Below are positions 1-64,000 of a stretch of DNA of 64,000 nt, in pieces. The stretch's first letter is position 1. Every line of letters begins with the position of its first letter. The notes under the pieces were generated by a model, which was not told where the DNA came from, ran no database searches, and saw only the letters and a list, made by a program, of their open reading frames with translations. The DNA comes from Patescibacteria group bacterium. GTDB taxonomy: Bacteria > Patescibacteriota > Gracilibacteria > UM-FILTER-43-11. The stretch spans positions 62,001-126,000 of the forward strand of contig JAHIUN010000005.1 in NCBI GenBank assembly GCA_018817125.1, read 5' to 3'. A program made the translations under genes and the position numbers.

Positions 1-82
1 TTACATCTTAACGCCCTCCTCTTATTTTGCCAAATCCGTTTTTTTGGATCCGGAATCAGCCGCCCTTTTGCATTTTTGTCTC

Positions 83-607
83 TTACCCCCTTTTTTTATT
101 GTCCCGGTCAAATGCCTGTTCCATTTCCCTGCTGATTCTCATAAAATCCTCAACCCTTTTACAGTTCTTATAAGCCATTTCTTTCCATTGCGGATGGATG
201 TCATTGGCATGCCTGCCGCCAAACAGAGACAAGCCTGGCCGAGGGCCCTTTAATATTATATGGATACCATCTCTTATCTTTAAGACCCTCTGATCGACTT
301 CCTTGCCTTCCAGCTGACACGTCGTTTTATACAATGCGCCAGAAAAAATCACCTTTGCCAATATATGACCTGCGATTGTTCTGTAATCCTGGATTGATGC
401 GCCCCAACGCCTAAGCAGGGATTCTAATTCCCAATATTGGTTTTCCGGTTCCTCTACGGTGATCTCAAAATCAAGACCCTCGTTTCCCTCTTCATCTTCA
501 ACCGCTTCGGTCAATTCAAGAGGACTTTCAGAGGCATGGTCATTCAATGAGGTAGCAGTGCCTTTCGGTTCAGGCGTTTTCGGTGATGGGGGGGGCAGTT
601 TGTTCAT
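83..607 (-). CDS. Hypothetical protein with one copy of a new ~95-residue domain
   Basis: I do not recognise a named family. The 174-residue protein has a disordered, proline- and acid-rich N-terminus (about 1-56), then a compact part. Residues about 71-168 align by eye with two segments of the neighbouring 319-residue protein: an H-x-L-A segment, an R-D-G-I box near 112, an F-G-G-x-x-A box near 129 and an M-A-Y box near 144. The motif EITV near 48-51 is shared with the 279-residue protein encoded at 1779-2618. There is no signal peptide or membrane segment, so it is probably cytoplasmic. It starts with ATG 11 bases after the stop of the upstream gene, which suggests co-transcription from the promoter at 1665-1693. 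Confidence 0.75.
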   Translation of the reverse strand: MNKLPPPSPKTPEPKGTATSLNDHASESPLELTEAVEDEEGNEGLDFEITVEEPENQYWELESLLRRWGASIQDYRTIAGHILAKVIFSGALYKTTCQLEGKEVDQRVLKIRDGIHIILKGPRPGLSLFGGRHANDIHPQWKEMAYKNCKRVEDFMRISREMEQAFDRDNKKRG

Positions 608-618
608 AATAGTATGTC

Positions 619-1578
619 TTAATCATCTTCTTCTCCATTTTCAAGCTCATTTATTTCGTCCGTTAGCTTATCTAATTCTTCGTCTAATTGGCCTTCAGGA
701 ATTTCGGGTACTTCGCCTTCTGTTGTTATCGGTTTATCTAGCTCACTTATAATCTTTTCAAGATCACGGGTTTTTATTTCTATTTCTTTATTCGCATCCT
801 CCTGCAGGCCCTTAATATATTCTTTAAGCTTACTGTCTGCATCGAAAAAGTGGGCTGGGTTGTGAATGGTTTCGTAAATGGTTTCGGCGATTTCCGGATC
901 CAAACGATAGGCTTCTTTACCGCCCAAAACCTTTATACCAGCTTCCCCTTTTGAAAGTAATGCGTAAATTCCATCTCTCAATCCTTCCACGCAGTCAATT
1001 TGCTCACCTCTTCCAATCAGAGCCATTTGCAGACGTTTAGGGTCTGTTTTTTCTTCGGCGAATGCGGCCTCCTGAAATCCTTTGTAGATTCTTACCAATG
1101 CCAGCAGATTATGCCCCAGAAAGCGATATTTTTTAATAATGCCACCGATAGTGAATACCTCCTTTTTTAATTTATCGATTCGTATTTTCTGTTCCATGTC
1201 TATTCCCTCTTTATATTCAGCTCCCATTTCTAAGAATTGCTCGGTCGATGTGATAGCTGTGTAAGCCATACCAATGGTTTTTTGGTCTAATTTGTCCGCA
1301 TGATCTTCGCCAAAAATCATAAGGGCTTTACCCTGCATTTTTAGAATTAAATAGACCCCTTCGCGATGTCCTAAATTGTTTTTTTCCACCTCCATTTTAG
1401 CGAGCAAATTGTTGTCGATTGGTTTGGATTCTATAATTTTACCCGCCATTCCGGCAAGCTCTATATCCAATTCAGCTTCCAGCTCCTTTATATTCCTGTC
1501 TTCTTCTGCCAATTCAAATTCATCTCCTTCCAAAACCTCCAAACCATCGTCTGATTCTTCTATGGCCGGTTCATCCAC
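619..1578 (-). CDS. Hypothetical protein with two copies of the new domain; N-terminus possibly frameshifted
   Basis: Function unknown. The reading frame opens with GTG and encodes 319 residues. Two repeats are visible, about 46-128 and 146-255, each with an N-x-L-A segment, an (R/H)-(D/E)-G-(I/V)-Y box (near 72-76 and 201-205), a G-(G/E)-x-x-A box (near 90 and 219) and an aromatic tail. The C-terminal 60 residues are acidic and helical, probably coiled coil. The strong promoter at 1665-1693 lies only 13 bases before an ATG at 1651, which opens a 27-codon frame (MTNKPLKTPAD...) ending in TGA at this GTG. That peptide looks like the missing N-terminus in another frame. Either there is a one-base indel (real or sequencing error) or translation begins at GTG. 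Confidence 0.7.
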   Translation of the reverse strand: MDEPAIEESDDGLEVLEGDEFELAEEDRNIKELEAELDIELAGMAGKIIESKPIDNNLLAKMEVEKNNLGHREGVYLILKMQGKALMIFGEDHADKLDQKTIGMAYTAITSTEQFLEMGAEYKEGIDMEQKIRIDKLKKEVFTIGGIIKKYRFLGHNLLALVRIYKGFQEAAFAEEKTDPKRLQMALIGRGEQIDCVEGLRDGIYALLSKGEAGIKVLGGKEAYRLDPEIAETIYETIHNPAHFFDADSKLKEYIKGLQEDANKEIEIKTRDLEKIISELDKPITTEGEVPEIPEGQLDEELDKLTDEINELENGEEDD

Positions 1579-1664
1579 ACTCCCTGCCAGGTATTTGTAT
1601 AGCCTGTTCCTCAGGGGTGTCTGCCGGTGTTTTGAGGGGCTTGTTGGTCATAATAAAGGATAAC

Positions 1665-1693
1665 ATTTTATTATAAATATTTATTTTTGTCAA
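1665..1693 (-). promoter_or_regulatory. Sigma70-type promoter giving a near-leaderless transcript
   Basis: On the minus strand TTGACA and TAAAAT are separated by 17 bases. The expected transcription start lies about 6 bases before the ATG at 1651, so the message would be almost leaderless. Confidence 0.75.
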
Positions 1694-1778
1694 CTATATC
1701 ATACACATAAAAGCCATTTTTGCTACAGTAAGAAAGAACAATTCCGAAAAAGTATTGTTTGTCATAATTAATAATTTT

Positions 1779-2618
1779 TTAGAGATTATCCAGATCTTCA
1801 ATTTTTTCAGCTAGCACAATTTCATCTTCAATAAGAATTTCACGTATTTTATTAAAAATTTCAATAATTTTTTGTTCTTTTGTTTCAGGATCCATTGATT
1901 GATCTTCCGATAAATTTGTCAAACTGGTTCTTAGGCTGCGTATTCGATCAGCCCTAAATTCTTGACCCCTTTTACTATTGGCCGTTCTTTCTGCCTCATC
2001 ACACATTTGTTTATAAAGTCCTATTTTATCTAATATTGCCTCATCTATTTGCGGCGGTTGTACGGTTATCTCAATATCAGGAAAGCCATCACTTTTATCC
2101 TTCTCTAACTCTAAACCTTTATCTGCTACTTCCATACCTGTTAAGTCAATAATATCTTCATCTTCTTCTGGACCTTTTGGGGTTTCAGGTTTGTGATTGG
2201 GCGCCCATTGTGGCGCTTGCCATTGTGTTTTTGCTTCATCGGATTCTCCGGTTATTGGATCATCTTTTGCAGACCCTTCAGACTGTTCTTTTGGCTTGTC
2301 TAACAAGATTACTCCTTCTGAATCAGGAGATGAAGGTTCACCCTTTTTTTTAGTCAATTTAATAACTCCTTCCCCAGTATCCTTTTGTGTTTCTGTGGCT
2401 TGAGGCGAATCATCAGATGGCAGTATTGTTTTTATGGTATTTCGAGCTACCATTCCTACTACCACTTTTGCCTGAGCTGGAGTTTGATCTGAAGAAGAAC
2501 GATCAGGCGGCCTACTGGTTATTGAAGCCGTATTGTTATCATGATCTATTCTGATTACAGAGGACCTATCTCTGTTGCTTTTTGGGTCAGGCGGTGGTTT
2601 ATCAATAGATCCTCCCAT
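1779..2618 (-). CDS. Hypothetical acidic, largely disordered protein
   Basis: No recognised family. The 279 residues fall into a long low-complexity N-terminal part rich in Asp, Glu, Pro, Ser and Lys (about 1-175) and a helical C-terminal part (about 190-279). The boundary carries EITV followed by a proline (DIEITVQPP), which resembles FEITVEEP in the protein at 83-607 and suggests a common local family. No signal peptide or membrane segment. ATG start; the gene lies 50 bases downstream of the 74-codon gene and is probably in its transcript. Confidence 0.7.
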   Translation of the reverse strand: MGGSIDKPPPDPKSNRDRSSVIRIDHDNNTASITSRPPDRSSSDQTPAQAKVVVGMVARNTIKTILPSDDSPQATETQKDTGEGVIKLTKKKGEPSSPDSEGVILLDKPKEQSEGSAKDDPITGESDEAKTQWQAPQWAPNHKPETPKGPEEDEDIIDLTGMEVADKGLELEKDKSDGFPDIEITVQPPQIDEAILDKIGLYKQMCDEAERTANSKRGQEFRADRIRSLRTSLTNLSEDQSMDPETKEQKIIEIFNKIREILIEDEIVLAEKIEDLDNL

Positions 2619-2668
2619 ATTTTCATGTTATCTAAGATATAAATATTTATTACCTCAGCGCAATGGGG

Positions 2669-2893
2669 CTACCATATTAACCGTTTCAGATCATCAAGAC
2701 TTGAGCCATTAGCATTACTGAGACTTATTCTTAAATTTTTTCGACCCTCTTTATCCAGACCCATCAATGCTGCTGCAATAATTTGACGAGCCTCTTGCAT
2801 TACTATATGTGGTTGTTCAGACTCGAAAAACACTTTTGCTAATGCATCACTGACCTTTTTGACCTCTTTGATTTCGAATAATTCCTTTTCCAT
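2669..2893 (-). CDS. Small hypothetical protein (74 residues)
   Basis: Not recognised. The protein is mostly helical and begins MEKELFEIKEVKKVSDAL. It has a strong sigma70-type promoter just upstream (2923-2951) and is the first gene of a probable minus-strand transcript with the acidic 279-residue protein. No Shine-Dalgarno sequence is visible before the ATG; the predicted leader is about 22 bases. Confidence 0.65.
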   Translation of the reverse strand: MEKELFEIKEVKKVSDALAKVFFESEQPHIVMQEARQIIAAALMGLDKEGRKNLRISLSNANGSSLDDLKRLIW

Positions 2894-2922
2894 AATGGAG
2901 TTGTTTAGCTATAAAGTGATAT

Positions 2923-2951
2923 ATTTTAACTTAAAAAATTCAAATTGTCAA
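2923..2951 (-). promoter_or_regulatory. Sigma70-type promoter for the 74-codon gene
   Basis: Minus-strand TTGACA, 17-base spacer, TAAAAT. The layout is nearly identical to the promoter at 1665-1693. Confidence 0.75.
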
Positions 2952-3023
2952 ATCAATAAATTATTTACTTTCGATCTATTATATTTAAATACGTAGATAA
3001 GCCATTTTTGTTACAAGGGAAAA

Positions 3024-3257
3024 GGACGGAGGAAGGGGTAGATGGTAGAGCGGAGGGGGGGGTAACCACTCCAATCTACGCCCAACCTCCGTCTAGTTGG
3101 TGGAGAGTGAGAACGATTTGTTAGGCTGGGCGGAGAAGCGCAGCCAAGCTGTGTCGCCCTCACTCTCCAAAGATTTAATGCGATGGAGGAAAGTAAAGTA
3201 GAATGGCATGAAAGGGTGGAATAAACGAACCATCCTGCAATTCTAACCTCCACCGCA
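3024..3257. ncRNA. Candidate structured RNA in a gene-free stretch (three strong hairpins)
   Basis: This GC-richer part of a 409-base gap forms three consecutive stems. Stem 1 pairs GACGGAGG (3025-3032) with CCTCCGTC (3086-3093), and inside it GTAGAT (3038-3043) with ATCTAC (3074-3079). Stem 2 is 11 perfect pairs, 3101-3111 with 3159-3169, enclosing GGCTG/CAGCC (3124-3128, 3141-3145). Stem 3 pairs 3079-3089 with 3247-3257 with one mismatch and encloses 3214-3219/3230-3235. Strand is uncertain. It matches no RNA class I can name; a folded repeat is the alternative. Confidence 0.4.
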
Positions 3258-3302
3258 ATTGTAACCACGAAGTGTACCCACGATGAGTACTATTCGAAAA
3301 GG

Positions 3303-6212
3303 TTAGGAGATTATTGTACGTTTTTTAAACGGTTTGTCAAAATGTTTTCTCAGTCCATACCATCCTCCGCTCATCACCATCAGGCCTAATAGGTATTTTA
3401 ATTCGATCGGATAGTTATCTTTTTTAGGCTGCTGACTTATTTTTTTCTGTTCCAATCCAATCAACTGTTTTTCGAATTCTGAAGCGCGGACATGAAGGGT
3501 GACGGGCTGTTGAATATCGATTAATTGTTTTGCCATTGACATATCTACAGGACTACTGGCATATGAAACTTGAATTATTTGATCCTGATTTTTTATATAG
3601 AGCACTTCACCTTCTTCGTAAATAAAAGCTATTTCTCCTTCCAGTGTTTCATTTTTCAGTTCCCATTGGTAATTGGCGACGTCTTGATTGACTTTTGATG
3701 ATGCGGGTACGCGATTGGATGCTGATGCCTTCGTTTTTTTCGGTTCTGGTTCCCAGCTTCCTCCATCGTGCGTAAACACCTCGTTTTTGTGAGTTTTTCC
3801 GTAGCAAATCCGATCTGCCACTTCATTCAGGGGGTTGAGCAGGTTGGCGCAATCATCACTATTGTTCAGCGCGATACCGATTTCGGCTTTTCGGAAGGTG
3901 CGCATACCGCCTGGAGCGATGGCACCCCCTTCGATCAAAAATGGCCTTGAGCCTTTTACCAGGTCATCATCTATCTGCCAGCCGCTGAGGCAGATCTTCT
4001 GGTCAGTCGGATTGCTAATGCGCACCCATTCCATGGTTTCGCCTTTTTCCGGGTTGGGTAAGATGGCATCTATTTTTAAACCTTCGTTTGGGCATACGAC
4101 GTCTTCCTTAAGCCCTGTTTCGTCATTTTCTTCTTCATTTGCTACACTTTCATCAATTACCAGTTTTACGGTATTTTCTGCATTTATTTCATCATTTTCC
4201 GGGCGAGGATTTATATCCTCGCCTTCAGGGGTTGGGTCGCTCGTTTCATAAACCCATAAACCTAATCTTTTTTCCTTCGCGCTTTGTTCGTATTGCACGA
4301 ATTCATCTAAATATCTGAACGGGTAATCTGTGTAAGCCTCCCCGAAGCCATTTTTAATGATTTCCGCATTAATAAATATTCCTCTCAAATAAACATAGGC
4401 CAGCAATCGGTTGTAGGTGTCCATTGTGGTTTCATCAAATTCCAGCACCACCGTCTGATTTGCCAATAAGTTTTTTAAATAATCACTGGCTTCCTTTCCG
4501 AATTCTTCCTCTTCTAAAAACGGATGCACGGTTTCGGGCGTGTCCACACCGATCAGGCGGATCTTGAATGATTCATTGTCAATTTCCACTTCCAGCGTGT
4601 CTCCGTCGATGATTTTAAGAACGCGTGCATTCATGCCATCCCGGAAGTAATTGGTCCGGAAGATCAGCTGTCCGCTTTTGGCGTCTGTCCAGTTGATCCG
4701 GTCAATCAGATTCCCCATAGGATCCATCAGGCTGATCTGGTCTGACGTGTTGGTCATGGTCAGACCGAAATCAGAGGGGTCGGCCGTCTTTTTTTCATAA
4801 GCTCCCATTACCATTCCGTCCAGCGCGTATGGTTTGCCTTTTTGGTTAACCAGCGTCCAGCCCTCCAGCGCGATGGATTCGTTTAAATTGTTTTTAAGAG
4901 TGATGGTCTCATCGCCGTCATCCTTCCCGTCCGGATTGGGTAAAACGTTTTGTATAATGATTGCGTCCACCGGATACGCTTTCGGGGGCGGAGGGAATTG
5001 ATTTTCTTCCCCCGGGGAAATAGATTTTGTCCATTCAAAGCCTCCATCCAATCTTTTGGCATACGTCCAGTTTTCTTTTGCATCCGAATACCTTATTACC
5101 TCTTTCGGTTCTCCGTTCGGATCCAATAACCGTACGTCATCTTCACTGTTTTTAAGTGACAGATTCAGGCCTGGTGCCTCGAACAGTCGGTATTCATCGG
5201 GCATCAAAACCGTTTTATCCCGAATCCAATAGGGCGTACTTCCTCCCTCTGCGTCGTCTAAATACCAACCTGTGATGTCGATTGGTCCTTTGGTGCTGTT
5301 ATTCAGCTCAATCCATTCGCCTGCCGTATCACTTCCTTCCGGATTCACCATTACTTCACTGATGAGCTGATAGGAAGGATAAGAAAATTCGATGGGTACA
5401 ACTTCAGCCATGGGTTGTATTGAGGTGGGAGGCTCAGGATTATTATCCTGAGCTTCAGGCGGAACAAATTCATCCGACTTTTCTTCATTTGTTTGATGGT
5501 CGCCATTCTCAACACCCGGAGTGGCGAAAGTTTTTAGTAACCCTTCTTTTATATTGATTTGTTCGGTGCTTCGGTTCCATTCACCGTTGTCGTTTCGTTC
5601 ATACGACTGGAATTCATCCGATAACAGATGTTCCACGCTCATCTGGTCGCCGATGCCGCCATCAGGATTTTTTAGTTCAATCTCAATCAACCCTTCCATA
5701 AAATAAAGTGAGTCTTTGGTTATGTCCGGTTTGATATCCAGTGCGGAATAACGACTGTTGCTGTAATACGAAAACAAAAAATAACCATCAGATTCAACAG
5801 CCTGAGACTCTTTTGCTATATCAATCCATCGTCCTCCTTTTGTTATACCGCGAATCTGCCAGCCGATTAGGTCAATTGATTGGCTGGTTGGATTGTAAAG
5901 CTCTACCCACGAGTCCTTTTCCGGATTCACTTCTGAACCAATCATTACTTCGCTGATGAGGAGTTTTGTGATGAAAGGCTCATCAGTTGTGGAGACTATA
6001 TCTTCTTCGTCTGTTTCCGGGCGCGGATTATTATCCGCGCCTTCAGTTTGTGGAATTACTTCTCCTACATCTTCTTCGACCATTTCCTCTGTTGGGCGTG
6101 GATCTGGATCCGCACTTTCAGCAGGTGGGATTATTTCCTCCGCAATTATATGAATGGGTTGGCATAGTAAAAGGGTGATTACTAAAAGCCCGCATAAATA
6201 ACGCTTAATCAT
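3303..6212 (-). CDS. Membrane-anchored lamin-tail / thermonuclease surface protein
   Basis: A 969-residue exported protein. Residues 1-25 are a signal peptide. Lamin-tail-like (LTD) modules with the ISEVM...W(I/V)ELYN pattern lie at about 82-205, 280-400, 415-525 and 705-825. A staphylococcal-nuclease-like domain is at about 528-660, with IDGDTLEV, RLIGVDTPET (catalytic Arg and Asp) and DTYNRLLAYVYL (second catalytic Arg), so it probably cleaves extracellular nucleic acid. Near the C-terminus a hydrophobic segment (about 938-955) followed by KHFDKPFKKR looks like a membrane anchor with a cytoplasmic tail. Four linkers of the type EGADNNPRPE are encoded by palindromic repeat DNA. The likely role is nucleotide scavenging at the cell surface. 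Confidence 0.85.
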   Translation of the reverse strand: MIKRYLCGLLVITLLLCQPIHIIAEEIIPPAESADPDPRPTEEMVEEDVGEVIPQTEGADNNPRPETDEEDIVSTTDEPFITKLLISEVMIGSEVNPEKDSWVELYNPTSQSIDLIGWQIRGITKGGRWIDIAKESQAVESDGYFLFSYYSNSRYSALDIKPDITKDSLYFMEGLIEIELKNPDGGIGDQMSVEHLLSDEFQSYERNDNGEWNRSTEQINIKEGLLKTFATPGVENGDHQTNEEKSDEFVPPEAQDNNPEPPTSIQPMAEVVPIEFSYPSYQLISEVMVNPEGSDTAGEWIELNNSTKGPIDITGWYLDDAEGGSTPYWIRDKTVLMPDEYRLFEAPGLNLSLKNSEDDVRLLDPNGEPKEVIRYSDAKENWTYAKRLDGGFEWTKSISPGEENQFPPPPKAYPVDAIIIQNVLPNPDGKDDGDETITLKNNLNESIALEGWTLVNQKGKPYALDGMVMGAYEKKTADPSDFGLTMTNTSDQISLMDPMGNLIDRINWTDAKSGQLIFRTNYFRDGMNARVLKIIDGDTLEVEIDNESFKIRLIGVDTPETVHPFLEEEEFGKEASDYLKNLLANQTVVLEFDETTMDTYNRLLAYVYLRGIFINAEIIKNGFGEAYTDYPFRYLDEFVQYEQSAKEKRLGLWVYETSDPTPEGEDINPRPENDEINAENTVKLVIDESVANEEENDETGLKEDVVCPNEGLKIDAILPNPEKGETMEWVRISNPTDQKICLSGWQIDDDLVKGSRPFLIEGGAIAPGGMRTFRKAEIGIALNNSDDCANLLNPLNEVADRICYGKTHKNEVFTHDGGSWEPEPKKTKASASNRVPASSKVNQDVANYQWELKNETLEGEIAFIYEEGEVLYIKNQDQIIQVSYASSPVDMSMAKQLIDIQQPVTLHVRASEFEKQLIGLEQKKISQQPKKDNYPIELKYLLGLMVMSGGWYGLRKHFDKPFKKRTIIS
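4201..4228 (-). repeat. In-frame REP-like palindrome (copy a)
   Basis: Arms GGCGAGGAT and ATCCTCGCC (9 pairs, 4-base loop), followed on the plus strand by TTCAG. It encodes the linker around residue 666 of the nuclease. Confidence 0.7.
5432..5458 (-). repeat. In-frame REP-like palindrome (copy b)
   Basis: Arms GCTCAGGAT and ATCCTGAGC, loop TATT, then TTCAG. Both arms changed together relative to the other copies. It encodes the linker near residue 256. Confidence 0.7.
6020..6046 (-). repeat. In-frame REP-like palindrome (copy c)
   Basis: Arms GGCGCGGAT and ATCCGCGCC, loop TATT, then TTCAG. It encodes EGADNNPRPE near residue 60 of the nuclease. Confidence 0.7.
6095..6121 (-). repeat. In-frame REP-like palindrome (copy d, imperfect)
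   Basis: GGCGTGGAT, CTGG, ATCCGCACT then TTCAG, with one mismatch and one wobble. It shares ATCCGCACTTTCAG with the palindrome inside the transposase gene at 19396-19427. Confidence 0.65.
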
Positions 6213-6373
6213 ATTTTATTCGGGGCGGGGCATTAGATAATAAATGCCGGGAGTGCTTATTTAATAAAAGCCCAAGGCGCGTAACGTATAATTTGTGTCG
6301 TTAGGGCGGCAACTCAGGCTTGTCCTTTGAATGGAAGGATACTAATTTAGCATGCTTATTTATTTTAGTCAAT
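6213..6373. other. Intergenic stretch before the nuclease gene
   Basis: This probably holds the nuclease promoter and leader. I see a small hairpin (TCCTT/AAGGA near 6330-6345) and GC-rich clusters, but no promoter or riboswitch I can assign. Confidence 0.3.
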
Positions 6374-6402
6374 ACTAATAAAGACCCGAACCATCGGGCC
6401 TT
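6374..6402 (-). terminator. Rho-independent terminator
   Basis: On the minus strand CCCGA, loop TGGT, TCGGG, then TCTTTATT. It lies 35 bases after the 73-codon gene. Confidence 0.6.
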
Positions 6403-6436
6403 TACTTAATATGTAGTGTTTTTTTGAGGAGAGAGA

Positions 6437-6658
6437 CTATTCAGCGCTTGGGTCTCCGTTTGTATCGGGAGATACTACAGAAACAGTCGTTTCCAGAACA
6501 TTTTTCACCCTGATCGGCTGTTCCACAACAGGTGATTCAATGTCTACCGGAGGCAATTGATCCACTGTTTTGTATTTATTCATTACGACGTACCAAATTG
6601 CAATGACAACCACGATCAGCAGGACAAAGAGGAGTAAGTTTTTTTCATTTTTCTTCAT
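6437..6658 (-). CDS. Small single-pass membrane protein
   Basis: Not a recognised family. The 73-residue protein has a short basic N-terminus (MKKNEKN), one hydrophobic helix (about 8-25) and an acidic, proline-containing tail expected outside the cell. It lacks a cysteine lipobox. It is transcribed away from the 93-codon gene and ends at the terminator at 6374-6402. Confidence 0.6.
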   Translation of the reverse strand: MKKNEKNLLLFVLLIVVVIAIWYVVMNKYKTVDQLPPVDIESPVVEQPIRVKNVLETTVSVVSPDTNGDPSAE

Positions 6659-6765
6659 GGAAATGTTTGTTAGTAGCTAACGTGTTTTAAATCACGGTGA
6701 ATATATATTAGCAATCATCCTGGTCGACTGTAAAGATTTTAATTCGTGTTTTCGAGGGGAAAGTG

Positions 6766-6794
6766 TTGATATTTCCTCTAGAAAGGAGTATAAT
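6766..6794 (+). promoter_or_regulatory. Sigma70-type promoter
   Basis: TTGATA, 17-base spacer, TATAAT. The expected start leaves a leader of only about 10 bases before the ATG at 6812. Confidence 0.75.
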
Positions 6795-6811
6795 AATGAG
6801 ATAACTTAAGC

Positions 6812-7093
6812 ATGCCTATGCCTTCTGATAAGACTCAAAAATTCACTTTTGCACAGTTCGGAGACCTGCTTCAGCAAGCCTGGGAAGATGGGCATATCGG
6901 TGAAGAGGTTCATGAATCTATAGAGTCCGGCGTGATTCCTATTCGCTATCTGCGTGAAAAACTCCGCCTGGTTATCGAGCGGTCTGATGAGGAAGGGTAT
7001 TTAGATGTGACTCAATTGGCTGACATTATTCCATTTCCTGTTTCCCGCCCCCAGGATAATGATCAATTAGACCAATATCGGGAAGCTGCTTAG
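6812..7093 (+). CDS. Small hypothetical protein (93 residues)
   Basis: Not recognised. A soluble, mainly helical acidic protein (FAQFGDLLQQAWEDGHIGEE near residues 13-32) with no signal peptide. It forms a complete single-gene unit: a consensus promoter 18 bases before the ATG, and a terminator immediately after the stop. The first codons read ATG CCT ATG CCT, so either ATG could serve. Confidence 0.65.
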   Translation: MPMPSDKTQKFTFAQFGDLLQQAWEDGHIGEEVHESIESGVIPIRYLREKLRLVIERSDEEGYLDVTQLADIIPFPVSRPQDNDQLDQYREAA

Positions 7094-7119
7094 TTTATCT
7101 CCTCATTATATATAATGAA

Positions 7120-7150
7120 GGCCAGCCATATTAGGCGGGCTTTTTTATTT
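7120..7150 (+). terminator. Rho-independent terminator overlapping the convergent gene
   Basis: GCCAGCC, loop ATATTA, GGCGGGC, then TTTTTT. The 3' arm and T-run are also the last codons and stop of the PrsW-like gene on the other strand. Confidence 0.7.
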
Positions 7151-8171
7151 TAGGCCGCCAACCTTTTCGGAATTTTGCGACAAGACGATCTTCCTTTTGT
7201 CCGACTTTGTACAAACGAAAAATAATGACAATTCCCACAACAATCAGTGGTACAGCCAAAAAGCCCAATGTAAATTCAAAAAGTAAATTAATAACTGCAT
7301 GGAACAGTGTGGCAAAAAAGATTCCTTCCATGATTTTTTCTTCCCGGTATAGGGCTGATCGTTTAAACGTTAACAGTTTTGGTAACCATTTGCTACGATA
7401 CGTTTTGTCACCTTCTTCGATTTTTACAATCGGCTGGGCGAAGTGTGCCAGGCCATAGTAATATCCAAAAATACCCGAAGCCACCAAATGAATGGGGATT
7501 GTGATCATCGTCCGATAAAAAATAATACTCATGTCGCCTGACGCTAAACTGTAGATGATGTTTTCAATGAACGCGAAGGCCAAGCCCACCACAATACTCA
7601 GCGTGATGGCGTCATCGATATCTTTTAATTTTTTATCGTCCGTAATCCGTACAATCAGATGCTTGATATATTCCTCGATGATTGCCAGGAATAAAATGGT
7701 CCCCAGCGCCGTACCGATAATCGGATGATTGAACCAGTTTTGGAATAGGGTTTGCAGATAAATCACTAAACCGATCATCAGACTTACGGTCACAAATCCC
7801 AACGGTTCATCTTTAATGGCATTTTTAAGGTTTGTCAGAACATTATGATTGAAAAAATTCAGCACCACTGAGACTAATCCACTTAATGCAAAAAGAATGA
7901 TGGAAAGCAGAACCAGGTTGGCAATGAAGATAAAAATACCACTTAAAAGTGCCGATTCCAAAAGCGGCTGAAAGATCTCATATTCCGACAGTCTCGGCAA
8001 AAAATGCTGGTAAAGATATTTGTATCCAAAAACCGGTACCATGGCAAAAAGGCCCACGCCGAAGCTTTGCGCAATCACTTTAAAAGGCTGAGGATGGTAG
8101 TCTTTTTTATAAAACAGGTATCCCCAGGCTAAGGTTGTCAGAATCAGTAATGTGGCATAAAATAGGACCAC
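7131..8171 (-). CDS. PrsW-family intramembrane protease
   Basis: A multi-spanning membrane protein of 346 residues with about eight to nine hydrophobic helices. The PrsW hallmark motifs are present in order: E-E-x-x-K as IIEEYIKHL (about 160), FIEN as AFAFIENIIYSL (about 197), a His in PIHLVASGIFGYYYG (about 227) and a His in LFHAVINLL (about 290). These are the putative catalytic and metal-binding residues of the glutamic/metallo-type intramembrane proteases. In Firmicutes PrsW clips an anti-sigma factor; no such partner gene is nearby, so the substrate here is unknown. The gene has its own promoter at 8249-8277. Confidence 0.85.
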   Translation of the reverse strand: MVLFYATLLILTTLAWGYLFYKKDYHPQPFKVIAQSFGVGLFAMVPVFGYKYLYQHFLPRLSEYEIFQPLLESALLSGIFIFIANLVLLSIILFALSGLVSVVLNFFNHNVLTNLKNAIKDEPLGFVTVSLMIGLVIYLQTLFQNWFNHPIIGTALGTILFLAIIEEYIKHLIVRITDDKKLKDIDDAITLSIVVGLAFAFIENIIYSLASGDMSIIFYRTMITIPIHLVASGIFGYYYGLAHFAQPIVKIEEGDKTYRSKWLPKLLTFKRSALYREEKIMEGIFFATLFHAVINLLFEFTLGFLAVPLIVVGIVIIFRLYKVGQKEDRLVAKFRKGWRPKIKKPA

Positions 8172-8248
8172 TATTTTGAAGTTAAAAATTTAATACTCAG
8201 ATTTCAAAATATTTATCAAAAGTGTCAAATTGACTTATTCAATATTAT

Positions 8249-8277
8249 ATTATAGCATAAAGTTGTTAATTTAACAA
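8249..8277 (-). promoter_or_regulatory. Sigma70-type promoter for the PrsW-like gene
   Basis: Minus-strand TTGTTA, 17 bases, TATAAT. The plus strand of the same AT-rich patch has TTGACT at 8230 with only weak -10 candidates for murA. Confidence 0.65.
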
Positions 8278-8397
8278 TAGTATGCTCTTATAAAATTGTT
8301 TAAAGGTATAGCTGTGGCTGTTGGTATGGGTGTAGTTAAAAGGTTTAGTCTCTTTTGTGACCAGTCGCTATAACCACAACGACAACCAAATAAAATT

Positions 8398-9657
8398 ATG
8401 CACACACACCGTTTTCTCATTACAGGCGGAGAGCAATTAAACGGAGAAGCCCGCGTGAGCGGATCCAAAAATGCGGCTTTGCCTATCATTGCCGCTTCAC
8501 TGCTTACCGATGAGCCTGTTATTCTCCGCAACGTGCCGGATATTGCGGATATTTATACCATGCAGCACATTCTGCACTTTATTGGTGTGAAAACGGAATT
8601 TGAAAACAATACTTTAAAAATCCATGCCAAAGGAGTGGCGAATGTAGAAATCGAGCATGAATTGGTAAGTAAGTTACGCGGATCCAGTTTGTTTTTAGGG
8701 GCTTTGTTATCCAGAAACGGTGATGTGCGCCTGGCTTATCCCGGTGGATGCCCTCTTGGCAAACGTCCGATTGATGCCCATTTACAGGCGCTTGAAGCGT
8801 TGGGCGCTAAAGTTTTAGAATCCGAAGATATCCTCCACCTCCAATGCGACAACCTTATCGGCGCCGCGTTCACGATGACGGAAGCCAGTGTGACGGCGAC
8901 TGAAAACGCCATTATCGCGGCAGTTCTTGCTGAAGGTAAAACCGTTATCCGATTAGCCGCCTGCGAACCGCACGTGCAGGATCTATGTAACTTTTTAGTT
9001 AAAATGGGGGCGGAAATCGAAGGCATCGGCACTCATAAACTCAAAATCCATGGCGTTAAAAAACTTCATGGGGTTGAATACCGCGTTACCTCCGATTACC
9101 TCGAAGCCGGAACCCTGGTCCTCGCCGCCGCCATCACGCAGGGAACGGTCGATGTTTTAGATGTTGTTCCCCGTCATCTGGATATCTTCTGGCAGAAACT
9201 CCGCGAAGTCGGCGTGCATTTTGAACTGGGCGAAGATATGGTCCGCGTCCTTCCTTCCAAACACTTAAAAGCCATCCGTCTGCAAACCGCCATTTTTCCC
9301 AGCTTTCCCACCGACCTTCAGGCACCATTCACAACTCTCCTCACACAAGCGGAAGGAAAGAGTTTTATTTTCGAGACCTTATTCGACGGCCGTCTTCAGT
9401 ACTTATATGAACTGGAAAAGATGGGATTAAAGCCAAAAATCCTCAATCCTTATCAGGCTGAGATCGAGGGTCCCGTTTCTCTAAGAGGCGCGTCGGTCAA
9501 TAGCTGTGATATCCGCGCCGGCGCCGCTATTGTCCTCGCAGCCCTTGCTGCCGAGGGGCAAACAGAAGTATCCGATATCTATTACATCGATCGCGGTTAC
9601 GAGAAATTGGATGAGAAACTGAATAGCTTGGGGGCGAAGATTGAGAGGGTGAAATAA
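8398..9657 (+). CDS. murA: UDP-N-acetylglucosamine 1-carboxyvinyltransferase (MurA)
   Basis: MurA transfers enolpyruvate from phosphoenolpyruvate to UDP-GlcNAc, the first committed step of peptidoglycan synthesis in the cytoplasm. At 419 residues it has family length. The N-terminal SGSKNAAL (21-28) carries the conserved Lys-Asn pair, and PGGCPLGKRPIDAH carries the catalytic cysteine at residue 118, so the enzyme is of the Cys type expected to react with fosfomycin. The conserved TDLQAP segment with its Asp is also present. It is transcribed divergently from the PrsW-like gene; its ATG is preceded by AT-rich DNA without a Shine-Dalgarno sequence. It fits the class A penicillin-binding protein at 21915. 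Confidence 0.97.
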   Translation: MHTHRFLITGGEQLNGEARVSGSKNAALPIIAASLLTDEPVILRNVPDIADIYTMQHILHFIGVKTEFENNTLKIHAKGVANVEIEHELVSKLRGSSLFLGALLSRNGDVRLAYPGGCPLGKRPIDAHLQALEALGAKVLESEDILHLQCDNLIGAAFTMTEASVTATENAIIAAVLAEGKTVIRLAACEPHVQDLCNFLVKMGAEIEGIGTHKLKIHGVKKLHGVEYRVTSDYLEAGTLVLAAAITQGTVDVLDVVPRHLDIFWQKLREVGVHFELGEDMVRVLPSKHLKAIRLQTAIFPSFPTDLQAPFTTLLTQAEGKSFIFETLFDGRLQYLYELEKMGLKPKILNPYQAEIEGPVSLRGASVNSCDIRAGAAIVLAALAAEGQTEVSDIYYIDRGYEKLDEKLNSLGAKIERVK

Positions 9658-9690
9658 TTTTCATTTTTCAATTTTCAATTTTCACTTTAG
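9657..9690 (+). repeat. Heptad microrepeat spacer
   Basis: Reiterated 7-mers of the type CAATTTT between murA and pheS, followed by a 6-bp hairpin (CTTTAG/CTAAAG). Confidence 0.55.
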
Positions 9691-9721
9691 AATGGTGTCT
9701 GAATCCTAAAGTTGTTATTTT

Positions 9722-10768
9722 ATGCAGGAAAAAATCCAGAAACTCAAATCCGATATGCTGGTTAACCTGAAGGCGGCATCGTCCGAATCAGCCATCAAAG
9801 ACGTCGAAGTGAAATACCTGGGGCGACAGGGTTTGTTTAACGACATCATGAAGAGCCTGAAGGATTTATCGGATGATGATAAGCGAATTGTCGGTAAATT
9901 GGCCAATGAAACTAAAAAAGAGCTGGAAGCTGCTGCTGAAAAGCGTTATTCCGAGTTGGAAGGCGAAAAATTGGACGCTATTGCGGATGAGGAGTGGATT
10001 GACGTGACCGTTCCCGGCAAAAAGCCTGCAGTGGGGCATCGTCACCTCATCTCTAAATTCATAGATGATCTGGAAATGATTTTTGCGAAGATGGGTTTTT
10101 CGGTCGCCGATGGTCCGGAAGTGGAACTGGAGCATTACAATTTCAATCAGCTCAATATTCCCGATGACCACCCCGCCCGCGATATGCAGGATACGTTCTG
10201 GCTGAAAGATCTGAAAAAACACGTGCTTCGCACTCAAACATCTCCGGTACAGATCCGACATATGGAAACACATGAACCGCCCATCCGCATCATCGCTATG
10301 GGCAAAACGTTCCGAAAAGACAGCGACGCTACCCATTCGCCCATGTTTCATCAAATTGAAGGGCTGATGGTGGATGAAAATATTTCGATGGCCAATCTGA
10401 AAGCCGTCATGACTCAAATGCTTCAGCAGATTTTTGAAGATACTAGCATCAAAACCCGATTTCGTGTCAGCTATTTCCCTTTTGTCGAACCGGGAATGGA
10501 AGTGGATTGTACCTGCCCTATTTGCCATGGAGACGGCAAGTTGGATACAGGGGTTCCCTGCCGGCTTTGTAAACAGTGTGGCTGGCTCGAAATTGCCGGT
10601 GCGGGTATGGTGCATCCTCAGGTGCTGGAAAACGTTGGTTATGACCCCAAAAAATACACGGGTTTTGCCTTCGGAATCGGCATTGACCGCATGGTGATGA
10701 TTAAATACCGTGTGAACCACTTGCGATTGTTTTTTGAGAATGATTTGCGTTTTATAAATCAATTTTGA
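9722..10768 (+). CDS. pheS: Phenylalanyl-tRNA synthetase alpha chain
   Basis: The catalytic alpha chain of the (alpha-beta)2 class II synthetase that charges tRNA-Phe. Its 348 residues include an N-terminal coiled-coil arm (about 1-90), motif 2 with FRKDSDATHSPMFHQIEG and motif 3 with FGIGIDRMVMIKY near the C-terminus. A CxxC-type knuckle (CTCPICHGDG...CRLCKQCGW) sits before the AGAGMVHP segment, as in Firmicutes-type PheS. The beta-chain gene pheT is not next to it, which is unusual because pheS and pheT are often adjacent. It ends with TGA, showing that UGA is a stop in this genome. Confidence 0.96.
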   Translation: MQEKIQKLKSDMLVNLKAASSESAIKDVEVKYLGRQGLFNDIMKSLKDLSDDDKRIVGKLANETKKELEAAAEKRYSELEGEKLDAIADEEWIDVTVPGKKPAVGHRHLISKFIDDLEMIFAKMGFSVADGPEVELEHYNFNQLNIPDDHPARDMQDTFWLKDLKKHVLRTQTSPVQIRHMETHEPPIRIIAMGKTFRKDSDATHSPMFHQIEGLMVDENISMANLKAVMTQMLQQIFEDTSIKTRFRVSYFPFVEPGMEVDCTCPICHGDGKLDTGVPCRLCKQCGWLEIAGAGMVHPQVLENVGYDPKKYTGFAFGIGIDRMVMIKYRVNHLRLFFENDLRFINQF

Positions 10769-10781
10769 CCAAGATTTATAA

Positions 10782-10817
10782 GATTAATAAGATGACCATG
10801 ATCCTATTTTATTAATC
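10782..10817 (+). repeat. Inverted repeat after pheS
   Basis: GATTAATAA (10782-10790) and TTATTAATC (10809-10817) form a 9-bp AT hairpin. It could be a weak terminator or mRNA end structure; there is no clear T-run. Confidence 0.35.
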
Positions 10818-10843
10818 AGATGTGTCGCATTAACTAAAATATT

Positions 10844-11290
10844 ATGAAAAAGGTTGTTATCGGCTCCGATCACGCGGGCTATCAAATGAAAGAACAGATT
10901 AAAAAAGAGCTGGGTGACCAGTATGAGTTTGTTGATGTGGGGCCGGATAGTGACAATGATGTGGATTATCCGATTTATGCCGAAAAGGTTGGTCAGCAAG
11001 TAGCTTTAAGTCCCGATTCCCAAGGGGTTGTTATTTGCGGAAATGGAGTGGGCATTTCGATTGCCGCCAATAAGGTTAATGGAATCAGATGCGGGCTTGC
11101 TTATAGCATTGATGCCGCCAGATGCGCCCGTCAGCATAATGATGTCAATGTTGTTTCTGTTGGGGGTCGGTCACCGATGATGGATGATCCGGTTGAAATT
11201 GTGAAGACCTTTTTAACAACCGATTTTTCCGGCGAAGAACGCCATACGAGGCGCGTAAAACAAATAATGGACATAGAAAAGCATAATTAA
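10844..11290 (+). CDS. rpiB: Ribose-5-phosphate isomerase B
   Basis: Interconverts ribose 5-phosphate and ribulose 5-phosphate in the non-oxidative pentose phosphate pathway. The 148-residue length is typical of RpiB/LacAB proteins. The N-terminal IGSDHAGY loop, the catalytic cysteine in VVICGNGVGISI (about residue 65) and the active-site His in ARQHNDVNV are all present. It is followed after 9 bases by rpe, so the two enzymes that use ribulose 5-phosphate are co-transcribed and probably supply nucleotide precursors. Confidence 0.95.
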   Translation: MKKVVIGSDHAGYQMKEQIKKELGDQYEFVDVGPDSDNDVDYPIYAEKVGQQVALSPDSQGVVICGNGVGISIAANKVNGIRCGLAYSIDAARCARQHNDVNVVSVGGRSPMMDDPVEIVKTFLTTDFSGEERHTRRVKQIMDIEKHN

Positions 11291-11299
11291 TTTTTTCAT

Positions 11300-11971
11300 T
11301 TGGCGACAAAATCACTTTCATTTCGGGAGGTAAAGAAAAAAATCAGAATCGCGCCGTCGATCCTGGGAGCGGATTATGGTGACCTGAACCATTATCTCCA
11401 AAAACTCGAGCCATTTTCAGACTTATTCCATGTGGATGTGATGGACGGCAATTTTGTGCCCAATCTCTCCATTGGGGCTATGGTGGTGAATGATATAAAA
11501 ACCACCATTCCGCTCGACTGCCATTTAATGATCAACCACCCGGAAGAATACATCGAATCATTTGCCAAGGCGGGCGCTCATATCATCACCGTTCACGCGG
11601 AAGCGACCCGGGATCTGAAAAAAACCATTGAAAAAATCCAAAGTTTTGGCTGTTTGGCCGGGGTTTCCCTTAATCCTAAAACGCCTGTCAGTAAAATAGA
11701 AAAGATCCTACCTATTGTCGACATGGTTCTCGTTATGTCTGTTGAGCCGGGTTTTGGCGGGCAATCATTTATGCCTGAAGTGGTGTCTAAAATCGTTCAG
11801 ATCCGAAAAGCCTACCCTGAACTGGATATCGAGGTCGACGGTGGAATCACTCATAAGACCGCTCCTTTATGCAAATCGGCGGGTGCCAATATCTTTGTAG
11901 CAGGCTCTTACATCCTAAAAGCTGACAACCCCAAAGAAGCGACGGAGAAACTAAGGAAGTCCGTTTCTTAA
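11300..11971 (+). CDS. rpe: Ribulose-phosphate 3-epimerase
   Basis: Interconverts ribulose 5-phosphate and xylulose 5-phosphate; a TIM-barrel metalloenzyme of 223 residues. Family motifs are IAPSILGADYGDL, DVMDGNFVPN with the catalytic Asp, a metal His in CHLMI, MSVEPGFGGQSF and VDGGITHKTAP with the second catalytic Asp. The only suitable start is TTG, which gives an N-terminal extension of about 16 residues before the usual beginning. The last codons overlap the convergent 72-codon gene by 4 bases. Confidence 0.95.
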   Translation: MATKSLSFREVKKKIRIAPSILGADYGDLNHYLQKLEPFSDLFHVDVMDGNFVPNLSIGAMVVNDIKTTIPLDCHLMINHPEEYIESFAKAGAHIITVHAEATRDLKKTIEKIQSFGCLAGVSLNPKTPVSKIEKILPIVDMVLVMSVEPGFGGQSFMPEVVSKIVQIRKAYPELDIEVDGGITHKTAPLCKSAGANIFVAGSYILKADNPKEATEKLRKSVS

Positions 11972-12186
11972 AATTCTGGCGGGTCAATATCGCTTCTTAA
12001 AATGCGCCTTACAGGATTGCGGAAGTCATACACTCCTTCTTCAAAGCTTTTAACAATATCCAGGACTTCCTCAGGGCTCATTCCTGTTAAGTCAAAACCG
12101 GTATCATGGAAAAGCTGCTGCAGATCTTCAGGAACATTTGTTTCTCCTATTTGTGGTGTAGTGGTACTTATCTCGAGAGCGCTCAT
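11968..12186 (-). CDS. Small hypothetical protein (72 residues)
   Basis: Not recognised. Acidic, with a likely helical segment (VPEDLQQLFHDTGFDLTGMSPEEVLDIVKSFEEG). It is convergent with rpe, sharing 4 bases, and lies 40 bases downstream of the alpha/beta hydrolase gene on the same strand, so it may be in that transcript. No signal peptide. Confidence 0.55.
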   Translation of the reverse strand: MSALEISTTTPQIGETNVPEDLQQLFHDTGFDLTGMSPEEVLDIVKSFEEGVYDFRNPVRRILRSDIDPPEF

Positions 12187-12226
12187 AAGAATATTTTATT
12201 TATGTGGACAATATAGCATAAGCTTT

Positions 12227-12967
12227 TTAAACAGTGGTTAAGTGAATTTTAAGTTGCTCAGCAATTGTCTTGGCCCTTTGTGTCCGTATAAATAAGAAGT
12301 GATCTAAGTTTTCGATTTGTTCATGGACAATATTCGGCAATTTTAGATTACTGTCCTGGTAATTGAAAAATGTGTCTAATTTTCCGTTTAAAATCACAAT
12401 TTTACATTTTTGTGTAAAAATCATCTCCCTGTAAATGTCTTTGAGCAGTTTAAAATTGAATAAACTAAATAATTTATAAAAAGGTTGCCGTCTTTCTAAT
12501 CGTAAATATTCTTTCCATTTTCTGAAGAAGCTTTTGCCAAGGCCCGTGATTAAAGTTTTTATTAAATTCCTTTTTCCAATTTGCCTGAATGTTTTATTTA
12601 CTGGCGCAAGCATGATTATTTTATCAGCCATTTCGCTATGATGTTCTGCAAATTCATTGGCAATGGAACAGCCAAGTGAATAACCTACCAAAATTACCTT
12701 TTTCGTGATTTTTTCTTTTTCCAAAATTAGTCGGATATCTTCAACATAATTATTTAGATACGGACTTTTGCATTTTGAGTACACAATCCCTCTCAGTTCA
12801 ATCAAAATAATATTTTTTTTAATCGCCTTCAGACAATGGCGGAAGATGGAACTGGTTGAAAAAAGACCATGTAAAAAAACCACTGTTTCTTCCGAACCGT
12901 TATCAATGAACTGATAATAAACCGGATGGTTTTTGTTTTGGATTTTTTTGAAGTTTTGTTTTTTCAT
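12227..12967 (-). CDS. Alpha/beta hydrolase
   Basis: A 246-residue serine hydrolase of the alpha/beta fold. The oxyanion HG motif (FLHGLFS, about 32-38), the nucleophile elbow G-Y-S-L-G (about 96-100), a likely catalytic Asp in NGKLDTFF and a His in NLDHFLF near the C-terminus give a complete triad. A Lys/Phe-rich cap is inserted at about 125-185. The substrate cannot be told from sequence. The gene is visibly richer in AT than the genes around it (many AAA, TTT and ATT codons), which could reflect transfer. Confidence 0.8.
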   Translation of the reverse strand: MKKQNFKKIQNKNHPVYYQFIDNGSEETVVFLHGLFSTSSIFRHCLKAIKKNIILIELRGIVYSKCKSPYLNNYVEDIRLILEKEKITKKVILVGYSLGCSIANEFAEHHSEMADKIIMLAPVNKTFRQIGKRNLIKTLITGLGKSFFRKWKEYLRLERRQPFYKLFSLFNFKLLKDIYREMIFTQKCKIVILNGKLDTFFNYQDSNLKLPNIVHEQIENLDHFLFIRTQRAKTIAEQLKIHLTTV

Positions 12968-13020
12968 TTTTTGTAAAAGACGCGCCCATTATACTCTTAA
13001 TTGCTATAGGGGGGAATGGT

Positions 13021-13383
13021 TTAAAGTTCTAGTTCTAATCCCTCCAGTCCAATTCTTTTAAGATGTTCCCTAAGCGCTCTGATAATCACAAAACGTTTAA
13101 AAGATGTTGCCACCTCAGCTTCCCGCCTCGCTACATCATCGTATGGCAGGGTATTCATTAGGTTCCGCCTGATCTGTTCACGTGGCAATTGCGTGCTAGT
13201 CAGCGCTTCTTTAATGCCACTGTTTTTCGTGAAATCAAAAATATCCCGCGGATCCATACACATCCCCAGTCCGATTTCATAAATCGTGTTCAGATCTTTT
13301 TCCGGAATACCCACATGGCCCATCTGGCGGATGAATTCTTTCAGAGTAAGATTTCTTTTTTCAGTATTGTTTGGTTGTGCCAT
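13021..13383 (-). CDS. Hypothetical protein (120 residues)
   Basis: Not recognised; helical, begins MAQPNNTEKRNLTLKEF. The open frame extends to an ATG at 13419, but the -10 box of the promoter lies inside that extension, so I chose the ATG at 13383, about 18 bases after the expected transcription start. It is divergent from the TPR/RelA-like gene, with overlapping -35 boxes. Confidence 0.6.
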   Translation of the reverse strand: MAQPNNTEKRNLTLKEFIRQMGHVGIPEKDLNTIYEIGLGMCMDPRDIFDFTKNSGIKEALTSTQLPREQIRRNLMNTLPYDDVARREAEVATSFKRFVIIRALREHLKRIGLEGLELEL

Positions 13384-13407
13384 GGTGCCTTTGGTTAGAA
13401 GGGGTGT

Positions 13408-13436
13408 ATTGTAAAACATAAATTATCTTTTGACAA
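13408..13436 (-). promoter_or_regulatory. Sigma70-type promoter, left-facing
   Basis: Minus-strand TTGTCA, 17 bases, TACAAT. Its -35 box (13431-13436) overlaps the -35 box of the right-facing promoter at 13430-13435. Confidence 0.75.
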
Positions 13437-13458
13437 ATTATTTTATTTTTTGTTTAAT
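13430..13458 (+). promoter_or_regulatory. Sigma70-type promoter, right-facing
   Basis: TTGACA, 17 bases, TTTAAT. It shares five bases of -35 with the divergent promoter, so the two should compete for polymerase. Predicted leader about 14 bases. Confidence 0.75.
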
Positions 13459-13478
13459 TATAACCTTAACTATTCCAT

Positions 13479-15620
13479 ATGACCGAGCATGATCTTCCGT
13501 CTAATGAAGAGGCTGAGCGTTATTTTGAACGTGCTAAAATAATGCTCGATTCCCACCTGGTTTCTCGCGAAGAGGCAACGGGAAGCGCTTTGGATAACGC
13601 AAAAAAAGCATTTGAGCTTCAGCCAGAGAATCCTCACTATTTTAATTTGTTTTTGCAGACGTCTCTGGCTACACGCCAGTCTGTTTTTCAATTGAGCTCA
13701 CAAGAGATTCTTGAAAAAGCTTTTCAGGTTCCCAAATGCCAGGAGGCAGTTCTGTTTGTCATTAACCATGTCAGGAATCAGCTTATGGATTTAATGGCAA
13801 GTGATCCTGAATCTTTTAAAAAGGTTTCTTTTGTTCCTGAAATGGAGCTTTTGGAAAAGTTTAAAAATATTCATCCTAAACCGGAAATCCTGCACGCACT
13901 TTATTTTTTATATAAGTTATCCGGCCGTCAGCATGAGGGCATGATATTTTTTAAACAGGCGGCTGAGGCACAGCCGGAAAATTATGGTCATCATTATATT
14001 ATGGCCTGCAAAAATCAGGAACGTTATCAGGAACTAATCGAATATTATGAGAAGAATGAGGTTATTTTACAGCCAGTTATGTCGGAAGTTCATTTAACAG
14101 TTGTGGCAGTGGCTTATGAAAAAAGAGCAGCCGGCTTAGATTGGCAGATTCGCATCCATTTTAAAAATAAGGGTATGCCTGCCACGTCCTTAGAAGATTA
14201 TAGAAAAGCCAGGGCTATTTATGAAAAAATAGCTTCATCCTATCAGCCTATTCTTAGCGGTGGGCAGTCGGTATCGCCGGATGGAGCATTGGCAATTATT
14301 AATCATGCCCAGTCTTTTTTCCAGGAGGCCCAGTGCCTCGCCTTTTTATCGGACGATCAAGAAGACAGGAATGATGAAGTTTTTGAGCTTAAGAAAACGG
14401 CCTTTGATATTTTAAACCGGATTATCGAACGGATGGGTGAGATCGATTACCCGAAATCTTCTGATATGTATGAATATTTATTATTGGCCAAGACCCATCT
14501 CTTATCCGCCTCCGCGAATGCCCGTTTTGGCATTGAGGCCATAGAAAAAGCGATTGGAATAGCCCATGAATTAGCAGATGATGAGCGTTTCCGCGATCTT
14601 GGGTTCGAAAATATTTTATTAGATAATTTGCAGATTTTATTAAGTATCAGAGGCGGTTTATTAAAGGAGGAGCCTGTGGATACGAGTGAGAGAGAACTTC
14701 TTCTTTTGGGTTCATTAATGAAAAATTGGAAACAGCTCGAAGGTTATGCCAAACTCATTCAATTTTACCTGGAGATCGGACAAAACAAGGAAGCTTATCG
14801 TATTGAACAATTCTGCGCCATTGTCCCGTTCCTGGAGGACCTTATTAAACTGGATAAATTTGGACGCCAGGATTTTATCAGCAGTGCTTTGGGTTTGGCA
14901 GAAGTGCCAGATAGCAAAAATGTCACTGATTATAATGCGGCGCTTAAAAAAGTATATGATTCATTAGAAGCTACACAGATCGAATTAACACAACATGTCC
15001 AACCGCTGTATGAAGCTTTGGAACCCTGTCATCAGAGATATAAAGATTATTTAGCAAAGATCGCTCCTGAACATGCCATTATTCAATCCCGTATTAAGAA
15101 TATTTACTCCATTATTCTCAAGCTTTTAAAAGAAGATCATGCCAGCATTCCAGAAGTTACTGATCTTTTGGCTTTTCGCGCTTTGACTGATACCGAAGAA
15201 GAAGTAAGGGAACTTTACGAAAAAGTCCGCCTTGGAATGAGGAAAGATAAGCCCATGAAAGAGTGGATCACTATTGATAAACCTACTAAAACCAATTACC
15301 GGTCTATGGATATTACCGGTTATGTCCAGGGTGATGATGTGCAGCTGCAAGTCCAGATCCGCCCTAAGGCTATTGAGGCGGAAATCAGCGCCGGTTTGGC
15401 GCATCATGGCCATTATAAACGTGAATCCGGCTGGGAGCTGGAAAGGAAAATCAATAAGAATCCCATTAAATACATGACCCTTCTTTATGAAATTATTGGC
15501 AGGTTGTGGCATGCCTATCGTTTTATCCGTGATTCAGAAATACCCCATGCTTTGCATGAGCTTTTGGAGATTTACCAGAATCCACCCTTACCGCATTTAC
15601 CAGATCAGCCAAGTAAATGA
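13479..15620 (+). CDS. TPR protein with C-terminal RelA/SpoT-like nucleotidyltransferase domain
   Basis: 713 residues with no signal peptide. The N-terminal two-thirds is helical with TPR-like units (ALDNAKKAFELQPENP near 42; FFKQAAEAQPENYGHHY near 156). Residues about 536-647 follow the RelA/SpoT synthetase pattern: RIKNIYSIILK, then VTDLLAFRAL with the metal-binding Asp (about 562), DKPTKTNYRSMDI, LQVQIRP (about 623) and AEISAGLAHHGHYK. The position normally occupied by the catalytic Glu in the E-V-Q-I-R motif is Gln, and the usual His after YRS is Asp, so it may be inactive or altered. There is no HD hydrolase, TGS or ACT domain. It could sense or make an alarmone-like nucleotide; this is inference. 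Confidence 0.7.
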   Translation: MTEHDLPSNEEAERYFERAKIMLDSHLVSREEATGSALDNAKKAFELQPENPHYFNLFLQTSLATRQSVFQLSSQEILEKAFQVPKCQEAVLFVINHVRNQLMDLMASDPESFKKVSFVPEMELLEKFKNIHPKPEILHALYFLYKLSGRQHEGMIFFKQAAEAQPENYGHHYIMACKNQERYQELIEYYEKNEVILQPVMSEVHLTVVAVAYEKRAAGLDWQIRIHFKNKGMPATSLEDYRKARAIYEKIASSYQPILSGGQSVSPDGALAIINHAQSFFQEAQCLAFLSDDQEDRNDEVFELKKTAFDILNRIIERMGEIDYPKSSDMYEYLLLAKTHLLSASANARFGIEAIEKAIGIAHELADDERFRDLGFENILLDNLQILLSIRGGLLKEEPVDTSERELLLLGSLMKNWKQLEGYAKLIQFYLEIGQNKEAYRIEQFCAIVPFLEDLIKLDKFGRQDFISSALGLAEVPDSKNVTDYNAALKKVYDSLEATQIELTQHVQPLYEALEPCHQRYKDYLAKIAPEHAIIQSRIKNIYSIILKLLKEDHASIPEVTDLLAFRALTDTEEEVRELYEKVRLGMRKDKPMKEWITIDKPTKTNYRSMDITGYVQGDDVQLQVQIRPKAIEAEISAGLAHHGHYKRESGWELERKINKNPIKYMTLLYEIIGRLWHAYRFIRDSEIPHALHELLEIYQNPPLPHLPDQPSK

Positions 15621-16765
15621 TCGCTTCGCCTGAGCGTGAGCCAGCCCATCAGCATAAATGCGCCTACCGCGATTGTGATCCAAAGGTAAGTGTCTGGTAG
15701 GAAGAGAAAAGCGATGGTCAAAATGGCACTACTTATTAAACGCGCGATGGTCAGATAAATTTCCCGGTTCAGGTTGAAATGGACGGGGTGGATTTTACTG
15801 CCGTAAGCGTATAAGTATGAGTCGGCAAACGTCTGGTGCATGGTTTCGGCAAAGCGGTTGAACAGCTGGACACCCCATACGTAAATCAATGACGGATAAA
15901 ATCCCACAGACGCGTATAAAACAGCTCCCAGCGACCGTATAAAAGTTAACCGTGAAAATATAACCGTTCGTTTTCGTTTGTCGAACCAGTGTCCGGACAG
16001 CCTTGTCAGCAAAGTGGCCACAAGTGTTGTGACGCCAACCAGAATACCTAATTCTTTAATATTTCCGATAAACAGGGCAAAAGCCAGTATCCAGGCATTG
16101 CTGATGAAATGCTGGGTGAACCCTTCCCAGAAATGTGCCGGACGGATAGCTTTGAGTTCAGGTTTTTTCAGCATTGCCCTGATTTCTTTAAAACCATAAG
16201 TGCCGTCATGCGCCGGCGCGCGGAAAAATAAGATCGGAAACAGACTTAAAAGCCCTGCGATACTTCCTAGCACAAAGGTCGCATTGAATGAGACAGAAAA
16301 ACTCACCCACCCCCCAATAATCGGCGCTATAAATCCGGTGACTATTTTAATAATAGCGAGCCAGCTCATCTGTTTGCCGATTTTTTGGTAATCCGTATTG
16401 GACGCGAAAAACCAGTGCCGTATCATCCAGTAAAAACTGATATACAGGGTCATAAAAATGGTCGCGGGTATGATCATCCGTATATTATCGGTTGTTGTTT
16501 GCCCGAAGAACCATAAAGACATCACATAAAAGACCATCCCCATCGCCATAAAGTACTTAGGTTTTCCGGATTTCATGGCGATATTAAATATCGGAATGAA
16601 CAGAATTGCGTAAAATACATTCCAAATAAACGTGAAGGCAAACACGGCGCTGATGGAGTGGAAGAGTTTGTAAATAAAAATGGGCAGCACAATAATCAGC
16701 ATGGTGTCGCCGAATTGAAAAAGGGCTTCGTGGATGTAAAAGAGGCGGAGGTTGCGCTGTTTCAT
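15605..16765 (-). CDS. Major facilitator superfamily-like transporter
   Basis: 386 residues with about ten to twelve hydrophobic helices and short basic loops, the pattern of an MFS carrier. A basic loop in the middle (LSGHWFDKRKRTVIFSR, about 257-273) resembles the G-x-x-x-D-(R/K) signature between helices. The substrate is unknown. The gene is convergent with the TPR/RelA-like gene, overlapping it by 16 bases. A TATAAT box lies about 20 bases before the ATG but lacks a good -35 partner. Confidence 0.7.
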   Translation of the reverse strand: MKQRNLRLFYIHEALFQFGDTMLIIVLPIFIYKLFHSISAVFAFTFIWNVFYAILFIPIFNIAMKSGKPKYFMAMGMVFYVMSLWFFGQTTTDNIRMIIPATIFMTLYISFYWMIRHWFFASNTDYQKIGKQMSWLAIIKIVTGFIAPIIGGWVSFSVSFNATFVLGSIAGLLSLFPILFFRAPAHDGTYGFKEIRAMLKKPELKAIRPAHFWEGFTQHFISNAWILAFALFIGNIKELGILVGVTTLVATLLTRLSGHWFDKRKRTVIFSRLTFIRSLGAVLYASVGFYPSLIYVWGVQLFNRFAETMHQTFADSYLYAYGSKIHPVHFNLNREIYLTIARLISSAILTIAFLFLPDTYLWITIAVGAFMLMGWLTLRRSDHLLG

Positions 16766-16848
16766 TGTTTTTGCTTAGCGATTAGGGATTATAGTATAAA
16801 AACTTGCTATTAAATACTCTTTTTATTAAAATAGCTGAGCTTTGATAG

Positions 16849-16924
16849 GCGCCTGTAGCTCAGGGGATAGAGCGTCCGGTTGCGGTCCGGGAGGTCGCAG
16901 GTTCGATTCCTGCCAGGCGCACCA
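16849..16924 (+). tRNA. tRNA-Arg (anticodon GCG)
   Basis: The full cloverleaf is readable: acceptor GCGCCTG/CAGGCGC, D stem GCTC/GAGC, anticodon stem TCCGG/CCGGG (one G-U pair), loop TTGCGGT, T stem GCAGG/CCTGC with TTCGATT, discriminator A and an encoded CCA. The anticodon at positions 34-36 is GCG, which reads CGC and CGU. Most bacteria use ACG edited to ICG for this box. Confidence 0.95.
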
Positions 16925-16993
16925 CCACTCCAAAATACGTTACGGTTCGCATTTTCTGGGGATCTCGTTTTTTTGGTGCGTGTCGGTAAACTG

Positions 16994-17020
16994 CCCTTTC
17001 GATTTGGAAGGGTTTTGTTT
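16994..17020 (+). terminator. Rho-independent terminator after tRNA-Arg
   Basis: CCCTTTC and GGAAGGG pair around loop GATTT, followed by TTTTGTTT. Confidence 0.75.
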
Positions 17021-17060
17021 AAAATAAATTTGTAATTTTATATAAGCGTAATACTTTATG

Positions 17061-17205
17061 AGCGTTTCTGTGCTGGCTCAATAGGGAAACGCTCAAACTT
17101 GTAAATAATCTTCTTCGCAGATTTTTACAAGTTTGCCCTCGCTTTATTTCGGACTCCCATTTGGTCGCCCTCATTGCGCTCGAAACGCGTTTCTCACTAC
17201 TTACT
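17061..17205 (+). promoter_or_regulatory. Hairpin leader element, copy 1 (ftsE)
   Basis: Ends TTTCTCACTACTTACT directly before the ATG. Outer stem GGGAAACGC (17084-17092) with GCGTTTCTC (17187-17195). Central stem of 12 perfect pairs (17094-17105 with 17124-17135). An alternative local stem AGCGTTTC (17061-17068) with GAAACGCT (17086-17093) competes with the outer stem. Confidence 0.6.
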
Positions 17206-17853
17206 ATGATTTCTTTTCACAACGTCACCAAAAAATACGGCCTGCACACGGTTTTAGATGAAGTCAGTTTTGAAATTCAGCCCAGTGAGCTGGTGATTTT
17301 GAATGGGTCATCCGGCGCCGGCAAGTCTACAGTGGTCGCTATGCTGATCGGGGCGGAGAAACCGAATCGCGGAACGGTAGAAGTGGATGAAATGGTCGTT
17401 AACAACATGGATGCCAACACGCTCCAATTGTATCGCCGTCGGGTAGGTGTGGTGTATCAGGATTACAAATTGCTTCCTAAAAAAACTGTTTTTGAAAATG
17501 TAGCATTTGCTATGGAAGTGTGCGAAGAGCCACAGGAATTGATCCATGAGCAGGTTCCGCTTGTATTAGAAAAAGTCGGACTGTTGCAGTATCAGGATCA
17601 GTTTCCTCAGCACCTTTCCGGCGGAGAAAGACAGCGTCTGGCCATTGCCCGTGCTCTGGTCCATAATCCTCGTCTGCTGATTGCCGATGAGCCGACCGGG
17701 AATCTGGATAAGGTAAATGCCCAGGGGATTTTAGATTTATTCAGCAAGCTTCATTCGGAAGGCGCTACGGTGCTTTTAACCACGCATGATCCGCTGGTAC
17801 GGGATATTTTGCCGGGACGGGTACTGACGATTGATGGAGGAAAGGTTTATTAA
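17206..17853 (+). CDS. ftsE: Cell-division ABC transporter ATPase FtsE
   Basis: A 215-residue cytoplasmic ATPase that normally pairs with the membrane protein FtsX to control septal peptidoglycan hydrolases. It has Walker A GSSGAGKST, the FtsE-like Q-loop stretch RRRVGVVYQDYKLLPKKTVFENVAFA, signature LSGGERQR, Walker B LLIADEPTGNLD and the His-loop TTHD. I start at the ATG at 17206, since the 15 upstream in-frame codons belong to the conserved hairpin leader and MISFHNVTKKYG is a normal start. No ftsX follows; the next gene is purM-like. An ABC ATPase of the related LolD group is the alternative. Confidence 0.85.
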   Translation: MISFHNVTKKYGLHTVLDEVSFEIQPSELVILNGSSGAGKSTVVAMLIGAEKPNRGTVEVDEMVVNNMDANTLQLYRRRVGVVYQDYKLLPKKTVFENVAFAMEVCEEPQELIHEQVPLVLEKVGLLQYQDQFPQHLSGGERQRLAIARALVHNPRLLIADEPTGNLDKVNAQGILDLFSKLHSEGATVLLTTHDPLVRDILPGRVLTIDGGKVY

Positions 17854-17880
17854 TTTTTAGTTTTTAATTTTTAATTTTCA
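17854..17880 (+). repeat. Heptad microrepeat spacer
   Basis: Repeats of AATTTTT-type 7-mers run directly into the ATG of the purM-like gene. Confidence 0.55.
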
Positions 17881-18918
17881 ATGACAACCTACAAAGACTC
17901 TGGAGTTGATATTGAATTGGGCGATGCCTGTTCAAAATTAGCTTATGAAGCCGCTAAAGGAACTTTTTCGGGTCGTAAGGGAATGATCGGTGAACCGGTT
18001 ATAGAAGAAGGCGGGTTTACCGGCATGATGGATATGGGTGATTTTTACCTTATTCAAAATGATGACGGAGTGGGAACAAAAATCGAAGTGGCGGAAAAAA
18101 TGCGGAAATTCGACACACTTGGTTACGATTTGATTGCCATGGTGGCCGATGACGGGATTTGCGTGGGGGCAGAGGTTTTTTCGGTCACGAACACACTGGA
18201 TGTTCCTCGATTGAATAGGGAGATGGTAGAAGGATTGATGTCCGGATTAAAACAAGCCGCATTGGAGCAAAAAATAGTGGTGCCCGGCGGGGAATTGGCG
18301 GAACTTGGCGATGCGTTGAATGGAGCGGTCTGGAATGCGACAGCGGTCGGTCTGGTTGAGAAAAATAAGATTATTACAGGCGCTGATATTGAAGAAGGGG
18401 ACACCGTTTTGGCTTTTAAATCCGCCGGCATCCGTTCCAATGGGATGAGCTTAGCGCGCCATATTTTAAAAGAAAAATTCGGCGACAATTGGGTGACTCA
18501 GGATTTTGACGGCAGGAGCTGGGGAGAGGTCATCCTTACCCCCTCCAAGATCTATCATCGGGCAGTTCTCAATCTGATTGGTGGTTACAAACAGGAGCGG
18601 AAATTCAGCATTAAAGGTCTTGTCCACAATACGGGTGGAGGGATTAAGGGCAATCTTCCCCGTCTGCTCAAGAAAAAAGGATTAGGTGCTAATCTCACCA
18701 ATCTCCCACAGCCTCACGAATTCATGAAAAAATTACAGGAATTGGGAAATGTCAGCGATGAAGAGGCCTACAAAACCTGGAACATGGGCGTGGGCATGAT
18801 GGCTGTCGTTGATTCAGCCGACGCGGATAAGATTCTGGAGGCGCTGAAGGCCGAAGGGATTGAGGCAGTGGCGGCCGGAAAAGTAATTGGAAGTCCAACT
18901 ATCAAATTGTCAATTTAA
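17881..18918 (+). CDS. purM: AIR synthetase (PurM)-like protein
   Basis: 345 residues with the PurM fold: the start TYKDSGVDIELG, the ATP-binding DDGVGTK, the dimer segment DTLGYDLIAMVADDGI, PGGELAEL, SNGMSLARHILKE and HNTGGGIKGNLPR. PurM converts FGAM to aminoimidazole ribotide in purine synthesis. Several usually invariant residues differ: the canonical VND is ADD, and the Thr of GGETAEM is Leu. No other purine gene is nearby, so either the pathway is scattered or incomplete, or this is a PurM-like enzyme with another substrate. It follows ftsE by 27 bases in the same direction. Confidence 0.75.
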   Translation: MTTYKDSGVDIELGDACSKLAYEAAKGTFSGRKGMIGEPVIEEGGFTGMMDMGDFYLIQNDDGVGTKIEVAEKMRKFDTLGYDLIAMVADDGICVGAEVFSVTNTLDVPRLNREMVEGLMSGLKQAALEQKIVVPGGELAELGDALNGAVWNATAVGLVEKNKIITGADIEEGDTVLAFKSAGIRSNGMSLARHILKEKFGDNWVTQDFDGRSWGEVILTPSKIYHRAVLNLIGGYKQERKFSIKGLVHNTGGGIKGNLPRLLKKKGLGANLTNLPQPHEFMKKLQELGNVSDEEAYKTWNMGVGMMAVVDSADADKILEALKAEGIEAVAAGKVIGSPTIKLSI

Positions 18919-18942
18919 ATGATTTGGTCATCTGAATCAGGT

Positions 18943-18972
18943 TTGATATAGTGCCACCTTATTTTGTATATA
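18943..18972 (+). promoter_or_regulatory. Promoter-like sequence before the transposase gene
   Basis: TTGATA, 18 bases, TATATA, with the ATG 15 bases after the -10 box. Confidence 0.5.
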
Positions 18973-18986
18973 AATGAATTTTTTGT

Positions 18987-19625
18987 ATGGGGCGATATTT
19001 GGAGTTTATAAAAACGTATCGGTTGTTACATCGTAACAGTCAAAAACACATCATTTTTAAAGATGCGTATTATTTTGTGACGATAAAAACACATAATAAT
19101 CTCCTGTTTTTCCGGGAACATATTTTTGGCGATTTATTTGTGGCCATCGGCTCTGAGGTATCAAAAATTGTCACAAAACTTTTGCGTTGTAAATATGGTG
19201 AAGAAGCTCAGGCTCGAAGAGAAAATCTGCAGTTTTGCAAACAGCTAAAAGGCTTTTTGCTGTTTGCATGGGTTATTTGTTATGAGCATGTGCATTTATT
19301 GCTCCAGCCAAATGATAAGTGGAATATTTCTGATGTTATTCATTCTTTAAAACGACATACATCAAGAAATATGAATATTTTGGTTGATAGTATATCTGAA
19401 AGTGCGGATAGCTATCCGCACTTTCAGAGTGAAGTCTCGTATCGTTTCTTGTCAAAATTCAAGTGGCAGAAATCTTTTTACGACCATTATATCCGCAACG
19501 ACCGTGATTTCGATCATCACATGGACACCATCGAACGCAATCCCGTGAAACACGGTTTGCCTCCGGATTGGCCATACATTTACATCAACCCGAAATACGA
19601 GGATTTAACCGATGACTGCATTTAA
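18987..19625 (+). CDS. REP-associated tyrosine transposase (RAYT, Y1/HUH type)
   Basis: A 212-residue single-domain transposase of the IS200-like Y1 family. It shows the HUH pair in YEHVHLLLQP (usually MPNHVHLL), a helix with WQKSFYDHYIRNDRDF carrying candidate catalytic Tyr residues, and the RAYT-type end DTIERNPVKHGLPPDWPYI. Such enzymes nick and move single-stranded hairpin repeats (REPs). Inside the gene itself (19396-19427) lies a perfect 32-base palindrome that matches the palindromes in the nuclease gene. It is 3 bases upstream of dprA and may be co-transcribed with it. Confidence 0.88.
   Translation: MGRYLEFIKTYRLLHRNSQKHIIFKDAYYFVTIKTHNNLLFFREHIFGDLFVAIGSEVSKIVTKLLRCKYGEEAQARRENLQFCKQLKGFLLFAWVICYEHVHLLLQPNDKWNISDVIHSLKRHTSRNMNILVDSISESADSYPHFQSEVSYRFLSKFKWQKSFYDHYIRNDRDFDHHMDTIERNPVKHGLPPDWPYIYINPKYEDLTDDCI
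19396..19427 (+). repeat. In-frame REP-like palindrome (copy e, perfect)
   Basis: CTGAAAGTGCGGATAG is followed immediately by its exact reverse complement. It encodes SESADSYPHFQ in the transposase and matches copies a to d in core and flank. Confidence 0.8.
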
Positions 19626-19628
19626 AAT

Positions 19629-20684
19629 ATGGCGAATGAATACCGCTATCTTTGGGCCCAATGGGGCATTCTGGATTATGAAAAATATCAGATCATCCAA
19701 AAGCAATTTGGTGATTTAGAGTCGGCGTGGAAGAAGATCGATAGGTTATTTTTGATGCGTTTAGGATTCGGACAGGAAAAGGTGGACCGCCTTTTTGCCA
19801 TCCAAAAAACGATTCAATTCCAGCGCCTGGAAGATTTTGATGTCCGGATTTTGTGTGTGGACGATGAGGATTATCCAAAATGTTTAAAATCAATTGCCAG
19901 TCCGCCTGTTTTTTTATTTGTACGAGGAAAACTGCCACCTCTCTACAAGGCCTTGGGGGTTGTCGGTACGCGGGATATTACCGATTACGGTCGTATGACT
20001 ACCGAAAAATTCGTTTCTGATCTGACGCTGAATGGTTTCGTAATTGTCAGCGGTCTGGCATTAGGGGTGGATGCCTGTACTCATGAAACAACCTTAAGAA
20101 ATAACGGCATTACAATCGCGGTTTTAGGATCCGGTGTCGACCGCGTCTATCCTGCCGCCAATCGGTATCTGGCGGAAAAGATTCTGCAAAAAGGCGGAGT
20201 GATCCTTTCCGAATATCCGTTGGGCACACCGGCTGCCCAGCATCATTTTCCCATGCGCAATCGTATCATCTCCGGTTTGTCACGCGGGGTTTTGATCGTA
20301 GAGGGCGGTGTGAAATCCGGGGCGCTGATTACGGCGCGTTACGCACTGGAACAAGGGCGTGAGGTGTTTGCCATTCCGAATAACATCACCAAAATAGGTC
20401 TGAGCGGTACCAATCATCTCATTCGCCGTTCTGAGGCAAAGTTGGTTGAAAGTGTGGAACACATTCTGGAGGAATTTCAGATGCAGTCACACGTTTCTAA
20501 GCAGCCCATTACTTTTTCCGCTATTGAATCGGAATTATTGGAACGGATTATCAATGACGGAAAGGGAATCGATGAGCTTGTACTTGAAACGCCTTATAAT
20601 GTGGCGCGGTTGTCCGAAGTACTCATTACCCTTCAGCTTAAAGGCGTGGTTCGTGAGATCGGCCAGAAGTGGGTGATTATTTAG
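19629..20684 (+). CDS. dprA: DNA processing protein DprA
   Basis: A 351-residue protein that binds incoming single-stranded DNA and loads RecA during natural transformation. The Rossmann-like core is clear: VVGTRDITDYGR, VSGLALGVDACTHETTL, TIAVLGSGVDRVYP, LSEYPLGTPAAQHHFPMRNRIISGLS and VEGGVKSGALITARYALEQGREVFAIP. An N-terminal helical region (about 1-75) precedes it, and a short winged-helix-like end follows (from about 295). It starts 3 bases after the transposase stop and overlaps the convergent gene's stop by 4 bases. CPR cells are often inferred to take up DNA. Confidence 0.93.
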   Translation: MANEYRYLWAQWGILDYEKYQIIQKQFGDLESAWKKIDRLFLMRLGFGQEKVDRLFAIQKTIQFQRLEDFDVRILCVDDEDYPKCLKSIASPPVFLFVRGKLPPLYKALGVVGTRDITDYGRMTTEKFVSDLTLNGFVIVSGLALGVDACTHETTLRNNGITIAVLGSGVDRVYPAANRYLAEKILQKGGVILSEYPLGTPAAQHHFPMRNRIISGLSRGVLIVEGGVKSGALITARYALEQGREVFAIPNNITKIGLSGTNHLIRRSEAKLVESVEHILEEFQMQSHVSKQPITFSAIESELLERIINDGKGIDELVLETPYNVARLSEVLITLQLKGVVREIGQKWVII

Positions 20685-21862
20685 TATTTCTCATCTTCTA
20701 AACTTGCTGGCGGCAGACAGTCATCGGGCTCGCTTCCCAGACAGGTATCTTCATCCCGCCGAACCGGCAAAAAAGGTAGTTCCAACACTTCGTATGACGT
20801 GAACTCATCGGGCATCGCGATGGCATCGATTTCATCGATCTTGCTTACTTTATAAGAATAGTAAATCGAAAGCTGATTGAGTATATCGATATCTTTGAGG
20901 ATTAATTTAATACGGAAAAAATCAAAAATACCATTTGCTTCGTCCTCGTGGATCATGGCTGATAAGTAGAATTTACTGAGCATCGACCACAGCTCCCCTT
21001 TGTCCTCTTCGGTTACGTTTTCACCGAATGCTCGTGCAGCTGAAATAATGAAATTAGAGACTCTCTGTTTGCTCAGCGTAAAATTCGTGAAGCCTTCCTG
21101 CGGGCCGGACACCACGGTTGCTTTCGTAAAAAAGTCGGTGTTAAAAAATTCATCGATTAAATTTTGAAACGTAATTGATTCTGATTCATCCGTCGCCTGT
21201 TCTTCCGCTAAATCATTCAGCATGGTCCGGTAGGTTTCCTTCAATCCTTTTTCTTTTAAATTTTCACGGATGTTTTCCTGATCCAATGTTGATTGCAACG
21301 GGGCTGGCAACCCTTCGGTATTGGCTGTTCCTATAATATCCATCGGAAAGTAAAACCAAATGTATCTTACGGATTCCAGTTTTTTTTCCAGTTCTTTCTG
21401 GAAGCTCAAATAATCCTCCTTTTCAGACTCCGGCACATTATCCGCGACCAGATTAAACGTGTTCAGGCGGGCGTAAATCCCGTCACCTGCCAGGCTAATG
21501 ATCTCTGCGCGAATATTTACGTTTACGCGGTCGAAAGGCCGGTCGGCGCCTTTCGCGTCCACAAACATATGTCCTCGTATAAAGGAATACATGTCCGCTT
21601 CGTAAGGAGATTGGTTAAAAACATCCGTATTCACTTTTAATCGGTATTCCCCCGTCATTTTTACCAGTTCGCCTTGCTTGTTTTCGTCGAATTCAAAATC
21701 TCCGACCAGATTCTGGTTTAAACGGTAGCTTTTCAGATGCTGCATATTTTCCGTTGACTCAAAGAAGGTCAGCGGGTCAGAATTAAATCCTTTGGCTGGG
21801 ATCGTTATAATGGATATGGCGCCAATGAGTATCATTAATATAAAAGATAATAAGCGTTTCAT
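20681..21862 (-). CDS. Exported hypothetical protein
   Basis: 393 residues from the ATG at 21862. The frame runs on to 21961, but that extension overlaps the divergent penicillin-binding protein gene, and a clear signal peptide (MKRLLSFILMILIGAISIIT, cleavage near PAKG) begins here. The mature part is mixed alpha/beta without a family I know; its two-lobed layout with a lipid-binding-like N-terminal half loosely resembles LppX/LolA-type carriers, but this is weak. The acidic C-terminus has two cysteines (DTCLGSEPDDCLPP). Divergent from pbpC by 52 bases, so a role in the envelope is plausible. Confidence 0.6.
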   Translation of the reverse strand: MKRLLSFILMILIGAISIITIPAKGFNSDPLTFFESTENMQHLKSYRLNQNLVGDFEFDENKQGELVKMTGEYRLKVNTDVFNQSPYEADMYSFIRGHMFVDAKGADRPFDRVNVNIRAEIISLAGDGIYARLNTFNLVADNVPESEKEDYLSFQKELEKKLESVRYIWFYFPMDIIGTANTEGLPAPLQSTLDQENIRENLKEKGLKETYRTMLNDLAEEQATDESESITFQNLIDEFFNTDFFTKATVVSGPQEGFTNFTLSKQRVSNFIISAARAFGENVTEEDKGELWSMLSKFYLSAMIHEDEANGIFDFFRIKLILKDIDILNQLSIYYSYKVSKIDEIDAIAMPDEFTSYEVLELPFLPVRRDEDTCLGSEPDDCLPPASLEDEKY

Positions 21863-21914
21863 AATGAGTGAGTTAATTTTAGGAAAGTAGTTTACCATAT
21901 TTTTAATACAGCGC

Positions 21915-23996
21915 ATGAATCGTTTTTTTGCCGGCCTTCTTATCCTCATCGTTCTCGTCAATGTATTCTTATTAAGCGTCTTTTTTTATCCCCTTCCTAA
22001 AGCGCTTCGTTCGTTACAGTCTCAGCCTACTCTTAAGCTATATGACCGCCATGATGAGTTGCTGTACGAAGTGCTGAATGAAGAAACGGGCAGACAATCC
22101 TTTATTGCGCTTTCCGAGATGCCGGAGACTTTAAAAAACGCTTTTCTTTCCACTGAAGATAAAGATTTTTATAAACATTCCGGGATTGATTTTGGATCTG
22201 TTCTGCGTGCCATCTGGCAGAATGTGTCAGCTGGGGAGATTGTTTCCGGAGGCAGTACCATCACCCAACAGGTCGTCCGTAACCTGATCGGCGTGAACCA
22301 AAAGCGCACGTTCCGCCAGAAGATCAAGGAGAGCATTATGGCGCTTAAGATCGACAAATTTTTTGATAAAGACCAGATTTTTGAGATCTACCTTAATTCC
22401 ATTTACTTCGGTGGGCTTGCGTATGGAGTCGAGTCAGCTTCCTGGCAGTATTTCAATAAATCCGCCGCTCATCTCGATCTGGCGGAGTCCGCTTTTTTGG
22501 CCGGCCTGCCTCAGGCGCCCAATCGTTATTATCCGTTTCAGCATTTTGAGCTGGCAAAAGAGCGCCAGCAAGCGGTGCTTTCCGCGATGCTGAAAAACAG
22601 CGTTATCAGTGAGGATAATTATGAGCAGGCGGTTGCCGAAAATCTGAAGCTTCAGCGGGGCGCTTTCGCTAAAAAGGCTCCTCATTTTGTGGATTACGTG
22701 ATTTCGAATGGTGGCTCGAATGGTGGGGCGAATGGTGGGCCGAGTTGTGGCTCGAATGGTGGCCATAAAATAAAGACAACGTTAGATTTAGGAATGCAGG
22801 AACGGCTTGAGACGATTGTCGAGTCTGACCTCACGTTTCTTAGCCGTTTCAATATTGAAAACGCCGCGGTGGTTATTTTAGATGTAAAGACCGGCGATAT
22901 TCTCGCCATGGTCGGCAGTGCGGATTATGATGATCCCACGATCCAGGGGGCGGTTAATGTTACTACCTCCCTCCGTCAGCCCGGCTCCAGCATCAAACCA
23001 CTGGTATACGCGGCGGCCTTTGAGCAGGGTTGGTATCCCGATACGATCATTATTGATGAACCTCTCCGTTTTGAAACAGAAGACAGATTGCCGTACAGCC
23101 CTCAGAATTTTGATCTGGTTTATCACGGTGAGGTCACGCTGGCCGAAGCGCTGGCTCAGTCACTTAACGTCCCAGCCGTTCAGGTGATGGATTTTGTGGG
23201 CGTCTCCTCCTTTTTATCCTGGGCGCGGGATTTTGGACTTACGACGCTGGATCAGCCGGCTGAATACTATGGCTTGTCGTTGGCATTGGGCAGCGGAGAG
23301 GTCCGTTTGCTGGAGCTGGCCAATGCCTATTCGGCTTTTGCCAATGAAGGCCGGCGCGCCGACATCCGTTTTCTTTTGTCTGATGAGCCCGCTAACTCAA
23401 ACTCTGTTATCCGTCCTCAAACCGCTCAGGCTATTTCCGCGATTTTATCCAGCAATGACCTTCGCATGCCCGCATTCGGTGAAGAGAATCCTTTAAATCT
23501 ACCCTTTTCGGTCGCGGCCAAAACCGGCACCACCCGCAATTTCCGCGATAACTGGACACTCGGTTACACCGATGATTATGTGGTCGGGGTGTGGGTGGGG
23601 AATAGCAGCGGAAAGGTGATGGAAGGGGTGTCGGGTATTACGGGGGCAGGTCCGATTTTTTACAAAGTTATGATGATGCTGAATGAGATGACGGGGACGA
23701 GGCTGACGGTTGAACCATTGCGGATTGCCGGGGCATCGCGGACTGGAGAGTCCGCTCTGCCTGATAGCTTCCGTATCATCACCCCTTTTGCTAACGATGT
23801 GTTCCTTTTTGACTCCACCAAACCGTCCGAGTTTCAGAAAATCAAACTCGAGGCATCTAAAAGCGCTGAATGGTTCGTGGATGGTCAGCGTGTTGGCGAA
23901 GGTGAATCGGTTTTATGGTTGCTTGAAAAGGGCGAGCATCAGATCAAGGCCATTGGTGAGGAGGGGGAGCGGGTGGTGGATATTAGGGTGAGGTGA
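21915..23996 (+). CDS. pbpC: Class A penicillin-binding protein (PBP1C-like)
   Basis: A 693-residue bifunctional peptidoglycan synthase. An N-terminal membrane helix (about 4-28) is followed by a glycosyltransferase domain with the catalytic Glu in STEDKDFYKHSG (about 79) and GGSTITQQVVRNL. The transpeptidase domain has SxxK as SSIK (about 358), SxN as SLN and KTG as AAKTGTT (about 534). A final ~75-residue beta domain (DSFRIITPFANDVFLFD onward) resembles the PBP1C C-terminal domain. Between the two enzyme domains, residues about 263-284 form an Asn-Gly-Gly repeat encoded by a 12-base tandem repeat. It polymerises and cross-links lipid II outside the membrane. Confidence 0.92.
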   Translation: MNRFFAGLLILIVLVNVFLLSVFFYPLPKALRSLQSQPTLKLYDRHDELLYEVLNEETGRQSFIALSEMPETLKNAFLSTEDKDFYKHSGIDFGSVLRAIWQNVSAGEIVSGGSTITQQVVRNLIGVNQKRTFRQKIKESIMALKIDKFFDKDQIFEIYLNSIYFGGLAYGVESASWQYFNKSAAHLDLAESAFLAGLPQAPNRYYPFQHFELAKERQQAVLSAMLKNSVISEDNYEQAVAENLKLQRGAFAKKAPHFVDYVISNGGSNGGANGGPSCGSNGGHKIKTTLDLGMQERLETIVESDLTFLSRFNIENAAVVILDVKTGDILAMVGSADYDDPTIQGAVNVTTSLRQPGSSIKPLVYAAAFEQGWYPDTIIIDEPLRFETEDRLPYSPQNFDLVYHGEVTLAEALAQSLNVPAVQVMDFVGVSSFLSWARDFGLTTLDQPAEYYGLSLALGSGEVRLLELANAYSAFANEGRRADIRFLLSDEPANSNSVIRPQTAQAISAILSSNDLRMPAFGEENPLNLPFSVAAKTGTTRNFRDNWTLGYTDDYVVGVWVGNSSGKVMEGVSGITGAGPIFYKVMMMLNEMTGTRLTVEPLRIAGASRTGESALPDSFRIITPFANDVFLFDSTKPSEFQKIKLEASKSAEWFVDGQRVGEGESVLWLLEKGEHQIKAIGEEGERVVDIRVR
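22705..22767 (+). repeat. 12-base tandem repeat coding for NGG(S/A) units
   Basis: Four to five units of the type TCGAATGGTGGC in frame between the glycosyltransferase and transpeptidase domains of the penicillin-binding protein. Confidence 0.75.
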
Positions 23997-24011
23997 ATGA
24001 CAGTCAATGGC

Positions 24012-24410
24012 TTAATTAATCGGCATCATTAATTCTTTCAGAAATTCTTCAAATTGTGCGCGTATTTCACGCGTTCCGGATGATATCGTTTTTATAGTGC
24101 CAGCTGTTTGTTTGTAGAAATCATCAAAATCCATCCTTAAATTTGTCTGTTCTGAGATTGCTCCTGCCACTATATTCACAAAATTCATATCGGCCGGAAT
24201 ACCGTCATTTGGTCTAGCATATATAGTATTCATTATTTGAAATAAGCCAGTTCTGATTGCATTTATAATGTCCTTGGGCGGCCCTATAAATACTTTGATT
24301 TTTTCATTTATTGTACGTTCCACAATTGTCCGGACATATTTAATTGAGTCGGTTATTTTTAACGCCTGCAACCCCTCCTGGTCAAATATTTCTTCTTTTA
24401 CCATTATCAT
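24012..24410 (-). CDS. Hypothetical protein (132 residues)
   Basis: Not recognised. A soluble, mostly helical protein with no signal peptide (VERTINEKIKVFIGPPKDI in the middle; FDDFYKQTAGTIKTISS later). It is convergent with the penicillin-binding protein gene. Two start codons (ATG ATA ATG) lie together and I kept the first. No promoter or Shine-Dalgarno is visible. Confidence 0.55.
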   Translation of the reverse strand: MIMVKEEIFDQEGLQALKITDSIKYVRTIVERTINEKIKVFIGPPKDIINAIRTGLFQIMNTIYARPNDGIPADMNFVNIVAGAISEQTNLRMDFDDFYKQTAGTIKTISSGTREIRAQFEEFLKELMMPIN

Positions 24411-24467
24411 TTTTGTCAGTATTTAAAATTGGCTTGTTCCACCAGAATGGGTATGTACGCGTGGGCC

Positions 24468-24575
24468 TACCTGCCACCCACTTGCCGGTAGGCGGGGCCC
24501 CAATTCAATTGGGGGTCAGATTATAAGGGGAAAAGAAAAACTAAAGCAAAAAGAAAAAAATATTATAAAATAATT
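24468..24575 (+). repeat. Palindromic repeat with purine tract (copy 1) upstream of rpoB
   Basis: A GCCTACC/GGTAGGC stem (24464-24493 region) is followed by the palindrome CCCCAATTCAATTGGGG (24498-24514) and an A/G-rich tract (AAGGGGAAAAGAAAAAC...). Homologous copies lie at 43833 and 46960. It fills the first part of the 469-base gap before rpoB. Confidence 0.65.
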
Positions 24576-24609
24576 CAAATCCTTTGTCTATTCAATTATT
24601 ATGGTCAAT

Positions 24610-24637
24610 TTGACTTCAATGCCAAGTTGTCTATAAT
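24610..24637 (+). promoter_or_regulatory. Sigma70-type promoter of rpoB
   Basis: TTGACT, 16 bases, TATAAT. The predicted leader is about 235 bases. Confidence 0.75.
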
Positions 24638-24644
24638 ATTCTGG

Positions 24645-24879
24645 CTATCGGTGTCCACCCGAGTGAGTTGAGATTGAAGACACTTGCATCAATTTTTGTT
24701 ATCAGCAAGCTACATTACTCAATTGCTTATGAGGGTGTCCAAAATCAGATTTTAAATAATCATACAGAATTGGTCCGGTTTTAATTTTTAAAACCTCGCC
24801 AATTTTTTTATTTTGTTGTTTTGGAGATCTCATTAAGCAATTCCCGCACCTTAATTTATTTTAGTTTCATTTAAATCTT
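24645..24879 (+). promoter_or_regulatory. Structured rpoB leader
   Basis: GGTGTCCA occurs twice (24650-24657, 24734-24741), and GACAC at 24679-24683 can pair with either copy, so two folds exclude each other. A perfect 8-bp hairpin GGTTTTAA, TTT, TTAAAACC spans 24777-24795, with a T-run 8 bases later. This is a candidate attenuator; regulation is inferred. Confidence 0.4.
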
Positions 24880-27800
24880 ATGGCTAAAAAAAGCGTTGCC
24901 CTTAAAATGACCGTTGAATCCACCAAGGTGGTAAATGGACGTCATTATTTTACGGAAACTCAGGATACCTTCCGCCTCCCTCCTTTGATCGAGGTTCAGC
25001 TTAATTCTTACCAATGGTTCTTGAGCGACGGATTAAAAGAGCTTTTGGAAGAGGTATCTCCCATTACGGATTTTTCCGGTAAAAAAATGGAACTTCATTT
25101 CCTCAACCATACCCTAGACAAGCCCAAGCATGATGCCATCACTGCGAAGCGGAAGAATCTTTCTTTCGAAGCGGCGCTTAAAGCTCATGTTCAGCTTATT
25201 AATAAGGAAAGCGGTGAAATCAAGGAGCAGGATGTCTTCTTGGGATCCGTTCCCCTAATGACTGAGCGCGGCACTTTTGTTATTAATGGGATTGAACGTG
25301 TGGTAGTAAACCAGATTGTTCGAAGCCCCGGTGTTTTCTACTCCCGAAATTCTACCACTCCTCAATTTTTTAATGCTAAAATTATTCCTAAGCGCGGTGC
25401 GTGGCTCGAGATTGAGACCGACAAAAAAGGTATTATTACTGTTAAAATCGACCGTAAACGCAAGATTTATATCACCCAACTGCTTCGTATTTTTGGTTTT
25501 GAAAAAGATTCTGACATCCACAACCTTTTTAAAGACGTGAATGTCGACATCAATAACGACTATATTCAGAATACTCTCGCAAAAGATAGCGCTCATACGG
25601 TAGCGGATGCTTATCAGAGCATTTACCGAAAAATCCGCCCTGGCGATCTAGCCACACCTGAAAATGCTAAACAGCTTATTGACGCACTGTTCTTTGATTT
25701 TAAGCGATATGATATGGGTGTCGTTGCCCGTTACAAACTCAACAAACGGTTTGGTTCGACTCAGGGCATAAAAATGAAAGACCGTGTGTTTCAGGTCGAA
25801 GATTTTGTTTACATTCTCAAGCACCTTATCGAACTGAACAACGGAGAAGGACAGGAAGATGATATCGATCATCTGAGCAATCGACGCATCCGCTCTGTGG
25901 GTGAATTGGTTCAAAATAAATTCCGTGTTGGCCTGATGCGTACCGACCGTATTGCCAAAGACCGCATGACGGTAATGGATCTTGAAACGGTTACTCCTAC
26001 TCAGCTCATCAACTGCCGGCCTATTACTGCGGCGCTCCGTGAATTTTTTGCCAGCTCCCAATTGTCTCAATTCATGGATCAGACCAACCCGTTGGCGGAA
26101 TTGGCTCATAAGCGAAGAATTTCTGCGATGGGCCCAGGTGGGCTATCCCGAGAACGTGCTTCCTTTGATGTTCGTGATGTACATACCTCGCATTATGGCC
26201 GGCTTTGTCCAATTGCCACGCCGGAAGGTCCGAACATCGGTCTGGTGGTTCATCTGGCTTCTTACGCGCGTGTTAATGAATACGGCTTTATTGAAACCCC
26301 TTACCGTTCTATTGAACATTATGTGGAGCCCAAAGTGGAAAATCTGATAGGTCGTATTATCGATGAAGAAGTGAAAGACGGTCGAAAAGTGATTGCTAAA
26401 ATTGAAGATAAACTGACCAAAGAACAGGCTTCTCAGGTGGCTAAAATCAAGAAGTCAATCAAAACACTGCCACCTTATGATATCGACACCTCATTTGCCC
26501 GGCCTTTGGTCGGTCAGGTCGCGATCGAAGACATTAAAGTCGGCCGCAAGATATTGATTGCAAAAGGCGAGACGATTGACGAGGTCAAAGCTCGTATTAT
26601 TGTGAACGAAAAAGGTCTCAAAAAGATTAAAATTCAGGAACGCTCACGAAACTTAGTTAAAGTACGGGCTTACTTTGGTGAAGATATCCGTTATTACGAT
26701 GCGGACGCTGAAAAGTATTTTATTATTTCGGAGGCGAATGCGAAAATGGACGATAAAAAGCAATTTATCGATACACGTGTGGCGGCACGGCGCAGTGGTG
26801 ATCCGGCGCTGGTGCATGTCCGTGATCTTACTCATATCGACATTGCTCCTAAGCAAATTATTTCTGTTACTACTTCTCTGATTCCCTTTTTGGAACACGA
26901 TGATAATACGCGTGCGTCCATGGGTTCTAACATGCAGCGTCAGGCAGTGTCTTTAATCAAGCCAAGCAGGCCGATCGTGGGTACTGGTATGGAAGCGCTT
27001 ACTGCTGAGAGTTCCGGTCAGGCTGTTGTCGCCCGCATGAAGGGTGAAGTCAAAGAAACCGATGCGTCTCAGGTGGTAGTGATGTATGACGACGGGAAGA
27101 AGGAAATATATCCTATTTTTAATTTTATGCGCTCTAATCAGGCCACGGCTATTCATATGCGTCCGGCGGTTTTTAAGGGGCAGAAACTTAAAAAAGGCGA
27201 TGTTCTTATCAACGGAGCCGCGGTAGATAAGGGGGAGCTGGCCCTTGGTCAGAACTTACTTGTTGCTTATATGACATGGAGTGGATATAACTACGAAGAC
27301 GCGGTGATTCTTTCTGATCGTGTGGCTAAAAAAGGGTTGTATGACTCTATACATATCGAAGTGTTTACGGTGGATGTCCGAGACACTAAATTGGGCCCAG
27401 AAATCATTACACAGGACATTCCAAATGTCGGAGAAATTCGTTTAAAAGATCTTGATGTAGATGGCATTGTCCGCATTGGCGCCACGGTGCGTGAAGGCGA
27501 CATTCTGGTTGGTAAAATTACCCCAAAAGGTGAAACCGAACTGACCGCTGAAGAAAGATTGCTTCAGGCGATTTTCGGCGATAAAGCCAAAGACGTGAAA
27601 GACACCTCTCTTCGTTTGCCGGGTGGTGAGGGAGGTAAGGTTGTGGACGTTCAGATTTTCAACCGCCAGCAGGGCGATGAGCTGCCCACGGGCGTGATCC
27701 GCCAAATCAAAGTCTATGTGGCGCAGACCCGCAAAATCCAGGTCGGCGATAAAATGGCCGGTCGTCATGGGAACAAAGGTGTGATTTCTAAAATCGTTCC

Positions 27801-28716
27801 ACAGGAAGATATGCCTTTTCTGCCGGATGGCACTCCTGTCGACATTATTTTAAATCCCTTAGGTGTTTCCAGCCGTATGAATATCGGTCAGATCCTGGAA
27901 ACTCATCTTGGCTGGGCTGCTGAAAAGCTTGGTATCCATGTGGCTACCCCCGCCCTGAATGGTATGGGTATGAATATTATAGAACAGCTGATGGAAGACG
28001 CGGGATTGCCGAAAGGAGGTAAAATACAGCTTTATGATGGCCGAAGCGGTGAACCGTTTTATTACGAAACCACCGTTGGAAAGGTATATATGCTTAAACT
28101 TCTGCATCTTGTTGAAGATAAGCTGCATGCCAGAAGTGTCGGTCCTTACTCATTAGTCACTCAGCAACCACTTGGTGGTAAAGCTCAGCATGGTGGTCAG
28201 CGTTTCGGGGAAATGGAAGTGTGGGCCCTGGAGGCTTACGGGGCTGCTCATACCTTGCAAGAGATGCTCACTATTAAATCTGATGATGTGATCGGCCGTG
28301 CCCGTGCGTATGAATCCATTGTTAAGGGCGAATCCATCCGCACCCCCAGTGTGCCGGAAAGTTTTAATGTCTTGGTCAAAGAATTAAAAAGCCTTTGTCT
28401 CGATGTTTCCCTTACTAAAATTCAGGGAGATCAAGCGATAGGAGAGGTAGATCTGGAAGATGTGATTGAAAATGAAGCGATTGACCCCATTCCTTCTGAT
28501 GACAAGATCAAAGAGCTGGATTTGATAAAAGAAGACGATGAAACTATTGAAGCTGAAATAGTGGGCGAGAACATCAGTGGGCGCGATGCAGTTGAAGAAA
28601 TGGAAGAGGTTTTGATAGAAGATCAGGGGCCAGAAGGAAAAATGTCCCCTGATGAAATCGAACATGAGGAAGTGGTTCTGGAGAAGCAGGAGAAGAAGCT
28701 GAATAAGAAGAAGTAG
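24880..28716 (+). CDS. rpoB: RNA polymerase beta subunit
   Basis: The beta subunit (1278 residues) forms one side of the catalytic cleft of RNA polymerase. The N-terminal TQDTFRLPPLIEVQLNSYQWFL, the rifampicin-pocket stretch SSQLSQFMDQTNPLAELAHKRRISAMGPGGL with wild-type residues at the usual resistance positions, DGTPVDIILNPLGVSSRMNIGQ and the end segment GGQRFGEMEVWALEAYGAAHTLQEML are all present. After the normal end (about 1185) there is an acidic, lysine-tipped tail of about 90 residues with no known match. The usual upstream rplJ-rplL genes are absent; instead it has its own promoter and a long leader. ssb and rpoC follow. Confidence 0.98.
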   Translation: MAKKSVALKMTVESTKVVNGRHYFTETQDTFRLPPLIEVQLNSYQWFLSDGLKELLEEVSPITDFSGKKMELHFLNHTLDKPKHDAITAKRKNLSFEAALKAHVQLINKESGEIKEQDVFLGSVPLMTERGTFVINGIERVVVNQIVRSPGVFYSRNSTTPQFFNAKIIPKRGAWLEIETDKKGIITVKIDRKRKIYITQLLRIFGFEKDSDIHNLFKDVNVDINNDYIQNTLAKDSAHTVADAYQSIYRKIRPGDLATPENAKQLIDALFFDFKRYDMGVVARYKLNKRFGSTQGIKMKDRVFQVEDFVYILKHLIELNNGEGQEDDIDHLSNRRIRSVGELVQNKFRVGLMRTDRIAKDRMTVMDLETVTPTQLINCRPITAALREFFASSQLSQFMDQTNPLAELAHKRRISAMGPGGLSRERASFDVRDVHTSHYGRLCPIATPEGPNIGLVVHLASYARVNEYGFIETPYRSIEHYVEPKVENLIGRIIDEEVKDGRKVIAKIEDKLTKEQASQVAKIKKSIKTLPPYDIDTSFARPLVGQVAIEDIKVGRKILIAKGETIDEVKARIIVNEKGLKKIKIQERSRNLVKVRAYFGEDIRYYDADAEKYFIISEANAKMDDKKQFIDTRVAARRSGDPALVHVRDLTHIDIAPKQIISVTTSLIPFLEHDDNTRASMGSNMQRQAVSLIKPSRPIVGTGMEALTAESSGQAVVARMKGEVKETDASQVVVMYDDGKKEIYPIFNFMRSNQATAIHMRPAVFKGQKLKKGDVLINGAAVDKGELALGQNLLVAYMTWSGYNYEDAVILSDRVAKKGLYDSIHIEVFTVDVRDTKLGPEIITQDIPNVGEIRLKDLDVDGIVRIGATVREGDILVGKITPKGETELTAEERLLQAIFGDKAKDVKDTSLRLPGGEGGKVVDVQIFNRQQGDELPTGVIRQIKVYVAQTRKIQVGDKMAGRHGNKGVISKIVPQEDMPFLPDGTPVDIILNPLGVSSRMNIGQILETHLGWAAEKLGIHVATPALNGMGMNIIEQLMEDAGLPKGGKIQLYDGRSGEPFYYETTVGKVYMLKLLHLVEDKLHARSVGPYSLVTQQPLGGKAQHGGQRFGEMEVWALEAYGAAHTLQEMLTIKSDDVIGRARAYESIVKGESIRTPSVPESFNVLVKELKSLCLDVSLTKIQGDQAIGEVDLEDVIENEAIDPIPSDDKIKELDLIKEDDETIEAEIVGENISGRDAVEEMEEVLIEDQGPEGKMSPDEIEHEEVVLEKQEKKLNKKK

Positions 28717-28721
28717 TATTA

Positions 28722-28752
28722 TTTCAGATTTCTGATTTCAGATTTCTGATTC
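28722..28752 (+). repeat. Heptad microrepeat (TTCAGAT/TTCTGAT)
   Basis: Four 7-mers in tandem alternate TTCAGAT and TTCTGAT, and are partly self-complementary. Located between rpoB and ssb. Confidence 0.7.
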
Positions 28753-28788
28753 AAATCCATAAAACAATAATTTTTTAAATTCAAATAT

Positions 28789-29235
28789 ATGAGGAGTGTG
28801 AATAAAGTCATTTTGGTCGGCAATATCACGCGGGATCCTGAAATGAAACAGACCACCACTGGTCAGTCTATTGTTACTTTCGGTCTGGCTACCAACCGCG
28901 AATGGGTTACCGGCAAGGGCGAAAAGCAATCTCTGGCCGAATACCATAATCTGGTAGCCTGGGGCAAGCTTGCAGAAATTTGCGGCCAATACCTCAAAAA
29001 GGGCAAATTGATCTACGTGGAGGGATATCTTAAAACCCGTTCATGGGATTCCCCTGAAGGGGCTAAGATTTTTAAGACCGAGGTAGTGATTTATGACATG
29101 ATCATGCTTGAAAAACGCCCGCGCGGCGAAGAAGGTGCTGAAGATTCAGGTGATTTTATTCCGGGCGAAAATAATACCTTTGATCCGTTGGCAGATATTG
29201 GAGAAGGAATTTCTTCTGACAAAAATCCTGAATGA
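28789..29235 (+). CDS. ssb: Single-stranded DNA-binding protein
   Basis: 148 residues with a full OB fold: MRSVNKVILVGNITRDPEMK, TTGQSIVTFGLATNR, EYHNLVAWGKLAEICGQYLKKGKLIYVEGYLKTRSW. SSB coats single-stranded DNA in replication, repair and transformation. The C-terminus (about 113-148) is acidic but ends SSDKNPE instead of the usual DIPF-type hydrophobic tip that recruits partner proteins, so partner binding may differ. The position between rpoB and rpoC is unusual; the two polymerase genes are normally adjacent. Confidence 0.95.
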   Translation: MRSVNKVILVGNITRDPEMKQTTTGQSIVTFGLATNREWVTGKGEKQSLAEYHNLVAWGKLAEICGQYLKKGKLIYVEGYLKTRSWDSPEGAKIFKTEVVIYDMIMLEKRPRGEEGAEDSGDFIPGENNTFDPLADIGEGISSDKNPE

Positions 29236-29257
29236 AAAATACGTTTTTAATTTTCTC

Positions 29258-29364
29258 CTCGAGTCTGAGCTTTCGCTCAATATAATTATTACCCAAGGTT
29301 TGTTGTTATGTAATAAACCTCGGAGTCGAAGACAATTTCCATTTTAATTTTCAATTAACAAATT
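29258..29364 (+). promoter_or_regulatory. Hairpin-rich spacer before rpoC
   Basis: TGAGC, TTTC, GCTCA (29271-29284) and AGGTTT...AAACCT form two hairpins, then AT-rich heptads lead to the ATG. This could be a processing or translational control site. Confidence 0.4.
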
Positions 29365-32300
29365 ATGCATAACACGCAAAAAAAGCACGATGAGTTTGAT
29401 GCCATCACTTTATCGGTTGCCAGTCCGGACAATATTTTGGAATGGTCTCATGGTGAGGTGACTAAGCCTGAAACCATCAATTACCGCACCCAAAAGCCCG
29501 AACGGGACGGCCTTTTCTGCGAAAAGATCTTTGGTCCGACCAAAAACTGGGAATGCTATTGTGGCAAATACAAACGTATCCGTTATAAAGGGGTCGTGTG
29601 TGAAAAATGCGGGGTTGAAGTCACTCGTTCCATCGTCCGCCGTGAGCGGATGGGGCATATCAGCCTGGCAGTGCCAGTAACCCACATTTGGTTTCTTCGC
29701 TCCACACCCAGCCGTATCGGCTTACTCCTTGATCTGCCTATCAAAGCCATCGAACAGGTGATTTATTTTGCTTCTTATGTTGTTATCAGCGTGGATGAAG
29801 AGGCGAAACAGCAAGTATTGGATCAGCTTGATAAAGATTTTCAGACTTACAAAAAGCAGATTCAGGACGAATTCAAGCAAAAAGAATCCGAATTTAAAGT
29901 TAAAAAGCGTGGTAAATCTGCCAAAGCCAACAAGGGCGATACTAATGAGGAGCTCCCTGTGGAAGATCTGCTGAAAATTGAAGACACATACGCTGAGAAG
30001 GTTGAAGAGCTAAACCAGCAGCACACTCAGGCGAAAGCCGAACTGGAATCTTTAGGAACCGGTAAGGTTATTGGTGAGTTGGAATACCGTGAACTTTCCA
30101 TGAAATTCGGTCACATCTTCCGTGCCGGCACGGGTGCGGAATCCATTCGCCAGATCATGGAGGCACTTGAACTGGAAACCTATATTAAAAAATTACAGGA
30201 AGAATATATTCAAAGTACCGGGCAGCGTCAGAAAAAACTCAGTAAACGGATTCGTTTTGCCAATGCGCTGAATCGTGCCGGCATCCGTCCGGAATGGATG
30301 GTGATCACTCAATTGCCTGTTATTCCGCCTGATCTTCGCCCAATGGTCCAGTTGGATGGGGGTCGTTTTGCGGCTAGCGATCTGAATGATCTTTATCGTC
30401 GTGTGATCAATCGTAATAATCGCCTAAAGCGTCTGATGGCCATCGGTGCTCCCGAGGTGATCTGCCGTAATGAAAAACGCATGCTGCAGGAGGCGGTCGA
30501 TGTTCTTTTCAACAATCAGCCTCGTGGTGGTAAGAGCGCCTTCATGGCAGGAGACAAGCGAAAACTTCGCTCCTTATCTGATATGCTTAAAGGGAAGCAG
30601 GGTCGCTTCCGCCAGAATCTTTTAGGTAAACGTGTCGACTATTCCGGTCGTTCTGTGATTGTGGTTGGCCCTAATCTTAAATTGGATCAATGCGGGCTTC
30701 CTAAAGAAATGGCTCTGAAATTATTCAAGCCATTTGTAATCGGTCAATTAATCCGTGAAGAACACGCTCATAATGTTAAAGGCGCTGAACGGTTGATCGA
30801 ATCGGGTAAAAAAGAAGTATGGGATATCCTGGAAAAGGAAACACAAAATCGCTACGTACTTCTTAATCGGGCGCCTACTTTGCACCGCCTGGGCATCCAA
30901 GCCTTCCAGCCCGTTCTTATTGAAGGAAAGGCTATTCAGATCCATCCTTTGGTCTGTGCGGCGTTTAATGCCGACTTTGATGGTGACCAAATGGCGGTAC
31001 ATCTCCCTTTATCCGAAAATTCTCAGAAAGAATCCAAAGAGCTGATGCTGGCCGTTACCAATCTTTTAAAACCTTCTGCCGGCGAACCGATTATTACTCC
31101 TTCTCAGGATATGGTGCTGGGTATTTACTATCTCACCAAAGACATTAAGAAAAAGACAGGAGAGGGCATGTTGTTTTCTACTATCGGCGAGGCGGTGAAT
31201 GCCTACCGTATGGGCTATGTGGATTTGCACGCACTTATCAGGACACGTGTTAAGGGCGAAATCCTCGAAACCACTGTGGGTCGTATGATTTTTAATACCT
31301 TTTTACCTGAAGTACTCCAGTACGTGAACGAAACCGTGGGTAAAGGCGGTTTAAAAAAGCTTTTGGCCGACTGTTTGGAACATGTTGGTCCGGAGGCAAC
31401 CGCTACTATGGCGGATGAATTCAAGCGGGTCGGCTTTAAATTCGCCACCAAATCAGGTTTATCAATCGCAGTTTCCGACATGGTTTCTCCCGATGATCGT
31501 GAAAAGCTCGTAGACGAAGCGTCTGAAAAGGTGAAAAAAATCAATAATCAATACTGGAAAGGCTGGATCACCGAAGAAGAACGATATAATCACGCTATCC
31601 GCACATGGTCTTTTCTTAAAAATGATATCACCAACCGAATGATCGAGACGTTTGAGAAGGTGCCGGAAAACCATATCCATTATATGATTGCTTCTGGGGC
31701 TCGTGGTAACTGGGGGCAAATTACCCAGCTATGTGGCATGAAGGGGCTGGTGGCCAATCCGAGTGGTAAAACCATCGAACTGCCGATTAAATCCAATCTA
31801 AAGGGTGGTTTTTCTATTCTTGAGTACTTCATTGCCACTCATGGCGGACGTAAGGGTAAATCCGATACCGCTCTTAAAACCGCCGAAGCCGGTTATTTAA
31901 CACGGCGTTTGGTGGATGCGGTTCAGGATGTGGTCATTAAAGAAGAGGATTGTGGTTCAGAGCATGAACATATTATTACCCGTGTTGAAAGTGAGCAAAT
32001 CGGCGAAGGCTTTGAAAAACGTATTTATGGCCGGACGCTGACGGCGCCGATCGTTCATCCTAAAACCGGTGAGGTTTTGGCGAAAAAAGGTGATGAAATC
32101 GGCCACGAAGTCGTTCGTAAGATCAAAGAATTCAATGTCGGTGAAGTCCATGTACGCGGTATTATGACCTGCCGGACGGAAAATGGTATTTGCCAGAAAT
32201 GTTATGGTCAGGATCTTGGTACTAATAAAACCGTTGAATTGGGAACGGCGGTCGGTATTATTGCCGCACAAAGTATTGGTGAGCCAGGCACTCAGCTGAC

Positions 32301-33255
32301 GATGCGTACGTTTCATATGGGTGGTGTGGCGGAAGGTTCGGATATTACTCAGGGTCTCACCCGCGTGGAAGAACTTTTTGAAGCACGTCCTCCCCGCGCT
32401 AATTCAGTCCTTTCCGATATTGATGGACGTGTTCAGATCAAACAGAAAAAAGATCAGATCGAAGTTGCGATTTCCGGCGAAGAACTGGCGACCGATACTC
32501 ATCTGGTTCCTTCTGGCTTTGAGGTGATGGTCAAAAAGGGCGATAAGGTAAAAGTTAAGCAGATCATCGCTCGCTCAAAAGTGGATAAAAACACTGTTAA
32601 GGCTTCTGCTGATGGTAAAATCCTGAAGATCGAAGGAGGCCTGATTTATATCAAGCATCAGGAAAAGCAAGCTCGTACCTATGCCTTCGGCCATCGTGAG
32701 CGTCTTTCAGTTTCCAATAATGACCTTATTGCGAAGGGAACCCCTTTAAACCGCGGTCATCTCAATCTTCAGGAGCTTCTGCGTCTGACCGATGTGTACA
32801 GGGTGCAACGGTACATCATGACAGAGGTTCAGCACATTTACGCTTCGCAAGGGCAGACTATCAATGATAAGCATATTGAAATCATCGTTAAGCAGATGTT
32901 TTCTAAAGTGCGTGTACTGGATTCGGGAGGAAGTAACCTTTTGGCTGGTGAGATCATCAGCACCGCTAAATTCGAACAACTGAATCAGGAACTCCGGAAA
33001 AAGAAGGATCCTTTAATTATTATCGAATATTTGCTTTTGGGTATTTCACGCGTGGCTATTATGACAGACAGCTGGCTTTCCGCCGCTTCGTTCCAGGAAA
33101 CCATTCGTGTTTTGGTCGAAGCTTCCACTACCAAAAAAGTGGATTTACTTAAAGGCTTGAAAGAAAATGTGATTATTGGTAAATTAATCCCCGCTGGTCG
33201 CGTTTTCCGGGATCATCTACAGAAAACAAGAGACTTAAAAACAAAAAAGAAATAA
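29365..33255 (+). CDS. rpoC: RNA polymerase beta' subunit
   Basis: The largest catalytic subunit (1296 residues), intact and not split. The N-terminal zinc ribbon is CYCGKYKRIRYKGVVCEKCG, the catalytic magnesium loop is NADFDGDQMAVH (about 540), the bridge helix and trigger-loop region contain GEPGTQLTMRTFHMGG, and the second zinc site includes CRTENGICQKCYG. A charged helical insertion (about 150-215) lies after the zinc ribbon. It follows ssb after 129 bases and is probably expressed with rpoB. Confidence 0.98.
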   Translation: MHNTQKKHDEFDAITLSVASPDNILEWSHGEVTKPETINYRTQKPERDGLFCEKIFGPTKNWECYCGKYKRIRYKGVVCEKCGVEVTRSIVRRERMGHISLAVPVTHIWFLRSTPSRIGLLLDLPIKAIEQVIYFASYVVISVDEEAKQQVLDQLDKDFQTYKKQIQDEFKQKESEFKVKKRGKSAKANKGDTNEELPVEDLLKIEDTYAEKVEELNQQHTQAKAELESLGTGKVIGELEYRELSMKFGHIFRAGTGAESIRQIMEALELETYIKKLQEEYIQSTGQRQKKLSKRIRFANALNRAGIRPEWMVITQLPVIPPDLRPMVQLDGGRFAASDLNDLYRRVINRNNRLKRLMAIGAPEVICRNEKRMLQEAVDVLFNNQPRGGKSAFMAGDKRKLRSLSDMLKGKQGRFRQNLLGKRVDYSGRSVIVVGPNLKLDQCGLPKEMALKLFKPFVIGQLIREEHAHNVKGAERLIESGKKEVWDILEKETQNRYVLLNRAPTLHRLGIQAFQPVLIEGKAIQIHPLVCAAFNADFDGDQMAVHLPLSENSQKESKELMLAVTNLLKPSAGEPIITPSQDMVLGIYYLTKDIKKKTGEGMLFSTIGEAVNAYRMGYVDLHALIRTRVKGEILETTVGRMIFNTFLPEVLQYVNETVGKGGLKKLLADCLEHVGPEATATMADEFKRVGFKFATKSGLSIAVSDMVSPDDREKLVDEASEKVKKINNQYWKGWITEEERYNHAIRTWSFLKNDITNRMIETFEKVPENHIHYMIASGARGNWGQITQLCGMKGLVANPSGKTIELPIKSNLKGGFSILEYFIATHGGRKGKSDTALKTAEAGYLTRRLVDAVQDVVIKEEDCGSEHEHIITRVESEQIGEGFEKRIYGRTLTAPIVHPKTGEVLAKKGDEIGHEVVRKIKEFNVGEVHVRGIMTCRTENGICQKCYGQDLGTNKTVELGTAVGIIAAQSIGEPGTQLTMRTFHMGGVAEGSDITQGLTRVEELFEARPPRANSVLSDIDGRVQIKQKKDQIEVAISGEELATDTHLVPSGFEVMVKKGDKVKVKQIIARSKVDKNTVKASADGKILKIEGGLIYIKHQEKQARTYAFGHRERLSVSNNDLIAKGTPLNRGHLNLQELLRLTDVYRVQRYIMTEVQHIYASQGQTINDKHIEIIVKQMFSKVRVLDSGGSNLLAGEIISTAKFEQLNQELRKKKDPLIIIEYLLLGISRVAIMTDSWLSAASFQETIRVLVEASTTKKVDLLKGLKENVIIGKLIPAGRVFRDHLQKTRDLKTKKK

Positions 33256-33258
33256 CAA

Positions 33259-33286
33259 TTCAGATTTCTGATCTCTGATTTCTGAT
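33259..33286 (+). repeat. Heptad microrepeat (TTCAGAT/TTCTGAT)
   Basis: The same 7-mer family as before ssb, here just after rpoC. Confidence 0.65.
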
Positions 33287-33317
33287 GCCCCAATTCTATA
33301 ATTCTTAATTCATTAAC

Positions 33318-33400
33318 TAAGTAACACGCTCATTGCACTGCGAGCCGTTATAAATGAACGGCTCTACGCTCCATTCGGAACGTGTTTCTCACTACTTACT
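33318..33400 (+). promoter_or_regulatory. Hairpin leader element, copy 2 (rpsL)
   Basis: Ends TTTCTCACTACTTACT at the ATG. Outer pairing AACACG (33323-33328) with CGTGTT (33381-33386). Perfect central hairpin GAGCCGTT (33342-33349) with AACGGCTC (33357-33364). Confidence 0.6.
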
Positions 33401-33820
33401 ATGCCAACTATTAATCAATTGATCAAAAAGAGCCGGCGCAGCCCTAAGAAGAAGAGTAAATCTCCTGCTCTGCAGTATACGTTTAATTCCCTGAGAAACC
33501 GCGAAGTCGGTCTTGATAAAGGCGCTCCTCAGAAGCGTGGCGTGTGCGTTAAGGTAACTACCCGCACACCTAAAAAACCGAATTCCGCTTTGCGCAAAGT
33601 GGCCAGAGTTCGTTTAACAAACGGCGAAGAGGTAACCGCCTATATTATGGGCGAAGGCCATAATCTTCAGGAACACTCGGTGGTTTTGGTACAGGGGGGC
33701 AGAGTGAAAGACTTGCCTGGTGTCCGTTACCACATTGTGCGCGGCCCCTTGGATACCCAGGGCGTTCAGGAACGCAAACAGGGCCGTAGCCGTTATGGCG
33801 CTAAAAAACCTAAGAAATAA
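33401..33820 (+). CDS. rpsL: Ribosomal protein uS12
   Basis: A 139-residue small-subunit protein at the decoding centre. It has the conserved loop [19 protein letters not shown] with the lysine linked to streptomycin response, and [16 protein letters not shown] with the second loop. First gene of the str cluster; the start codon abuts the hairpin leader element and no Shine-Dalgarno is present. rpsG follows after 37 bases. Confidence 0.98.
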
Positions 33821-33857
33821 CATTTCAGATTGAAATTTTTAATCATTAATACGAACT

Positions 33858-34316
33858 ATGCAGAAAAAAGCCAAACATATTCCGGCTGATTCATCCGAAT
33901 TACAGGAAAAGTTTATTAATTGCATGATGACCAGAGGTAAAAAATCGGTGGCGCGCCGTATTTTTTCTGATGCGATGAAGATTTTACGCGACCAGGGTAA
34001 AAGCAATCCAGCCGCTATTTTCCAAAAAGCGTTGGATAACGTTAAGCCTAACACCGAAGTCCGGGCGAGGCGAGTTGGCGGATCAGTTTATCAGATTCCT
34101 GTTGAAGTGGCTCCCAAGCGTCAAATGGCTCTTAGTATCCGCTGGATTGTTCAGGCGTGCCGCACAAAAAAAGGTAAACCTATGGCTGATAAGCTTGCCC
34201 AGGAATTCAATGACGCGAGCAATGAAACAGGTGTAGCCTTTAAAAAGCGTGAGGATGTTCATCGGATGGCGGCTGCCAACAAGGCGTTTGCTCATTTTGC
34301 ACGATACAAAAGATAA
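33858..34316 (+). CDS. rpsG: Ribosomal protein uS7
   Basis: 152 residues; organises the 3' domain of 16S rRNA and contacts the exit-site tRNA. The conserved stretch VKPNTEVRARRVGGSVYQIPVEV and the end RKREDVHRMAAANKAFAHFARYKR-type helix are present. Instead of leading straight into fusA, the gene is followed by about 2 kb carrying an SLH protein and small genes. Confidence 0.97.
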   Translation: MQKKAKHIPADSSELQEKFINCMMTRGKKSVARRIFSDAMKILRDQGKSNPAAIFQKALDNVKPNTEVRARRVGGSVYQIPVEVAPKRQMALSIRWIVQACRTKKGKPMADKLAQEFNDASNETGVAFKKREDVHRMAAANKAFAHFARYKR

Positions 34317-34536
34317 GCAGTTCATAAAACCTTTCCCATTCGGCTTTGCTCAGGGCAGGCAAAAAGGTTTTCTGCCCTGCCTACCGGCAGGCAGGCTTTC
34401 CAAACAAGTGTTTTCACCCTTCAGAAAGCTCAGTTAACTTCGCAAACTTCCCTTCGCGGGACCCACAAGACCCACTCGGGGTTTTGCTACGTGCCTTCGC
34501 TGTCTTTCAGGTTCACTAATTTTATGGGATTTTCTT
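34317..34536 (+). repeat. Palindrome-rich spacer after rpsG
   Basis: CAGGGCAG and CTGCCCTG pair around an 18-base loop (about 34350-34383), and a CTGCCTACCGGCAGGCAG-type palindrome of the GC-rich family follows at once. A short CCC/GGG hairpin with GTTTTG at about 34470-34485 may terminate rpsG transcription weakly. No gene is visible. Confidence 0.5.
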
Positions 34537-34566
34537 TTGATTATAGGGTTTTTGTGGTAAGATAAT
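34537..34566 (+). promoter_or_regulatory. Promoter-like sequence for the SLH gene
   Basis: TTGATT, 18 bases, GATAAT. The leader contains another CTGCC...GGCAG hairpin of the GC-rich palindrome family (34573-34592). Confidence 0.5.
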
Positions 34567-34614
34567 TACACCTGCCTTAGTCGGCAGACAGGCTTAAAAA
34601 TAAAAAAACAAACC

Positions 34615-35652
34615 ATGAGAATAAAAAAGTTTATCGCAACTGTTTTGGCACTTGTTTTTTTCAGCGCCCCTCTTGCAACTGTGTCTGCTGAAACCTCTGA
34701 AACCTCGTCCGGCATCAAGGCGGTTACAGATTTTCAGGATGTTCTCCGTACTCATCCTCATTATGTGGCTATCGGCTATTTAAATGAGTCCGGTGTGATT
34801 AATGGCTATCCCGACGGGACTTTTAAGCCCGATAATCCTATTAATCGTGCTGAGGTCTTAAAAATTATTTTGATGGGTTCGGATGTAGAGGTTCCTGAGG
34901 ATTTCGGAGAGGTGGATTTTCCGGATTTTCAAAAGGCGGATTGGTTTGCCCGGTTCGTGATGAAGGCAAAAGCATTGGAAATCGTAAAAGGGGATGACGC
35001 GGACGGCACTTTTGCTCCAGGTCGCCAGGTAAATAAGGCTGAATTTCTGAAAATGCTTTTAATGGCCAACAATATCAAAACCGATGCGGTTCAGCCGGAA
35101 GAGAATCTGACACCTGATGTTCCGAAAGACGCGTGGTTTGCTCCTTATCTGAATTATGCGTTTCAGGTGGGTCTTACGACTAAAAATGAACAAGGTCTGC
35201 TGGAGCCGGCTAAGCCTTTAACGCGAGCTGAGGTGGCCGACATGATGTATTTACTGATTTTGATCAAAAGCAGTAAAGACACTCAATTTCTTCTTCATCG
35301 TGCTGAGGCGGAATTAGCTCAGATCGAAGTGTATATCGCGGCCAATAAAGTACTCAGCGCTAAGCGCGCATCGGAGCTGGCGGTTGATCTGACCCAGCAG
35401 GCTTACCGCAATATGCCGGATAACAATGTTGTTTTAGGGGCCGCTAAACTATCCCGTTCTTACGATTGGCTGGTGGACGCTTTTGTTCTGGGTATTCAAA
35501 AAGACTATGAAGGCGCGGCCGAATGGGCTAATAAGGCTATCGGCAAGGCCACAGAAGCCTGGGAGGTCAACAGCGCCACTCAGCCTATTGCCCGCCATGT
35601 TAAAGACCGTGCACGTGAAATTCTGGCACAGGTTGGCGGTCAGGAAGAATAA
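34615..35652 (+). CDS. S-layer homology (SLH) domain protein
   Basis: 345 residues, exported. Signal peptide 1-25 (MRIKKFIATVLALVFFSAPL...VSA). Three SLH modules follow at about 37-90 (SGVINGYPDGTFKPDNPINRAEVLKII), 100-153 (LEIVKGDDADGTFAPGRQVNKAEFLKML) and 164-216 (LEPAKPLTRAEVADMMY). SLH triplets bind secondary cell-wall polymer and anchor proteins to the wall. The C-terminal 125 residues are helical with TPR-like character (YEGAAEWANKAIGKATEAW). It probably holds or links an S-layer in this small-celled lineage. The next gene follows after 44 bases. Confidence 0.9.
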   Translation: MRIKKFIATVLALVFFSAPLATVSAETSETSSGIKAVTDFQDVLRTHPHYVAIGYLNESGVINGYPDGTFKPDNPINRAEVLKIILMGSDVEVPEDFGEVDFPDFQKADWFARFVMKAKALEIVKGDDADGTFAPGRQVNKAEFLKMLLMANNIKTDAVQPEENLTPDVPKDAWFAPYLNYAFQVGLTTKNEQGLLEPAKPLTRAEVADMMYLLILIKSSKDTQFLLHRAEAELAQIEVYIAANKVLSAKRASELAVDLTQQAYRNMPDNNVVLGAAKLSRSYDWLVDAFVLGIQKDYEGAAEWANKAIGKATEAWEVNSATQPIARHVKDRAREILAQVGGQEE

Positions 35653-35696
35653 AGCCTGGCAGTGATTATGCTGGGCGATTATTATCCCTTTCATTT

Positions 35697-36002
35697 ATGA
35701 AGACTTTTTATCGCCTCTTTTCTGTCAGCCTACTGTTCCTTTTTCCATTACAAGTCCATGCTTATCAAAGCCCTATCCTGGATGGCTTTTCGTCCACTGT
35801 TTGCAATGCTTATTTTGCGATTATCAATTTTTCAATTGCCCTGGTCATACTGGGCATGATCGTCCTGATTCTCAATAAGTTATCCGATGGCCTTAGAATG
35901 AGTTGGATTTATTTTTTCTTGGCTGTCAGTACGTTTGTCGTCCTTCATTTAATCGTCCTGCTTAAGGTTTTCAAAAGAAGACCAGAAGAAATTGTTTACT
36001 AA
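35697..36002 (+). CDS. Small exported/membrane protein with two further helices
   Basis: 101 residues; function unknown. A signal peptide (MKTFYRLFSVSLLFLFPLQVHA) is followed by two hydrophobic helices (about 38-60 and 68-91) and a basic end (KVFKRRPEE), which should be cytoplasmic. It lies 44 bases after the SLH gene, probably in the same transcript. Confidence 0.65.
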   Translation: MKTFYRLFSVSLLFLFPLQVHAYQSPILDGFSSTVCNAYFAIINFSIALVILGMIVLILNKLSDGLRMSWIYFFLAVSTFVVLHLIVLLKVFKRRPEEIVY

Positions 36003-36021
36003 ATTTTTCCGTATAAGATTA

Positions 36022-36030
36022 TGTTATAAT
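36022..36030 (+). promoter_or_regulatory. Extended -10 promoter
   Basis: TGTTATAAT, with the TG of an extended -10, about 40 bases before the ATG at 36070; no good -35. Confidence 0.5.
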
Positions 36031-36069
36031 TTTTTTGATAATTTTTTAAATTATATCAGAATTCTATTG

Positions 36070-36318
36070 ATGAAAAAAATTATTCTTTTGGAAGACGAAA
36101 AAACCTTAGAGCAAATTTATGAAAGGAATTTAAAAAAAGCCGGTTTTATGGTTCATTGGCCCAGAGATCCTGATGGAATGGAAGCATCGGCCCAAAAAAT
36201 AAAGCCCCATGTCGTTTTACTGGTCCATGGGATTAAAGGAAAACTAATAACAAAAAGAAAAGGCAAGAAAAGAAACCCCATTCAAGACGACCTGTCTAAA
36301 ATCACTTGCAATTTATAA
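36070..36318 (+). CDS. Truncated, degenerate response-regulator receiver
   Basis: 82 residues beginning MKKIILLEDEKTLEQIYERNLKKAGF, which matches the first strand and helix of CheY-like receivers including the acidic pair. The strand that should carry the phospho-acceptor Asp reads VVLLVHGIKGK, with Val in the Asp position. After it the protein becomes a lysine-rich tail with no helices 3-5. It is either a pseudogene of a response regulator or a short non-phosphorylatable form. The open frame starts earlier (35992), but the promoter and homology support 36070. The last bases contain the -35 box of fusA. Confidence 0.55.
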   Translation: MKKIILLEDEKTLEQIYERNLKKAGFMVHWPRDPDGMEASAQKIKPHVVLLVHGIKGKLITKRKGKKRNPIQDDLSKITCNL

Positions 36319-36333
36319 GTTAGCCGTTATAAT
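36306..36333 (+). promoter_or_regulatory. Sigma70-type promoter of fusA
   Basis: TTGCAA, 16 bases, TATAAT. The -35 box is inside the preceding coding sequence. Confidence 0.65.
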
Positions 36334-36395
36334 TTTTCCGCTTATTTTTACAAGCAACAACGTTACAGCGTTATTATTATTTAATGAATTAAGTT

Positions 36396-38483
36396 ATGTC
36401 AGTTGAACGCGCCTCTTTAGAAAAAGTTCGTAATTTTGGGATTATCGCCCATATTGATGCGGGTAAAACTACGGTTAGCGAACGTATTCTTTTTTATACC
36501 GGTATCAATTATAAAATCGGCGAAGTTCATGAAGGCGAAGCCACGATGGACTGGATGGAACAGGAGCAGGAACGTGGAATTACTATTACTTCCGCGGCTA
36601 CTACCTGTTTTTGGAAAGATCATCAATACAACATCATCGATACTCCAGGCCACGTGGATTTTACGGCTGAAGTCGAACGTTCCATGCGTGTGCTGGATGG
36701 CGGAGTGGTTGTTTTCGACGGTGTGGCTGGTGTGGAGCCACAGTCTGAAACGGTGTGGCGCCAGGCCGACAAGTACCACGTGCCCCGCATGTGTTTTATT
36801 AACAAACTCGACCGCACGGGCGCGGATTTTTTCAAATCATTCCAAAGTGTTTTAGACCGCCTAACCCAACACGCGTCCCCTATCCAATTGCCGATCGGCC
36901 TCGAAGCCAACATGAAAGGGATCGTGGATCTGGTCGAGATGAAAGCTACGATCTACAAAGATGATTTGGGTAAAGAAATGGAGGCTGTTGAGATTCCCGA
37001 AGACATGAAAGCCGACGTGGATAAATGGAGGGCTAAAATGTTAGAAAAAGTGGCGGAAGCGGACGATGAGTTTATGGAGATTTTTCTGGATGGAAAGGAT
37101 TTTTCTGCTGATCAGCTGAAAGCGGCGATTCGCCGATCGGTGCTCGCCAACAAATTCATTCCGGTTTTGTGTGGCACGGCTTTAAAAAACAAAGGGGTGC
37201 AATTACTCCTTGACGCGGTGAATGATTACCTTCCGTCTCCTCTCGATGTTCCGCCGATTACAGGCCATTTGGCTGACGATGAAGGGCATATTGTTTCCCG
37301 CAAGGCTGATAACAAGGAACCTTTGGCTGCTCTTGCATTCAAGATCGCTACCGATCCATTTGTGGGCCGGTTGATTTTTGTGCGTGTTTATTCCGGTATC
37401 CTTAAATCCGGTTCCTATATTTACAATTCTTCTCAGGGCGGAAAAGAACGTATCGGCCGTTTGCTTCAGATGCATGCCAACAGCCGGAAAGAGATCGAAG
37501 AGATTCCAGCCGGCAATATTGGCGCGGTCATTGGTCTTAAATCCGTTCGTACCGGCAGTACGCTGGTTGATGCAGATGGAGAAAGAGTTATTTTAGAATC
37601 CATTACTTTCCCTGATCCGGTTATCTCCATTGCTATTGAGCCTAAAACCAAAGCGGATCAGGAGAAAATGGGATTTGCCTTACAAAAATTGGCTGAAGAA
37701 GACCCGACTTTCACGGTTCGTACCGACGACGAGACGATGCAGACCATTATCTCCGGCATGGGCGAACTGCATTTGGAAGTATTGGTTGATCGCATGAAGC
37801 GTGAATTTAAGGTCGAGGCGAATATCGGCGCTCCGCAGGTCGCGTATCGTGAAACCGTTCAGAAAGAGGTGGAGGATGAGGAAAAATACGCCAAACAAAC
37901 GGGTGGTCGCGGCCAATACGGCCATGTGCTTATCCGCGTTTCCCCCAATGAGCCCGGCAAAGGGTATGAATTCATCAATTCCGTTGTGGGAGGCCGTATT
38001 CCGAAGGAATTCATTCCTGCGGTCAACAAGGGGATCGAAGAGGCACTTACCCGTGGAGTGGTGGCTGGTTACCCTGTAACCGACATAAAAGTAGAATTGT
38101 ATGATGGTTCCTATCATGATGTCGACTCTTCAGAACTTGCCTTTAAAATGGCTGGTTCTATCTGCTTTCAGCGCGCTGCTAAAAAAGCCAATCCGGTTCT
38201 GCTGGAGCCTGTTATGCAGATCGAAGTGGTTACGCCCGAGGAATTTATGGGTGATGTGATGGGCAACTTAAACTCCAAACGCGGCCAGATCGAAGCCATG
38301 GGTGACCGTGGACAGGCTAAAACCATCGCCGCTAAGGTGCCATTAGCCGAAATGTTCGGTTACGCTACCGATCTTCGCTCCATGACACAAGGCCGTGCCA
38401 GTTACACCATGGAATTCGCGCATTACGCGAAAGTGCCTAACAATGTGGCAGAAAAAGTGAAAGAAGCACGGGGAGTTGCCTAA
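36396..38483 (+). CDS. fusA: Elongation factor G
   Basis: A 695-residue translational GTPase that drives translocation. G1 [15 protein letters not shown], the G2 region with [12 protein letters not shown]3 DTPGHVDFT and G4 [10 protein letters not shown] are present; domains II-V follow, including GRGQYGHV and [15 protein letters not shown] near the end. Normal length. It has its own promoter, so it is not simply co-transcribed with rpsL-rpsG. A 19-bp hairpin follows its stop. Confidence 0.98.
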
Positions 38484-38490
38484 AATCCTT

Positions 38491-38532
38491 CAAACCCCCT
38501 CCGTCTCGCCGCAGCGAGACGGAGGGGGTTTG
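38491..38532 (+). terminator. Very stable 19-bp hairpin after fusA
   Basis: A perfect stem of 19 pairs (38491-38509 with 38514-38532), loop CGCA, arms rich in C and G. It begins 8 bases after the fusA stop. A short TTT ends the stem but there is no long T-run. Probably a terminator or mRNA end protector. Confidence 0.7.
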
Positions 38533-38584
38533 ACACATCCCCAATTCCCTGATTCCCGCTTTTTCAATTGATTGCGCAATTTTC

Positions 38585-38614
38585 TTTACATTTCCCCTCT
38601 AATTGTGATATTTT
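38585..38614 (+). promoter_or_regulatory. Possible promoter of the surface-protein cluster
   Basis: TTTACA, 18 bases, TATTTT, about 27 bases before the ATG at 38642. Confidence 0.4.
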
Positions 38615-38641
38615 TTAAAAGAATATTAATAAAGATAAAAA

Positions 38642-39169
38642 ATGGCTAAAAATAAAAAGACTAATAACACGCTTAAATGGCTTAAGGATGCGTTTTTTAA
38701 GGCGTTAATCTTCCCGCTGCTTTTAGTGATCGGTTATTATGCTCACGCAGCTATTACCTGGCCTGGCGCCGACCCCAACCCGGTTACGGGTGTGGTGGGT
38801 ATGTTTGTTGGGGAATCAGACAACGCTTATGATACAGCCGTGGGTTATGAGGATGTGAATTCGTACTGCCAGAATCATAGCGCTGGGGATATTGCCGGCA
38901 GTCATATTTGCACTCCTGCCGAAATGACCAACAGCCTGAATCATGGCACAAACGGGGTGTCTCCGGTTTTTACTTATGCCGGTTCCACCACACTCTGGAT
39001 CAACAGCGGACCTCCGGGATATACGGCCAATTCCAACGATTGCAAAGGGTGGACGACGACGGACAGTCCCAGTAATAACCCCAACTACGGCACGGTGTGG
39101 AATTTTGATGAACAATACGGCGGATTGCTTCCATGTAAAACCGGAAAGAAATATGCGTGCTGTAAATAA
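38642..39169 (+). CDS. Exported Cys-containing surface protein, single lectin-like domain
   Basis: 175 residues with a basic N-terminus and a signal-anchor or signal peptide (about 18-36). The rest is one domain with ordered cysteines: SHICTPAEM, WINSGPPGY, NDCKGWTT, VWNFDEQ, LPC and a terminal ACCK. The same domain closes the 552-residue protein downstream. The spacing SHxCT...WI..GPPGY...DC.GWT...F.CC resembles secreted domains with GADALC-type starts and a C-type-lectin-like fold, but I cannot name the family with certainty. Confidence 0.7.
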   Translation: MAKNKKTNNTLKWLKDAFFKALIFPLLLVIGYYAHAAITWPGADPNPVTGVVGMFVGESDNAYDTAVGYEDVNSYCQNHSAGDIAGSHICTPAEMTNSLNHGTNGVSPVFTYAGSTTLWINSGPPGYTANSNDCKGWTTTDSPSNNPNYGTVWNFDEQYGGLLPCKTGKKYACCK

Positions 39170-39172
39170 TCT

Positions 39173-39240
39173 CAGTAACCAGTGACCAGTAACCAGTTCT
39201 GGTCTCTGTAGCACTGGTCGCTGGTCACCATAACTGATTC
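39173..39240 (+). repeat. Heptad microrepeat (AGTAACC/AGTGACC) with hairpin
   Basis: 7-mers AGTAACC, AGTGACC, AGTAACC run in tandem; GTGACCAG (39182-39189) pairs with CTGGTCAC (39221-39228). Confidence 0.7.
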
Positions 39241-39262
39241 TTAAATCCATTAATTCAAACAA

Positions 39263-40921
39263 ATGAAAAACAAAATCCGATTTTTATTTCCAATCATTCT
39301 TCTGGCTTTTCTGTTTATACCCAAAGCGTTTGCTGGGTCTTATGATTGTACGGTTGTGTATCCGGGATCGGATTCTACGAACCCATTTACGTACGACTCC
39401 TGTTCTTACCCGCAAGGCGGGGACACGGAACCGTATCAGGGGATTTCCTGCCGGCCGGAAGGGGAGATTTTAAGAACTGGTAGTGTGACCTCCTGTGTTA
39501 CGAAACAAAGCATTCTGGATCTCGCCACATCTGCCCGTGGTCAAAATCGGGCTGGTTTCAACTCTTTTACCGGTTCAATCAGTTCATCGTGTAGAGCTAG
39601 TTATTGCAAACCATCAGGAAGCAATGTTTGTGAAGCTCTGACCGGCAATACCTGCCCCGTGGCTTTAAACCGTCAATTGGTTTGCCCCGGCGGCTGTGGC
39701 GGTTGTAGTGAGGGATATGTGTATTGTGTCGATGATCAGCCGACAGGTCTTTTGAATGAACTTAATCCTGTGGTTGGTACGACGCCCGCTTGTCAGCTGG
39801 AAAAAGACGGCAGTACTTTCCCTGCCAATGGCGGAGTCTCTTGTGCGGATATGGGTCGCGAAGTGCTCAATCCCTGTACTGGTGAATGTACCGATTGCCC
39901 TGCAGGCAAAACGCCCTCAGGCAGAACTCCGAATATATGTATTAATTTTGCCCAGCGCTTTCTTGAAATCTTTGCTGACGGGTTCACGTCGTTAGGCGGT
40001 AAATTTATTAATGTCGGAGGGGTCGAATTGGCTCATGTATATTCTTACGGTTCCATCACCGATTTGGTCGATTGGGAGAATACTCAGACCGATAACCCTG
40101 CTTTTTACGGCACGGTGTTTACCGAGGTCGATCAGGCCGACCACCTTAACTGGGCCAGCCCCAGCGTTCCGGATGTCATACAGAATATGCTCACCACTAA
40201 CAACTATGTGCTATGTGATGATGTGGAGGATTGCGAAGCCGGTCAGGTCTGCACGGCCGGTATCTGTAACAATCCCGGTTCGGATGGGGAAGAAGGGGAT
40301 GCCTGTACCACCTCCAGTGGCTGTAATCTTGGCTTAGTGTGTGATTTGGGTACAAACACTTGTGTGGATTTAAATGATCCGAACAATACGCTCACTGAAT
40401 GTTCCGAAAATGATGATTGTCTTGGTTTGGGCGCTAATTACAGCTGTGTGAACGGTTACTGCCATGACCAGAGCAATAGCGCCGGTGATGCCTGTGTGAA
40501 TGATTCCAGCTGTGCGGCCGGCCTGATGTGCGTGGATCTGATCTGTGTTTATAATAATTTATTTGTGCCTATCTCCTATTTCATGGATGTGTCCGCTAAT
40601 TCCACGGGCGATGTCGCTGGCGGAGAAGGTTATAAAAGCGCGGACGCTCTTTGTGATCCGACAGTTGTTGCAAACAGCCATGTTTGTACCGCGGAAGAGG
40701 TTATCAACGCCTACGTAATGGACGCGGATACGCTTACCGGTAAATCTGGTTTAGCCTGGATCAATAACGGTCCTCCGGGTTACGTAAAATACGTGACCAA
40801 CGACTGCAATGGCTGGACTACAAATACTAGCACCATTTTTGGTTCGGTATGGTCGTTTGATGCGGATGCAAGTTTTATTACTCCGTGTAATCAGAATATT
40901 CCATTTGCTTGTTGTAAATAA
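39263..40921 (+). CDS. Large Cys-rich exported protein ending in the lectin-like domain
   Basis: 552 residues. Signal peptide 1-25 (KNKIRFLFPIILLAFLF...AFA). The mature part is cysteine-rich. Around residues 315-425 are repeated small knots of the type C..D.DC..G..C..G.C (for example CSENDDCLGLGANYSCVNGYC), like EB or Dickkopf-type disulphide modules. The last 120 residues repeat the domain of the 175-residue protein, including SADALC, SHVCTAEEV, WINNGPPGY, NDCNGWTT and FACCK. Probably displayed on the cell surface; the ligand is unknown. Confidence 0.75.
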   Translation: MKNKIRFLFPIILLAFLFIPKAFAGSYDCTVVYPGSDSTNPFTYDSCSYPQGGDTEPYQGISCRPEGEILRTGSVTSCVTKQSILDLATSARGQNRAGFNSFTGSISSSCRASYCKPSGSNVCEALTGNTCPVALNRQLVCPGGCGGCSEGYVYCVDDQPTGLLNELNPVVGTTPACQLEKDGSTFPANGGVSCADMGREVLNPCTGECTDCPAGKTPSGRTPNICINFAQRFLEIFADGFTSLGGKFINVGGVELAHVYSYGSITDLVDWENTQTDNPAFYGTVFTEVDQADHLNWASPSVPDVIQNMLTTNNYVLCDDVEDCEAGQVCTAGICNNPGSDGEEGDACTTSSGCNLGLVCDLGTNTCVDLNDPNNTLTECSENDDCLGLGANYSCVNGYCHDQSNSAGDACVNDSSCAAGLMCVDLICVYNNLFVPISYFMDVSANSTGDVAGGEGYKSADALCDPTVVANSHVCTAEEVINAYVMDADTLTGKSGLAWINNGPPGYVKYVTNDCNGWTTNTSTIFGSVWSFDADASFITPCNQNIPFACCK

Positions 40922-40923
40922 TC

Positions 40924-40958
40924 TCAGTGACCAGCGACTAGTGCTGATTACTCATCAC
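40924..40958 (+). repeat. Heptad-like spacer (AGTGACC family)
   Basis: A shorter version of the repeat before the previous gene, followed by the same TTAAATCCATTAATTCA stretch. Confidence 0.5.
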
Positions 40959-40981
40959 TTAAATCCATTAATTCATCCAAG

Positions 40982-42970
40982 ATGAAAAAAACAATTCCCA
41001 TTTTATTACTTGTCGGCCTCTTTCTACTCTTCCCCAATCTCACCCATGCGGCTGATCTTCCCAGCAGTGGCTGTTTCCCGGCGGTTGTCTGTGGGGCGGG
41101 TTCTAACTATTACGCCGATGACTGTAATCCGGCTATCGCTACTCTGGCAGATTGTACTGCTAATTTCGGTGCCCCCGATGCCGGCAAACAATGGGCGTTT
41201 AATTGCGATGACGGCTGTTACCAGCGTTCCGATTCCGTTCCTTCTGAATGTCCTGGCGGGATTATGATCGCTGGCGATTGTAAAACGCTTGCCCGTGTGG
41301 TCATCGACGGACTGGATAACAATATATTAAAAACTTACGCACTTGGCGCCCTTACCAAACTGGTTTACGCGGATTGTGGTGAGGGTGAAACTCCTGTGTG
41401 GGATGATACTGCTCATGAATGGGGCTGTGTGATCCCTGCTGCCATGGATCCTTTAGCTCCCTGCGATGATGGTGAAGTCCTTTCGTGGGATGCCGGTAAT
41501 AGTGAATGGATCTGCGGTCCGCCGAATTTTACATATTGGTCTGCCAATCCTGTTGATGCTACTGAAATTTATTACAATACAGGAAATGTAGGGATCGGGA
41601 CTACAGATCCGACAAAAGATTTAACTATTGGCACTACTGTTGCGCCCGGTGAAATGCGTCTACAGGGCAATCTTTCTAATAAATACCTTGATATGAGCGC
41701 GGATGGCATCACACTGAGCAGTGGGGGGACGGATTATTTTACAGTGGATATTACCGGAGATGTACATGCTGCAATGGATATTACCGCTGGTTTTTCGGTT
41801 AGCTCCTTGATTCTTGATGCTCAAAACTATGTTGAGTCCGGTCAATACTGCTTTTCAGGTGCGAGCGATTGTATCAGCAATTGGGATCAGGTAGGTGGAG
41901 GTGCTATTTGGGCATTGAGTGGCGTAGATGCTTATTATAGCGGCGGAAAGGTCGGCATTGGAACGACAAGCCCCGACAACAAGCTACATGTAGAAGGTGG
42001 CTATATTGAAAATTCAGCAGGTGCACCACAAATGATTTTTGAGGAAACAGATCAATCAAATAATTTATGGATCATGGGTCAGGATGCGACGGAATTTTGG
42101 ATTGCTCATGATAGTACGGCTACTGAAAATCGTGCGATCCAAATTGAAGAATCGGGTGAAGTGGGTATTGGAACAACAAACCCTGTTGCTCAATTACATA
42201 TTAATGCGGATACAGGTGATCCTTTAAGGGCTCAGGTATCTGGGAGTACAAGGTTATTAGTTTCGGATAATGGCGGGACTTCTATTGGATATAATACCAC
42301 TCCGCCCTCCCAAGGATTGTATGTTTATGGTGATGTCGGCATTGGAGATAGTACGCCAGATGCCAAGTTGGATGTTGTTGGTAGTGCAATTTTCGAAGGC
42401 GATGTGATCATTGGCGGCTCAACTTACAAAATTACGTTCCCTTCTTATGGTAACGAAATAGAGTTTGACCGGGATAACAATAATTACATTACTGCCACTG
42501 ATGCTGCTGGCCAGTTGATTTTCCGCACAGGCGGAGATAATTCCAGAATGACAATAGCAAGTGATGGGAAAGTCGGTATTGGGACTTTAAGTCCAAGCAC
42601 GCAACTGGAGGTTAATGGCACGGTTACCGCTACTGGAGTTACTACTCCATGGTTGTATGGCAATGTTAATGTTGGTAGTGATTTGACTGTGAGTAATGAT
42701 TTATTAGTTGGCGGCCATATTACAAGTATTAATTACTCCAATGAATTCACTAAAGAATCGCTTAACGGGGCTGGTGCACAATATGTAAGTATGACTACAT
42801 CAACTAATAGTATATGTTTTTTAACTAAAACGTGGGTTAACGAAACTGATAGCAGTGGTGAAGACGCTGGTTGCCGAGTTTATATTTCGTCAAACCAATG
42901 GCGACTAGAAGCATATTCTGAGGCAAATGATGCAGATGCATATTGTGCTGCTAGATGTTTACAGTATTAA
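40982..42970 (+). CDS. Fibre-like surface protein with GIGTT repeats
   Basis: 662 residues, signal peptide 1-23 (KKTIPILLLVGLFLLFPNL...AHA). The N-terminal 190 residues are Cys-rich. From about 200 on, five copies of a G-x-V-G-I-G-T-T-x-P-x-x-x-L-x-V motif recur (about 202, 324, 394, 452 and 530), separated by beta-rich stretches. This repeat is typical of trimeric phage-tail-fibre-like and adhesin proteins in many bacteria. No C-terminal S74 chaperone-peptidase domain is visible. It likely builds an extended stalk on the surface; an adhesin role is inferred. Confidence 0.8.
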   Translation: MKKTIPILLLVGLFLLFPNLTHAADLPSSGCFPAVVCGAGSNYYADDCNPAIATLADCTANFGAPDAGKQWAFNCDDGCYQRSDSVPSECPGGIMIAGDCKTLARVVIDGLDNNILKTYALGALTKLVYADCGEGETPVWDDTAHEWGCVIPAAMDPLAPCDDGEVLSWDAGNSEWICGPPNFTYWSANPVDATEIYYNTGNVGIGTTDPTKDLTIGTTVAPGEMRLQGNLSNKYLDMSADGITLSSGGTDYFTVDITGDVHAAMDITAGFSVSSLILDAQNYVESGQYCFSGASDCISNWDQVGGGAIWALSGVDAYYSGGKVGIGTTSPDNKLHVEGGYIENSAGAPQMIFEETDQSNNLWIMGQDATEFWIAHDSTATENRAIQIEESGEVGIGTTNPVAQLHINADTGDPLRAQVSGSTRLLVSDNGGTSIGYNTTPPSQGLYVYGDVGIGDSTPDAKLDVVGSAIFEGDVIIGGSTYKITFPSYGNEIEFDRDNNNYITATDAAGQLIFRTGGDNSRMTIASDGKVGIGTLSPSTQLEVNGTVTATGVTTPWLYGNVNVGSDLTVSNDLLVGGHITSINYSNEFTKESLNGAGAQYVSMTTSTNSICFLTKTWVNETDSSGEDAGCRVYISSNQWRLEAYSEANDADAYCAARCLQY

Positions 42971-42994
42971 ATTTAAATATTTAAAAGTTTTATC

Positions 42995-43813
42995 ATGTCC
43001 ACTCATTTCAAATTCACTTTATTTATTTTGCTAATTGTATTCCTTTCCTTTTTGTTCGGCCTTTATTTGGCCGGAAGCGGAACATTTTCACCTTTTGGCA
43101 CTACTGTTGTAATGGAAAAGACAAATGGTGTAACACAAACCATTGTAAAAAAAGATTCCTATGAAACTGGTTATAATGAAGCTCTGGATTTTGCCCGGCA
43201 GAAGCTGGCAGATAAGGGCGAATTTGAACCTATTGGGTCTGTTACGGCTACCGTTAAATCCACTAGCGGTCAGAACATTGTGATTGAATTTGATGCTTCG
43301 TTGCTAGATCCATTCGTGGAAGGCATGGCCACTAAAACAATTGTGGTGGGTGACGATACTCAGCTTTATGAGCGTGTGGCAAAAGATGAAGCACAGCTTG
43401 AAAAAGAATACGCGGATTATGAAAAGGCGATGCAGGCTTTTGAGACTGCTCTAAAAGTCAATCCGGAAAAGGAAGATTTAGACGGGCCACAAGAACCTCA
43501 GGAATATACTGTTAAAACTTTGGCAGTGGGTGATTTTATGGCAGGGGATCGTGTTCGGATTCGGGCAGATCTAATTACGCCGGAAGGCGACAAGGAGGTC
43601 GAAGGTGAGGAAATGATGATGATTTCTCCTTTTGCCAGCGACACGGTTCAGGCTACGGAAGTCCGTTTGTATTCACGCCCTGGGCAAGAGCCAGAAGCAG
43701 AATTGCCTGCACCGCTAGAAGAAGAAATGAAAGAGGTGGCTGAGGAAATGGTAGAAGATTTGGCTGCTGAAGTGCCTGAAGTGCCTGAAGTGCCTGAAGA
43801 GATGACGCCTTAG
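42995..43813 (+). CDS. Single-pass membrane protein with acidic repeat tail
   Basis: 272 residues; unknown family. One N-terminal hydrophobic helix (about 7-28) without a clear cleavage site, then an extracytoplasmic part beginning TTVVMEKTNGVTQTIV and containing SYETGYNEALDFARQKL, two beta-rich segments around a charged helix, and an acidic tail with EVP in three tandem copies. It follows the fibre-like protein by 24 bases and is probably in the same transcript. The YETG motif recurs in the 88-residue protein downstream. Confidence 0.65.
   Translation: MSTHFKFTLFILLIVFLSFLFGLYLAGSGTFSPFGTTVVMEKTNGVTQTIVKKDSYETGYNEALDFARQKLADKGEFEPIGSVTATVKSTSGQNIVIEFDASLLDPFVEGMATKTIVVGDDTQLYERVAKDEAQLEKEYADYEKAMQAFETALKVNPEKEDLDGPQEPQEYTVKTLAVGDFMAGDRVRIRADLITPEGDKEVEGEEMMMISPFASDTVQATEVRLYSRPGQEPEAELPAPLEEEMKEVAEEMVEDLAAEVPEVPEVPEEMTP
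43769..43801 (+). repeat. 9-base tandem repeat (Glu-Val-Pro codons)
   Basis: GAAGTGCCT occurs three times in tandem at the 3' end of the preceding gene. Confidence 0.7.
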
Positions 43814-43832
43814 GTTTTTAGTTTTTCTTTCC

Positions 43833-43920
43833 GTGCGCGTGGGGCCCCAATTCAATTGGGGGGTAGGAATATTAAGGGGTAAGAAAGAAAATTTAATAAA
43901 AGAAAGAAAATATTTAAATA
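43833..43920 (+). repeat. Palindromic repeat with purine tract (copy 2)
   Basis: Palindrome CCCCAATTCAATTGGGG at 43845-43861, then TAAGGGGTAAGAAAGAAAA and a second AAAGAAAGAAAA block. Confidence 0.75.
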
Positions 43921-43954
43921 ATCGTAAATCTTTAATCGTTAATCTTAATCTACT

Positions 43955-44221
43955 ATGAAATGCAAACATCCTGTCGGCAAGATCATTGTTATTATCTGGG
44001 TCGTCTTTTCCATATTATATGTGGGCTATACCCAATACCGCTATTTCCAGACCTTCATCGCCAACAGGGCTTATGAAACCGGATTAAAAGACGCGGTGAC
44101 GCAGGTCATTCAAAAAGCTCAGGAATGTAAAGCATTTCCGGTTACCATTGGCGATCAGGGTGTTCAGCTGATTAATATTGCCTGTTTACAGCAGAAGGAG
44201 GGGGAAAATACGACTGAGTAG
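43955..44221 (+). CDS. Small single-pass membrane protein
   Basis: 88 residues; not recognised. A basic start (MKCKHPVGK) and one hydrophobic helix (about 9-27) precede an outside domain with AYETGLKDAVTQVIQKA and two cysteines (EC, AC). The helix followed by YETG resembles the 272-residue protein just upstream, suggesting a shared partner or a divergent paralogue. Confidence 0.6.
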   Translation: MKCKHPVGKIIVIIWVVFSILYVGYTQYRYFQTFIANRAYETGLKDAVTQVIQKAQECKAFPVTIGDQGVQLINIACLQQKEGENTTE

Positions 44222-44264
44222 TTCAGTGCTGTAATGGTTTAATGGGGGAAAGTTCTTTTGAGGA

Positions 44265-44411
44265 GCGGTGCTGTACTGGCTCAATAGGGAAAAACCTTGA
44301 GAATGCAAAAATTTTCTATCACAAATTTTCATATTCTCATCCTTGCTCCAGTTGACCTCACAACGTTCGGTCTCCGTTTCGCTTCGAAACGGCTTTTCTC
44401 GCTACTTTCTA
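44265..44411 (+). repeat. Degenerate copy of the hairpin leader element (upstream of tuf)
   Basis: Carries GTGCTGTACTGGCTCAATAG then GGAAA, a hairpin with TGAGAAT/ATTCTCA ends, and a decayed terminus TTTTCTCGCTACTTTC. Unlike the other copies it lies before the promoter, not against the start codon. Confidence 0.5.
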
Positions 44412-44419
44412 AAAAAGTT

Positions 44420-44448
44420 TTGACACCCTTTTCCCAAACTGCTAAAAT
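44420..44448 (+). promoter_or_regulatory. Sigma70-type promoter of tuf
   Basis: TTGACA, 17 bases, TAAAAT: close to the consensus. The leader is about 30 bases and purely AT-rich. Confidence 0.8.
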
Positions 44449-44484
44449 CTCTCGTGCTATTTTAATTTTTAAATTTAAAATATT

Positions 44485-45678
44485 ATGGCTGAAGGAAAAT
44501 TTGATCGTAGTAAGCCTCATGTGAATGTGGGTACGATTGGTCATGTTGACCATGGTAAAACCACGTTAACGGCTGCTATTACTTCTGTTGCCGCTGCTAA
44601 GATGGGCGGTGTTAACAAGGCGGTCGCTTTTGATCAGATCGATAACGCTCCTGAAGAAAAAGAACGTGGTATTACCATCGCAACTTCACATCAGGAATAC
44701 GAAACCGAAAAACGCCACTATGCTCATGTGGACTGTCCTGGTCATGCGGATTACGTTAAAAACATGATTACCGGCGCTGCTCAGATGGATGGCGCGATTT
44801 TGGTGGTCAGTGCGGCAGATGGCCCTATGCCACAGACCCGCGAACACATCCTGCTGGCCCGCCAGGTGGATGTACCATACATTGTTGTCTTCCTGAATAA
44901 GATCGACATGGTGGATGATCCGGAACTGATCGACTTGGTCGAGATGGAAATCCGAGAACTTTTGAACAAATATGAATACCCTGGTGATGACATACCTATT
45001 ATTAAAGGCTCTGCTCTTAAGGCACTCGAAAATCCAACAGGTCCCGACGCCGAACCTATTCTAGAGCTTTTGAATACGTTAGATGAATATATTCCTCAGC
45101 CAGAACGCGTTCTTGATAAGCCTTTCCTTATGTCTGTGGAGGATGTTTTCTCCATCAAGGGCCGTGGAACCGTTGCTACCGGTCGTGTTGATCAGGGTAT
45201 TATTAAGATTAATGAGGAGGTTGAAATCGTTGGCATTAAACCTACTCGTAAAGTGGTGGTCACTGGCGTAGAAATGTTCCGTAAAATTCTGGATCAGGGT
45301 CAGGCTGGTGATAACGTCGGTTTGCTTCTCCGCGGTATTGAACGTGAAGAAATCGAACGTGGTCAGGTTTGCGCTAAACCCGGAAGCATTACTCCTCATA
45401 CTGAATTTGAATGCAAGGTATATGTGCTGAGCAAAGAGGAAGGCGGTCGCCACACTCCTTTCTTTAAAGGCTACAAACCTCAGTTCTACATCCGTACCAC
45501 GGATGTGACGGGTGAAGTCACTTTGCCCGAAGGAGCTGAAATGGTGATGCCTGGTGATAACGTAAACCTTAAGGTTAAACTGGGTGCACCTATCGCTATG
45601 GATGACGGTACTCGTTTCGCGATTCGTGAAGGCGGACGCACGGTTGGTGCCGGTGTAGTCACTAAGATCATTAAATAG
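44485..45678 (+). CDS. tuf: Elongation factor Tu
   Basis: A 397-residue GTPase that delivers aminoacyl-tRNA to the ribosome. G1 [11 protein letters not shown]2 with [15 protein letters not shown]3 [25 protein letters not shown] and G4 NKIDMVDD are all standard; domains II and III are complete, ending [15 protein letters not shown]. It has a near-consensus promoter of its own, separated from fusA by the 5.8-kb surface-protein island. Confidence 0.99.
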
Positions 45679-45689
45679 TTTTTTCTTCC

Positions 45690-45712
45690 CGATCACCTTG
45701 GTGGTCGGGATC
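45690..45712 (+). repeat. Hairpin between tuf and rpsJ
   Basis: CCCGATCAC and GTGGTCGGG pair around CTTG, with one G-U pair. No T-run follows, so it may be a processing or attenuating structure. Confidence 0.5.
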
Positions 45713-45786
45713 ATAAAGTCTATTTACGACCCATACCTCTCAGAGGCATGTCGCATAACAATTAGTTAGTTAACCCACTTATATTT

Positions 45787-46122
45787 ATGGCTGAAAAGAA
45801 AACCAAGAAAGCAATTGCTCAACGCATCCGCATTACATTAAAAGCTTTTGATCACACAATTATCGACAAAGCGGTCGCAATGATTATTGATACAGCCGAA
45901 CGAAGTGGGGCTATTATTGCTGGGCCGATTCCTCTTCCTACCAAAATTAAGAAAATCACAGTGAATAAGTCCACTTTTGTGGCTAAAGATTCCCGCGAGC
46001 AGTTTGAAATGCGCGTTCACAAACGATTGATTGACCTGCGCGAGACCACAGCAACGACGATCGACGCGCTTTCTAATCTTACCTTACCAGGTGGTGTTGA
46101 TATCGAAATCAAAATGCTTTAG
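45787..46122 (+). CDS. rpsJ: Ribosomal protein uS10
   Basis: 111 residues; assembles into the small-subunit head and, as NusE, joins antitermination complexes. [34 protein letters not shown] and [13 protein letters not shown] are conserved. It is linked to tuf and not to rplC: a 120-base inverted repeat and an antisense HAD gene separate it from the rest of the S10 cluster. Confidence 0.98.
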
Positions 46123-46240
46123 AACACACAGAAAGAATCTATCTACTTCGTTAAAAAAGATTTTTATTCCTCATGTACCTTAGTACATTGCGGTTAAAAA
46201 TCTTTTTTTGTCTCGTATCTAATTTCTTTCTGTGTGTTCT
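46121..46240. terminator. 120-base symmetric inverted repeat, probable two-way terminator
   Basis: Nested perfect arms: 17 pairs (46121-46137 with 46224-46240), 14 pairs (46153-46166 with 46195-46208) and 6 pairs (46173-46178 with 46183-46188), separated by internal loops of equal length on both sides (15/15 and 6/6). The right arm is followed by a T-rich run. It lies between convergent rpsJ and the HAD gene. The symmetry also suits a miniature mobile element. Confidence 0.7.
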
Positions 46241-46254
46241 TTGTTTTTCGGTTT

Positions 46255-46908
46255 TTATTTTAAAAGGCTGATTAGTTTTTGATTGTTTTTGGGTGTAAAT
46301 CCTTTTATTTGAATATCAGCTGCGGAAAGATTCTGCGCGTCATTGAACCCATTCCGTAAGCCCACACACATCATTCCCGCGCTTTTGGCGGCTATCACAC
46401 CATGATGAGAGTCTTCGATGGCCACACATTCGTCTGGTTCAATGTTTAGCTTCTTAGCAGTATAAAGGTAGATATCCGGTTTGGGCTTGCCTGGGGCATC
46501 AATATCCTCCGCGCTGATCACGACATCAAAAAATGGTTTTAGCTTAAAGCGCTCCAGAACAATATCAATCCATTCGTTAAGCGATGATGAAGTCAGGGCA
46601 ATTTTTTGATTTTTAGTTTTAAGTTCTTTAATTAAATCTAAAAAACCATCAATCAAATTACATTTATTCCGATAAACCTCCAGCGCGATGCCATTCACCC
46701 GTTCTGTGAATTCCTGATGGGTCAGTCCGAGTCCATAATCGTTGGCGAGAATGCGATAGGTTTCGTGTACATTGATTCCAATGATTTTCTGCTGATCTTC
46801 TTTTGTCCAACTTGGCAGCAATTCTCCAAAAAAAGTAAGTTCAGCTTTTTTCCAGTGTTTTTCACTGTCTATAATCACCCCATCCATGTCGAAAATGATT
46901 GCTTTCAT
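46255..46908 (-). CDS. HAD-family hydrolase (phosphatase / phosphoglucomutase-like)
   Basis: 217 residues from MKAIIFDMDGVIIDSE. The frame extends 44 codons further upstream through repeat DNA, so I chose this start. HAD motif I is DMDGV with the nucleophile Asp, motif II is TSSS, the motif III Lys is in GKPKPDIY and motif IV is IEDSHHG. A helical cap (about 18-85) of the beta-phosphoglucomutase type makes a sugar-phosphate phosphatase or mutase likely; the substrate is open. It is antisense to the ribosomal cluster and sits inside the usual rpsJ-rplC junction. Confidence 0.88.
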   Translation of the reverse strand: MKAIIFDMDGVIIDSEKHWKKAELTFFGELLPSWTKEDQQKIIGINVHETYRILANDYGLGLTHQEFTERVNGIALEVYRNKCNLIDGFLDLIKELKTKNQKIALTSSSLNEWIDIVLERFKLKPFFDVVISAEDIDAPGKPKPDIYLYTAKKLNIEPDECVAIEDSHHGVIAAKSAGMMCVGLRNGFNDAQNLSAADIQIKGFTPKNNQKLISLLK

Positions 46909-46918
46909 CTGAATTACT

Positions 46919-46952
46919 ATAACAATGTCCAATGTCTGATGTCCAATGTCCT
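46919..46952 (+). repeat. Heptad microrepeat (AATGTCC)
   Basis: Units AATGTCC, AATGTCT, GATGTCC, AATGTCC in tandem. The same family occurs before map. Confidence 0.7.
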
Positions 46953-46959
46953 CTTGCGT

Positions 46960-47035
46960 GCGGGGCCCCAATTCAATTGGGGGGTCATAACATAAGGGGT
47001 AAGAAAGAAAATTTACACAAAAGAAAGAAATAAAA
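46960..47035 (+). repeat. Palindromic repeat with purine tract (copy 3) upstream of rplC
   Basis: CCCCAATTCAATTGGGG at 46966-46982, then AAGGGGTAAGAAAGAAAA and AAAGAAAGAAA, ending about 22 bases before the rplC promoter. Confidence 0.75.
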
Positions 47036-47056
47036 GACATTTTGTCTAAAAAAACC

Positions 47057-47084
47057 TTGACTTTGGCTTGCAGGTCGGTAAAAT
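47057..47084 (+). promoter_or_regulatory. Sigma70-type promoter of the rplC (S10/spc) operon
   Basis: TTGACT, 16 bases, TAAAAT. The ~85-base leader has two hairpins (GCGTT/AACGC at about 47090-47108 and GTCCT/AGGAC at about 47130-47155), possible r-protein binding sites. Confidence 0.75.
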
Positions 47085-47176
47085 ATCGGAGCGTTCTTCA
47101 AAAAACGCCTTACGTTAACAGAGGGGCCGAGTCCTTTGATTCACTCAGGACAAAAGTCTCCATAACCAATAAGATT

Positions 47177-47755
47177 ATGCCTGGAATTATTGGCAAAAAA
47201 TTAGGAATGAGTCAGGTGATTCAAGACGATGGTTGTGTGATCCCGGTAACATTTGTCCGCTGCCAGCCGAATACGGTGGTGCAGGTCAAATCAGAAGATA
47301 CCGATGGATATCCGGCGATAGTCCTGGGTTTCGATGCGTACAAAAATCCTTCCAAAAACAAAATATTTAAGGTTGTGAAGGAATTCCGTGTTGATAACCC
47401 TAGTGATTACAAAAAAGGTCAGATAATCGACCTGGCTACGCTTAAAGATGTAGAAGCCGTTACCATTACCGCCACTTCTAAAGGTAAGGGGTATCAAGGG
47501 GTCATTAAACGGCATAAATTCTCACAAGGTCCTGAAACTCATGGCTCCCATCACCATCGTGAACCCGGTTCTATCGGTATGTGTGCTAAGCCTGGTCGTG
47601 TGATGAAGGGTAAAAAGATGCCAGGTCATATGGGCTTCAGTAAAGTCACCTTACTGAATCGGCCGGTGGTTAGTCTGATTCCCGAAAAAGAACTGGTGGC
47701 CATCAAAGGCGCCGTTCCTGGCGCTAACAACACTTATGTTTATATCAAATTCTAA
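47177..47755 (+). CDS. rplC: Ribosomal protein uL3
   Basis: 192 residues from MPGIIGKKLGMSQVI, the standard start; 45 upstream in-frame codons overlap the promoter and leader and are not used. The extended loop includes HGSHHHREPGSIGM and GRVMKGKKMPGHMG, which reaches the peptidyl-transferase area. First gene of the long S10-spc run. Confidence 0.97.
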   Translation: MPGIIGKKLGMSQVIQDDGCVIPVTFVRCQPNTVVQVKSEDTDGYPAIVLGFDAYKNPSKNKIFKVVKEFRVDNPSDYKKGQIIDLATLKDVEAVTITATSKGKGYQGVIKRHKFSQGPETHGSHHHREPGSIGMCAKPGRVMKGKKMPGHMGFSKVTLLNRPVVSLIPEKELVAIKGAVPGANNTYVYIKF

Positions 47756-47772
47756 ATCCTAAATTCAAAAAA

Positions 47773-48399
47773 TTGAAACTCGATTTATATCAACAATCCG
47801 GCGATAAAAAAGGAACCATTGATGCCAGCGATAAACTGTTTGCCGCTCCGGTTAATGACGAATTGATGCGTTTGGCTTTAGTCCGTCAGATGAGCAATGC
47901 CCGTCAGGCCAATGCCCATGTTAAAACTCGTGGAGAAGTTCGGGGTGGCGGCAAAAAGCCTTGGCGGCAAAAAGGAACAGGTCGTGCTCGTTTTGGCTCC
48001 AGCCGAAATCCTATATGGCGAAGCGGTGGTGTGGCTTTTGGCCCTCGGAATGTTCGCAATTACGACAAACAGATGCCCAAGAAGGCGCGTCGTGCCGCTT
48101 TATTTTCCGGCTTATCCCAAAAGGTCAGCAGTCAGGCGGTTTTTGCTCTTGATAAATTTGAAGTCAAAACTCCTAAAACCAAAGACTTCAAATCCCTTTT
48201 TGATAAGCTTCCTGTTGAACGCTCTCTTTTAGTTGTATTAGGAGAAAGAGACATCAATCTCGAAAAGTCCGCTGCTAATCTGCCGAATGTCAAAATCATT
48301 TTGGTGGATTATCTGAATCTGCATGACTTGCTGAAATATGAAAAGGTCATGTTTATGGAATCTGCTTTAAAAAAAGCGGAAGAATTATTTCTTAAATAA
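47773..48399 (+). CDS. rplD: Ribosomal protein uL4
   Basis: 208 residues. The loop RGGGKKPWRQKGTGRARFGSSRNPIWRSGGVAFGP lines the exit tunnel. The start is TTG, with no ATG available nearby. In many bacteria uL4 represses the S10 operon by binding its leader; whether it does here is open. Confidence 0.96.
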   Translation: MKLDLYQQSGDKKGTIDASDKLFAAPVNDELMRLALVRQMSNARQANAHVKTRGEVRGGGKKPWRQKGTGRARFGSSRNPIWRSGGVAFGPRNVRNYDKQMPKKARRAALFSGLSQKVSSQAVFALDKFEVKTPKTKDFKSLFDKLPVERSLLVVLGERDINLEKSAANLPNVKIILVDYLNLHDLLKYEKVMFMESALKKAEELFLK

Positions 48400-48421
48400 A
48401 CGCAATAACGTCTATAACAGA

Positions 48422-48715
48422 ATGGAATTAACGCATGTATTAATATCACCGGTCGTGACGGAAAAGAGCACAGGCGCTCAGGCTGAACGAAAATACGTTT
48501 TTATGGTTCATCTGAATGCCAACAAGATTGAGGTGAAGAAGGCTGTTGAAAGCGCTTACGGCGCTAAGGTCCAGTCTGTCAATATTATCCATGTCCTTAA
48601 AAAAGTCCGTCTTGCCGGTCGTGGCCGAGAGATTACTAAACGGCATAACGGCAAAAAAGCGGTGGTCACTCTGGCCCCCAAACAATCCCTTGATTTCAAT
48701 AAGATAAAAGTTTAA
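48422..48715 (+). CDS. rplW: Ribosomal protein uL23
   Basis: 97 residues near the tunnel exit; docking site for trigger factor and SRP. VLISPVVTEKSTGAQ and YVFMVHLNANKIEVKKAVE are conserved. Its stop overlaps the rplB start by one base (TAATG), which implies translational coupling. Confidence 0.96.
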   Translation: MELTHVLISPVVTEKSTGAQAERKYVFMVHLNANKIEVKKAVESAYGAKVQSVNIIHVLKKVRLAGRGREITKRHNGKKAVVTLAPKQSLDFNKIKV

Positions 48716-49545
48716 TGCCTGTCAAAAAGTACAAACCCACAACACCGGGTCGTCGCAATATGAGCGTCAACACGTTTGAGGAGCTGACAGCTAAGACTCC
48801 GTTAAAAGGTTTACTTAAACCTTGGCGTCAAAAATCCGGCCGTAATAATCAGGGCCGTATCACCGTGCGTCATCGCGGAGGCGGTGCCAAGCGCCGTTAT
48901 CGGCTGATCGACAAAAGGCGATACGATAAGCTTAATATTCCTGCCCGTGTCGAAACAGTGGAATACGATCCTAACCGCACAGCCTATATTGCATTGCTCG
49001 TTTACGCGGATGGGGAAAAACGTTATATCATTGCCCCTCATGGTCTTCAGGTGGATCGAAAGATCATTTGCAGCGAAAAGGCAAAAATCAAGCCTGGCAA
49101 CCGTATGCAACTCAGAAATATCCCAGTTGGTTTTGATATTCATGATCTGGAACTGCATCCTGGTAAAGGGTCCGAAGCCATTCGATCTGCCGGTTCCTGT
49201 GGCAAGGTTACCTCACTGGATAGCGACCTGGCTCAAGTTATGATGCCTTCCGGCGAGGTGCGTTATGTATCTAAAGACTGTTACGCTACCATTGGCGTGG
49301 TCAGCAATCTGGATTACAGCAATATCCGTATTGGTAAGGCGGGTCGCATGCGCCATATGGGCCGCCGACCTCAGGTGCTCGGTAAATCCATGAATGCCAC
49401 TGATCATCCCCACGGAGGCGGTGAAGGACATTGTCCTATTGGTTTAAAACATCCTAAGACCCCCTGGGGCAAACCAGCCCTTGGTGTTAAGACCCGTCGC
49501 CGAAAAGCCACTGATCATTTTATTATCAAAAGACGTAAGAAATAA
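48715..49545 (+). CDS. rplB: Ribosomal protein uL2
   Basis: 276 residues. KPTTPGRRNMSVNTFEEL, RHRGGGAKRRYRLIDKRR, RMRHMGRRPQVLGKSMNATDHPHGGGEGHCPIG (with the conserved His) and GVKTRRRKATDHFIIKRRKK are all present. Essential for subunit joining and peptidyl-transferase assembly. Its start overlaps the rplW stop. Confidence 0.98.
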   Translation: MPVKKYKPTTPGRRNMSVNTFEELTAKTPLKGLLKPWRQKSGRNNQGRITVRHRGGGAKRRYRLIDKRRYDKLNIPARVETVEYDPNRTAYIALLVYADGEKRYIIAPHGLQVDRKIICSEKAKIKPGNRMQLRNIPVGFDIHDLELHPGKGSEAIRSAGSCGKVTSLDSDLAQVMMPSGEVRYVSKDCYATIGVVSNLDYSNIRIGKAGRMRHMGRRPQVLGKSMNATDHPHGGGEGHCPIGLKHPKTPWGKPALGVKTRRRKATDHFIIKRRKK

Positions 49546-49593
49546 TTTTTATTTTTCCCCTGAAGCAAGTTCAGGGTTAAATTTTCATTCATT

Positions 49594-49872
49594 ATGAGCA
49601 GATCACTTAAAAAAGGAATCTATGTTGATCCTAAACTTCTGAAGAAAGCTCAGGAGATGGAAGCATCTGGTCAGAAAAAGGTCATTCGTACCTGGGCGCG
49701 TAACAGCGCCATTGCACCGGAATTCGTTGGACATACTTTCGGCGTCCATAATGGTAAAACTCATATTTCTGTTTTTGTTTCTGAGAATATGGTTGGTCAC
49801 AAACTCGGAGAATTCGCCCCCACCCGCAAGTTTAAAAGTCATGGCGGCAAAATGGCGAAATCGCAAGTGTAA
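49594..49872 (+). CDS. rpsS: Ribosomal protein uS19
   Basis: 92 residues of the small-subunit head. [39 protein letters not shown] and [16 protein letters not shown] are family motifs. The coding order rplB-rpsS-rplV is normal. Confidence 0.97.
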
Positions 49873-49902
49873 TTAATTTTAAGTTTTAAATTTTAATTAA
49901 TT

Positions 49903-49930
49903 CGTTCAGACGGATTTCTCACTACTAACT
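49903..49930 (+). promoter_or_regulatory. Hairpin leader element, 3' part only (rplV)
   Basis: CGTTCAGACGGATTTCTCAC then TACTAACT and the ATG. The 3' arm is nearly identical to that of rplN, but the 5' half is replaced by AT heptads. Confidence 0.55.
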
Positions 49931-50407
49931 ATGAAGGCTGTATTACGAAGAATCAGGATATCTCCCAAGAAAGCGAATTTAGTCGCCGGATTGGTTCGTG
50001 GCAAAAACGTGAAAGAAGCGTTGGCTATCCTGAAGTTCACGCCAAAAAAAGGTGCCAAGATCCTTTACAAAGTGCTTCATTCTGCTGCCTCTAACGCTAA
50101 AAATAACTTTAAGCAGTCAATGGATGACTTGGTGGTCAGTCAGATACTTGTTACTAAGGGGCCAACTCATAAGCGATCCATACCTATTTCCCGCGGGCGC
50201 ACTCATCCAATCCGCAAACGCACTTCTCACATCACGGTTGAAGTTGGTTTACCTGAAGGGGCAGAGATCAAAAAACCAGTCGAAAAGAAAGAAAAGGCTG
50301 TTCAGCCGGCTAAGTCAGCCGAAAAGCCAGTGGAGGAAGTGGTGAAAAAAGAGGAAAAAGTGTCAAAAGCCCCTAAAAAGAAAACAGTTAAGAAAACATC
50401 GAAATAA
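49931..50407 (+). CDS. rplV: Ribosomal protein uL22
   Basis: 158 residues. The core (1-112) carries RISPKKANLVAGLVRGKNVKEALAIL and ISRGRTHPIRKRTSHITVEV. A lysine/glutamate/valine-rich tail of about 45 residues is added (KKPVEKKEKAVQP...KKTVKKTSK). Similar tails occur on uL29 and uS5 in this cluster. Confidence 0.96.
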   Translation: MKAVLRRIRISPKKANLVAGLVRGKNVKEALAILKFTPKKGAKILYKVLHSAASNAKNNFKQSMDDLVVSQILVTKGPTHKRSIPISRGRTHPIRKRTSHITVEVGLPEGAEIKKPVEKKEKAVQPAKSAEKPVEEVVKKEEKVSKAPKKKTVKKTSK

Positions 50408-50436
50408 TTTTTAATTTTCAATTTTTAATTAAGCGT
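50407..50436 (+). repeat. Heptad microrepeat (AATTTTC/AATTTTT)
   Basis: Three tandem 7-mers in the 30-base spacer before rpsC. Confidence 0.65.
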
Positions 50437-50437
50437 T

Positions 50438-51115
50438 ATGGGTCAAAAAGTTAATCCAAATAGTTTTCGCCTCGGCATTATAAGAACGTGGGATTCCAAA
50501 TGGTTTGCTGATAAGCGCGATTTTGCAAAGTTGTTCCATGCTGATCTTGAGCTCAAGAAGGTAATAGGAGATCGCCTGAAAAATGCTGCCGTTACCCGTA
50601 TTGAAATCGAACGTTCCGCTAAAAAAGTAACCGTCCATGTTCATGCAGCTAAACCTGGTATGATTATCGGCCGTCAAGGGGTGATGATTGAAGATCTGAA
50701 AGAATACTTACGGCGTAAGTTTGACCAAAACATCGGTATCAATATTCATGAAGTACATGATCCTGACCTTTCTGCACTTTTAATCGGTCAGATGATTGCC
50801 TCTCAGATTGAACGGCGCATTGCCTATCGGCGTGCGGTCAAGATGTCTCTCCAAAAGGCGATTGAAGCGGGTGCGAAAGGGGCAAAAGTGCAGATTGCGG
50901 GTCGGCTGAATGGAGTTGAAATTTCTCGGCGCGAATATTTTAAAGAGGGCAACATACCCCTTCATACCCTGAGAGCAGACATTGATTACGCCAAAGTCGA
51001 GGCCAATACCACTTATGGAGTGATTGGCATTAAAGTATGGATTTATAAAGGAATGATATTTAAAAAAGAACAGGCCATTAAACAGGTTCACGGAAAGAAG
51101 GAGGAAGAAGAGTAA
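50438..51115 (+). CDS. rpsC: Ribosomal protein uS3
   Basis: 225 residues at the mRNA entry site. MGQKVNPNSFRLGIIRTWDSKWF, the KH-domain loop KPGMIIGRQGVMI, and KGAKVQIAGRLNGVEISRREYFKEG are conserved. Spacer to rplP is 28 bases of AT heptads. Confidence 0.97.
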   Translation: MGQKVNPNSFRLGIIRTWDSKWFADKRDFAKLFHADLELKKVIGDRLKNAAVTRIEIERSAKKVTVHVHAAKPGMIIGRQGVMIEDLKEYLRRKFDQNIGINIHEVHDPDLSALLIGQMIASQIERRIAYRRAVKMSLQKAIEAGAKGAKVQIAGRLNGVEISRREYFKEGNIPLHTLRADIDYAKVEANTTYGVIGIKVWIYKGMIFKKEQAIKQVHGKKEEEE

Positions 51116-51143
51116 TTTTAATTTTCAATTTTTAATCTAGAAA

Positions 51144-51560
51144 ATGTTACAACCCAAGAAGCAAAAATACAGGAAGACCCATCGTCTCAGAGGCAGTCTG
51201 CGAGGCAAATCACAAGTCGGCAATAACGTCAGTTTTGGGATGTATGGTTTAAAGGCACAAAGTGCCGGCGAACTTACATCCCGTCAAATCGAAGCTGCTC
51301 GTCGAGCTATGACCCGTTACGTCAAACGTGGCGGTAAGATCTGGATTCGCGTATTCCCCCATACGCCGGTCACTCGAAAACCGGCCGAAGTTCCTATGGG
51401 ATCGGGTAAGGGCAGTGTTGAATTCTTTGTTTCCGTTGTAAGGCCTGGCCGTATCCTCTTTGAAATGGAAGGGGTGGAAGAAGCATTGGCTCGCGAAGCT
51501 TTCCGTCTCGCCTCTTCTAAACTTCCGATTAAAACTAAATTTGTATTTCGACACAGCTAA
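51144..51560 (+). CDS. rplP: Ribosomal protein uL16
   Basis: 138 residues. [31 protein letters not shown] at the start, then [41 protein letters not shown], which reaches the tRNA acceptor ends. Normal length. Confidence 0.97.
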
Positions 51561-51571
51561 TTTTTATTTTT

Positions 51572-51877
51572 ATGCTTACGATTCAAGAATTACGATCATC
51601 GACTGAGAAAGAGTTGCTTCAGGAACTTGTCGCGGCACGTAAGAATACACTCAAGACCCGTGTTAATACGAAGACCAAGCACGAAAAAGATATCGCGAAA
51701 GTCCAAAAGGCTAAATGCTATGTCGCTCAAATCCTTACTGTTCTGAAAGAAACAGAAGGGAAGGGGGAAAACAAGCTTCAAAAAGAAGCGTCTAAGAAAG
51801 ATTCTGAAATAAATTCAGTAGAAAAGAAGTCTGTTGCTAAGCCTGAAGGTAAAGAAAAAGAAGGCAAAGCTAAATAA
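51572..51877 (+). CDS. rpmC: Ribosomal protein uL29 with C-terminal extension
   Basis: 101 residues where about 65 is usual. The N-terminal 65 show the two-helix form (MLTIQELRSSTEKELLQELVAARKNTLKTRV...DIAKVQKAKCYVAQILTVLKE). The last 35 are Lys/Glu-rich and probably unstructured. uL29 lies at the tunnel exit, so the tail may protrude there. Confidence 0.9.
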   Translation: MLTIQELRSSTEKELLQELVAARKNTLKTRVNTKTKHEKDIAKVQKAKCYVAQILTVLKETEGKGENKLQKEASKKDSEINSVEKKSVAKPEGKEKEGKAK

Positions 51878-51879
51878 TT

Positions 51880-51902
51880 TCAATTTTTAATTTTCAATTT
51901 TC
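51880..51902 (+). repeat. Heptad microrepeat (AATTTTT/AATTTTC)
   Basis: Three 7-mers running directly into the rpsQ ATG. Confidence 0.7.
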
Positions 51903-52130
51903 ATGCGTACTAAAACCGGCATTGTCACCAGCAATAAGATGAATAAGACCCTTGTGGTCACAGTTGTCACTTACAAAATTCATCCTAAATATCAAAAGCG
52001 CTATCAGACTTCTAAAAAGTTTTACGCGCATTGCGAAGACTCTTCTAAATTGAATATTGGCGACAAAGTGACGATTGCTGAAACCCGGCCTATCAGCAAG
52101 CTGAAGTGCTGGAAACTTGTTAATAATTAA
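51903..52130 (+). CDS. rpsQ: Ribosomal protein uS17
   Basis: 75 residues, OB fold. RTKTGIVTSNKMNKTLVVTV, HPKYQKRYQTSKKFYAHCE and GDKVTIAETRPISKLKCWKLV are conserved. Followed by the hairpin leader element of rplN. Confidence 0.96.
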   Translation: MRTKTGIVTSNKMNKTLVVTVVTYKIHPKYQKRYQTSKKFYAHCEDSSKLNIGDKVTIAETRPISKLKCWKLVNN

Positions 52131-52150
52131 TAATTTATTATCTTAATTTC

Positions 52151-52265
52151 AATAGGGAAATCCTCTAAAGTTTGAAAATCTGCTTCGCACATTTTCAAAC
52201 TTTAGCTCCACTCCACTTCGGCCCTTCGGCCTCATTCCGTTCAGACGGATTTCTCACTACTTATC
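52151..52265 (+). promoter_or_regulatory. Hairpin leader element, copy 3 (rplN)
   Basis: Outer stem GGGAAATCC (52155-52163) with GGATTTCTC (52247-52255). Central stem of 15 perfect pairs (52165-52179 with 52191-52205). Small hairpins GGCC/GGCC and CCGT/ACGG lie between. Ends ...CTCACTACTTATC at the ATG. Confidence 0.65.
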
Positions 52266-52634
52266 ATGATTCAACCGCAAACACTGCTCAATGCAGCGGA
52301 CAACACAGGAGCAAAGAAGGTGATGTGCATTAAGGTTCTTGGCGGGTCAAAACGGCACTATGCCCATATCGGAGACGTTATCGTGGTGGCCGTGAAGACT
52401 GCTTCTCCTAAGGGGATTGTAAAAGCCCATTCTGTTGAACGGGCCGTGATTGTACGGACAGCTAATGCTATTCGCCGCTCTGATGGCTCTTATCTTCGTT
52501 TTGATGAGAATGCATGTGTCATCGTTAGCAAGGAAGGACTTCCTAAGGGTACGCGTATTTTTGGCCCCATTGCTCGTGAACTCCGCCAGAAAGGGTATCA
52601 GAAGATCATTTCACTGGCTCCCGAAGTTCTCTAA
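52266..52634 (+). CDS. rplN: Ribosomal protein uL14
   Basis: 122 residues. [64 protein letters not shown] and [13 protein letters not shown] are conserved. It bridges to the small subunit and binds silencing factor RsfS in other bacteria. Opens the spc part and has its own structured leader. Confidence 0.98.
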
Positions 52635-52663
52635 AATTTTCAATTTTTAATTTTCTATTTTCA
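52635..52663 (+). repeat. Heptad microrepeat (AATTTTC family)
   Basis: Four 7-mers, directly abutting the rplX ATG. Confidence 0.7.
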
Positions 52664-53005
52664 ATGAAGATCAAGGTTAAAGACAAAGTATTGGTAATCG
52701 CCGGCAAATATAAAGGAAAAACCGGTTCCGTGATGCGCGTTTATAAAAAAACCGGTCGTATAACGGTTGAAAAGGTAAATATTCGCACCCGGCATATCAA
52801 GAAAACTACTACGCATGCCGGTCAGAAGATTAAATATGAAGCTCCATTTGACGTTTCCAAAGTTCAATTGATCTGCCCTAATTGTAACAAATCAACACGA
52901 GTTGCTTATAGTATTCCTAAGCAAGGAAAAAAGTTTCGGACCTGTCTGAAATGCAATGAATCCGTTGAACAAGCGGTGGCTAAAACGGAAAAGAAGAAGA
53001 AATAA
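52664..53005 (+). CDS. rplX: Ribosomal protein uL24 with CxxC pairs
   Basis: 113 residues; assembly initiator of the large subunit. The KOW motif VIAGKYKGKTGSVMRVYKKTGRITVEKVN is at 10-38. The C-terminal third holds CPNCNKSTRVAY...KFRTCLKCNESV, two CxxC pairs that could bind zinc. Confidence 0.94.
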   Translation: MKIKVKDKVLVIAGKYKGKTGSVMRVYKKTGRITVEKVNIRTRHIKKTTTHAGQKIKYEAPFDVSKVQLICPNCNKSTRVAYSIPKQGKKFRTCLKCNESVEQAVAKTEKKKK

Positions 53006-53046
53006 TTCCTGCCTGCCCTGCCTACCGGACAGGCAGGCGGCAGGAA
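53006..53046 (+). repeat. GC-rich palindrome of the CCTGCCTACCGG family
   Basis: TTCCTGCC (53006-53013) pairs with GGCAGGAA (53039-53046), with inner CTGCCTG/CAGGCAG pairing. Located between rplX and rplE. Confidence 0.65.
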
Positions 53047-53047
53047 G

Positions 53048-53080
53048 GTTCAATTTTCAATTTTTAATTTTTAATTTTCA
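53048..53080 (+). repeat. Heptad microrepeat (AATTTTC/AATTTTT)
   Basis: Four tandem 7-mers up to the rplE ATG. Confidence 0.7.
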
Positions 53081-53623
53081 ATGAGCTTATATAAACAGAT
53101 GACATCAGAGGTAATTCCTGCTCTGAAAAAGGATCTTGGACTTAAAAATACTTTTTCGATTCCACGTATTCAGAAAGTAAAGGTCAATGTTGGGATCGGC
53201 ACGCTGACTAAACAGACCAAGGATTTTTCTGAAGTACTGGAGAATGTCGCTAAAATTACAGGTCAAAAGCCGGTTGTTACCAAGGCTAAGGTTGCGGTGT
53301 CGAATTTTAAATTGCGCAAGGGTATGCCAGTCGGCGTTACGGTTACTTTGCGTGGACAACGCGCTTATGATTTTGTGGATCGCATTGTCAACGTGGTACT
53401 TCCGCGCGTTCGGGATTTTCGCGGGCTTTCCACCAAAGCGTTTGACGGTCATGGCAATTATAGTATCGGTTTTAAAGAGGCATTGGTGTTTCCGGAGGTC
53501 AACCCCGATGATGTGACGAATGTCCATGGTATTCAGGTCACGATTGTAACTACTGCCAAAAATGATGAACAAGGTCTGGCTCTGTTTAGAAAAATAGGTT
53601 TTCCTTTTAAAAAAGAACTCTAA
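53081..53623 (+). CDS. rplE: Ribosomal protein uL5
   Basis: 180 residues binding 5S rRNA and the P-site tRNA. IQKVKVNVGIGTLTKQ, TGQKPVVTKAKVAVSNFKLRKGMPVGVTVTLRG, DFRGLSTKAFDGHGNYSIGFKEALVFPEV are conserved. Confidence 0.97.
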   Translation: MSLYKQMTSEVIPALKKDLGLKNTFSIPRIQKVKVNVGIGTLTKQTKDFSEVLENVAKITGQKPVVTKAKVAVSNFKLRKGMPVGVTVTLRGQRAYDFVDRIVNVVLPRVRDFRGLSTKAFDGHGNYSIGFKEALVFPEVNPDDVTNVHGIQVTIVTTAKNDEQGLALFRKIGFPFKKEL

Positions 53624-53631
53624 CGAATTAC

Positions 53632-53656
53632 CAATTTTAAATTTTAAATTTTAATT
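53632..53656 (+). repeat. Heptad microrepeat (AATTTTA)
   Basis: Three perfect AATTTTA units before the uS14 gene. Confidence 0.7.
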
Positions 53657-53659
53657 TAG

Positions 53660-53884
53660 ATGGCCCGAAAAGCACTTATTGTTAAAACCGAAAGGCGTCA
53701 GAAGAAATACTTACAAGCGTTGGCTAATGGAACCAAGCCAAAAAAATGGGTTCGCACCTATAATCGCTGTAAATTATGCGGACGTTCCCGTGGATACTTA
53801 AGACATTTTGATATCTGCCGTATCTGTTTCCGTGAACTAGCCTCTAAAGGCGAGATCATGGGCGTAAAAAAATCAAGTTGGTAA
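53660..53884 (+). CDS. rpsZ: Ribosomal protein uS14, zinc form
   Basis: 74 residues. Zinc ligands are in [24 protein letters not shown], and the end [11 protein letters not shown] is typical of the zinc type. The first ~15 residues are slightly longer than the usual 61-residue form. Confidence 0.95.
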
Positions 53885-53915
53885 CCCTTTTCATTTAAAT
53901 TTTTCTCTTTTTAGT

Positions 53916-54296
53916 ATGACTGATCCTATTGCTGATTTACTCACCCGGATGCGCAATGCCGTCAAAGCCCGACAGCTTAAAACGGTTGCTCCTTATTCAA
54001 AGCTCAAAACCGCGATTTTGGATGTGATGAAGAAACGACATTTCATCAATGACTACAAAATCGTTAAAAACGGCGATTTCGATGAGATTGAAATTGAGTT
54101 TAATCCTGATTTGAGCAGTTTTGATCTGAAACGCATCAGTAAGCCAGGGAGGCGGATTTACGTGAAGAAGAGCAGCATCAAGCCTGTAATTCACGGCTAC
54201 GGTATTTCTATTCTTTCTACGCCCAATGGTGTGATGACTGGCGATGAGGCGGCTAAAAAAGGAGTGGGCGGAGAATATTTGTGTCAGATCTGGTAA
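53916..54296 (+). CDS. rpsH: Ribosomal protein uS8
   Basis: 126 residues. TDPIADLLTRMRNAVKARQ, SKPGRRIYVKKSSIKPVIHGYGISILSTPNGVMTGDEAAKKGVGGEYLCQIW are conserved. In E. coli uS8 represses the spc operon; the structured elements before rplN and rplF are possible targets here. Confidence 0.97.
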   Translation: MTDPIADLLTRMRNAVKARQLKTVAPYSKLKTAILDVMKKRHFINDYKIVKNGDFDEIEIEFNPDLSSFDLKRISKPGRRIYVKKSSIKPVIHGYGISILSTPNGVMTGDEAAKKGVGGEYLCQIW

Positions 54297-54323
54297 TTTT
54301 AATTTTCAATCTTTAATTCATTA

Positions 54324-54488
54324 ACTAAGAAACACACTGCTTTATGAGCTTCCCTGTACTGTTTTAATAGGGAAACGCTTAAAACTTCAAAAATCTTCTA
54401 TGTAGATTCTCAAAGTTTTATCCTCATTGCACTGCAGACTCCTATCGTCGTCTTTGTTCCATTCGGAACGTGTTTCTCACTACTTACT
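54324..54488 (+). promoter_or_regulatory. Hairpin leader element, copy 4 (rplF)
   Basis: Outer stem GGGAAACGC (54370-54378) with GTGTTTCTC (54470-54478). Central hairpin AAAACTT/AAGTTTT (54381-54387, 54413-54419) with AATCT/AGATT inside. A competing local stem pairs TTCCCT (54350-54355) with AGGGAA (54369-54374). Ends TTTCTCACTACTTACT. Confidence 0.65.
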
Positions 54489-55043
54489 ATGTCTCTAATC
54501 GGTAAACGTCCCATCAAAGTTCCTGAATCGGTTGAAGTAACCATCACCGATCGTACGGTTAAAGCCAAGGGTTCTAAAGGTGAGCTCACTTATACCCTTT
54601 CTCCTTTGGTCGATATTCTGATGGATGGGGGGCAGATTGTTGTAAGGCGCAAAGCTGAAGACAAACAGTCTAAAAGCACACATGGCTTAACACGCGCATT
54701 GCTCAACAATATGATCATCGGTGTTTCTGATGGTTTTGAAAAACGCCTCGAGATCATTGGCGTTGGTTATCGGGCCCAGGTGAGCGGAAAGAAAATAACT
54801 CTCAGCCTTGGCTTTTCTCATCCTATTGAAATGATAGCTCCTGAGGGGGTGAATATCGTTATGGATCCAGACAATAAAAACGTCATCATCATTTCTGGTA
54901 TTGATAAGCAGCAAGTCGGTGAAATGGCTGCGCAGATCCGCAAGCATCGTCCTCCTGAACCTTATAAAGGGAAAGGGGTGCGCTATACCGATGAACACGT
55001 CCATCGCAAAGCCGGAAAAGCTGCTGCTAAAGCTTCTTCCTAG
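54489..55043 (+). CDS. rplF: Ribosomal protein uL6
   Basis: 184 residues, two homologous domains. LIGKRPIKVPESVEVTI, GVSDGFEKRLEIIGVGYRAQVSGKKITLSLGFSHPI and the C-terminal RKHRPPEPYKGKGVRYTDEHVHRKAGK are conserved. Its ATG abuts the hairpin leader element. Confidence 0.97.
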   Translation: MSLIGKRPIKVPESVEVTITDRTVKAKGSKGELTYTLSPLVDILMDGGQIVVRRKAEDKQSKSTHGLTRALLNNMIIGVSDGFEKRLEIIGVGYRAQVSGKKITLSLGFSHPIEMIAPEGVNIVMDPDNKNVIIISGIDKQQVGEMAAQIRKHRPPEPYKGKGVRYTDEHVHRKAGKAAAKASS

Positions 55044-55080
55044 TATCTTTTACTAATCTTACTAATTTTTATTCTTTCCA

Positions 55081-55425
55081 ATGATTTCCCCTAAAGAACA
55101 ACAGCGCCAAAGACGTCATCAGAAAATCCGAACCAAAGTTTCCGGAGACGATAAGCGACCGAGACTATCCGTTTTTCGGAGTCATACTGCCATTTATGCT
55201 CAATTGATTGATGATAGGGATGGTAGAGTATTGGTTTCATCATCTTCCCTTAAGCAAAAAAAAGGGAATACGATTGAAGGGGCGAAGCAGGCAGGTATCG
55301 AATTGGCGAAAGCTGCCAAGGGCAAAAAGATCTCTGTCTGTGTGTTTGATCGTGGCGGTTATCTGTATCACGGGCGTGTTAAGGCTCTGGCGGAAGGCGC
55401 TCGCGAAGGAGGACTGAAATTCTAA
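55081..55425 (+). CDS. rplR: Ribosomal protein uL18
   Basis: 114 residues; binds 5S rRNA with uL5. RLSVFRSHTAIYAQLIDD and FDRGGYLYHGRVKALAEGAREGGLKF are conserved. ATG start after an AT-rich spacer. Confidence 0.96.
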   Translation: MISPKEQQRQRRHQKIRTKVSGDDKRPRLSVFRSHTAIYAQLIDDRDGRVLVSSSSLKQKKGNTIEGAKQAGIELAKAAKGKKISVCVFDRGGYLYHGRVKALAEGAREGGLKF

Positions 55426-55482
55426 TTTTAATTTTCCCGCCACAAGCGGATTTATAACAATTTTTAATTTTCAATAAGAATT

Positions 55483-56088
55483 ATGGCTAAAAAGAACTCA
55501 GCAAGAGGCTCTCGATATGAAAAAGAACCGAAAGAATTTGAGGAAGAAGTGCTTCAGATAGATCGGGTGACTCGTGTGGTAAAGGGCGGCCGTCGTTTAC
55601 GTTTCCGTTGCTTAGTGGCGATTGGTGATAAAAAAGGGCGTGTAGGTATCGGTATTGGAAAGTCTTCAGAAGTTGTCGGCGGAATCAAAAAAGCAATCAC
55701 AAGAGCTAAAAAAGCCCTGATCAATGTGCCCATCACTGATACCGACACTATTCCTCATGAGATAAAGATTAAACATAAAGCTGCCCGTCTTTTTATTATG
55801 CCAGCTTCGCCAGGTACAGGTGTGATTGCGGGAGGAGCTCTGCGGAAAATTTTGAATCTTGCGGGGGTTAAAAATGTTTTAAGCAAAAGTTATGGCACAA
55901 ACAATAAAGTGGTTACTGCTCAGGCCTCTATCATCGCCCTACAGAAGCTAAGGCCTGTCAGAAAGTCCAAGAAAGATAACGAGCAGAAGCGGGAAAGTGC
56001 CGAAAAAGAAATGGAGAACAAAACCCCGATTGAAGCTAAAAAGTCACAAGAGAAGACTGAACCAAGAGTGAAAGAAGAAAAAAATTAA
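55483..56088 (+). CDS. rpsE: Ribosomal protein uS5 with C-terminal extension
   Basis: 201 residues. The dsRNA-like N-domain has VLQIDRVTRVVKGGRRLRFRCLVAIGDKKGRVGIGIGKSSEVVGGIKKA, and the second domain has MPASPGTGVIAGGALRKILNLAGVKNVLSKSYGTNN. About 40 Lys/Glu-rich residues are added. The next gene is rplO after 32 bases, so rpmD (uL30), usually between them, is missing. Confidence 0.96.
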   Translation: MAKKNSARGSRYEKEPKEFEEEVLQIDRVTRVVKGGRRLRFRCLVAIGDKKGRVGIGIGKSSEVVGGIKKAITRAKKALINVPITDTDTIPHEIKIKHKAARLFIMPASPGTGVIAGGALRKILNLAGVKNVLSKSYGTNNKVVTAQASIIALQKLRPVRKSKKDNEQKRESAEKEMENKTPIEAKKSQEKTEPRVKEEKN

Positions 56089-56120
56089 TTTATTTATCAT
56101 CTCAGATCTCAAATATTATT

Positions 56121-56558
56121 ATGCTGTTACAATCTATTAAATCCAAAGGTGGCGCCACTAAGAATAAAAGGCGAGTCGGACGAGGGAATGCCTCGGGTCG
56201 CGGAACGTTTTCAGGTCGTGGCTGTAAAGGTCAGGGTCAGCGCAAAAGCGGTAATGTCCGTCCTGGTTTTGAAGGGGGTCAGACACCGCTTATTATGCGC
56301 CTTCCTAAGCTTAAAGGTTTTAAAAATCCCAATAAGGCTTATTTTCAGGTCGTTAACATTAAAGATCTTGATTGCTTTAAGGATGGCGATGAAGTCAATG
56401 TTTTGACATTGCTGGAAAAGAAACTGATACGCCGAAAAGGTGAGCCGGTTAAACTTTTAGGAGAGGGGCAGCTCACCAGGAAATTAACCGTCAAAGTTCA
56501 TAAAGTCTCGGCAACTGCCAAAGACAAAGTGCTTCAGGCGGGTGGAAAAATCTTATAA
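56121..56558 (+). CDS. rplO: Ribosomal protein uL15
   Basis: 145 residues. SKGGATKNKRRVGRGNASGRGTFSGRGCKGQGQRKSG and FEGGQTPLIMRLPKLKGFKNP are conserved. It is followed by secY after 11 bases, the usual order. Confidence 0.97.
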   Translation: MLLQSIKSKGGATKNKRRVGRGNASGRGTFSGRGCKGQGQRKSGNVRPGFEGGQTPLIMRLPKLKGFKNPNKAYFQVVNIKDLDCFKDGDEVNVLTLLEKKLIRRKGEPVKLLGEGQLTRKLTVKVHKVSATAKDKVLQAGGKIL

Positions 56559-56569
56559 TTTTTTTATAC

Positions 56570-57868
56570 GTGTTCAAATATTTCAAACAAATCTGGCGGT
56601 CCGCAACGCTTCGTCGTAAAATCCTATTCACGCTTTCTATTTTGCTGGTTTTTCGGGTAGCTGCTCACATTACAGTGCCTGGGGTGAATATTGCGGAACT
56701 GAAGAGTATTTTTGATCAGAACAGCCTGCTGGGTGTTTTTTCGGCGATGACAGGCGGTTCAATGGAACGTTTCTCCATTGTACTGATGGGGCTGGCTCCT
56801 TACATCAATGCGTCCATCATCATGCAATTAATGACGGTGGTTATCCCTAAGCTGGAAGCGCTTTCTAAAGAAGGAATTGAGGGTCGCCGGCAGATCAATA
56901 AATACACTCGTTGGCTGACCATTCCGCTCGCCTTTCTTCAGTCTTACGGTATGATCCTTTTGCTCAATCAAAGTTCACAAGGCCGTCTGATTCCCGGTGC
57001 CGGAGATTTGGGGATTATTTTGCCCATTATGCTGATTGTTACCGCTGGTACGATTTTAGTTATGTGGCTGGGTGAATTAATCACTGAGATGGGCATCGGA
57101 AACGGTATTTCTCTTATTATCTTTACGGGTATTATCGCTGGTATTCCTACTATTTTCGGTCGTATTTTGGGCACGTTCCAGGCAGGAGATACTACCAAAA
57201 TGGCTCACTTTCTCCTTTTTATTATCCTCACCTTAGTGTTGCTTGTTTTTGTGGTAATTATATCCGAAGGACAACGTAATATTCCTATTACATATGCAAC
57301 CCGGGCCACTGGCGGTAAAGGGGAAAAATCTGTTTTGCCTATCCGTGTGAACCAAGCGGGTATGATTCCGATTATCTTCGCGATTTCTATGGTGACCTTT
57401 CCGTCGGTAATTGCTCAGTTTTTCAGCGTTTCTAATTCGGGCGCTCTTCAGGCGACGGCTGATTTTATCAACAAATATCTGAATGCCAATAACCCAAGTT
57501 ATTTTTATCTGATCACCTATTTCCTTCTTATCGTCGCTTTTTCTTATTTTTATGTGAGTGTGACGTTCAATCCTGACAATGTTGCTGAGACAATTCAAAA
57601 GCGTGGTGGTTTTATTCCCGGTATCCGACCGGGCCGCCAGACCGCTGAGTTTTTAGGTAAGACATCCAGTCATCTCAATCTTTTTGGCGGCTCTTTTATC
57701 GCTTTGGTTGCTGTGGTTCCGATTATTTTTACAAAATATACCACTCTTTCTCCTGGTGATCTGATTATAAGCGGTGCAGGGCTGATTATTATGGTCGGTG
57801 TGGTCTTAGAGCTGATCCGTCAGATCGATGCCCAGCTAGTGATGCATGATTACGAAAAACTCTATTAA
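56570..57868 (+). CDS. secY: Preprotein translocase subunit SecY
   Basis: The channel of the Sec system, 432 residues with ten membrane helices. RVAAHITVPGVN, GLAPYINASIIMQLM, EGIEGRRQINKYTR and the loop FIPGIRPGRQTAEFL that meets SecA and the ribosome are present. The start is GTG, 11 bases after rplO. It serves the many exported proteins encoded in this window. Confidence 0.98.
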   Translation: MFKYFKQIWRSATLRRKILFTLSILLVFRVAAHITVPGVNIAELKSIFDQNSLLGVFSAMTGGSMERFSIVLMGLAPYINASIIMQLMTVVIPKLEALSKEGIEGRRQINKYTRWLTIPLAFLQSYGMILLLNQSSQGRLIPGAGDLGIILPIMLIVTAGTILVMWLGELITEMGIGNGISLIIFTGIIAGIPTIFGRILGTFQAGDTTKMAHFLLFIILTLVLLVFVVIISEGQRNIPITYATRATGGKGEKSVLPIRVNQAGMIPIIFAISMVTFPSVIAQFFSVSNSGALQATADFINKYLNANNPSYFYLITYFLLIVAFSYFYVSVTFNPDNVAETIQKRGGFIPGIRPGRQTAEFLGKTSSHLNLFGGSFIALVAVVPIIFTKYTTLSPGDLIISGAGLIIMVGVVLELIRQIDAQLVMHDYEKLY

Positions 57869-57932
57869 GTCTTAAGCTGTAAGTCTTAAGCCTTAAGCTT
57901 GCAGCCAGCTTAGAACTTAAGATTTAAGACTT
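57868..57932 (+). repeat. Heptad repeat and hairpin abutting the adk start
   Basis: 7-mers of the type GTCTTAA/GCCTTAA. AAGTCTTAA (57881-57889) pairs with TTAAGACTT (57924-57932), so the stem ends at the base before the ATG. Confidence 0.65.
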
Positions 57933-58586
57933 ATGGCTAATAAAAATATGGATATAATATTGTTCGGAATGCAGGGGTCGGGCAAAGGAACCCAGGGGCG
58001 TTACCTGGCAGAGAAAAATGGCCTGACTATTTTTGAGATGGGTGGACAACTGCGTCAGATCATTGAATCCGATTCCCCATTAGGTGAAAAGATCAAAGGG
58101 ATTGTACAGGCTGGGAATTTGGTGGATGATGATACGATTATGGAAGTGGTTAAGAACTTCCTTTCCTTCCTCTCTGGAGAAAAGGCGGTGCTTTTTGACG
58201 GCATTCCACGTACTGTAGCTCAGTCTGAAAAACTACTAGATCTTCTTGCTAAGTACCAGCGGGACGCATTTGCAGTTCTAATTAAAATATCCGAAGATGA
58301 GGCGATCAAACGGCTGACTCAGCGCCGGGTTTGTGAAGGCTGTAAAGGGGTTTATCCTCCTTCTTATAAAGCCGATACCTGTGAGCATTGCGGAGGCCAG
58401 CTGGTGGTTCGTCATGATGACAACCTGGAAAGTATTCAGCGTCGTTTAGAGAATTATAAAAATGAAACTCTTCCTGTGATTAATAGTTTTTATGAACGGG
58501 ATCGTCTGATTGAGGTTGATGGGGAACAATCTATTGAAAAGGTCACTAAGGAAATGTTTGAAAAGGTGGATTATTTATTTACGTGA
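57933..58586 (+). CDS. adk: Adenylate kinase, zinc-LID type
   Basis: 217 residues; interconverts 2 ADP with ATP and AMP. The P-loop is GMQGSGKGTQGRYL, and DGIPRTVAQ is the NMP-side Arg segment. The LID has CEGCKGVYPPSYKADTCEHCGG, four cysteines for zinc. The position between secY and map is the classic one. Confidence 0.95.
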   Translation: MANKNMDIILFGMQGSGKGTQGRYLAEKNGLTIFEMGGQLRQIIESDSPLGEKIKGIVQAGNLVDDDTIMEVVKNFLSFLSGEKAVLFDGIPRTVAQSEKLLDLLAKYQRDAFAVLIKISEDEAIKRLTQRRVCEGCKGVYPPSYKADTCEHCGGQLVVRHDDNLESIQRRLENYKNETLPVINSFYERDRLIEVDGEQSIEKVTKEMFEKVDYLFT

Positions 58587-58591
58587 TTACC

Positions 58592-58659
58592 CAATGTCCA
58601 GTGTCTAATGTCCAATGAGTAGAAATTTTGAATAAATTGGACATCGGACATCGATATTT
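58592..58659 (+). repeat. Heptad repeat (AATGTCC) and hairpin before map
   Basis: AATGTCC, AGTGTCT, AATGTCC, AATG in tandem; ATGTCCAAT pairs with ATTGGACAT downstream, close to the ATG. Confidence 0.65.
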
Positions 58660-59415
58660 ATGGACGGCACTATCCCTATTAAAACACCGGAGCAGATCAA
58701 GGCCATGCGTGAAGGAGGCTTGATTTTAAAAGAGGCTCTTTTGGCCGCTGAAAAGGCTGTTCAGCCTGGTATTTCCACCTATGAGCTTGATCAGATCGCT
58801 GAAAAAACGATTGTCAGCCACAAAGGAGCCAAGCCGGGCTTTAAAGGGTATCGCGGGTTTCCGGCTACACTTTGCACGTCTGTGAATGAGGAGGTGGTGC
58901 ATGGCATGCCAAGCCGTGACCGAATTTTGAAGGAGGGGGACATCGTGGGGATTGATTGTGGTGTTTATTATAAAAATCTTTATACAGATGCCTGCATTAC
59001 GGTCATGGTGGGCGATGTTCTTCCTGAAGTTCGTCATTTTGTCAAAATAACCAAGAAAGCTCTTGATAATGCGGTCAAAAAAGTCCGTCCTGGAGGGTAT
59101 GTAGGGGATATTTCCGCTGTAATACAGAAAACCCTTGAAGATCAGAACTATTCACCCGTTATTGAGTGCACTGGGCATGGAGTTGGGGAAAATCTTCACG
59201 AACCCCCGGAAATTCTGAACGTTGGACAAAAAGGAGCTGGTCCCCTGATCAAAGCGGGAATGATTTTTGCCATTGAACCCATTTCCGCCATGGAGGATGG
59301 CGCGGTTATCACTGCTGAGGACGGATGGACGGTTATCACTGCTGACAAGAGCCTTTCTGCCCATTTCGAACATACGGTTTTGGTGACCGAAGAGGGGTGT
59401 GAAGTGTTGGTATAA
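58660..59415 (+). CDS. map: Methionine aminopeptidase, type I
   Basis: 251 residues; removes the initiator Met from nascent proteins. Metal ligands are visible: the Asp in DIVGIDCGVYYKNLYTDACIT, the His in ECTGHGVGENLHEPPEI, and the Glu residues in IFAIEPISAM and the C-terminal FEHTVLVTEEG. KPGFKGYRGFPATLCTSVNEEVVHG is conserved. No N-terminal zinc finger. Confidence 0.97.
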   Translation: MDGTIPIKTPEQIKAMREGGLILKEALLAAEKAVQPGISTYELDQIAEKTIVSHKGAKPGFKGYRGFPATLCTSVNEEVVHGMPSRDRILKEGDIVGIDCGVYYKNLYTDACITVMVGDVLPEVRHFVKITKKALDNAVKKVRPGGYVGDISAVIQKTLEDQNYSPVIECTGHGVGENLHEPPEILNVGQKGAGPLIKAGMIFAIEPISAMEDGAVITAEDGWTVITADKSLSAHFEHTVLVTEEGCEVLV

Positions 59416-59477
59416 TTATATTTTAGTGATAGTTTTAGTAAATTACATATATTGATATTTTTTAAGCAAATCTAATA

Positions 59478-59732
59478 ATGAAAGATGTAAAACGCAAATG
59501 GGATTTGATAACAAAAGAGAAAAGAGTTAGCAGTATAAAAGAAATTATCCTTTATTTTAAAACCAAAAGAGATGAAAATATCGGGGTCATTGCCGGCGAA
59601 GACCTTCTGGATTTCTTTTTACAATTAATAAGTGAAGATATCTACAATAAGGGTGTCAGAGATTCACAGGCGCTTCTGAAAAGACGTTTGGAGGATTTAG
59701 ACATTGATCTTGAATTATTGTTTATCAGGTAA
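59478..59732 (+). CDS. DUF2164-like small protein
   Basis: 84 residues. The stretch YFKTKRDENIGVIAGEDLLDFFLQLISEDIYNKGVRDSQALLKRR fits my memory of the DUF2164 family (E-x-x-I-G-x-x-A...L-x-D-F-F...I-Y-N-x-G-V). Function unknown. It lies alone between map and infA and interrupts their usual contact. Confidence 0.65.
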   Translation: MKDVKRKWDLITKEKRVSSIKEIILYFKTKRDENIGVIAGEDLLDFFLQLISEDIYNKGVRDSQALLKRRLEDLDIDLELLFIR

Positions 59733-59985
59733 TTATTTTGCGGTGATACAATAAGCCTAATTTCTATTCGGGTGCGACAGGACTGGATTATATAATTAAA
59801 TTTCTTTGCGCCTATATGTCCCCCTCATTCACCCTACGGCCTGCCTGCCGGTAGGCAGCAAAGGCAGGGAAGGGAAAAGAAAATAAATAAAAGAAAAAGG
59901 AAGAAAGAAAAAAGTAAATTATAAAATATTTTACAAAATCTGTCTATTTAAAAAACGCCAAAAATAAAAAAACTCAAAAAAGCCC
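59733..59985 (+). repeat. Spacer with GC palindrome and purine tract before infA
   Basis: No gene is visible in the 310-base gap. GCCTGCCTGCCGGTAGGCAG-type palindrome at about 59839-59862 is followed by GGGAAAAGAAAATAAATAAA and more A/G-rich DNA, a layout like the repeats before rpoB and rplC. Confidence 0.55.
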
Positions 59986-60014
59986 TTGTCCTCTCTAATA
60001 CAATTGTGTAAACT
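59986..60014 (+). promoter_or_regulatory. Sigma70-type promoter of infA and the alpha cluster
   Basis: TTGTCC, 17 bases, TAAACT; leader of about 22 bases. Confidence 0.65.
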
Positions 60015-60042
60015 CTTACCGCTTTTGTTCACTCGTCTCTCT

Positions 60043-60270
60043 ATGGCCAAACAAGTTATTGAGGTAGAAGGAAAGGTTGTTGAATCCCTCTCAAATGCAA
60101 CTTTTAAAGTTGAACTGATCGGTGAGCAATATAAAGGCCATACAATTTTGGCCCACGTTTCCGGCAAGGTCCGCATGAATTATATCCGTATCCTGCCTGG
60201 TGATATCGTTACTGTTGAAATTACCCCTTACGATTTATCTAAAGGGCGAATCACTTATCGTCATAAATAA
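60043..60270 (+). CDS. infA: Translation initiation factor IF-1
   Basis: 75 residues, OB fold, from [21 protein letters not shown]. The frame extends 19 codons upstream across the promoter, so that extension is not real. [44 protein letters not shown] is conserved. Confidence 0.97.
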
Positions 60271-60283
60271 TATTTAATTCAAT

Positions 60284-60341
60284 AGAAACGTATTGCTCGA
60301 TGAGCTTCCCCGTGCTGGGGAATAGTTTCTCACTACTACCC
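60284..60341 (+). promoter_or_regulatory. Hairpin leader element, copy 5, short form (rpmJ)
   Basis: GAAAC pairs with GTTTC around TTCCCC, GTGCT, GGGGAA. Ends TTTCTCACTACTACCC at the ATG. The long central hairpin is absent. Confidence 0.6.
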
Positions 60342-60458
60342 ATGAAAGTAAGAGCTTCGGTTAAAAAAATTTGTGACAAATGCCGTGTTATTAAACGAAG
60401 AGGCGTTATACGTGTGATTTGTCCTGCATCCAAAAAACACAAACAAAGGCAGGGTTAG
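60342..60458 (+). CDS. rpmJ: Ribosomal protein bL36
   Basis: 38 residues, [20 protein letters not shown] then [18 protein letters not shown]. Zinc ligands are the CxxC pair, the third Cys and the His. It is the usual neighbour of infA and rpsM. Its ATG abuts the short hairpin element. Confidence 0.95.
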
Positions 60459-60465
60459 TTTATTT

Positions 60466-60489
60466 TGCATTTTTCATTTTTCATTTGAT
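60466..60489 (+). repeat. Heptad microrepeat (CATTTTT)
   Basis: Two perfect CATTTTT units and a third, partial one before rpsM. Confidence 0.6.
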
Positions 60490-60870
60490 ATGGCTAGAAT
60501 ATCTGGAGTCAATCTTCCCAAAGGAAAGCGCATTGAGGTCGCCCTTACTTATGTCTATGGTATTGGGCGGAGTCTCAGTCGTCAGGTTTTAAATGACCTG
60601 AAAATTGATTTAGACACAAAGTCCGAAGACCTGTCTCCTGCTCAGGAGCAAAAAATCCGTGAGGCGGTTGCAAAACTCACTGTTGAAGGCGATTTAAAGC
60701 GTCAGTCTAGTGGTAACATTAAGCGTCTGCAGGAAATCGGAACGTATCGTGGTTTCCGTCATCGTCGTCGTCTTCCTGTGCGGGGGCAGCGCACTAAAAC
60801 TAATGCCCGTACGAAACGTGGAAAACGCGTGACGATGGGAAGTGGAAAGATAAAAGAAGCAAAGAAATAA
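60490..60870 (+). CDS. rpsM: Ribosomal protein uS13
   Basis: 126 residues of the small-subunit head. ARISGVNLPKGKRIEVALTYVYGIG, then GTYRGFRHRRRLPVRGQRTKTNARTKRG at the end. Normal length and order. Confidence 0.97.
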   Translation: MARISGVNLPKGKRIEVALTYVYGIGRSLSRQVLNDLKIDLDTKSEDLSPAQEQKIREAVAKLTVEGDLKRQSSGNIKRLQEIGTYRGFRHRRRLPVRGQRTKTNARTKRGKRVTMGSGKIKEAKK

Positions 60871-60888
60871 AAACATGATTACGCTGAT

Positions 60889-60991
60889 TTAAATGATTGA
60901 CATGATATACCTATTTTAGATCACAAAAATCATTCAATCGGCGGTTGAAAACATAGTAATCAATCCACAGCCCATCAATTCAATCATTTAA
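60889..60991 (+). repeat. Long-range inverted repeat between rpsM and rpsK
   Basis: TTAAATGATTGA (60889-60900) and TCAATCATTTAA (60980-60991), 12 perfect pairs around 79 bases that contain a further ATTCAATC/GGTTGAA-type match. Spacer of 139 bases without a gene. Confidence 0.5.
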
Positions 60992-61009
60992 TTATATTCC
61001 AATTTTCAT

Positions 61010-61399
61010 ATGGCTGAGAAAGTAACTAAAAACAGGAAGAAGATCCGAAAAACCGTTCCTTTGGCGCACGCGCATGTAACGGCAACCTATAACAATACGA
61101 TGATCAGCATTGCCGAACCCGATGGTAAGGTTCTGGCTTGGGCTTCTGCCGGAGCCAGTGGCTTTAAAGGCACGCGCAAATCCACTCCTTATGCCGCCAC
61201 CGTTACAGCTGAAAAAATTGCAGAAAAGGTAGCCCCTTATGGAATTGAACGTTTAAAAGTTTTTGTCAGAGGGGTCGGAACGGGTCGTGAGCAGGCTATT
61301 CGGGGCTTGAGTGCTTCCGGTTTTGAAATTGATGCCATTTTCGACAACACTCCCATGCCTCATAATGGTTGCCGCAAGCGACGATCCCGCCGAGTCTAA
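61010..61399 (+). CDS. rpsK: Ribosomal protein uS11
   Basis: 129 residues of the small-subunit platform. AHVTATYNNTMISIAEPDGKVLAWASAGASGFKGTRKSTPYAA and RGLSASGFEIDAIFDNTPMPHNGCRKRRSRRV are conserved. Confidence 0.98.
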   Translation: MAEKVTKNRKKIRKTVPLAHAHVTATYNNTMISIAEPDGKVLAWASAGASGFKGTRKSTPYAATVTAEKIAEKVAPYGIERLKVFVRGVGTGREQAIRGLSASGFEIDAIFDNTPMPHNGCRKRRSRRV

Positions 61400-61433
61400 A
61401 GTTCGATTTTAAATCTTAAATTTTCAATCTAGA

Positions 61434-62045
61434 ATGAGATATACTGGTCCGAAAGCACGATTGTGTCGACGTCATCGCGCCAATTTGTTTGGCACTGCAA
61501 AATATACCAAAATTTTGGAACGACGATCCGGAAAGCCGGGTGCCCATGGCTCCCGTATGTCTTTTGGCAAAGTGAGTGAATACGGATTGCAGCTTAATGA
61601 AAAACAGAAAGCCCGCACTCTCTTCGGCATCTCTGAAAAACAATTTAGCAATTATTTTAAAAAAGCTTCAGCGATGCCTGGTGAAACTGGTGAAAACCTT
61701 TTGCGCCTGCTGGAACTTCGTCTGGATAATGTGATTTATGTTTCCCAATTTGCCGTTACCCGTATGCAGTCACGTCAAATGGTCACTCACGGTCATTTCC
61801 GTTTGAACGGGCGTCGTGTTGACATCCCTTCGATTCAGATTCGCCCTGGTGATACGATTGAACTTTTAGACAAATTGAAAGGATCACCTCTTTACAGTGG
61901 TTTTGAAAAGCTGAAAGATTTTTCCCCCAAATGGCTGAAGGTAGACCTTAAAAAAGTCGGTGTCGAAATTCTTTCCCCGCCTGAAAAAGACGATTTGGAA
62001 AAAAGCATCGACAGTCAATTGATCGTGGAATTCTATTCACGATAA
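61434..62045 (+). CDS. rpsD: Ribosomal protein uS4
   Basis: 203 residues. RYTGPKARLCRRHRANLFG at the start without the usual zinc cysteine cluster, then the S4 domain RLDNVIYVSQFAVTRMQSRQMVTHGHFRLNGRRVDIPS. In many bacteria uS4 represses the alpha operon. Confidence 0.97.
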   Translation: MRYTGPKARLCRRHRANLFGTAKYTKILERRSGKPGAHGSRMSFGKVSEYGLQLNEKQKARTLFGISEKQFSNYFKKASAMPGETGENLLRLLELRLDNVIYVSQFAVTRMQSRQMVTHGHFRLNGRRVDIPSIQIRPGDTIELLDKLKGSPLYSGFEKLKDFSPKWLKVDLKKVGVEILSPPEKDDLEKSIDSQLIVEFYSR

Positions 62046-62074
62046 CCCCTTATCTTTTTTAACCTTAATGCACT

Positions 62075-63061
62075 ATGCATATCATTCAAGAAGAAATCGG
62101 TTTACCTAAAATCAAGGCTGAATCTACTAGCCCGAATCATGCGGTATTCACGATTAGTCCTCTTCCGCCAGGCTATGGAATGACTTTGGGGAACGCGTTT
62201 CGCCGGGTTCTTTTATCTTCTCTTCCTGGTGCCGCTATAACATCGGTGAAGATTGAAGGGGTTACCCATGAATATGCGACAGTCCCCGGTGTGCAGGATA
62301 GTGTACTTGATATTATATTGAATTTAAAGCAGCTCCAGCTTAAAAAGCATTCCAAAGAACCAGAAGTCATTAAGTTATCTTTTAAAAAAGAAGGAGATGT
62401 GTTTGCGAAAAACATTGAACATTCCAGTGATATCGAAATTTTAAATCCTGATCTCCGCATTACCACTCTTACCAAAAAAACCGCTAAGCTGAATATCGAA
62501 ATGCGTGTAGAAAAAGGCGTAGGATATGAACCGGTCACCCTGCGCAAGAAGAGCGGTAAGGAGTTAGGGATGATCCTGATCGATGCTATTTACAGTCCGG
62601 TCTTAAAAGTCCGCTACGATGTTTCCAACACTCGTGTTGGTGAGATGACTGATCTTGATAAATTGACTCTCGAAATCGAAACTAACGGCTCTATCAGTTC
62701 GGAGGATTCTCTAAAATTTACAGCCAGTGTCCTAAAATCCTATTTTGACCTGTTCCTGATTGAGGATGAGGAGGTGGAGGCGGATTTCCGCAGTGACCGT
62801 CAGCAGGTCAAAGCTAAAGAGCTTCAGGAAGAAGAAGAAGAATCTAAGAAAGAGACTTATACACCTATCGAAATCCTCAACTTTTCTCCACGCACCCTCA
62901 ACTCTTTGATCAACGGAGGAATCGGCTCAATTGAGCAATTGGTTAAATGTACGCCTAGCAAGCTCGGTAACTTCCGCGGTTTTGGCAAAAAGGCTATGAC
63001 TGAAGTCAGCGAAGCCCTTGTCCCCCGTGGTTTAAAATTGATGGATGAGAGAGAATTTTAA
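62075..63061 (+). CDS. rpoA: RNA polymerase alpha subunit
   Basis: 328 residues. The N-terminal assembly domain shows GYGMTLGNAFRRVLLSSLPGAAITSVKIEGVTHEYATVPGVQDSVLDIILNLK. An acidic linker with a run of Glu (about 250-262) leads to the C-terminal domain FSPRTLNSLINGGIGSIEQLVKCTPSKLGNFRGFGKKAMTEV, so UP-element contacts are possible. Confidence 0.98.
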   Translation: MHIIQEEIGLPKIKAESTSPNHAVFTISPLPPGYGMTLGNAFRRVLLSSLPGAAITSVKIEGVTHEYATVPGVQDSVLDIILNLKQLQLKKHSKEPEVIKLSFKKEGDVFAKNIEHSSDIEILNPDLRITTLTKKTAKLNIEMRVEKGVGYEPVTLRKKSGKELGMILIDAIYSPVLKVRYDVSNTRVGEMTDLDKLTLEIETNGSISSEDSLKFTASVLKSYFDLFLIEDEEVEADFRSDRQQVKAKELQEEEEESKKETYTPIEILNFSPRTLNSLINGGIGSIEQLVKCTPSKLGNFRGFGKKAMTEVSEALVPRGLKLMDEREF

Positions 63062-63100
63062 CTTTCGACTTATAACTGTCTTTAATCTTTAATCTAGCCC

Positions 63101-63454
63101 ATGCGTCACGCTGTTAAATCCACACGAATCAATCGGGATGAAGCCCACCTGAATGCCATGCTAAAAAATCTGGTGACTTCAGTTGTCCTTTATGAAAAGG
63201 TAAAGACCACACGCGCTAAGGCCAAGCTGGTTAAACCATTGATTGAAAAGGTTATCACTACCGCTCGTAAGCAAACTCCTATGCAGGCCATGCGTACTTT
63301 GAATAGTTATTTGCCAGATAAAAATGCTTCTAAAAAGCTTGTTAATGAACTGAAAGATCGTTATAAAGACCGCCCCTCCGGGTTTGTTCGCTTAACCCAT
63401 TTGGGTTTTCGAGCCGGAGATGCGGCATCTATGGTACAAATTGAACTTGTATAA
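63101..63454 (+). CDS. rplQ: Ribosomal protein bL17
   Basis: 117 residues. MRHAVKSTRINRDEAHLNAMLKNLVTSVVLYEKVKTTRAKAKLVKPLIEKVIT is characteristic. It closes the alpha segment after rpoA. A 95-base AT-rich spacer with reiterated AATTTTG-like units follows. Confidence 0.97.
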   Translation: MRHAVKSTRINRDEAHLNAMLKNLVTSVVLYEKVKTTRAKAKLVKPLIEKVITTARKQTPMQAMRTLNSYLPDKNASKKLVNELKDRYKDRPSGFVRLTHLGFRAGDAASMVQIELV

Positions 63455-63549
63455 ATATTGAAAATTATTTATTACCCCATTACAAAATTAAATATCAAAA
63501 TCCTAAAATAATCTTTTAATTTTGTAATTTTGAATCTTCTAATAATATA

Positions 63550-63987
63550 ATGACTCTTAAAACTCATACACCAAAGATGGAATCCAGAGCCGACAAGAAA
63601 TGGTTTCTAGTCGATGCCGAAGGAAAAACGCTTGGTCGTTTAGCCACTCAGGTTGCTGTAATTTTGCGCGGAAAGAGCAAGCCCGCCTTTGCTCCTCATC
63701 TGGACATGGGTGACTACGTAGTGGTCATCAATGCCGATAAAATCCGTTTAACAGGTCAGAAAGAAGATCAGAAAGAATATATCCATCATACGGGTTATCT
63801 GGGGCATCTGCGTCGCAAGTCCATGAAAGATGTGCGTGCCAAGAACCCCACTCGCATTGTTGAAGAGGCGGTCGCTGGCATGGTTCCTCGTAACCGCCTT
63901 AAGAAATTTATTATGGAGAAGCTCAAAGTGTACGCTGGCACTGATCATCCTCATGGAGGCCAGAAGCTTGAACCCCTATCTATTTAA
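63550..63987 (+). CDS. rplM: Ribosomal protein uL13
   Basis: 145 residues. KWFLVDAEGKTLGRLATQVAVILRGKSKPAFAPHLDMGDYVVVINADKI and PRNRLKKFIMEKLKVYAGTDHPHGGQKLEPL are conserved. rpsI usually follows and would lie just outside the window. Confidence 0.97.
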   Translation: MTLKTHTPKMESRADKKWFLVDAEGKTLGRLATQVAVILRGKSKPAFAPHLDMGDYVVVINADKIRLTGQKEDQKEYIHHTGYLGHLRRKSMKDVRAKNPTRIVEEAVAGMVPRNRLKKFIMEKLKVYAGTDHPHGGQKLEPLSI

Positions 63988-64000
63988 TTTATTTTATTCA

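What the first reader, a model, noticed from the sequence alone, without database searches (positions are those of the whole stretch)
13479..15620. TPR fused to a degenerate RelA/SpoT synthetase domain
The C-terminal domain keeps the RxKxxYS, VTDLLAFRAL (Asp) and QIR motifs, but the catalytic Glu position before VQIR is Gln and the His after YRS is Asp. No hydrolase domain is present. It could be a dead sensor, a differently specific pyrophosphokinase, or related to toxic alarmone synthetases.
Basis: partly seen in the sequence, partly recalled or inferred. Interest (0 to 1): 0.6.

Follow-up and report, generated by a model that had tools for sequence, protein, structure and literature searches.

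The report
Helical-repeat protein with dead alarmone-synthetase domain
A tiny-genome bacterium (Candidatus Peregrinibacteria) carries, beside its normal stress-alarmone enzyme, a helical-repeat protein ending in a conserved but probably inactive copy of the alarmone-making domain, in which the essential glutamate has become the same glutamine that kills the enzyme in the laboratory.

Summary
A 713-codon ORF (13479-15620, +) ends in a RelA/SpoT synthetase (SYNTH) domain, residues 537-649 (PF04607, E=9e-15), after about 480 residues of TPR-like helical repeat. There is no hydrolase domain. Catalytic Glu323 (RelSeq numbering) is Gln624 and His312 is Asp611. Acceptor (G-loop) residues Tyr299, Lys304 and Asn306 are also replaced. 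The published E323Q mutant has no detectable synthetase activity. The Mg-binding Asp, both adenine-stacking Arg and phosphate-binding Lys/Gln are kept. In 353 same-class genomes only four members were found, in three taxonomic families, forming one clade (100/98). Gln occurs in three of four; the fourth keeps Glu but lacks an ATP-stacking Arg. None has a complete active site, whereas all 52 other SYNTH domains compared have Glu and His. The gene is under purifying selection (dN/dS about 0.16), and the altered pocket lies in the best-conserved stretch. All four genomes also encode a long Rel. Best reading: a nucleotide-binding pseudo-synthetase on a TPR-like scaffold, a regulator or sensor rather than an alarmone synthetase or toxin. 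An altered-acceptor pyrophosphokinase is not excluded. Function is inferred. Pseudo-SYNTH domains and SAS-TPR proteins are known separately; this combination was not found in the literature searched.

The parts
13479..15620 (+). Whole gene: TPR-like repeat plus pseudo-SYNTH protein, 713 aa
   Evidence: ORF; 64% identical, syntenic relative in L022/G004; dN/dS 0.16
13479..14918 (+). N-terminal TPR-like helical-repeat region, residues 1 to about 480
   Evidence: All-helical AlphaFold model, moderate confidence over residues 10-210; loose Foldseek matches to TPR superhelices; sub-threshold TPR hits
15087..15425 (+). Degenerate RelA/SpoT synthetase domain, residues 537-649
   Evidence: PF04607 55.4 bits; SYNTH fold
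15090..15098 (+). R538-I-K540 motif (RelSeq R241, K243), ATP-site residues kept
15162..15164 (+). Asp562 (RelSeq D264, Mg ligand), kept in all four members
15291..15293 (+). Thr605 in place of guanine-contacting Asn306
   Evidence: role of Asn306 from PMC9143738
15309..15311 (+). Asp611 in place of His312 (GDP phosphate contact)
   Evidence: PMC9143738
15348..15350 (+). Gln624 in place of catalytic Glu323
   Evidence: E323Q abolishes synthetase activity, PMC13299517
15426..15617 (+). Family-specific C-terminal helical extension (KxxSGxxLxxxINxNPxxYLxxL...), residues 650-713
   Evidence: Partly conserved in all four members; low model confidence here
13430..13458 (+). Possible promoter TTGACA-17-TTTAAT, about 20 bases before the ATG
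   Evidence: Read by eye; not reported by the scanner, so weak

Best explanation
It is a pseudo-synthetase: a SYNTH-fold domain that has lost (p)ppGpp synthesis but kept most of a nucleotide/phosphate pocket, fused to an N-terminal TPR-like scaffold. Shown: the fold homology, the Glu to Gln change and the G-loop changes, the retained Asp, Arg and Lys, the monophyly, the purifying selection, and co-occurrence with a long Rel. Inferred: the pocket binds ATP or an alarmone-type nucleotide without turning it over, and the TPR-like arm presents or withholds a partner accordingly, so that it acts as a nucleotide-dependent regulator or adaptor. The partner (possibly Rel itself) is unknown.
For: Gln replaces the catalytic Glu in three of four members, and all four lack His312, Lys304 and Asn306. 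All 52 other SYNTH domains compared from the same phylum have Glu323, His312 and Lys304, and 51 have Asn306. E323Q abolishes RelSeq synthetase activity (PMC13299517). Distant members miss different further residues: G282 has R241G and keeps Glu; G316 has R269T. Lys243, Lys251, Asp264, Tyr308, Gln325 and Arg327 are kept in all four; Lys243, Lys251 and Gln325 are among the residues that contact pppGpp in RelSeq. The protein is not decaying: dN/dS 0.16 overall and 0.12 at residues 594-652, which are 88% identical to L022 against 64% overall. The family is monophyletic, 100/98. An intact long Rel gene exists in the same genome, with hits in 650-760-aa frames in the other three genomes. Precedent: the pseudo-SYNTH of A. 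baumannii SpoT is a regulatory domain (PMC9974481), and the TPR domain of Treponema Tde-SAS is a brake on synthesis (PMC10434055).
Against: One member (G282) keeps the catalytic Glu. The Mg-binding Asp and the ATP-site Arg/Lys residues are intact in the window protein, more than a purely structural relic needs. No ligand or partner is shown, and there is no conserved operon partner outside the genus. Only four sequences are known.
Confidence: 0.6

Rival explanations
1. Active pyrophosphokinase with a different acceptor: ATP still binds at Arg538/Lys540/Lys548/Asp562/Arg567, the remodelled G-loop (W596, T603, T605, D611) takes a non-guanine acceptor, and Asp611 or another residue replaces Glu as base.
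For: The donor-site residues are complete in the window protein and L022, and the remodelled acceptor loop lies in the most conserved stretch. toxSAS show that the SYNTH fold can switch acceptor to the tRNA CCA end (PMC11559606).
Against: The donor site is itself broken in G282 (R241G) and G316 (R269T), so ATP-driven transfer is not a conserved family property. E323Q alone kills RelSeq.
Confidence: 0.14
2. Purely structural pseudo-domain: the SYNTH fold is only a protein-protein interaction or scaffold module with no ligand.
For: Substitutions are scattered among lineages, and the SYNTH-inactive A. baumannii SpoT no longer binds GDP.
Against: Phosphate-contacting Lys, Gln and Tyr and the Mg-binding Asp are invariant in all four; A. 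baumannii SpoT lost the equivalent Asp, Gln and Tyr.
Confidence: 0.18
3. toxSAS toxin with the divergent small ORF 13021-13419 as antitoxin.
For: A small conserved unknown protein (65% identical) lies divergently just upstream in both genomes of the genus. There is a weak PADLOC hit to the candidate PDC-S33, which covers the generic SYNTH domain.
Against: The catalytic residues are degenerate. The pair is divergent rather than bicistronic, and it is absent next to the G282 and G316 genes. The small ORF has no Pfam or PADLOC match. No relatives were found on viral contigs and none of the family on plasmids.
Confidence: 0.04
4. Decaying pseudogene of a SAS-TPR protein.
For: Several active-site residues are lost.
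Against: Intact 618-713-aa frames in all four genomes, dN/dS 0.16, conserved synteny between the two relatives of the genus, and the altered pocket among the most conserved parts.
Confidence: 0.03

Closest known systems
DsRel / SAS-TPR family (Treponema denticola Tde-SAS, PMC10434055)
   Same: One SYNTH domain joined to TPR repeats, no hydrolase domain
   Different: There SYNTH is N-terminal with four TPRs at the C-terminus (410 aa) and all Syn motifs are intact and active. Here the order is reversed, the repeat region is much longer, and the site is degenerate.
Pseudo-SYNTH domain of hydrolase-only SpoT (Acinetobacter baumannii, PMC9974481)
   Same: A natural SYNTH domain without synthetase activity kept as a regulatory part
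   Different: There it sits in a long RSH with an active hydrolase and has lost the Asp, Gln and Tyr that are kept here. Here there is no hydrolase.
Canonical long Rel (RelSeq 1VJ7; also the window genome's own Rel, L001)
   Same: SYNTH fold, R-x-K, Asp264, Arg269, Tyr308 and Q-x-R motifs
   Different: No HD, TGS or ACT domains; Glu323, His312, Lys304, Asn306 and Tyr299 replaced
toxSAS (FaRel2, CapRel)
   Same: SYNTH domain without hydrolase; CapRel among structural matches
   Different: toxSAS are active pyrophosphokinases in toxin-antitoxin modules; here the catalytic Glu is lost and no conserved antitoxin partner exists

Membership tests
RelA/SpoT synthetase-domain superfamily (PF04607) | Match above the curated Pfam cut-off | tested here: met
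   55.4 bits against 27; the other three members 37-51 bits
RelA/SpoT synthetase-domain superfamily (PF04607) | SYNTH fold | tested here: met
   Domain model, mean pLDDT 70.5 (core about 80-97), matches RelSeq, RelP and RelQ at probability 1.00; the alignment contained synthetases, so this is not fully independent
Functional (p)ppGpp synthetase (SAS or long RSH) | Catalytic Asp264 and Glu323 | tested here: not met
   Asp562 kept, Glu replaced by Gln624; E323Q is inactive in RelSeq
Functional (p)ppGpp synthetase (SAS or long RSH) | G-loop and phosphate contacts Tyr299, Lys304, Asn306, Tyr308, His312 | tested here: not met
   Only Tyr308 kept
Long RSH (Rel/RelA/SpoT) | HD, TGS and ACT domains with SYNTH | tested here: not met
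   Pfam finds only RelA_SpoT
DsRel (SAS-TPR) | N-terminal SYNTH followed by C-terminal TPR | tested here: not met
   Order is reversed
DsRel (SAS-TPR) | Intact Syn1-Syn4 motifs | tested here: not met
DsRel (SAS-TPR) | Position within the DsRel clade of an RSH tree | not tested
   No DsRel sequence was in the tree
toxSAS | Adjacent neutralising antitoxin | tested here: inconclusive
   Only a divergent unknown ORF in one genus; no match in Pfam or PADLOC
toxSAS | Pyrophosphorylation of tRNA or adenosine nucleotides | not testable with these tools
   Needs biochemistry; catalytic Glu absent
TPR proteins | TPR repeats recognised by curated profile | tested here: inconclusive
   Only sub-threshold TPR hits; loose fold matches

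The most novel reading that the evidence does not exclude
A separate RSH lineage of Patescibacteria in which the SYNTH fold has become either a stand-alone nucleotide/alarmone receptor on a TPR-like arm or a pyrophosphokinase for a non-guanine acceptor, working alongside the ordinary Rel.
Probability: 0.3. Interest if true: 0.65.

Novelty: new variant of a known kind. Interest (0 to 1): 0.42.

Why it matters
If right, it is a natural Glu323Gln synthetase domain kept under selection outside any hydrolase, meaning the SYNTH fold can serve as a receptor or scaffold on its own. It would also add an alarmone-linked regulator to the very small gene set of a reduced-genome bacterium. It is directly testable with small proteins and standard binding assays.

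Tried and rejected
Full-length AlphaFold with only two sequences gave a poor C-terminal model (pLDDT under 50), so the domain was refolded with 15 SYNTH sequences from viral contigs. Searching the family profile in viral contigs found nothing, and plasmids gave only an ordinary Rel. A sample of 380 genomes of the phylum gave no further member beyond the window's genus. The toxin-antitoxin idea was checked through neighbours and PADLOC and found weak. The conserved-pocket permutation gave 176 of 5000 shuffles as high, so it is suggestive only. A promoter scan added little.

Full report
The object. The ORF 13479-15620 (+) codes for 713 residues. Residues 537-649 match PF04607 RelA_SpoT at E=9e-15, well over the cut-off, and nothing else passes a curated Pfam threshold. 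TIGR00691 and PRK11092 also match this part, below their whole-protein cut-offs. The first 480 residues are all-helical in the AlphaFold model, fairly confident over about residues 10-210, and resemble TPR superhelices loosely. Sub-threshold TPR hits agree. The window lies in a 1.03-Mb, 17-contig assembly. Its nearest relative's record is titled Candidatus Peregrinibacteria.

Active site. The RelSeq alignment printed by HMMER fixes the numbering: R241=R538, K243=K540, K251=K548, D264=D562, R269=R567, K297=K594, Y299=W596, K304=T603, N306=T605, Y308=Y607, H312=D611, E323=Q624, Q325=Q626, R327=R628. The loop between K297 and Y308 is two residues longer here, so the K304/T603 assignment could shift by one (K604 is next to it). 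In RelSeq, Tyr308, Lys304 and Asn306 hold the guanine, while Lys304, Lys297, Tyr299 and His312 hold the GDP phosphates (PMC9143738). Arg241 and Arg269 sandwich the adenine, and Asp264 and Glu323 are the catalytic acids (PMC7983052). D264G and E323Q each eliminate synthetase activity (PMC13299517). The window protein therefore keeps the ATP donor residues and the metal Asp, and has lost the general base and most of the acceptor loop.

Relatives. A protein search of the 18 genomes of the taxonomic family found one true relative, 64% identical over the full length, also fetched as L022. A profile search of 353 genomes of the class found two more: G282, 708 aa, and G316, 618 aa. A sample of 380 genomes of the phylum gave none beyond the window's genus. 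Viral contigs gave none, and plasmids gave only an ordinary Rel. In a tree of 63 SYNTH domains the four form one group with 100/98 support on long branches. Where the group attaches is not resolved.

Degeneracy is the family trait, not one substitution. Catalytic Glu is Q/Q/E/Q in window, L022, G282 and G316. His312 is D/D/A/D, Asn306 is T/T/S/R, Lys304 is T/T/V/T. G282, which keeps Glu, has R241 replaced by Gly, and G316 has R269 replaced by Thr. The 52 other SYNTH domains from the same phylum all have Glu323, His312, Lys304, Tyr308, Arg269 and Asp264; 51 have Asn306. Lys243, Lys251, Asp264, Tyr308, Ser310, Gln325 and Arg327 are invariant in the four. Lys243, Lys251 and Gln325 are among the residues listed as contacting pppGpp in the new RelSeq structure.

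Selection and setting. Between window and L022, dN/dS is 0.16 for the gene, 0.18 for the PF04607 part and 0.12 for residues 594-652. Neighbouring housekeeping genes are at 0.03-0.07. Several dS values are near saturation, so the ratios are rough. The stretch 594-652, which holds the changed pocket, is 88% identical against 64% overall, but a block permutation reached this in 176 of 5000 trials, so I call it suggestive. Gene order around the ORF is the same in L022: a divergent small unknown ORF and an alpha/beta hydrolase on one side, a convergent MFS gene on the other. It differs in G282 and G316, so no partner gene is conserved across the family. The window genome's own Rel is a full 723-aa protein with HD motif and intact Glu. 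The other three genomes have hits in 650-760-aa Rel-like frames.

Structure. With synthetase sequences added to its alignment, the domain model has mean pLDDT 70.5, with the core near 80-97. Its best PDB matches are RelP, Rel, RelQ, RelSeq and also CapRel and SpoT. The model is informed by those sequences, so it supports but does not independently prove the fold. The sequence homology stands alone.

Interpretation. The simplest reading is a pseudo-synthetase that keeps a phosphate-rich, metal-capable pocket. Loss of catalysis differs in detail among lineages while the binding residues persist, which fits ligand binding without turnover better than pure decay or pure scaffold. The A. baumannii SpoT pseudo-SYNTH shows that a dead SYNTH can be a regulatory domain. 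Tde-SAS shows that TPR repeats can control a SYNTH domain. The role as nucleotide-dependent adaptor or regulator is inference. A different-acceptor pyrophosphokinase is the main active-enzyme rival, because the ATP site in the window protein is complete. It is weakened by donor-site losses in the two distant members. Nothing supports a toxin.

Novelty. I found no description of an N-terminal repeat plus C-terminal pseudo-SYNTH protein in the papers searched; the library is open-access only. It is a new variant of a known kind.

Noticed in passing
window 13021-13419 (-): Unknown 132-aa ORF divergent from the finding, 65% identical in L022 and without Pfam or PADLOC match. The L022 alignment suggests the true start is at 13383.
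   Followed up: partly
L104:2866-3522: A degenerate SYNTH-like domain on an IMG/VR contig: R241 is Gly, the catalytic Glu is Ser (MSVLIRT) and Gln325 is Leu, while YRSLH is kept. Another pseudo-SYNTH, not of the window's family by eye.
   Followed up: no
L022:4240-4731 and L050:3236-4369: SLOG/LDcluster4 proteins lie within a few genes of the TPR-pseudo-SYNTH gene in two genomes. They share only the broad fold family, and none lies at that place in the window, so this may be chance.
   Followed up: partly
window 18987-19625 (+): IS200-like Y1 transposase (PF01797) between purM and dprA homologues, with a shorter relative at the same place in L022.
   Followed up: no
L021:1486-1989: A 167-aa stand-alone SYNTH protein with intact Glu and His in another genome of the same family (G014), an ordinary small alarmone synthetase candidate.
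   Followed up: no
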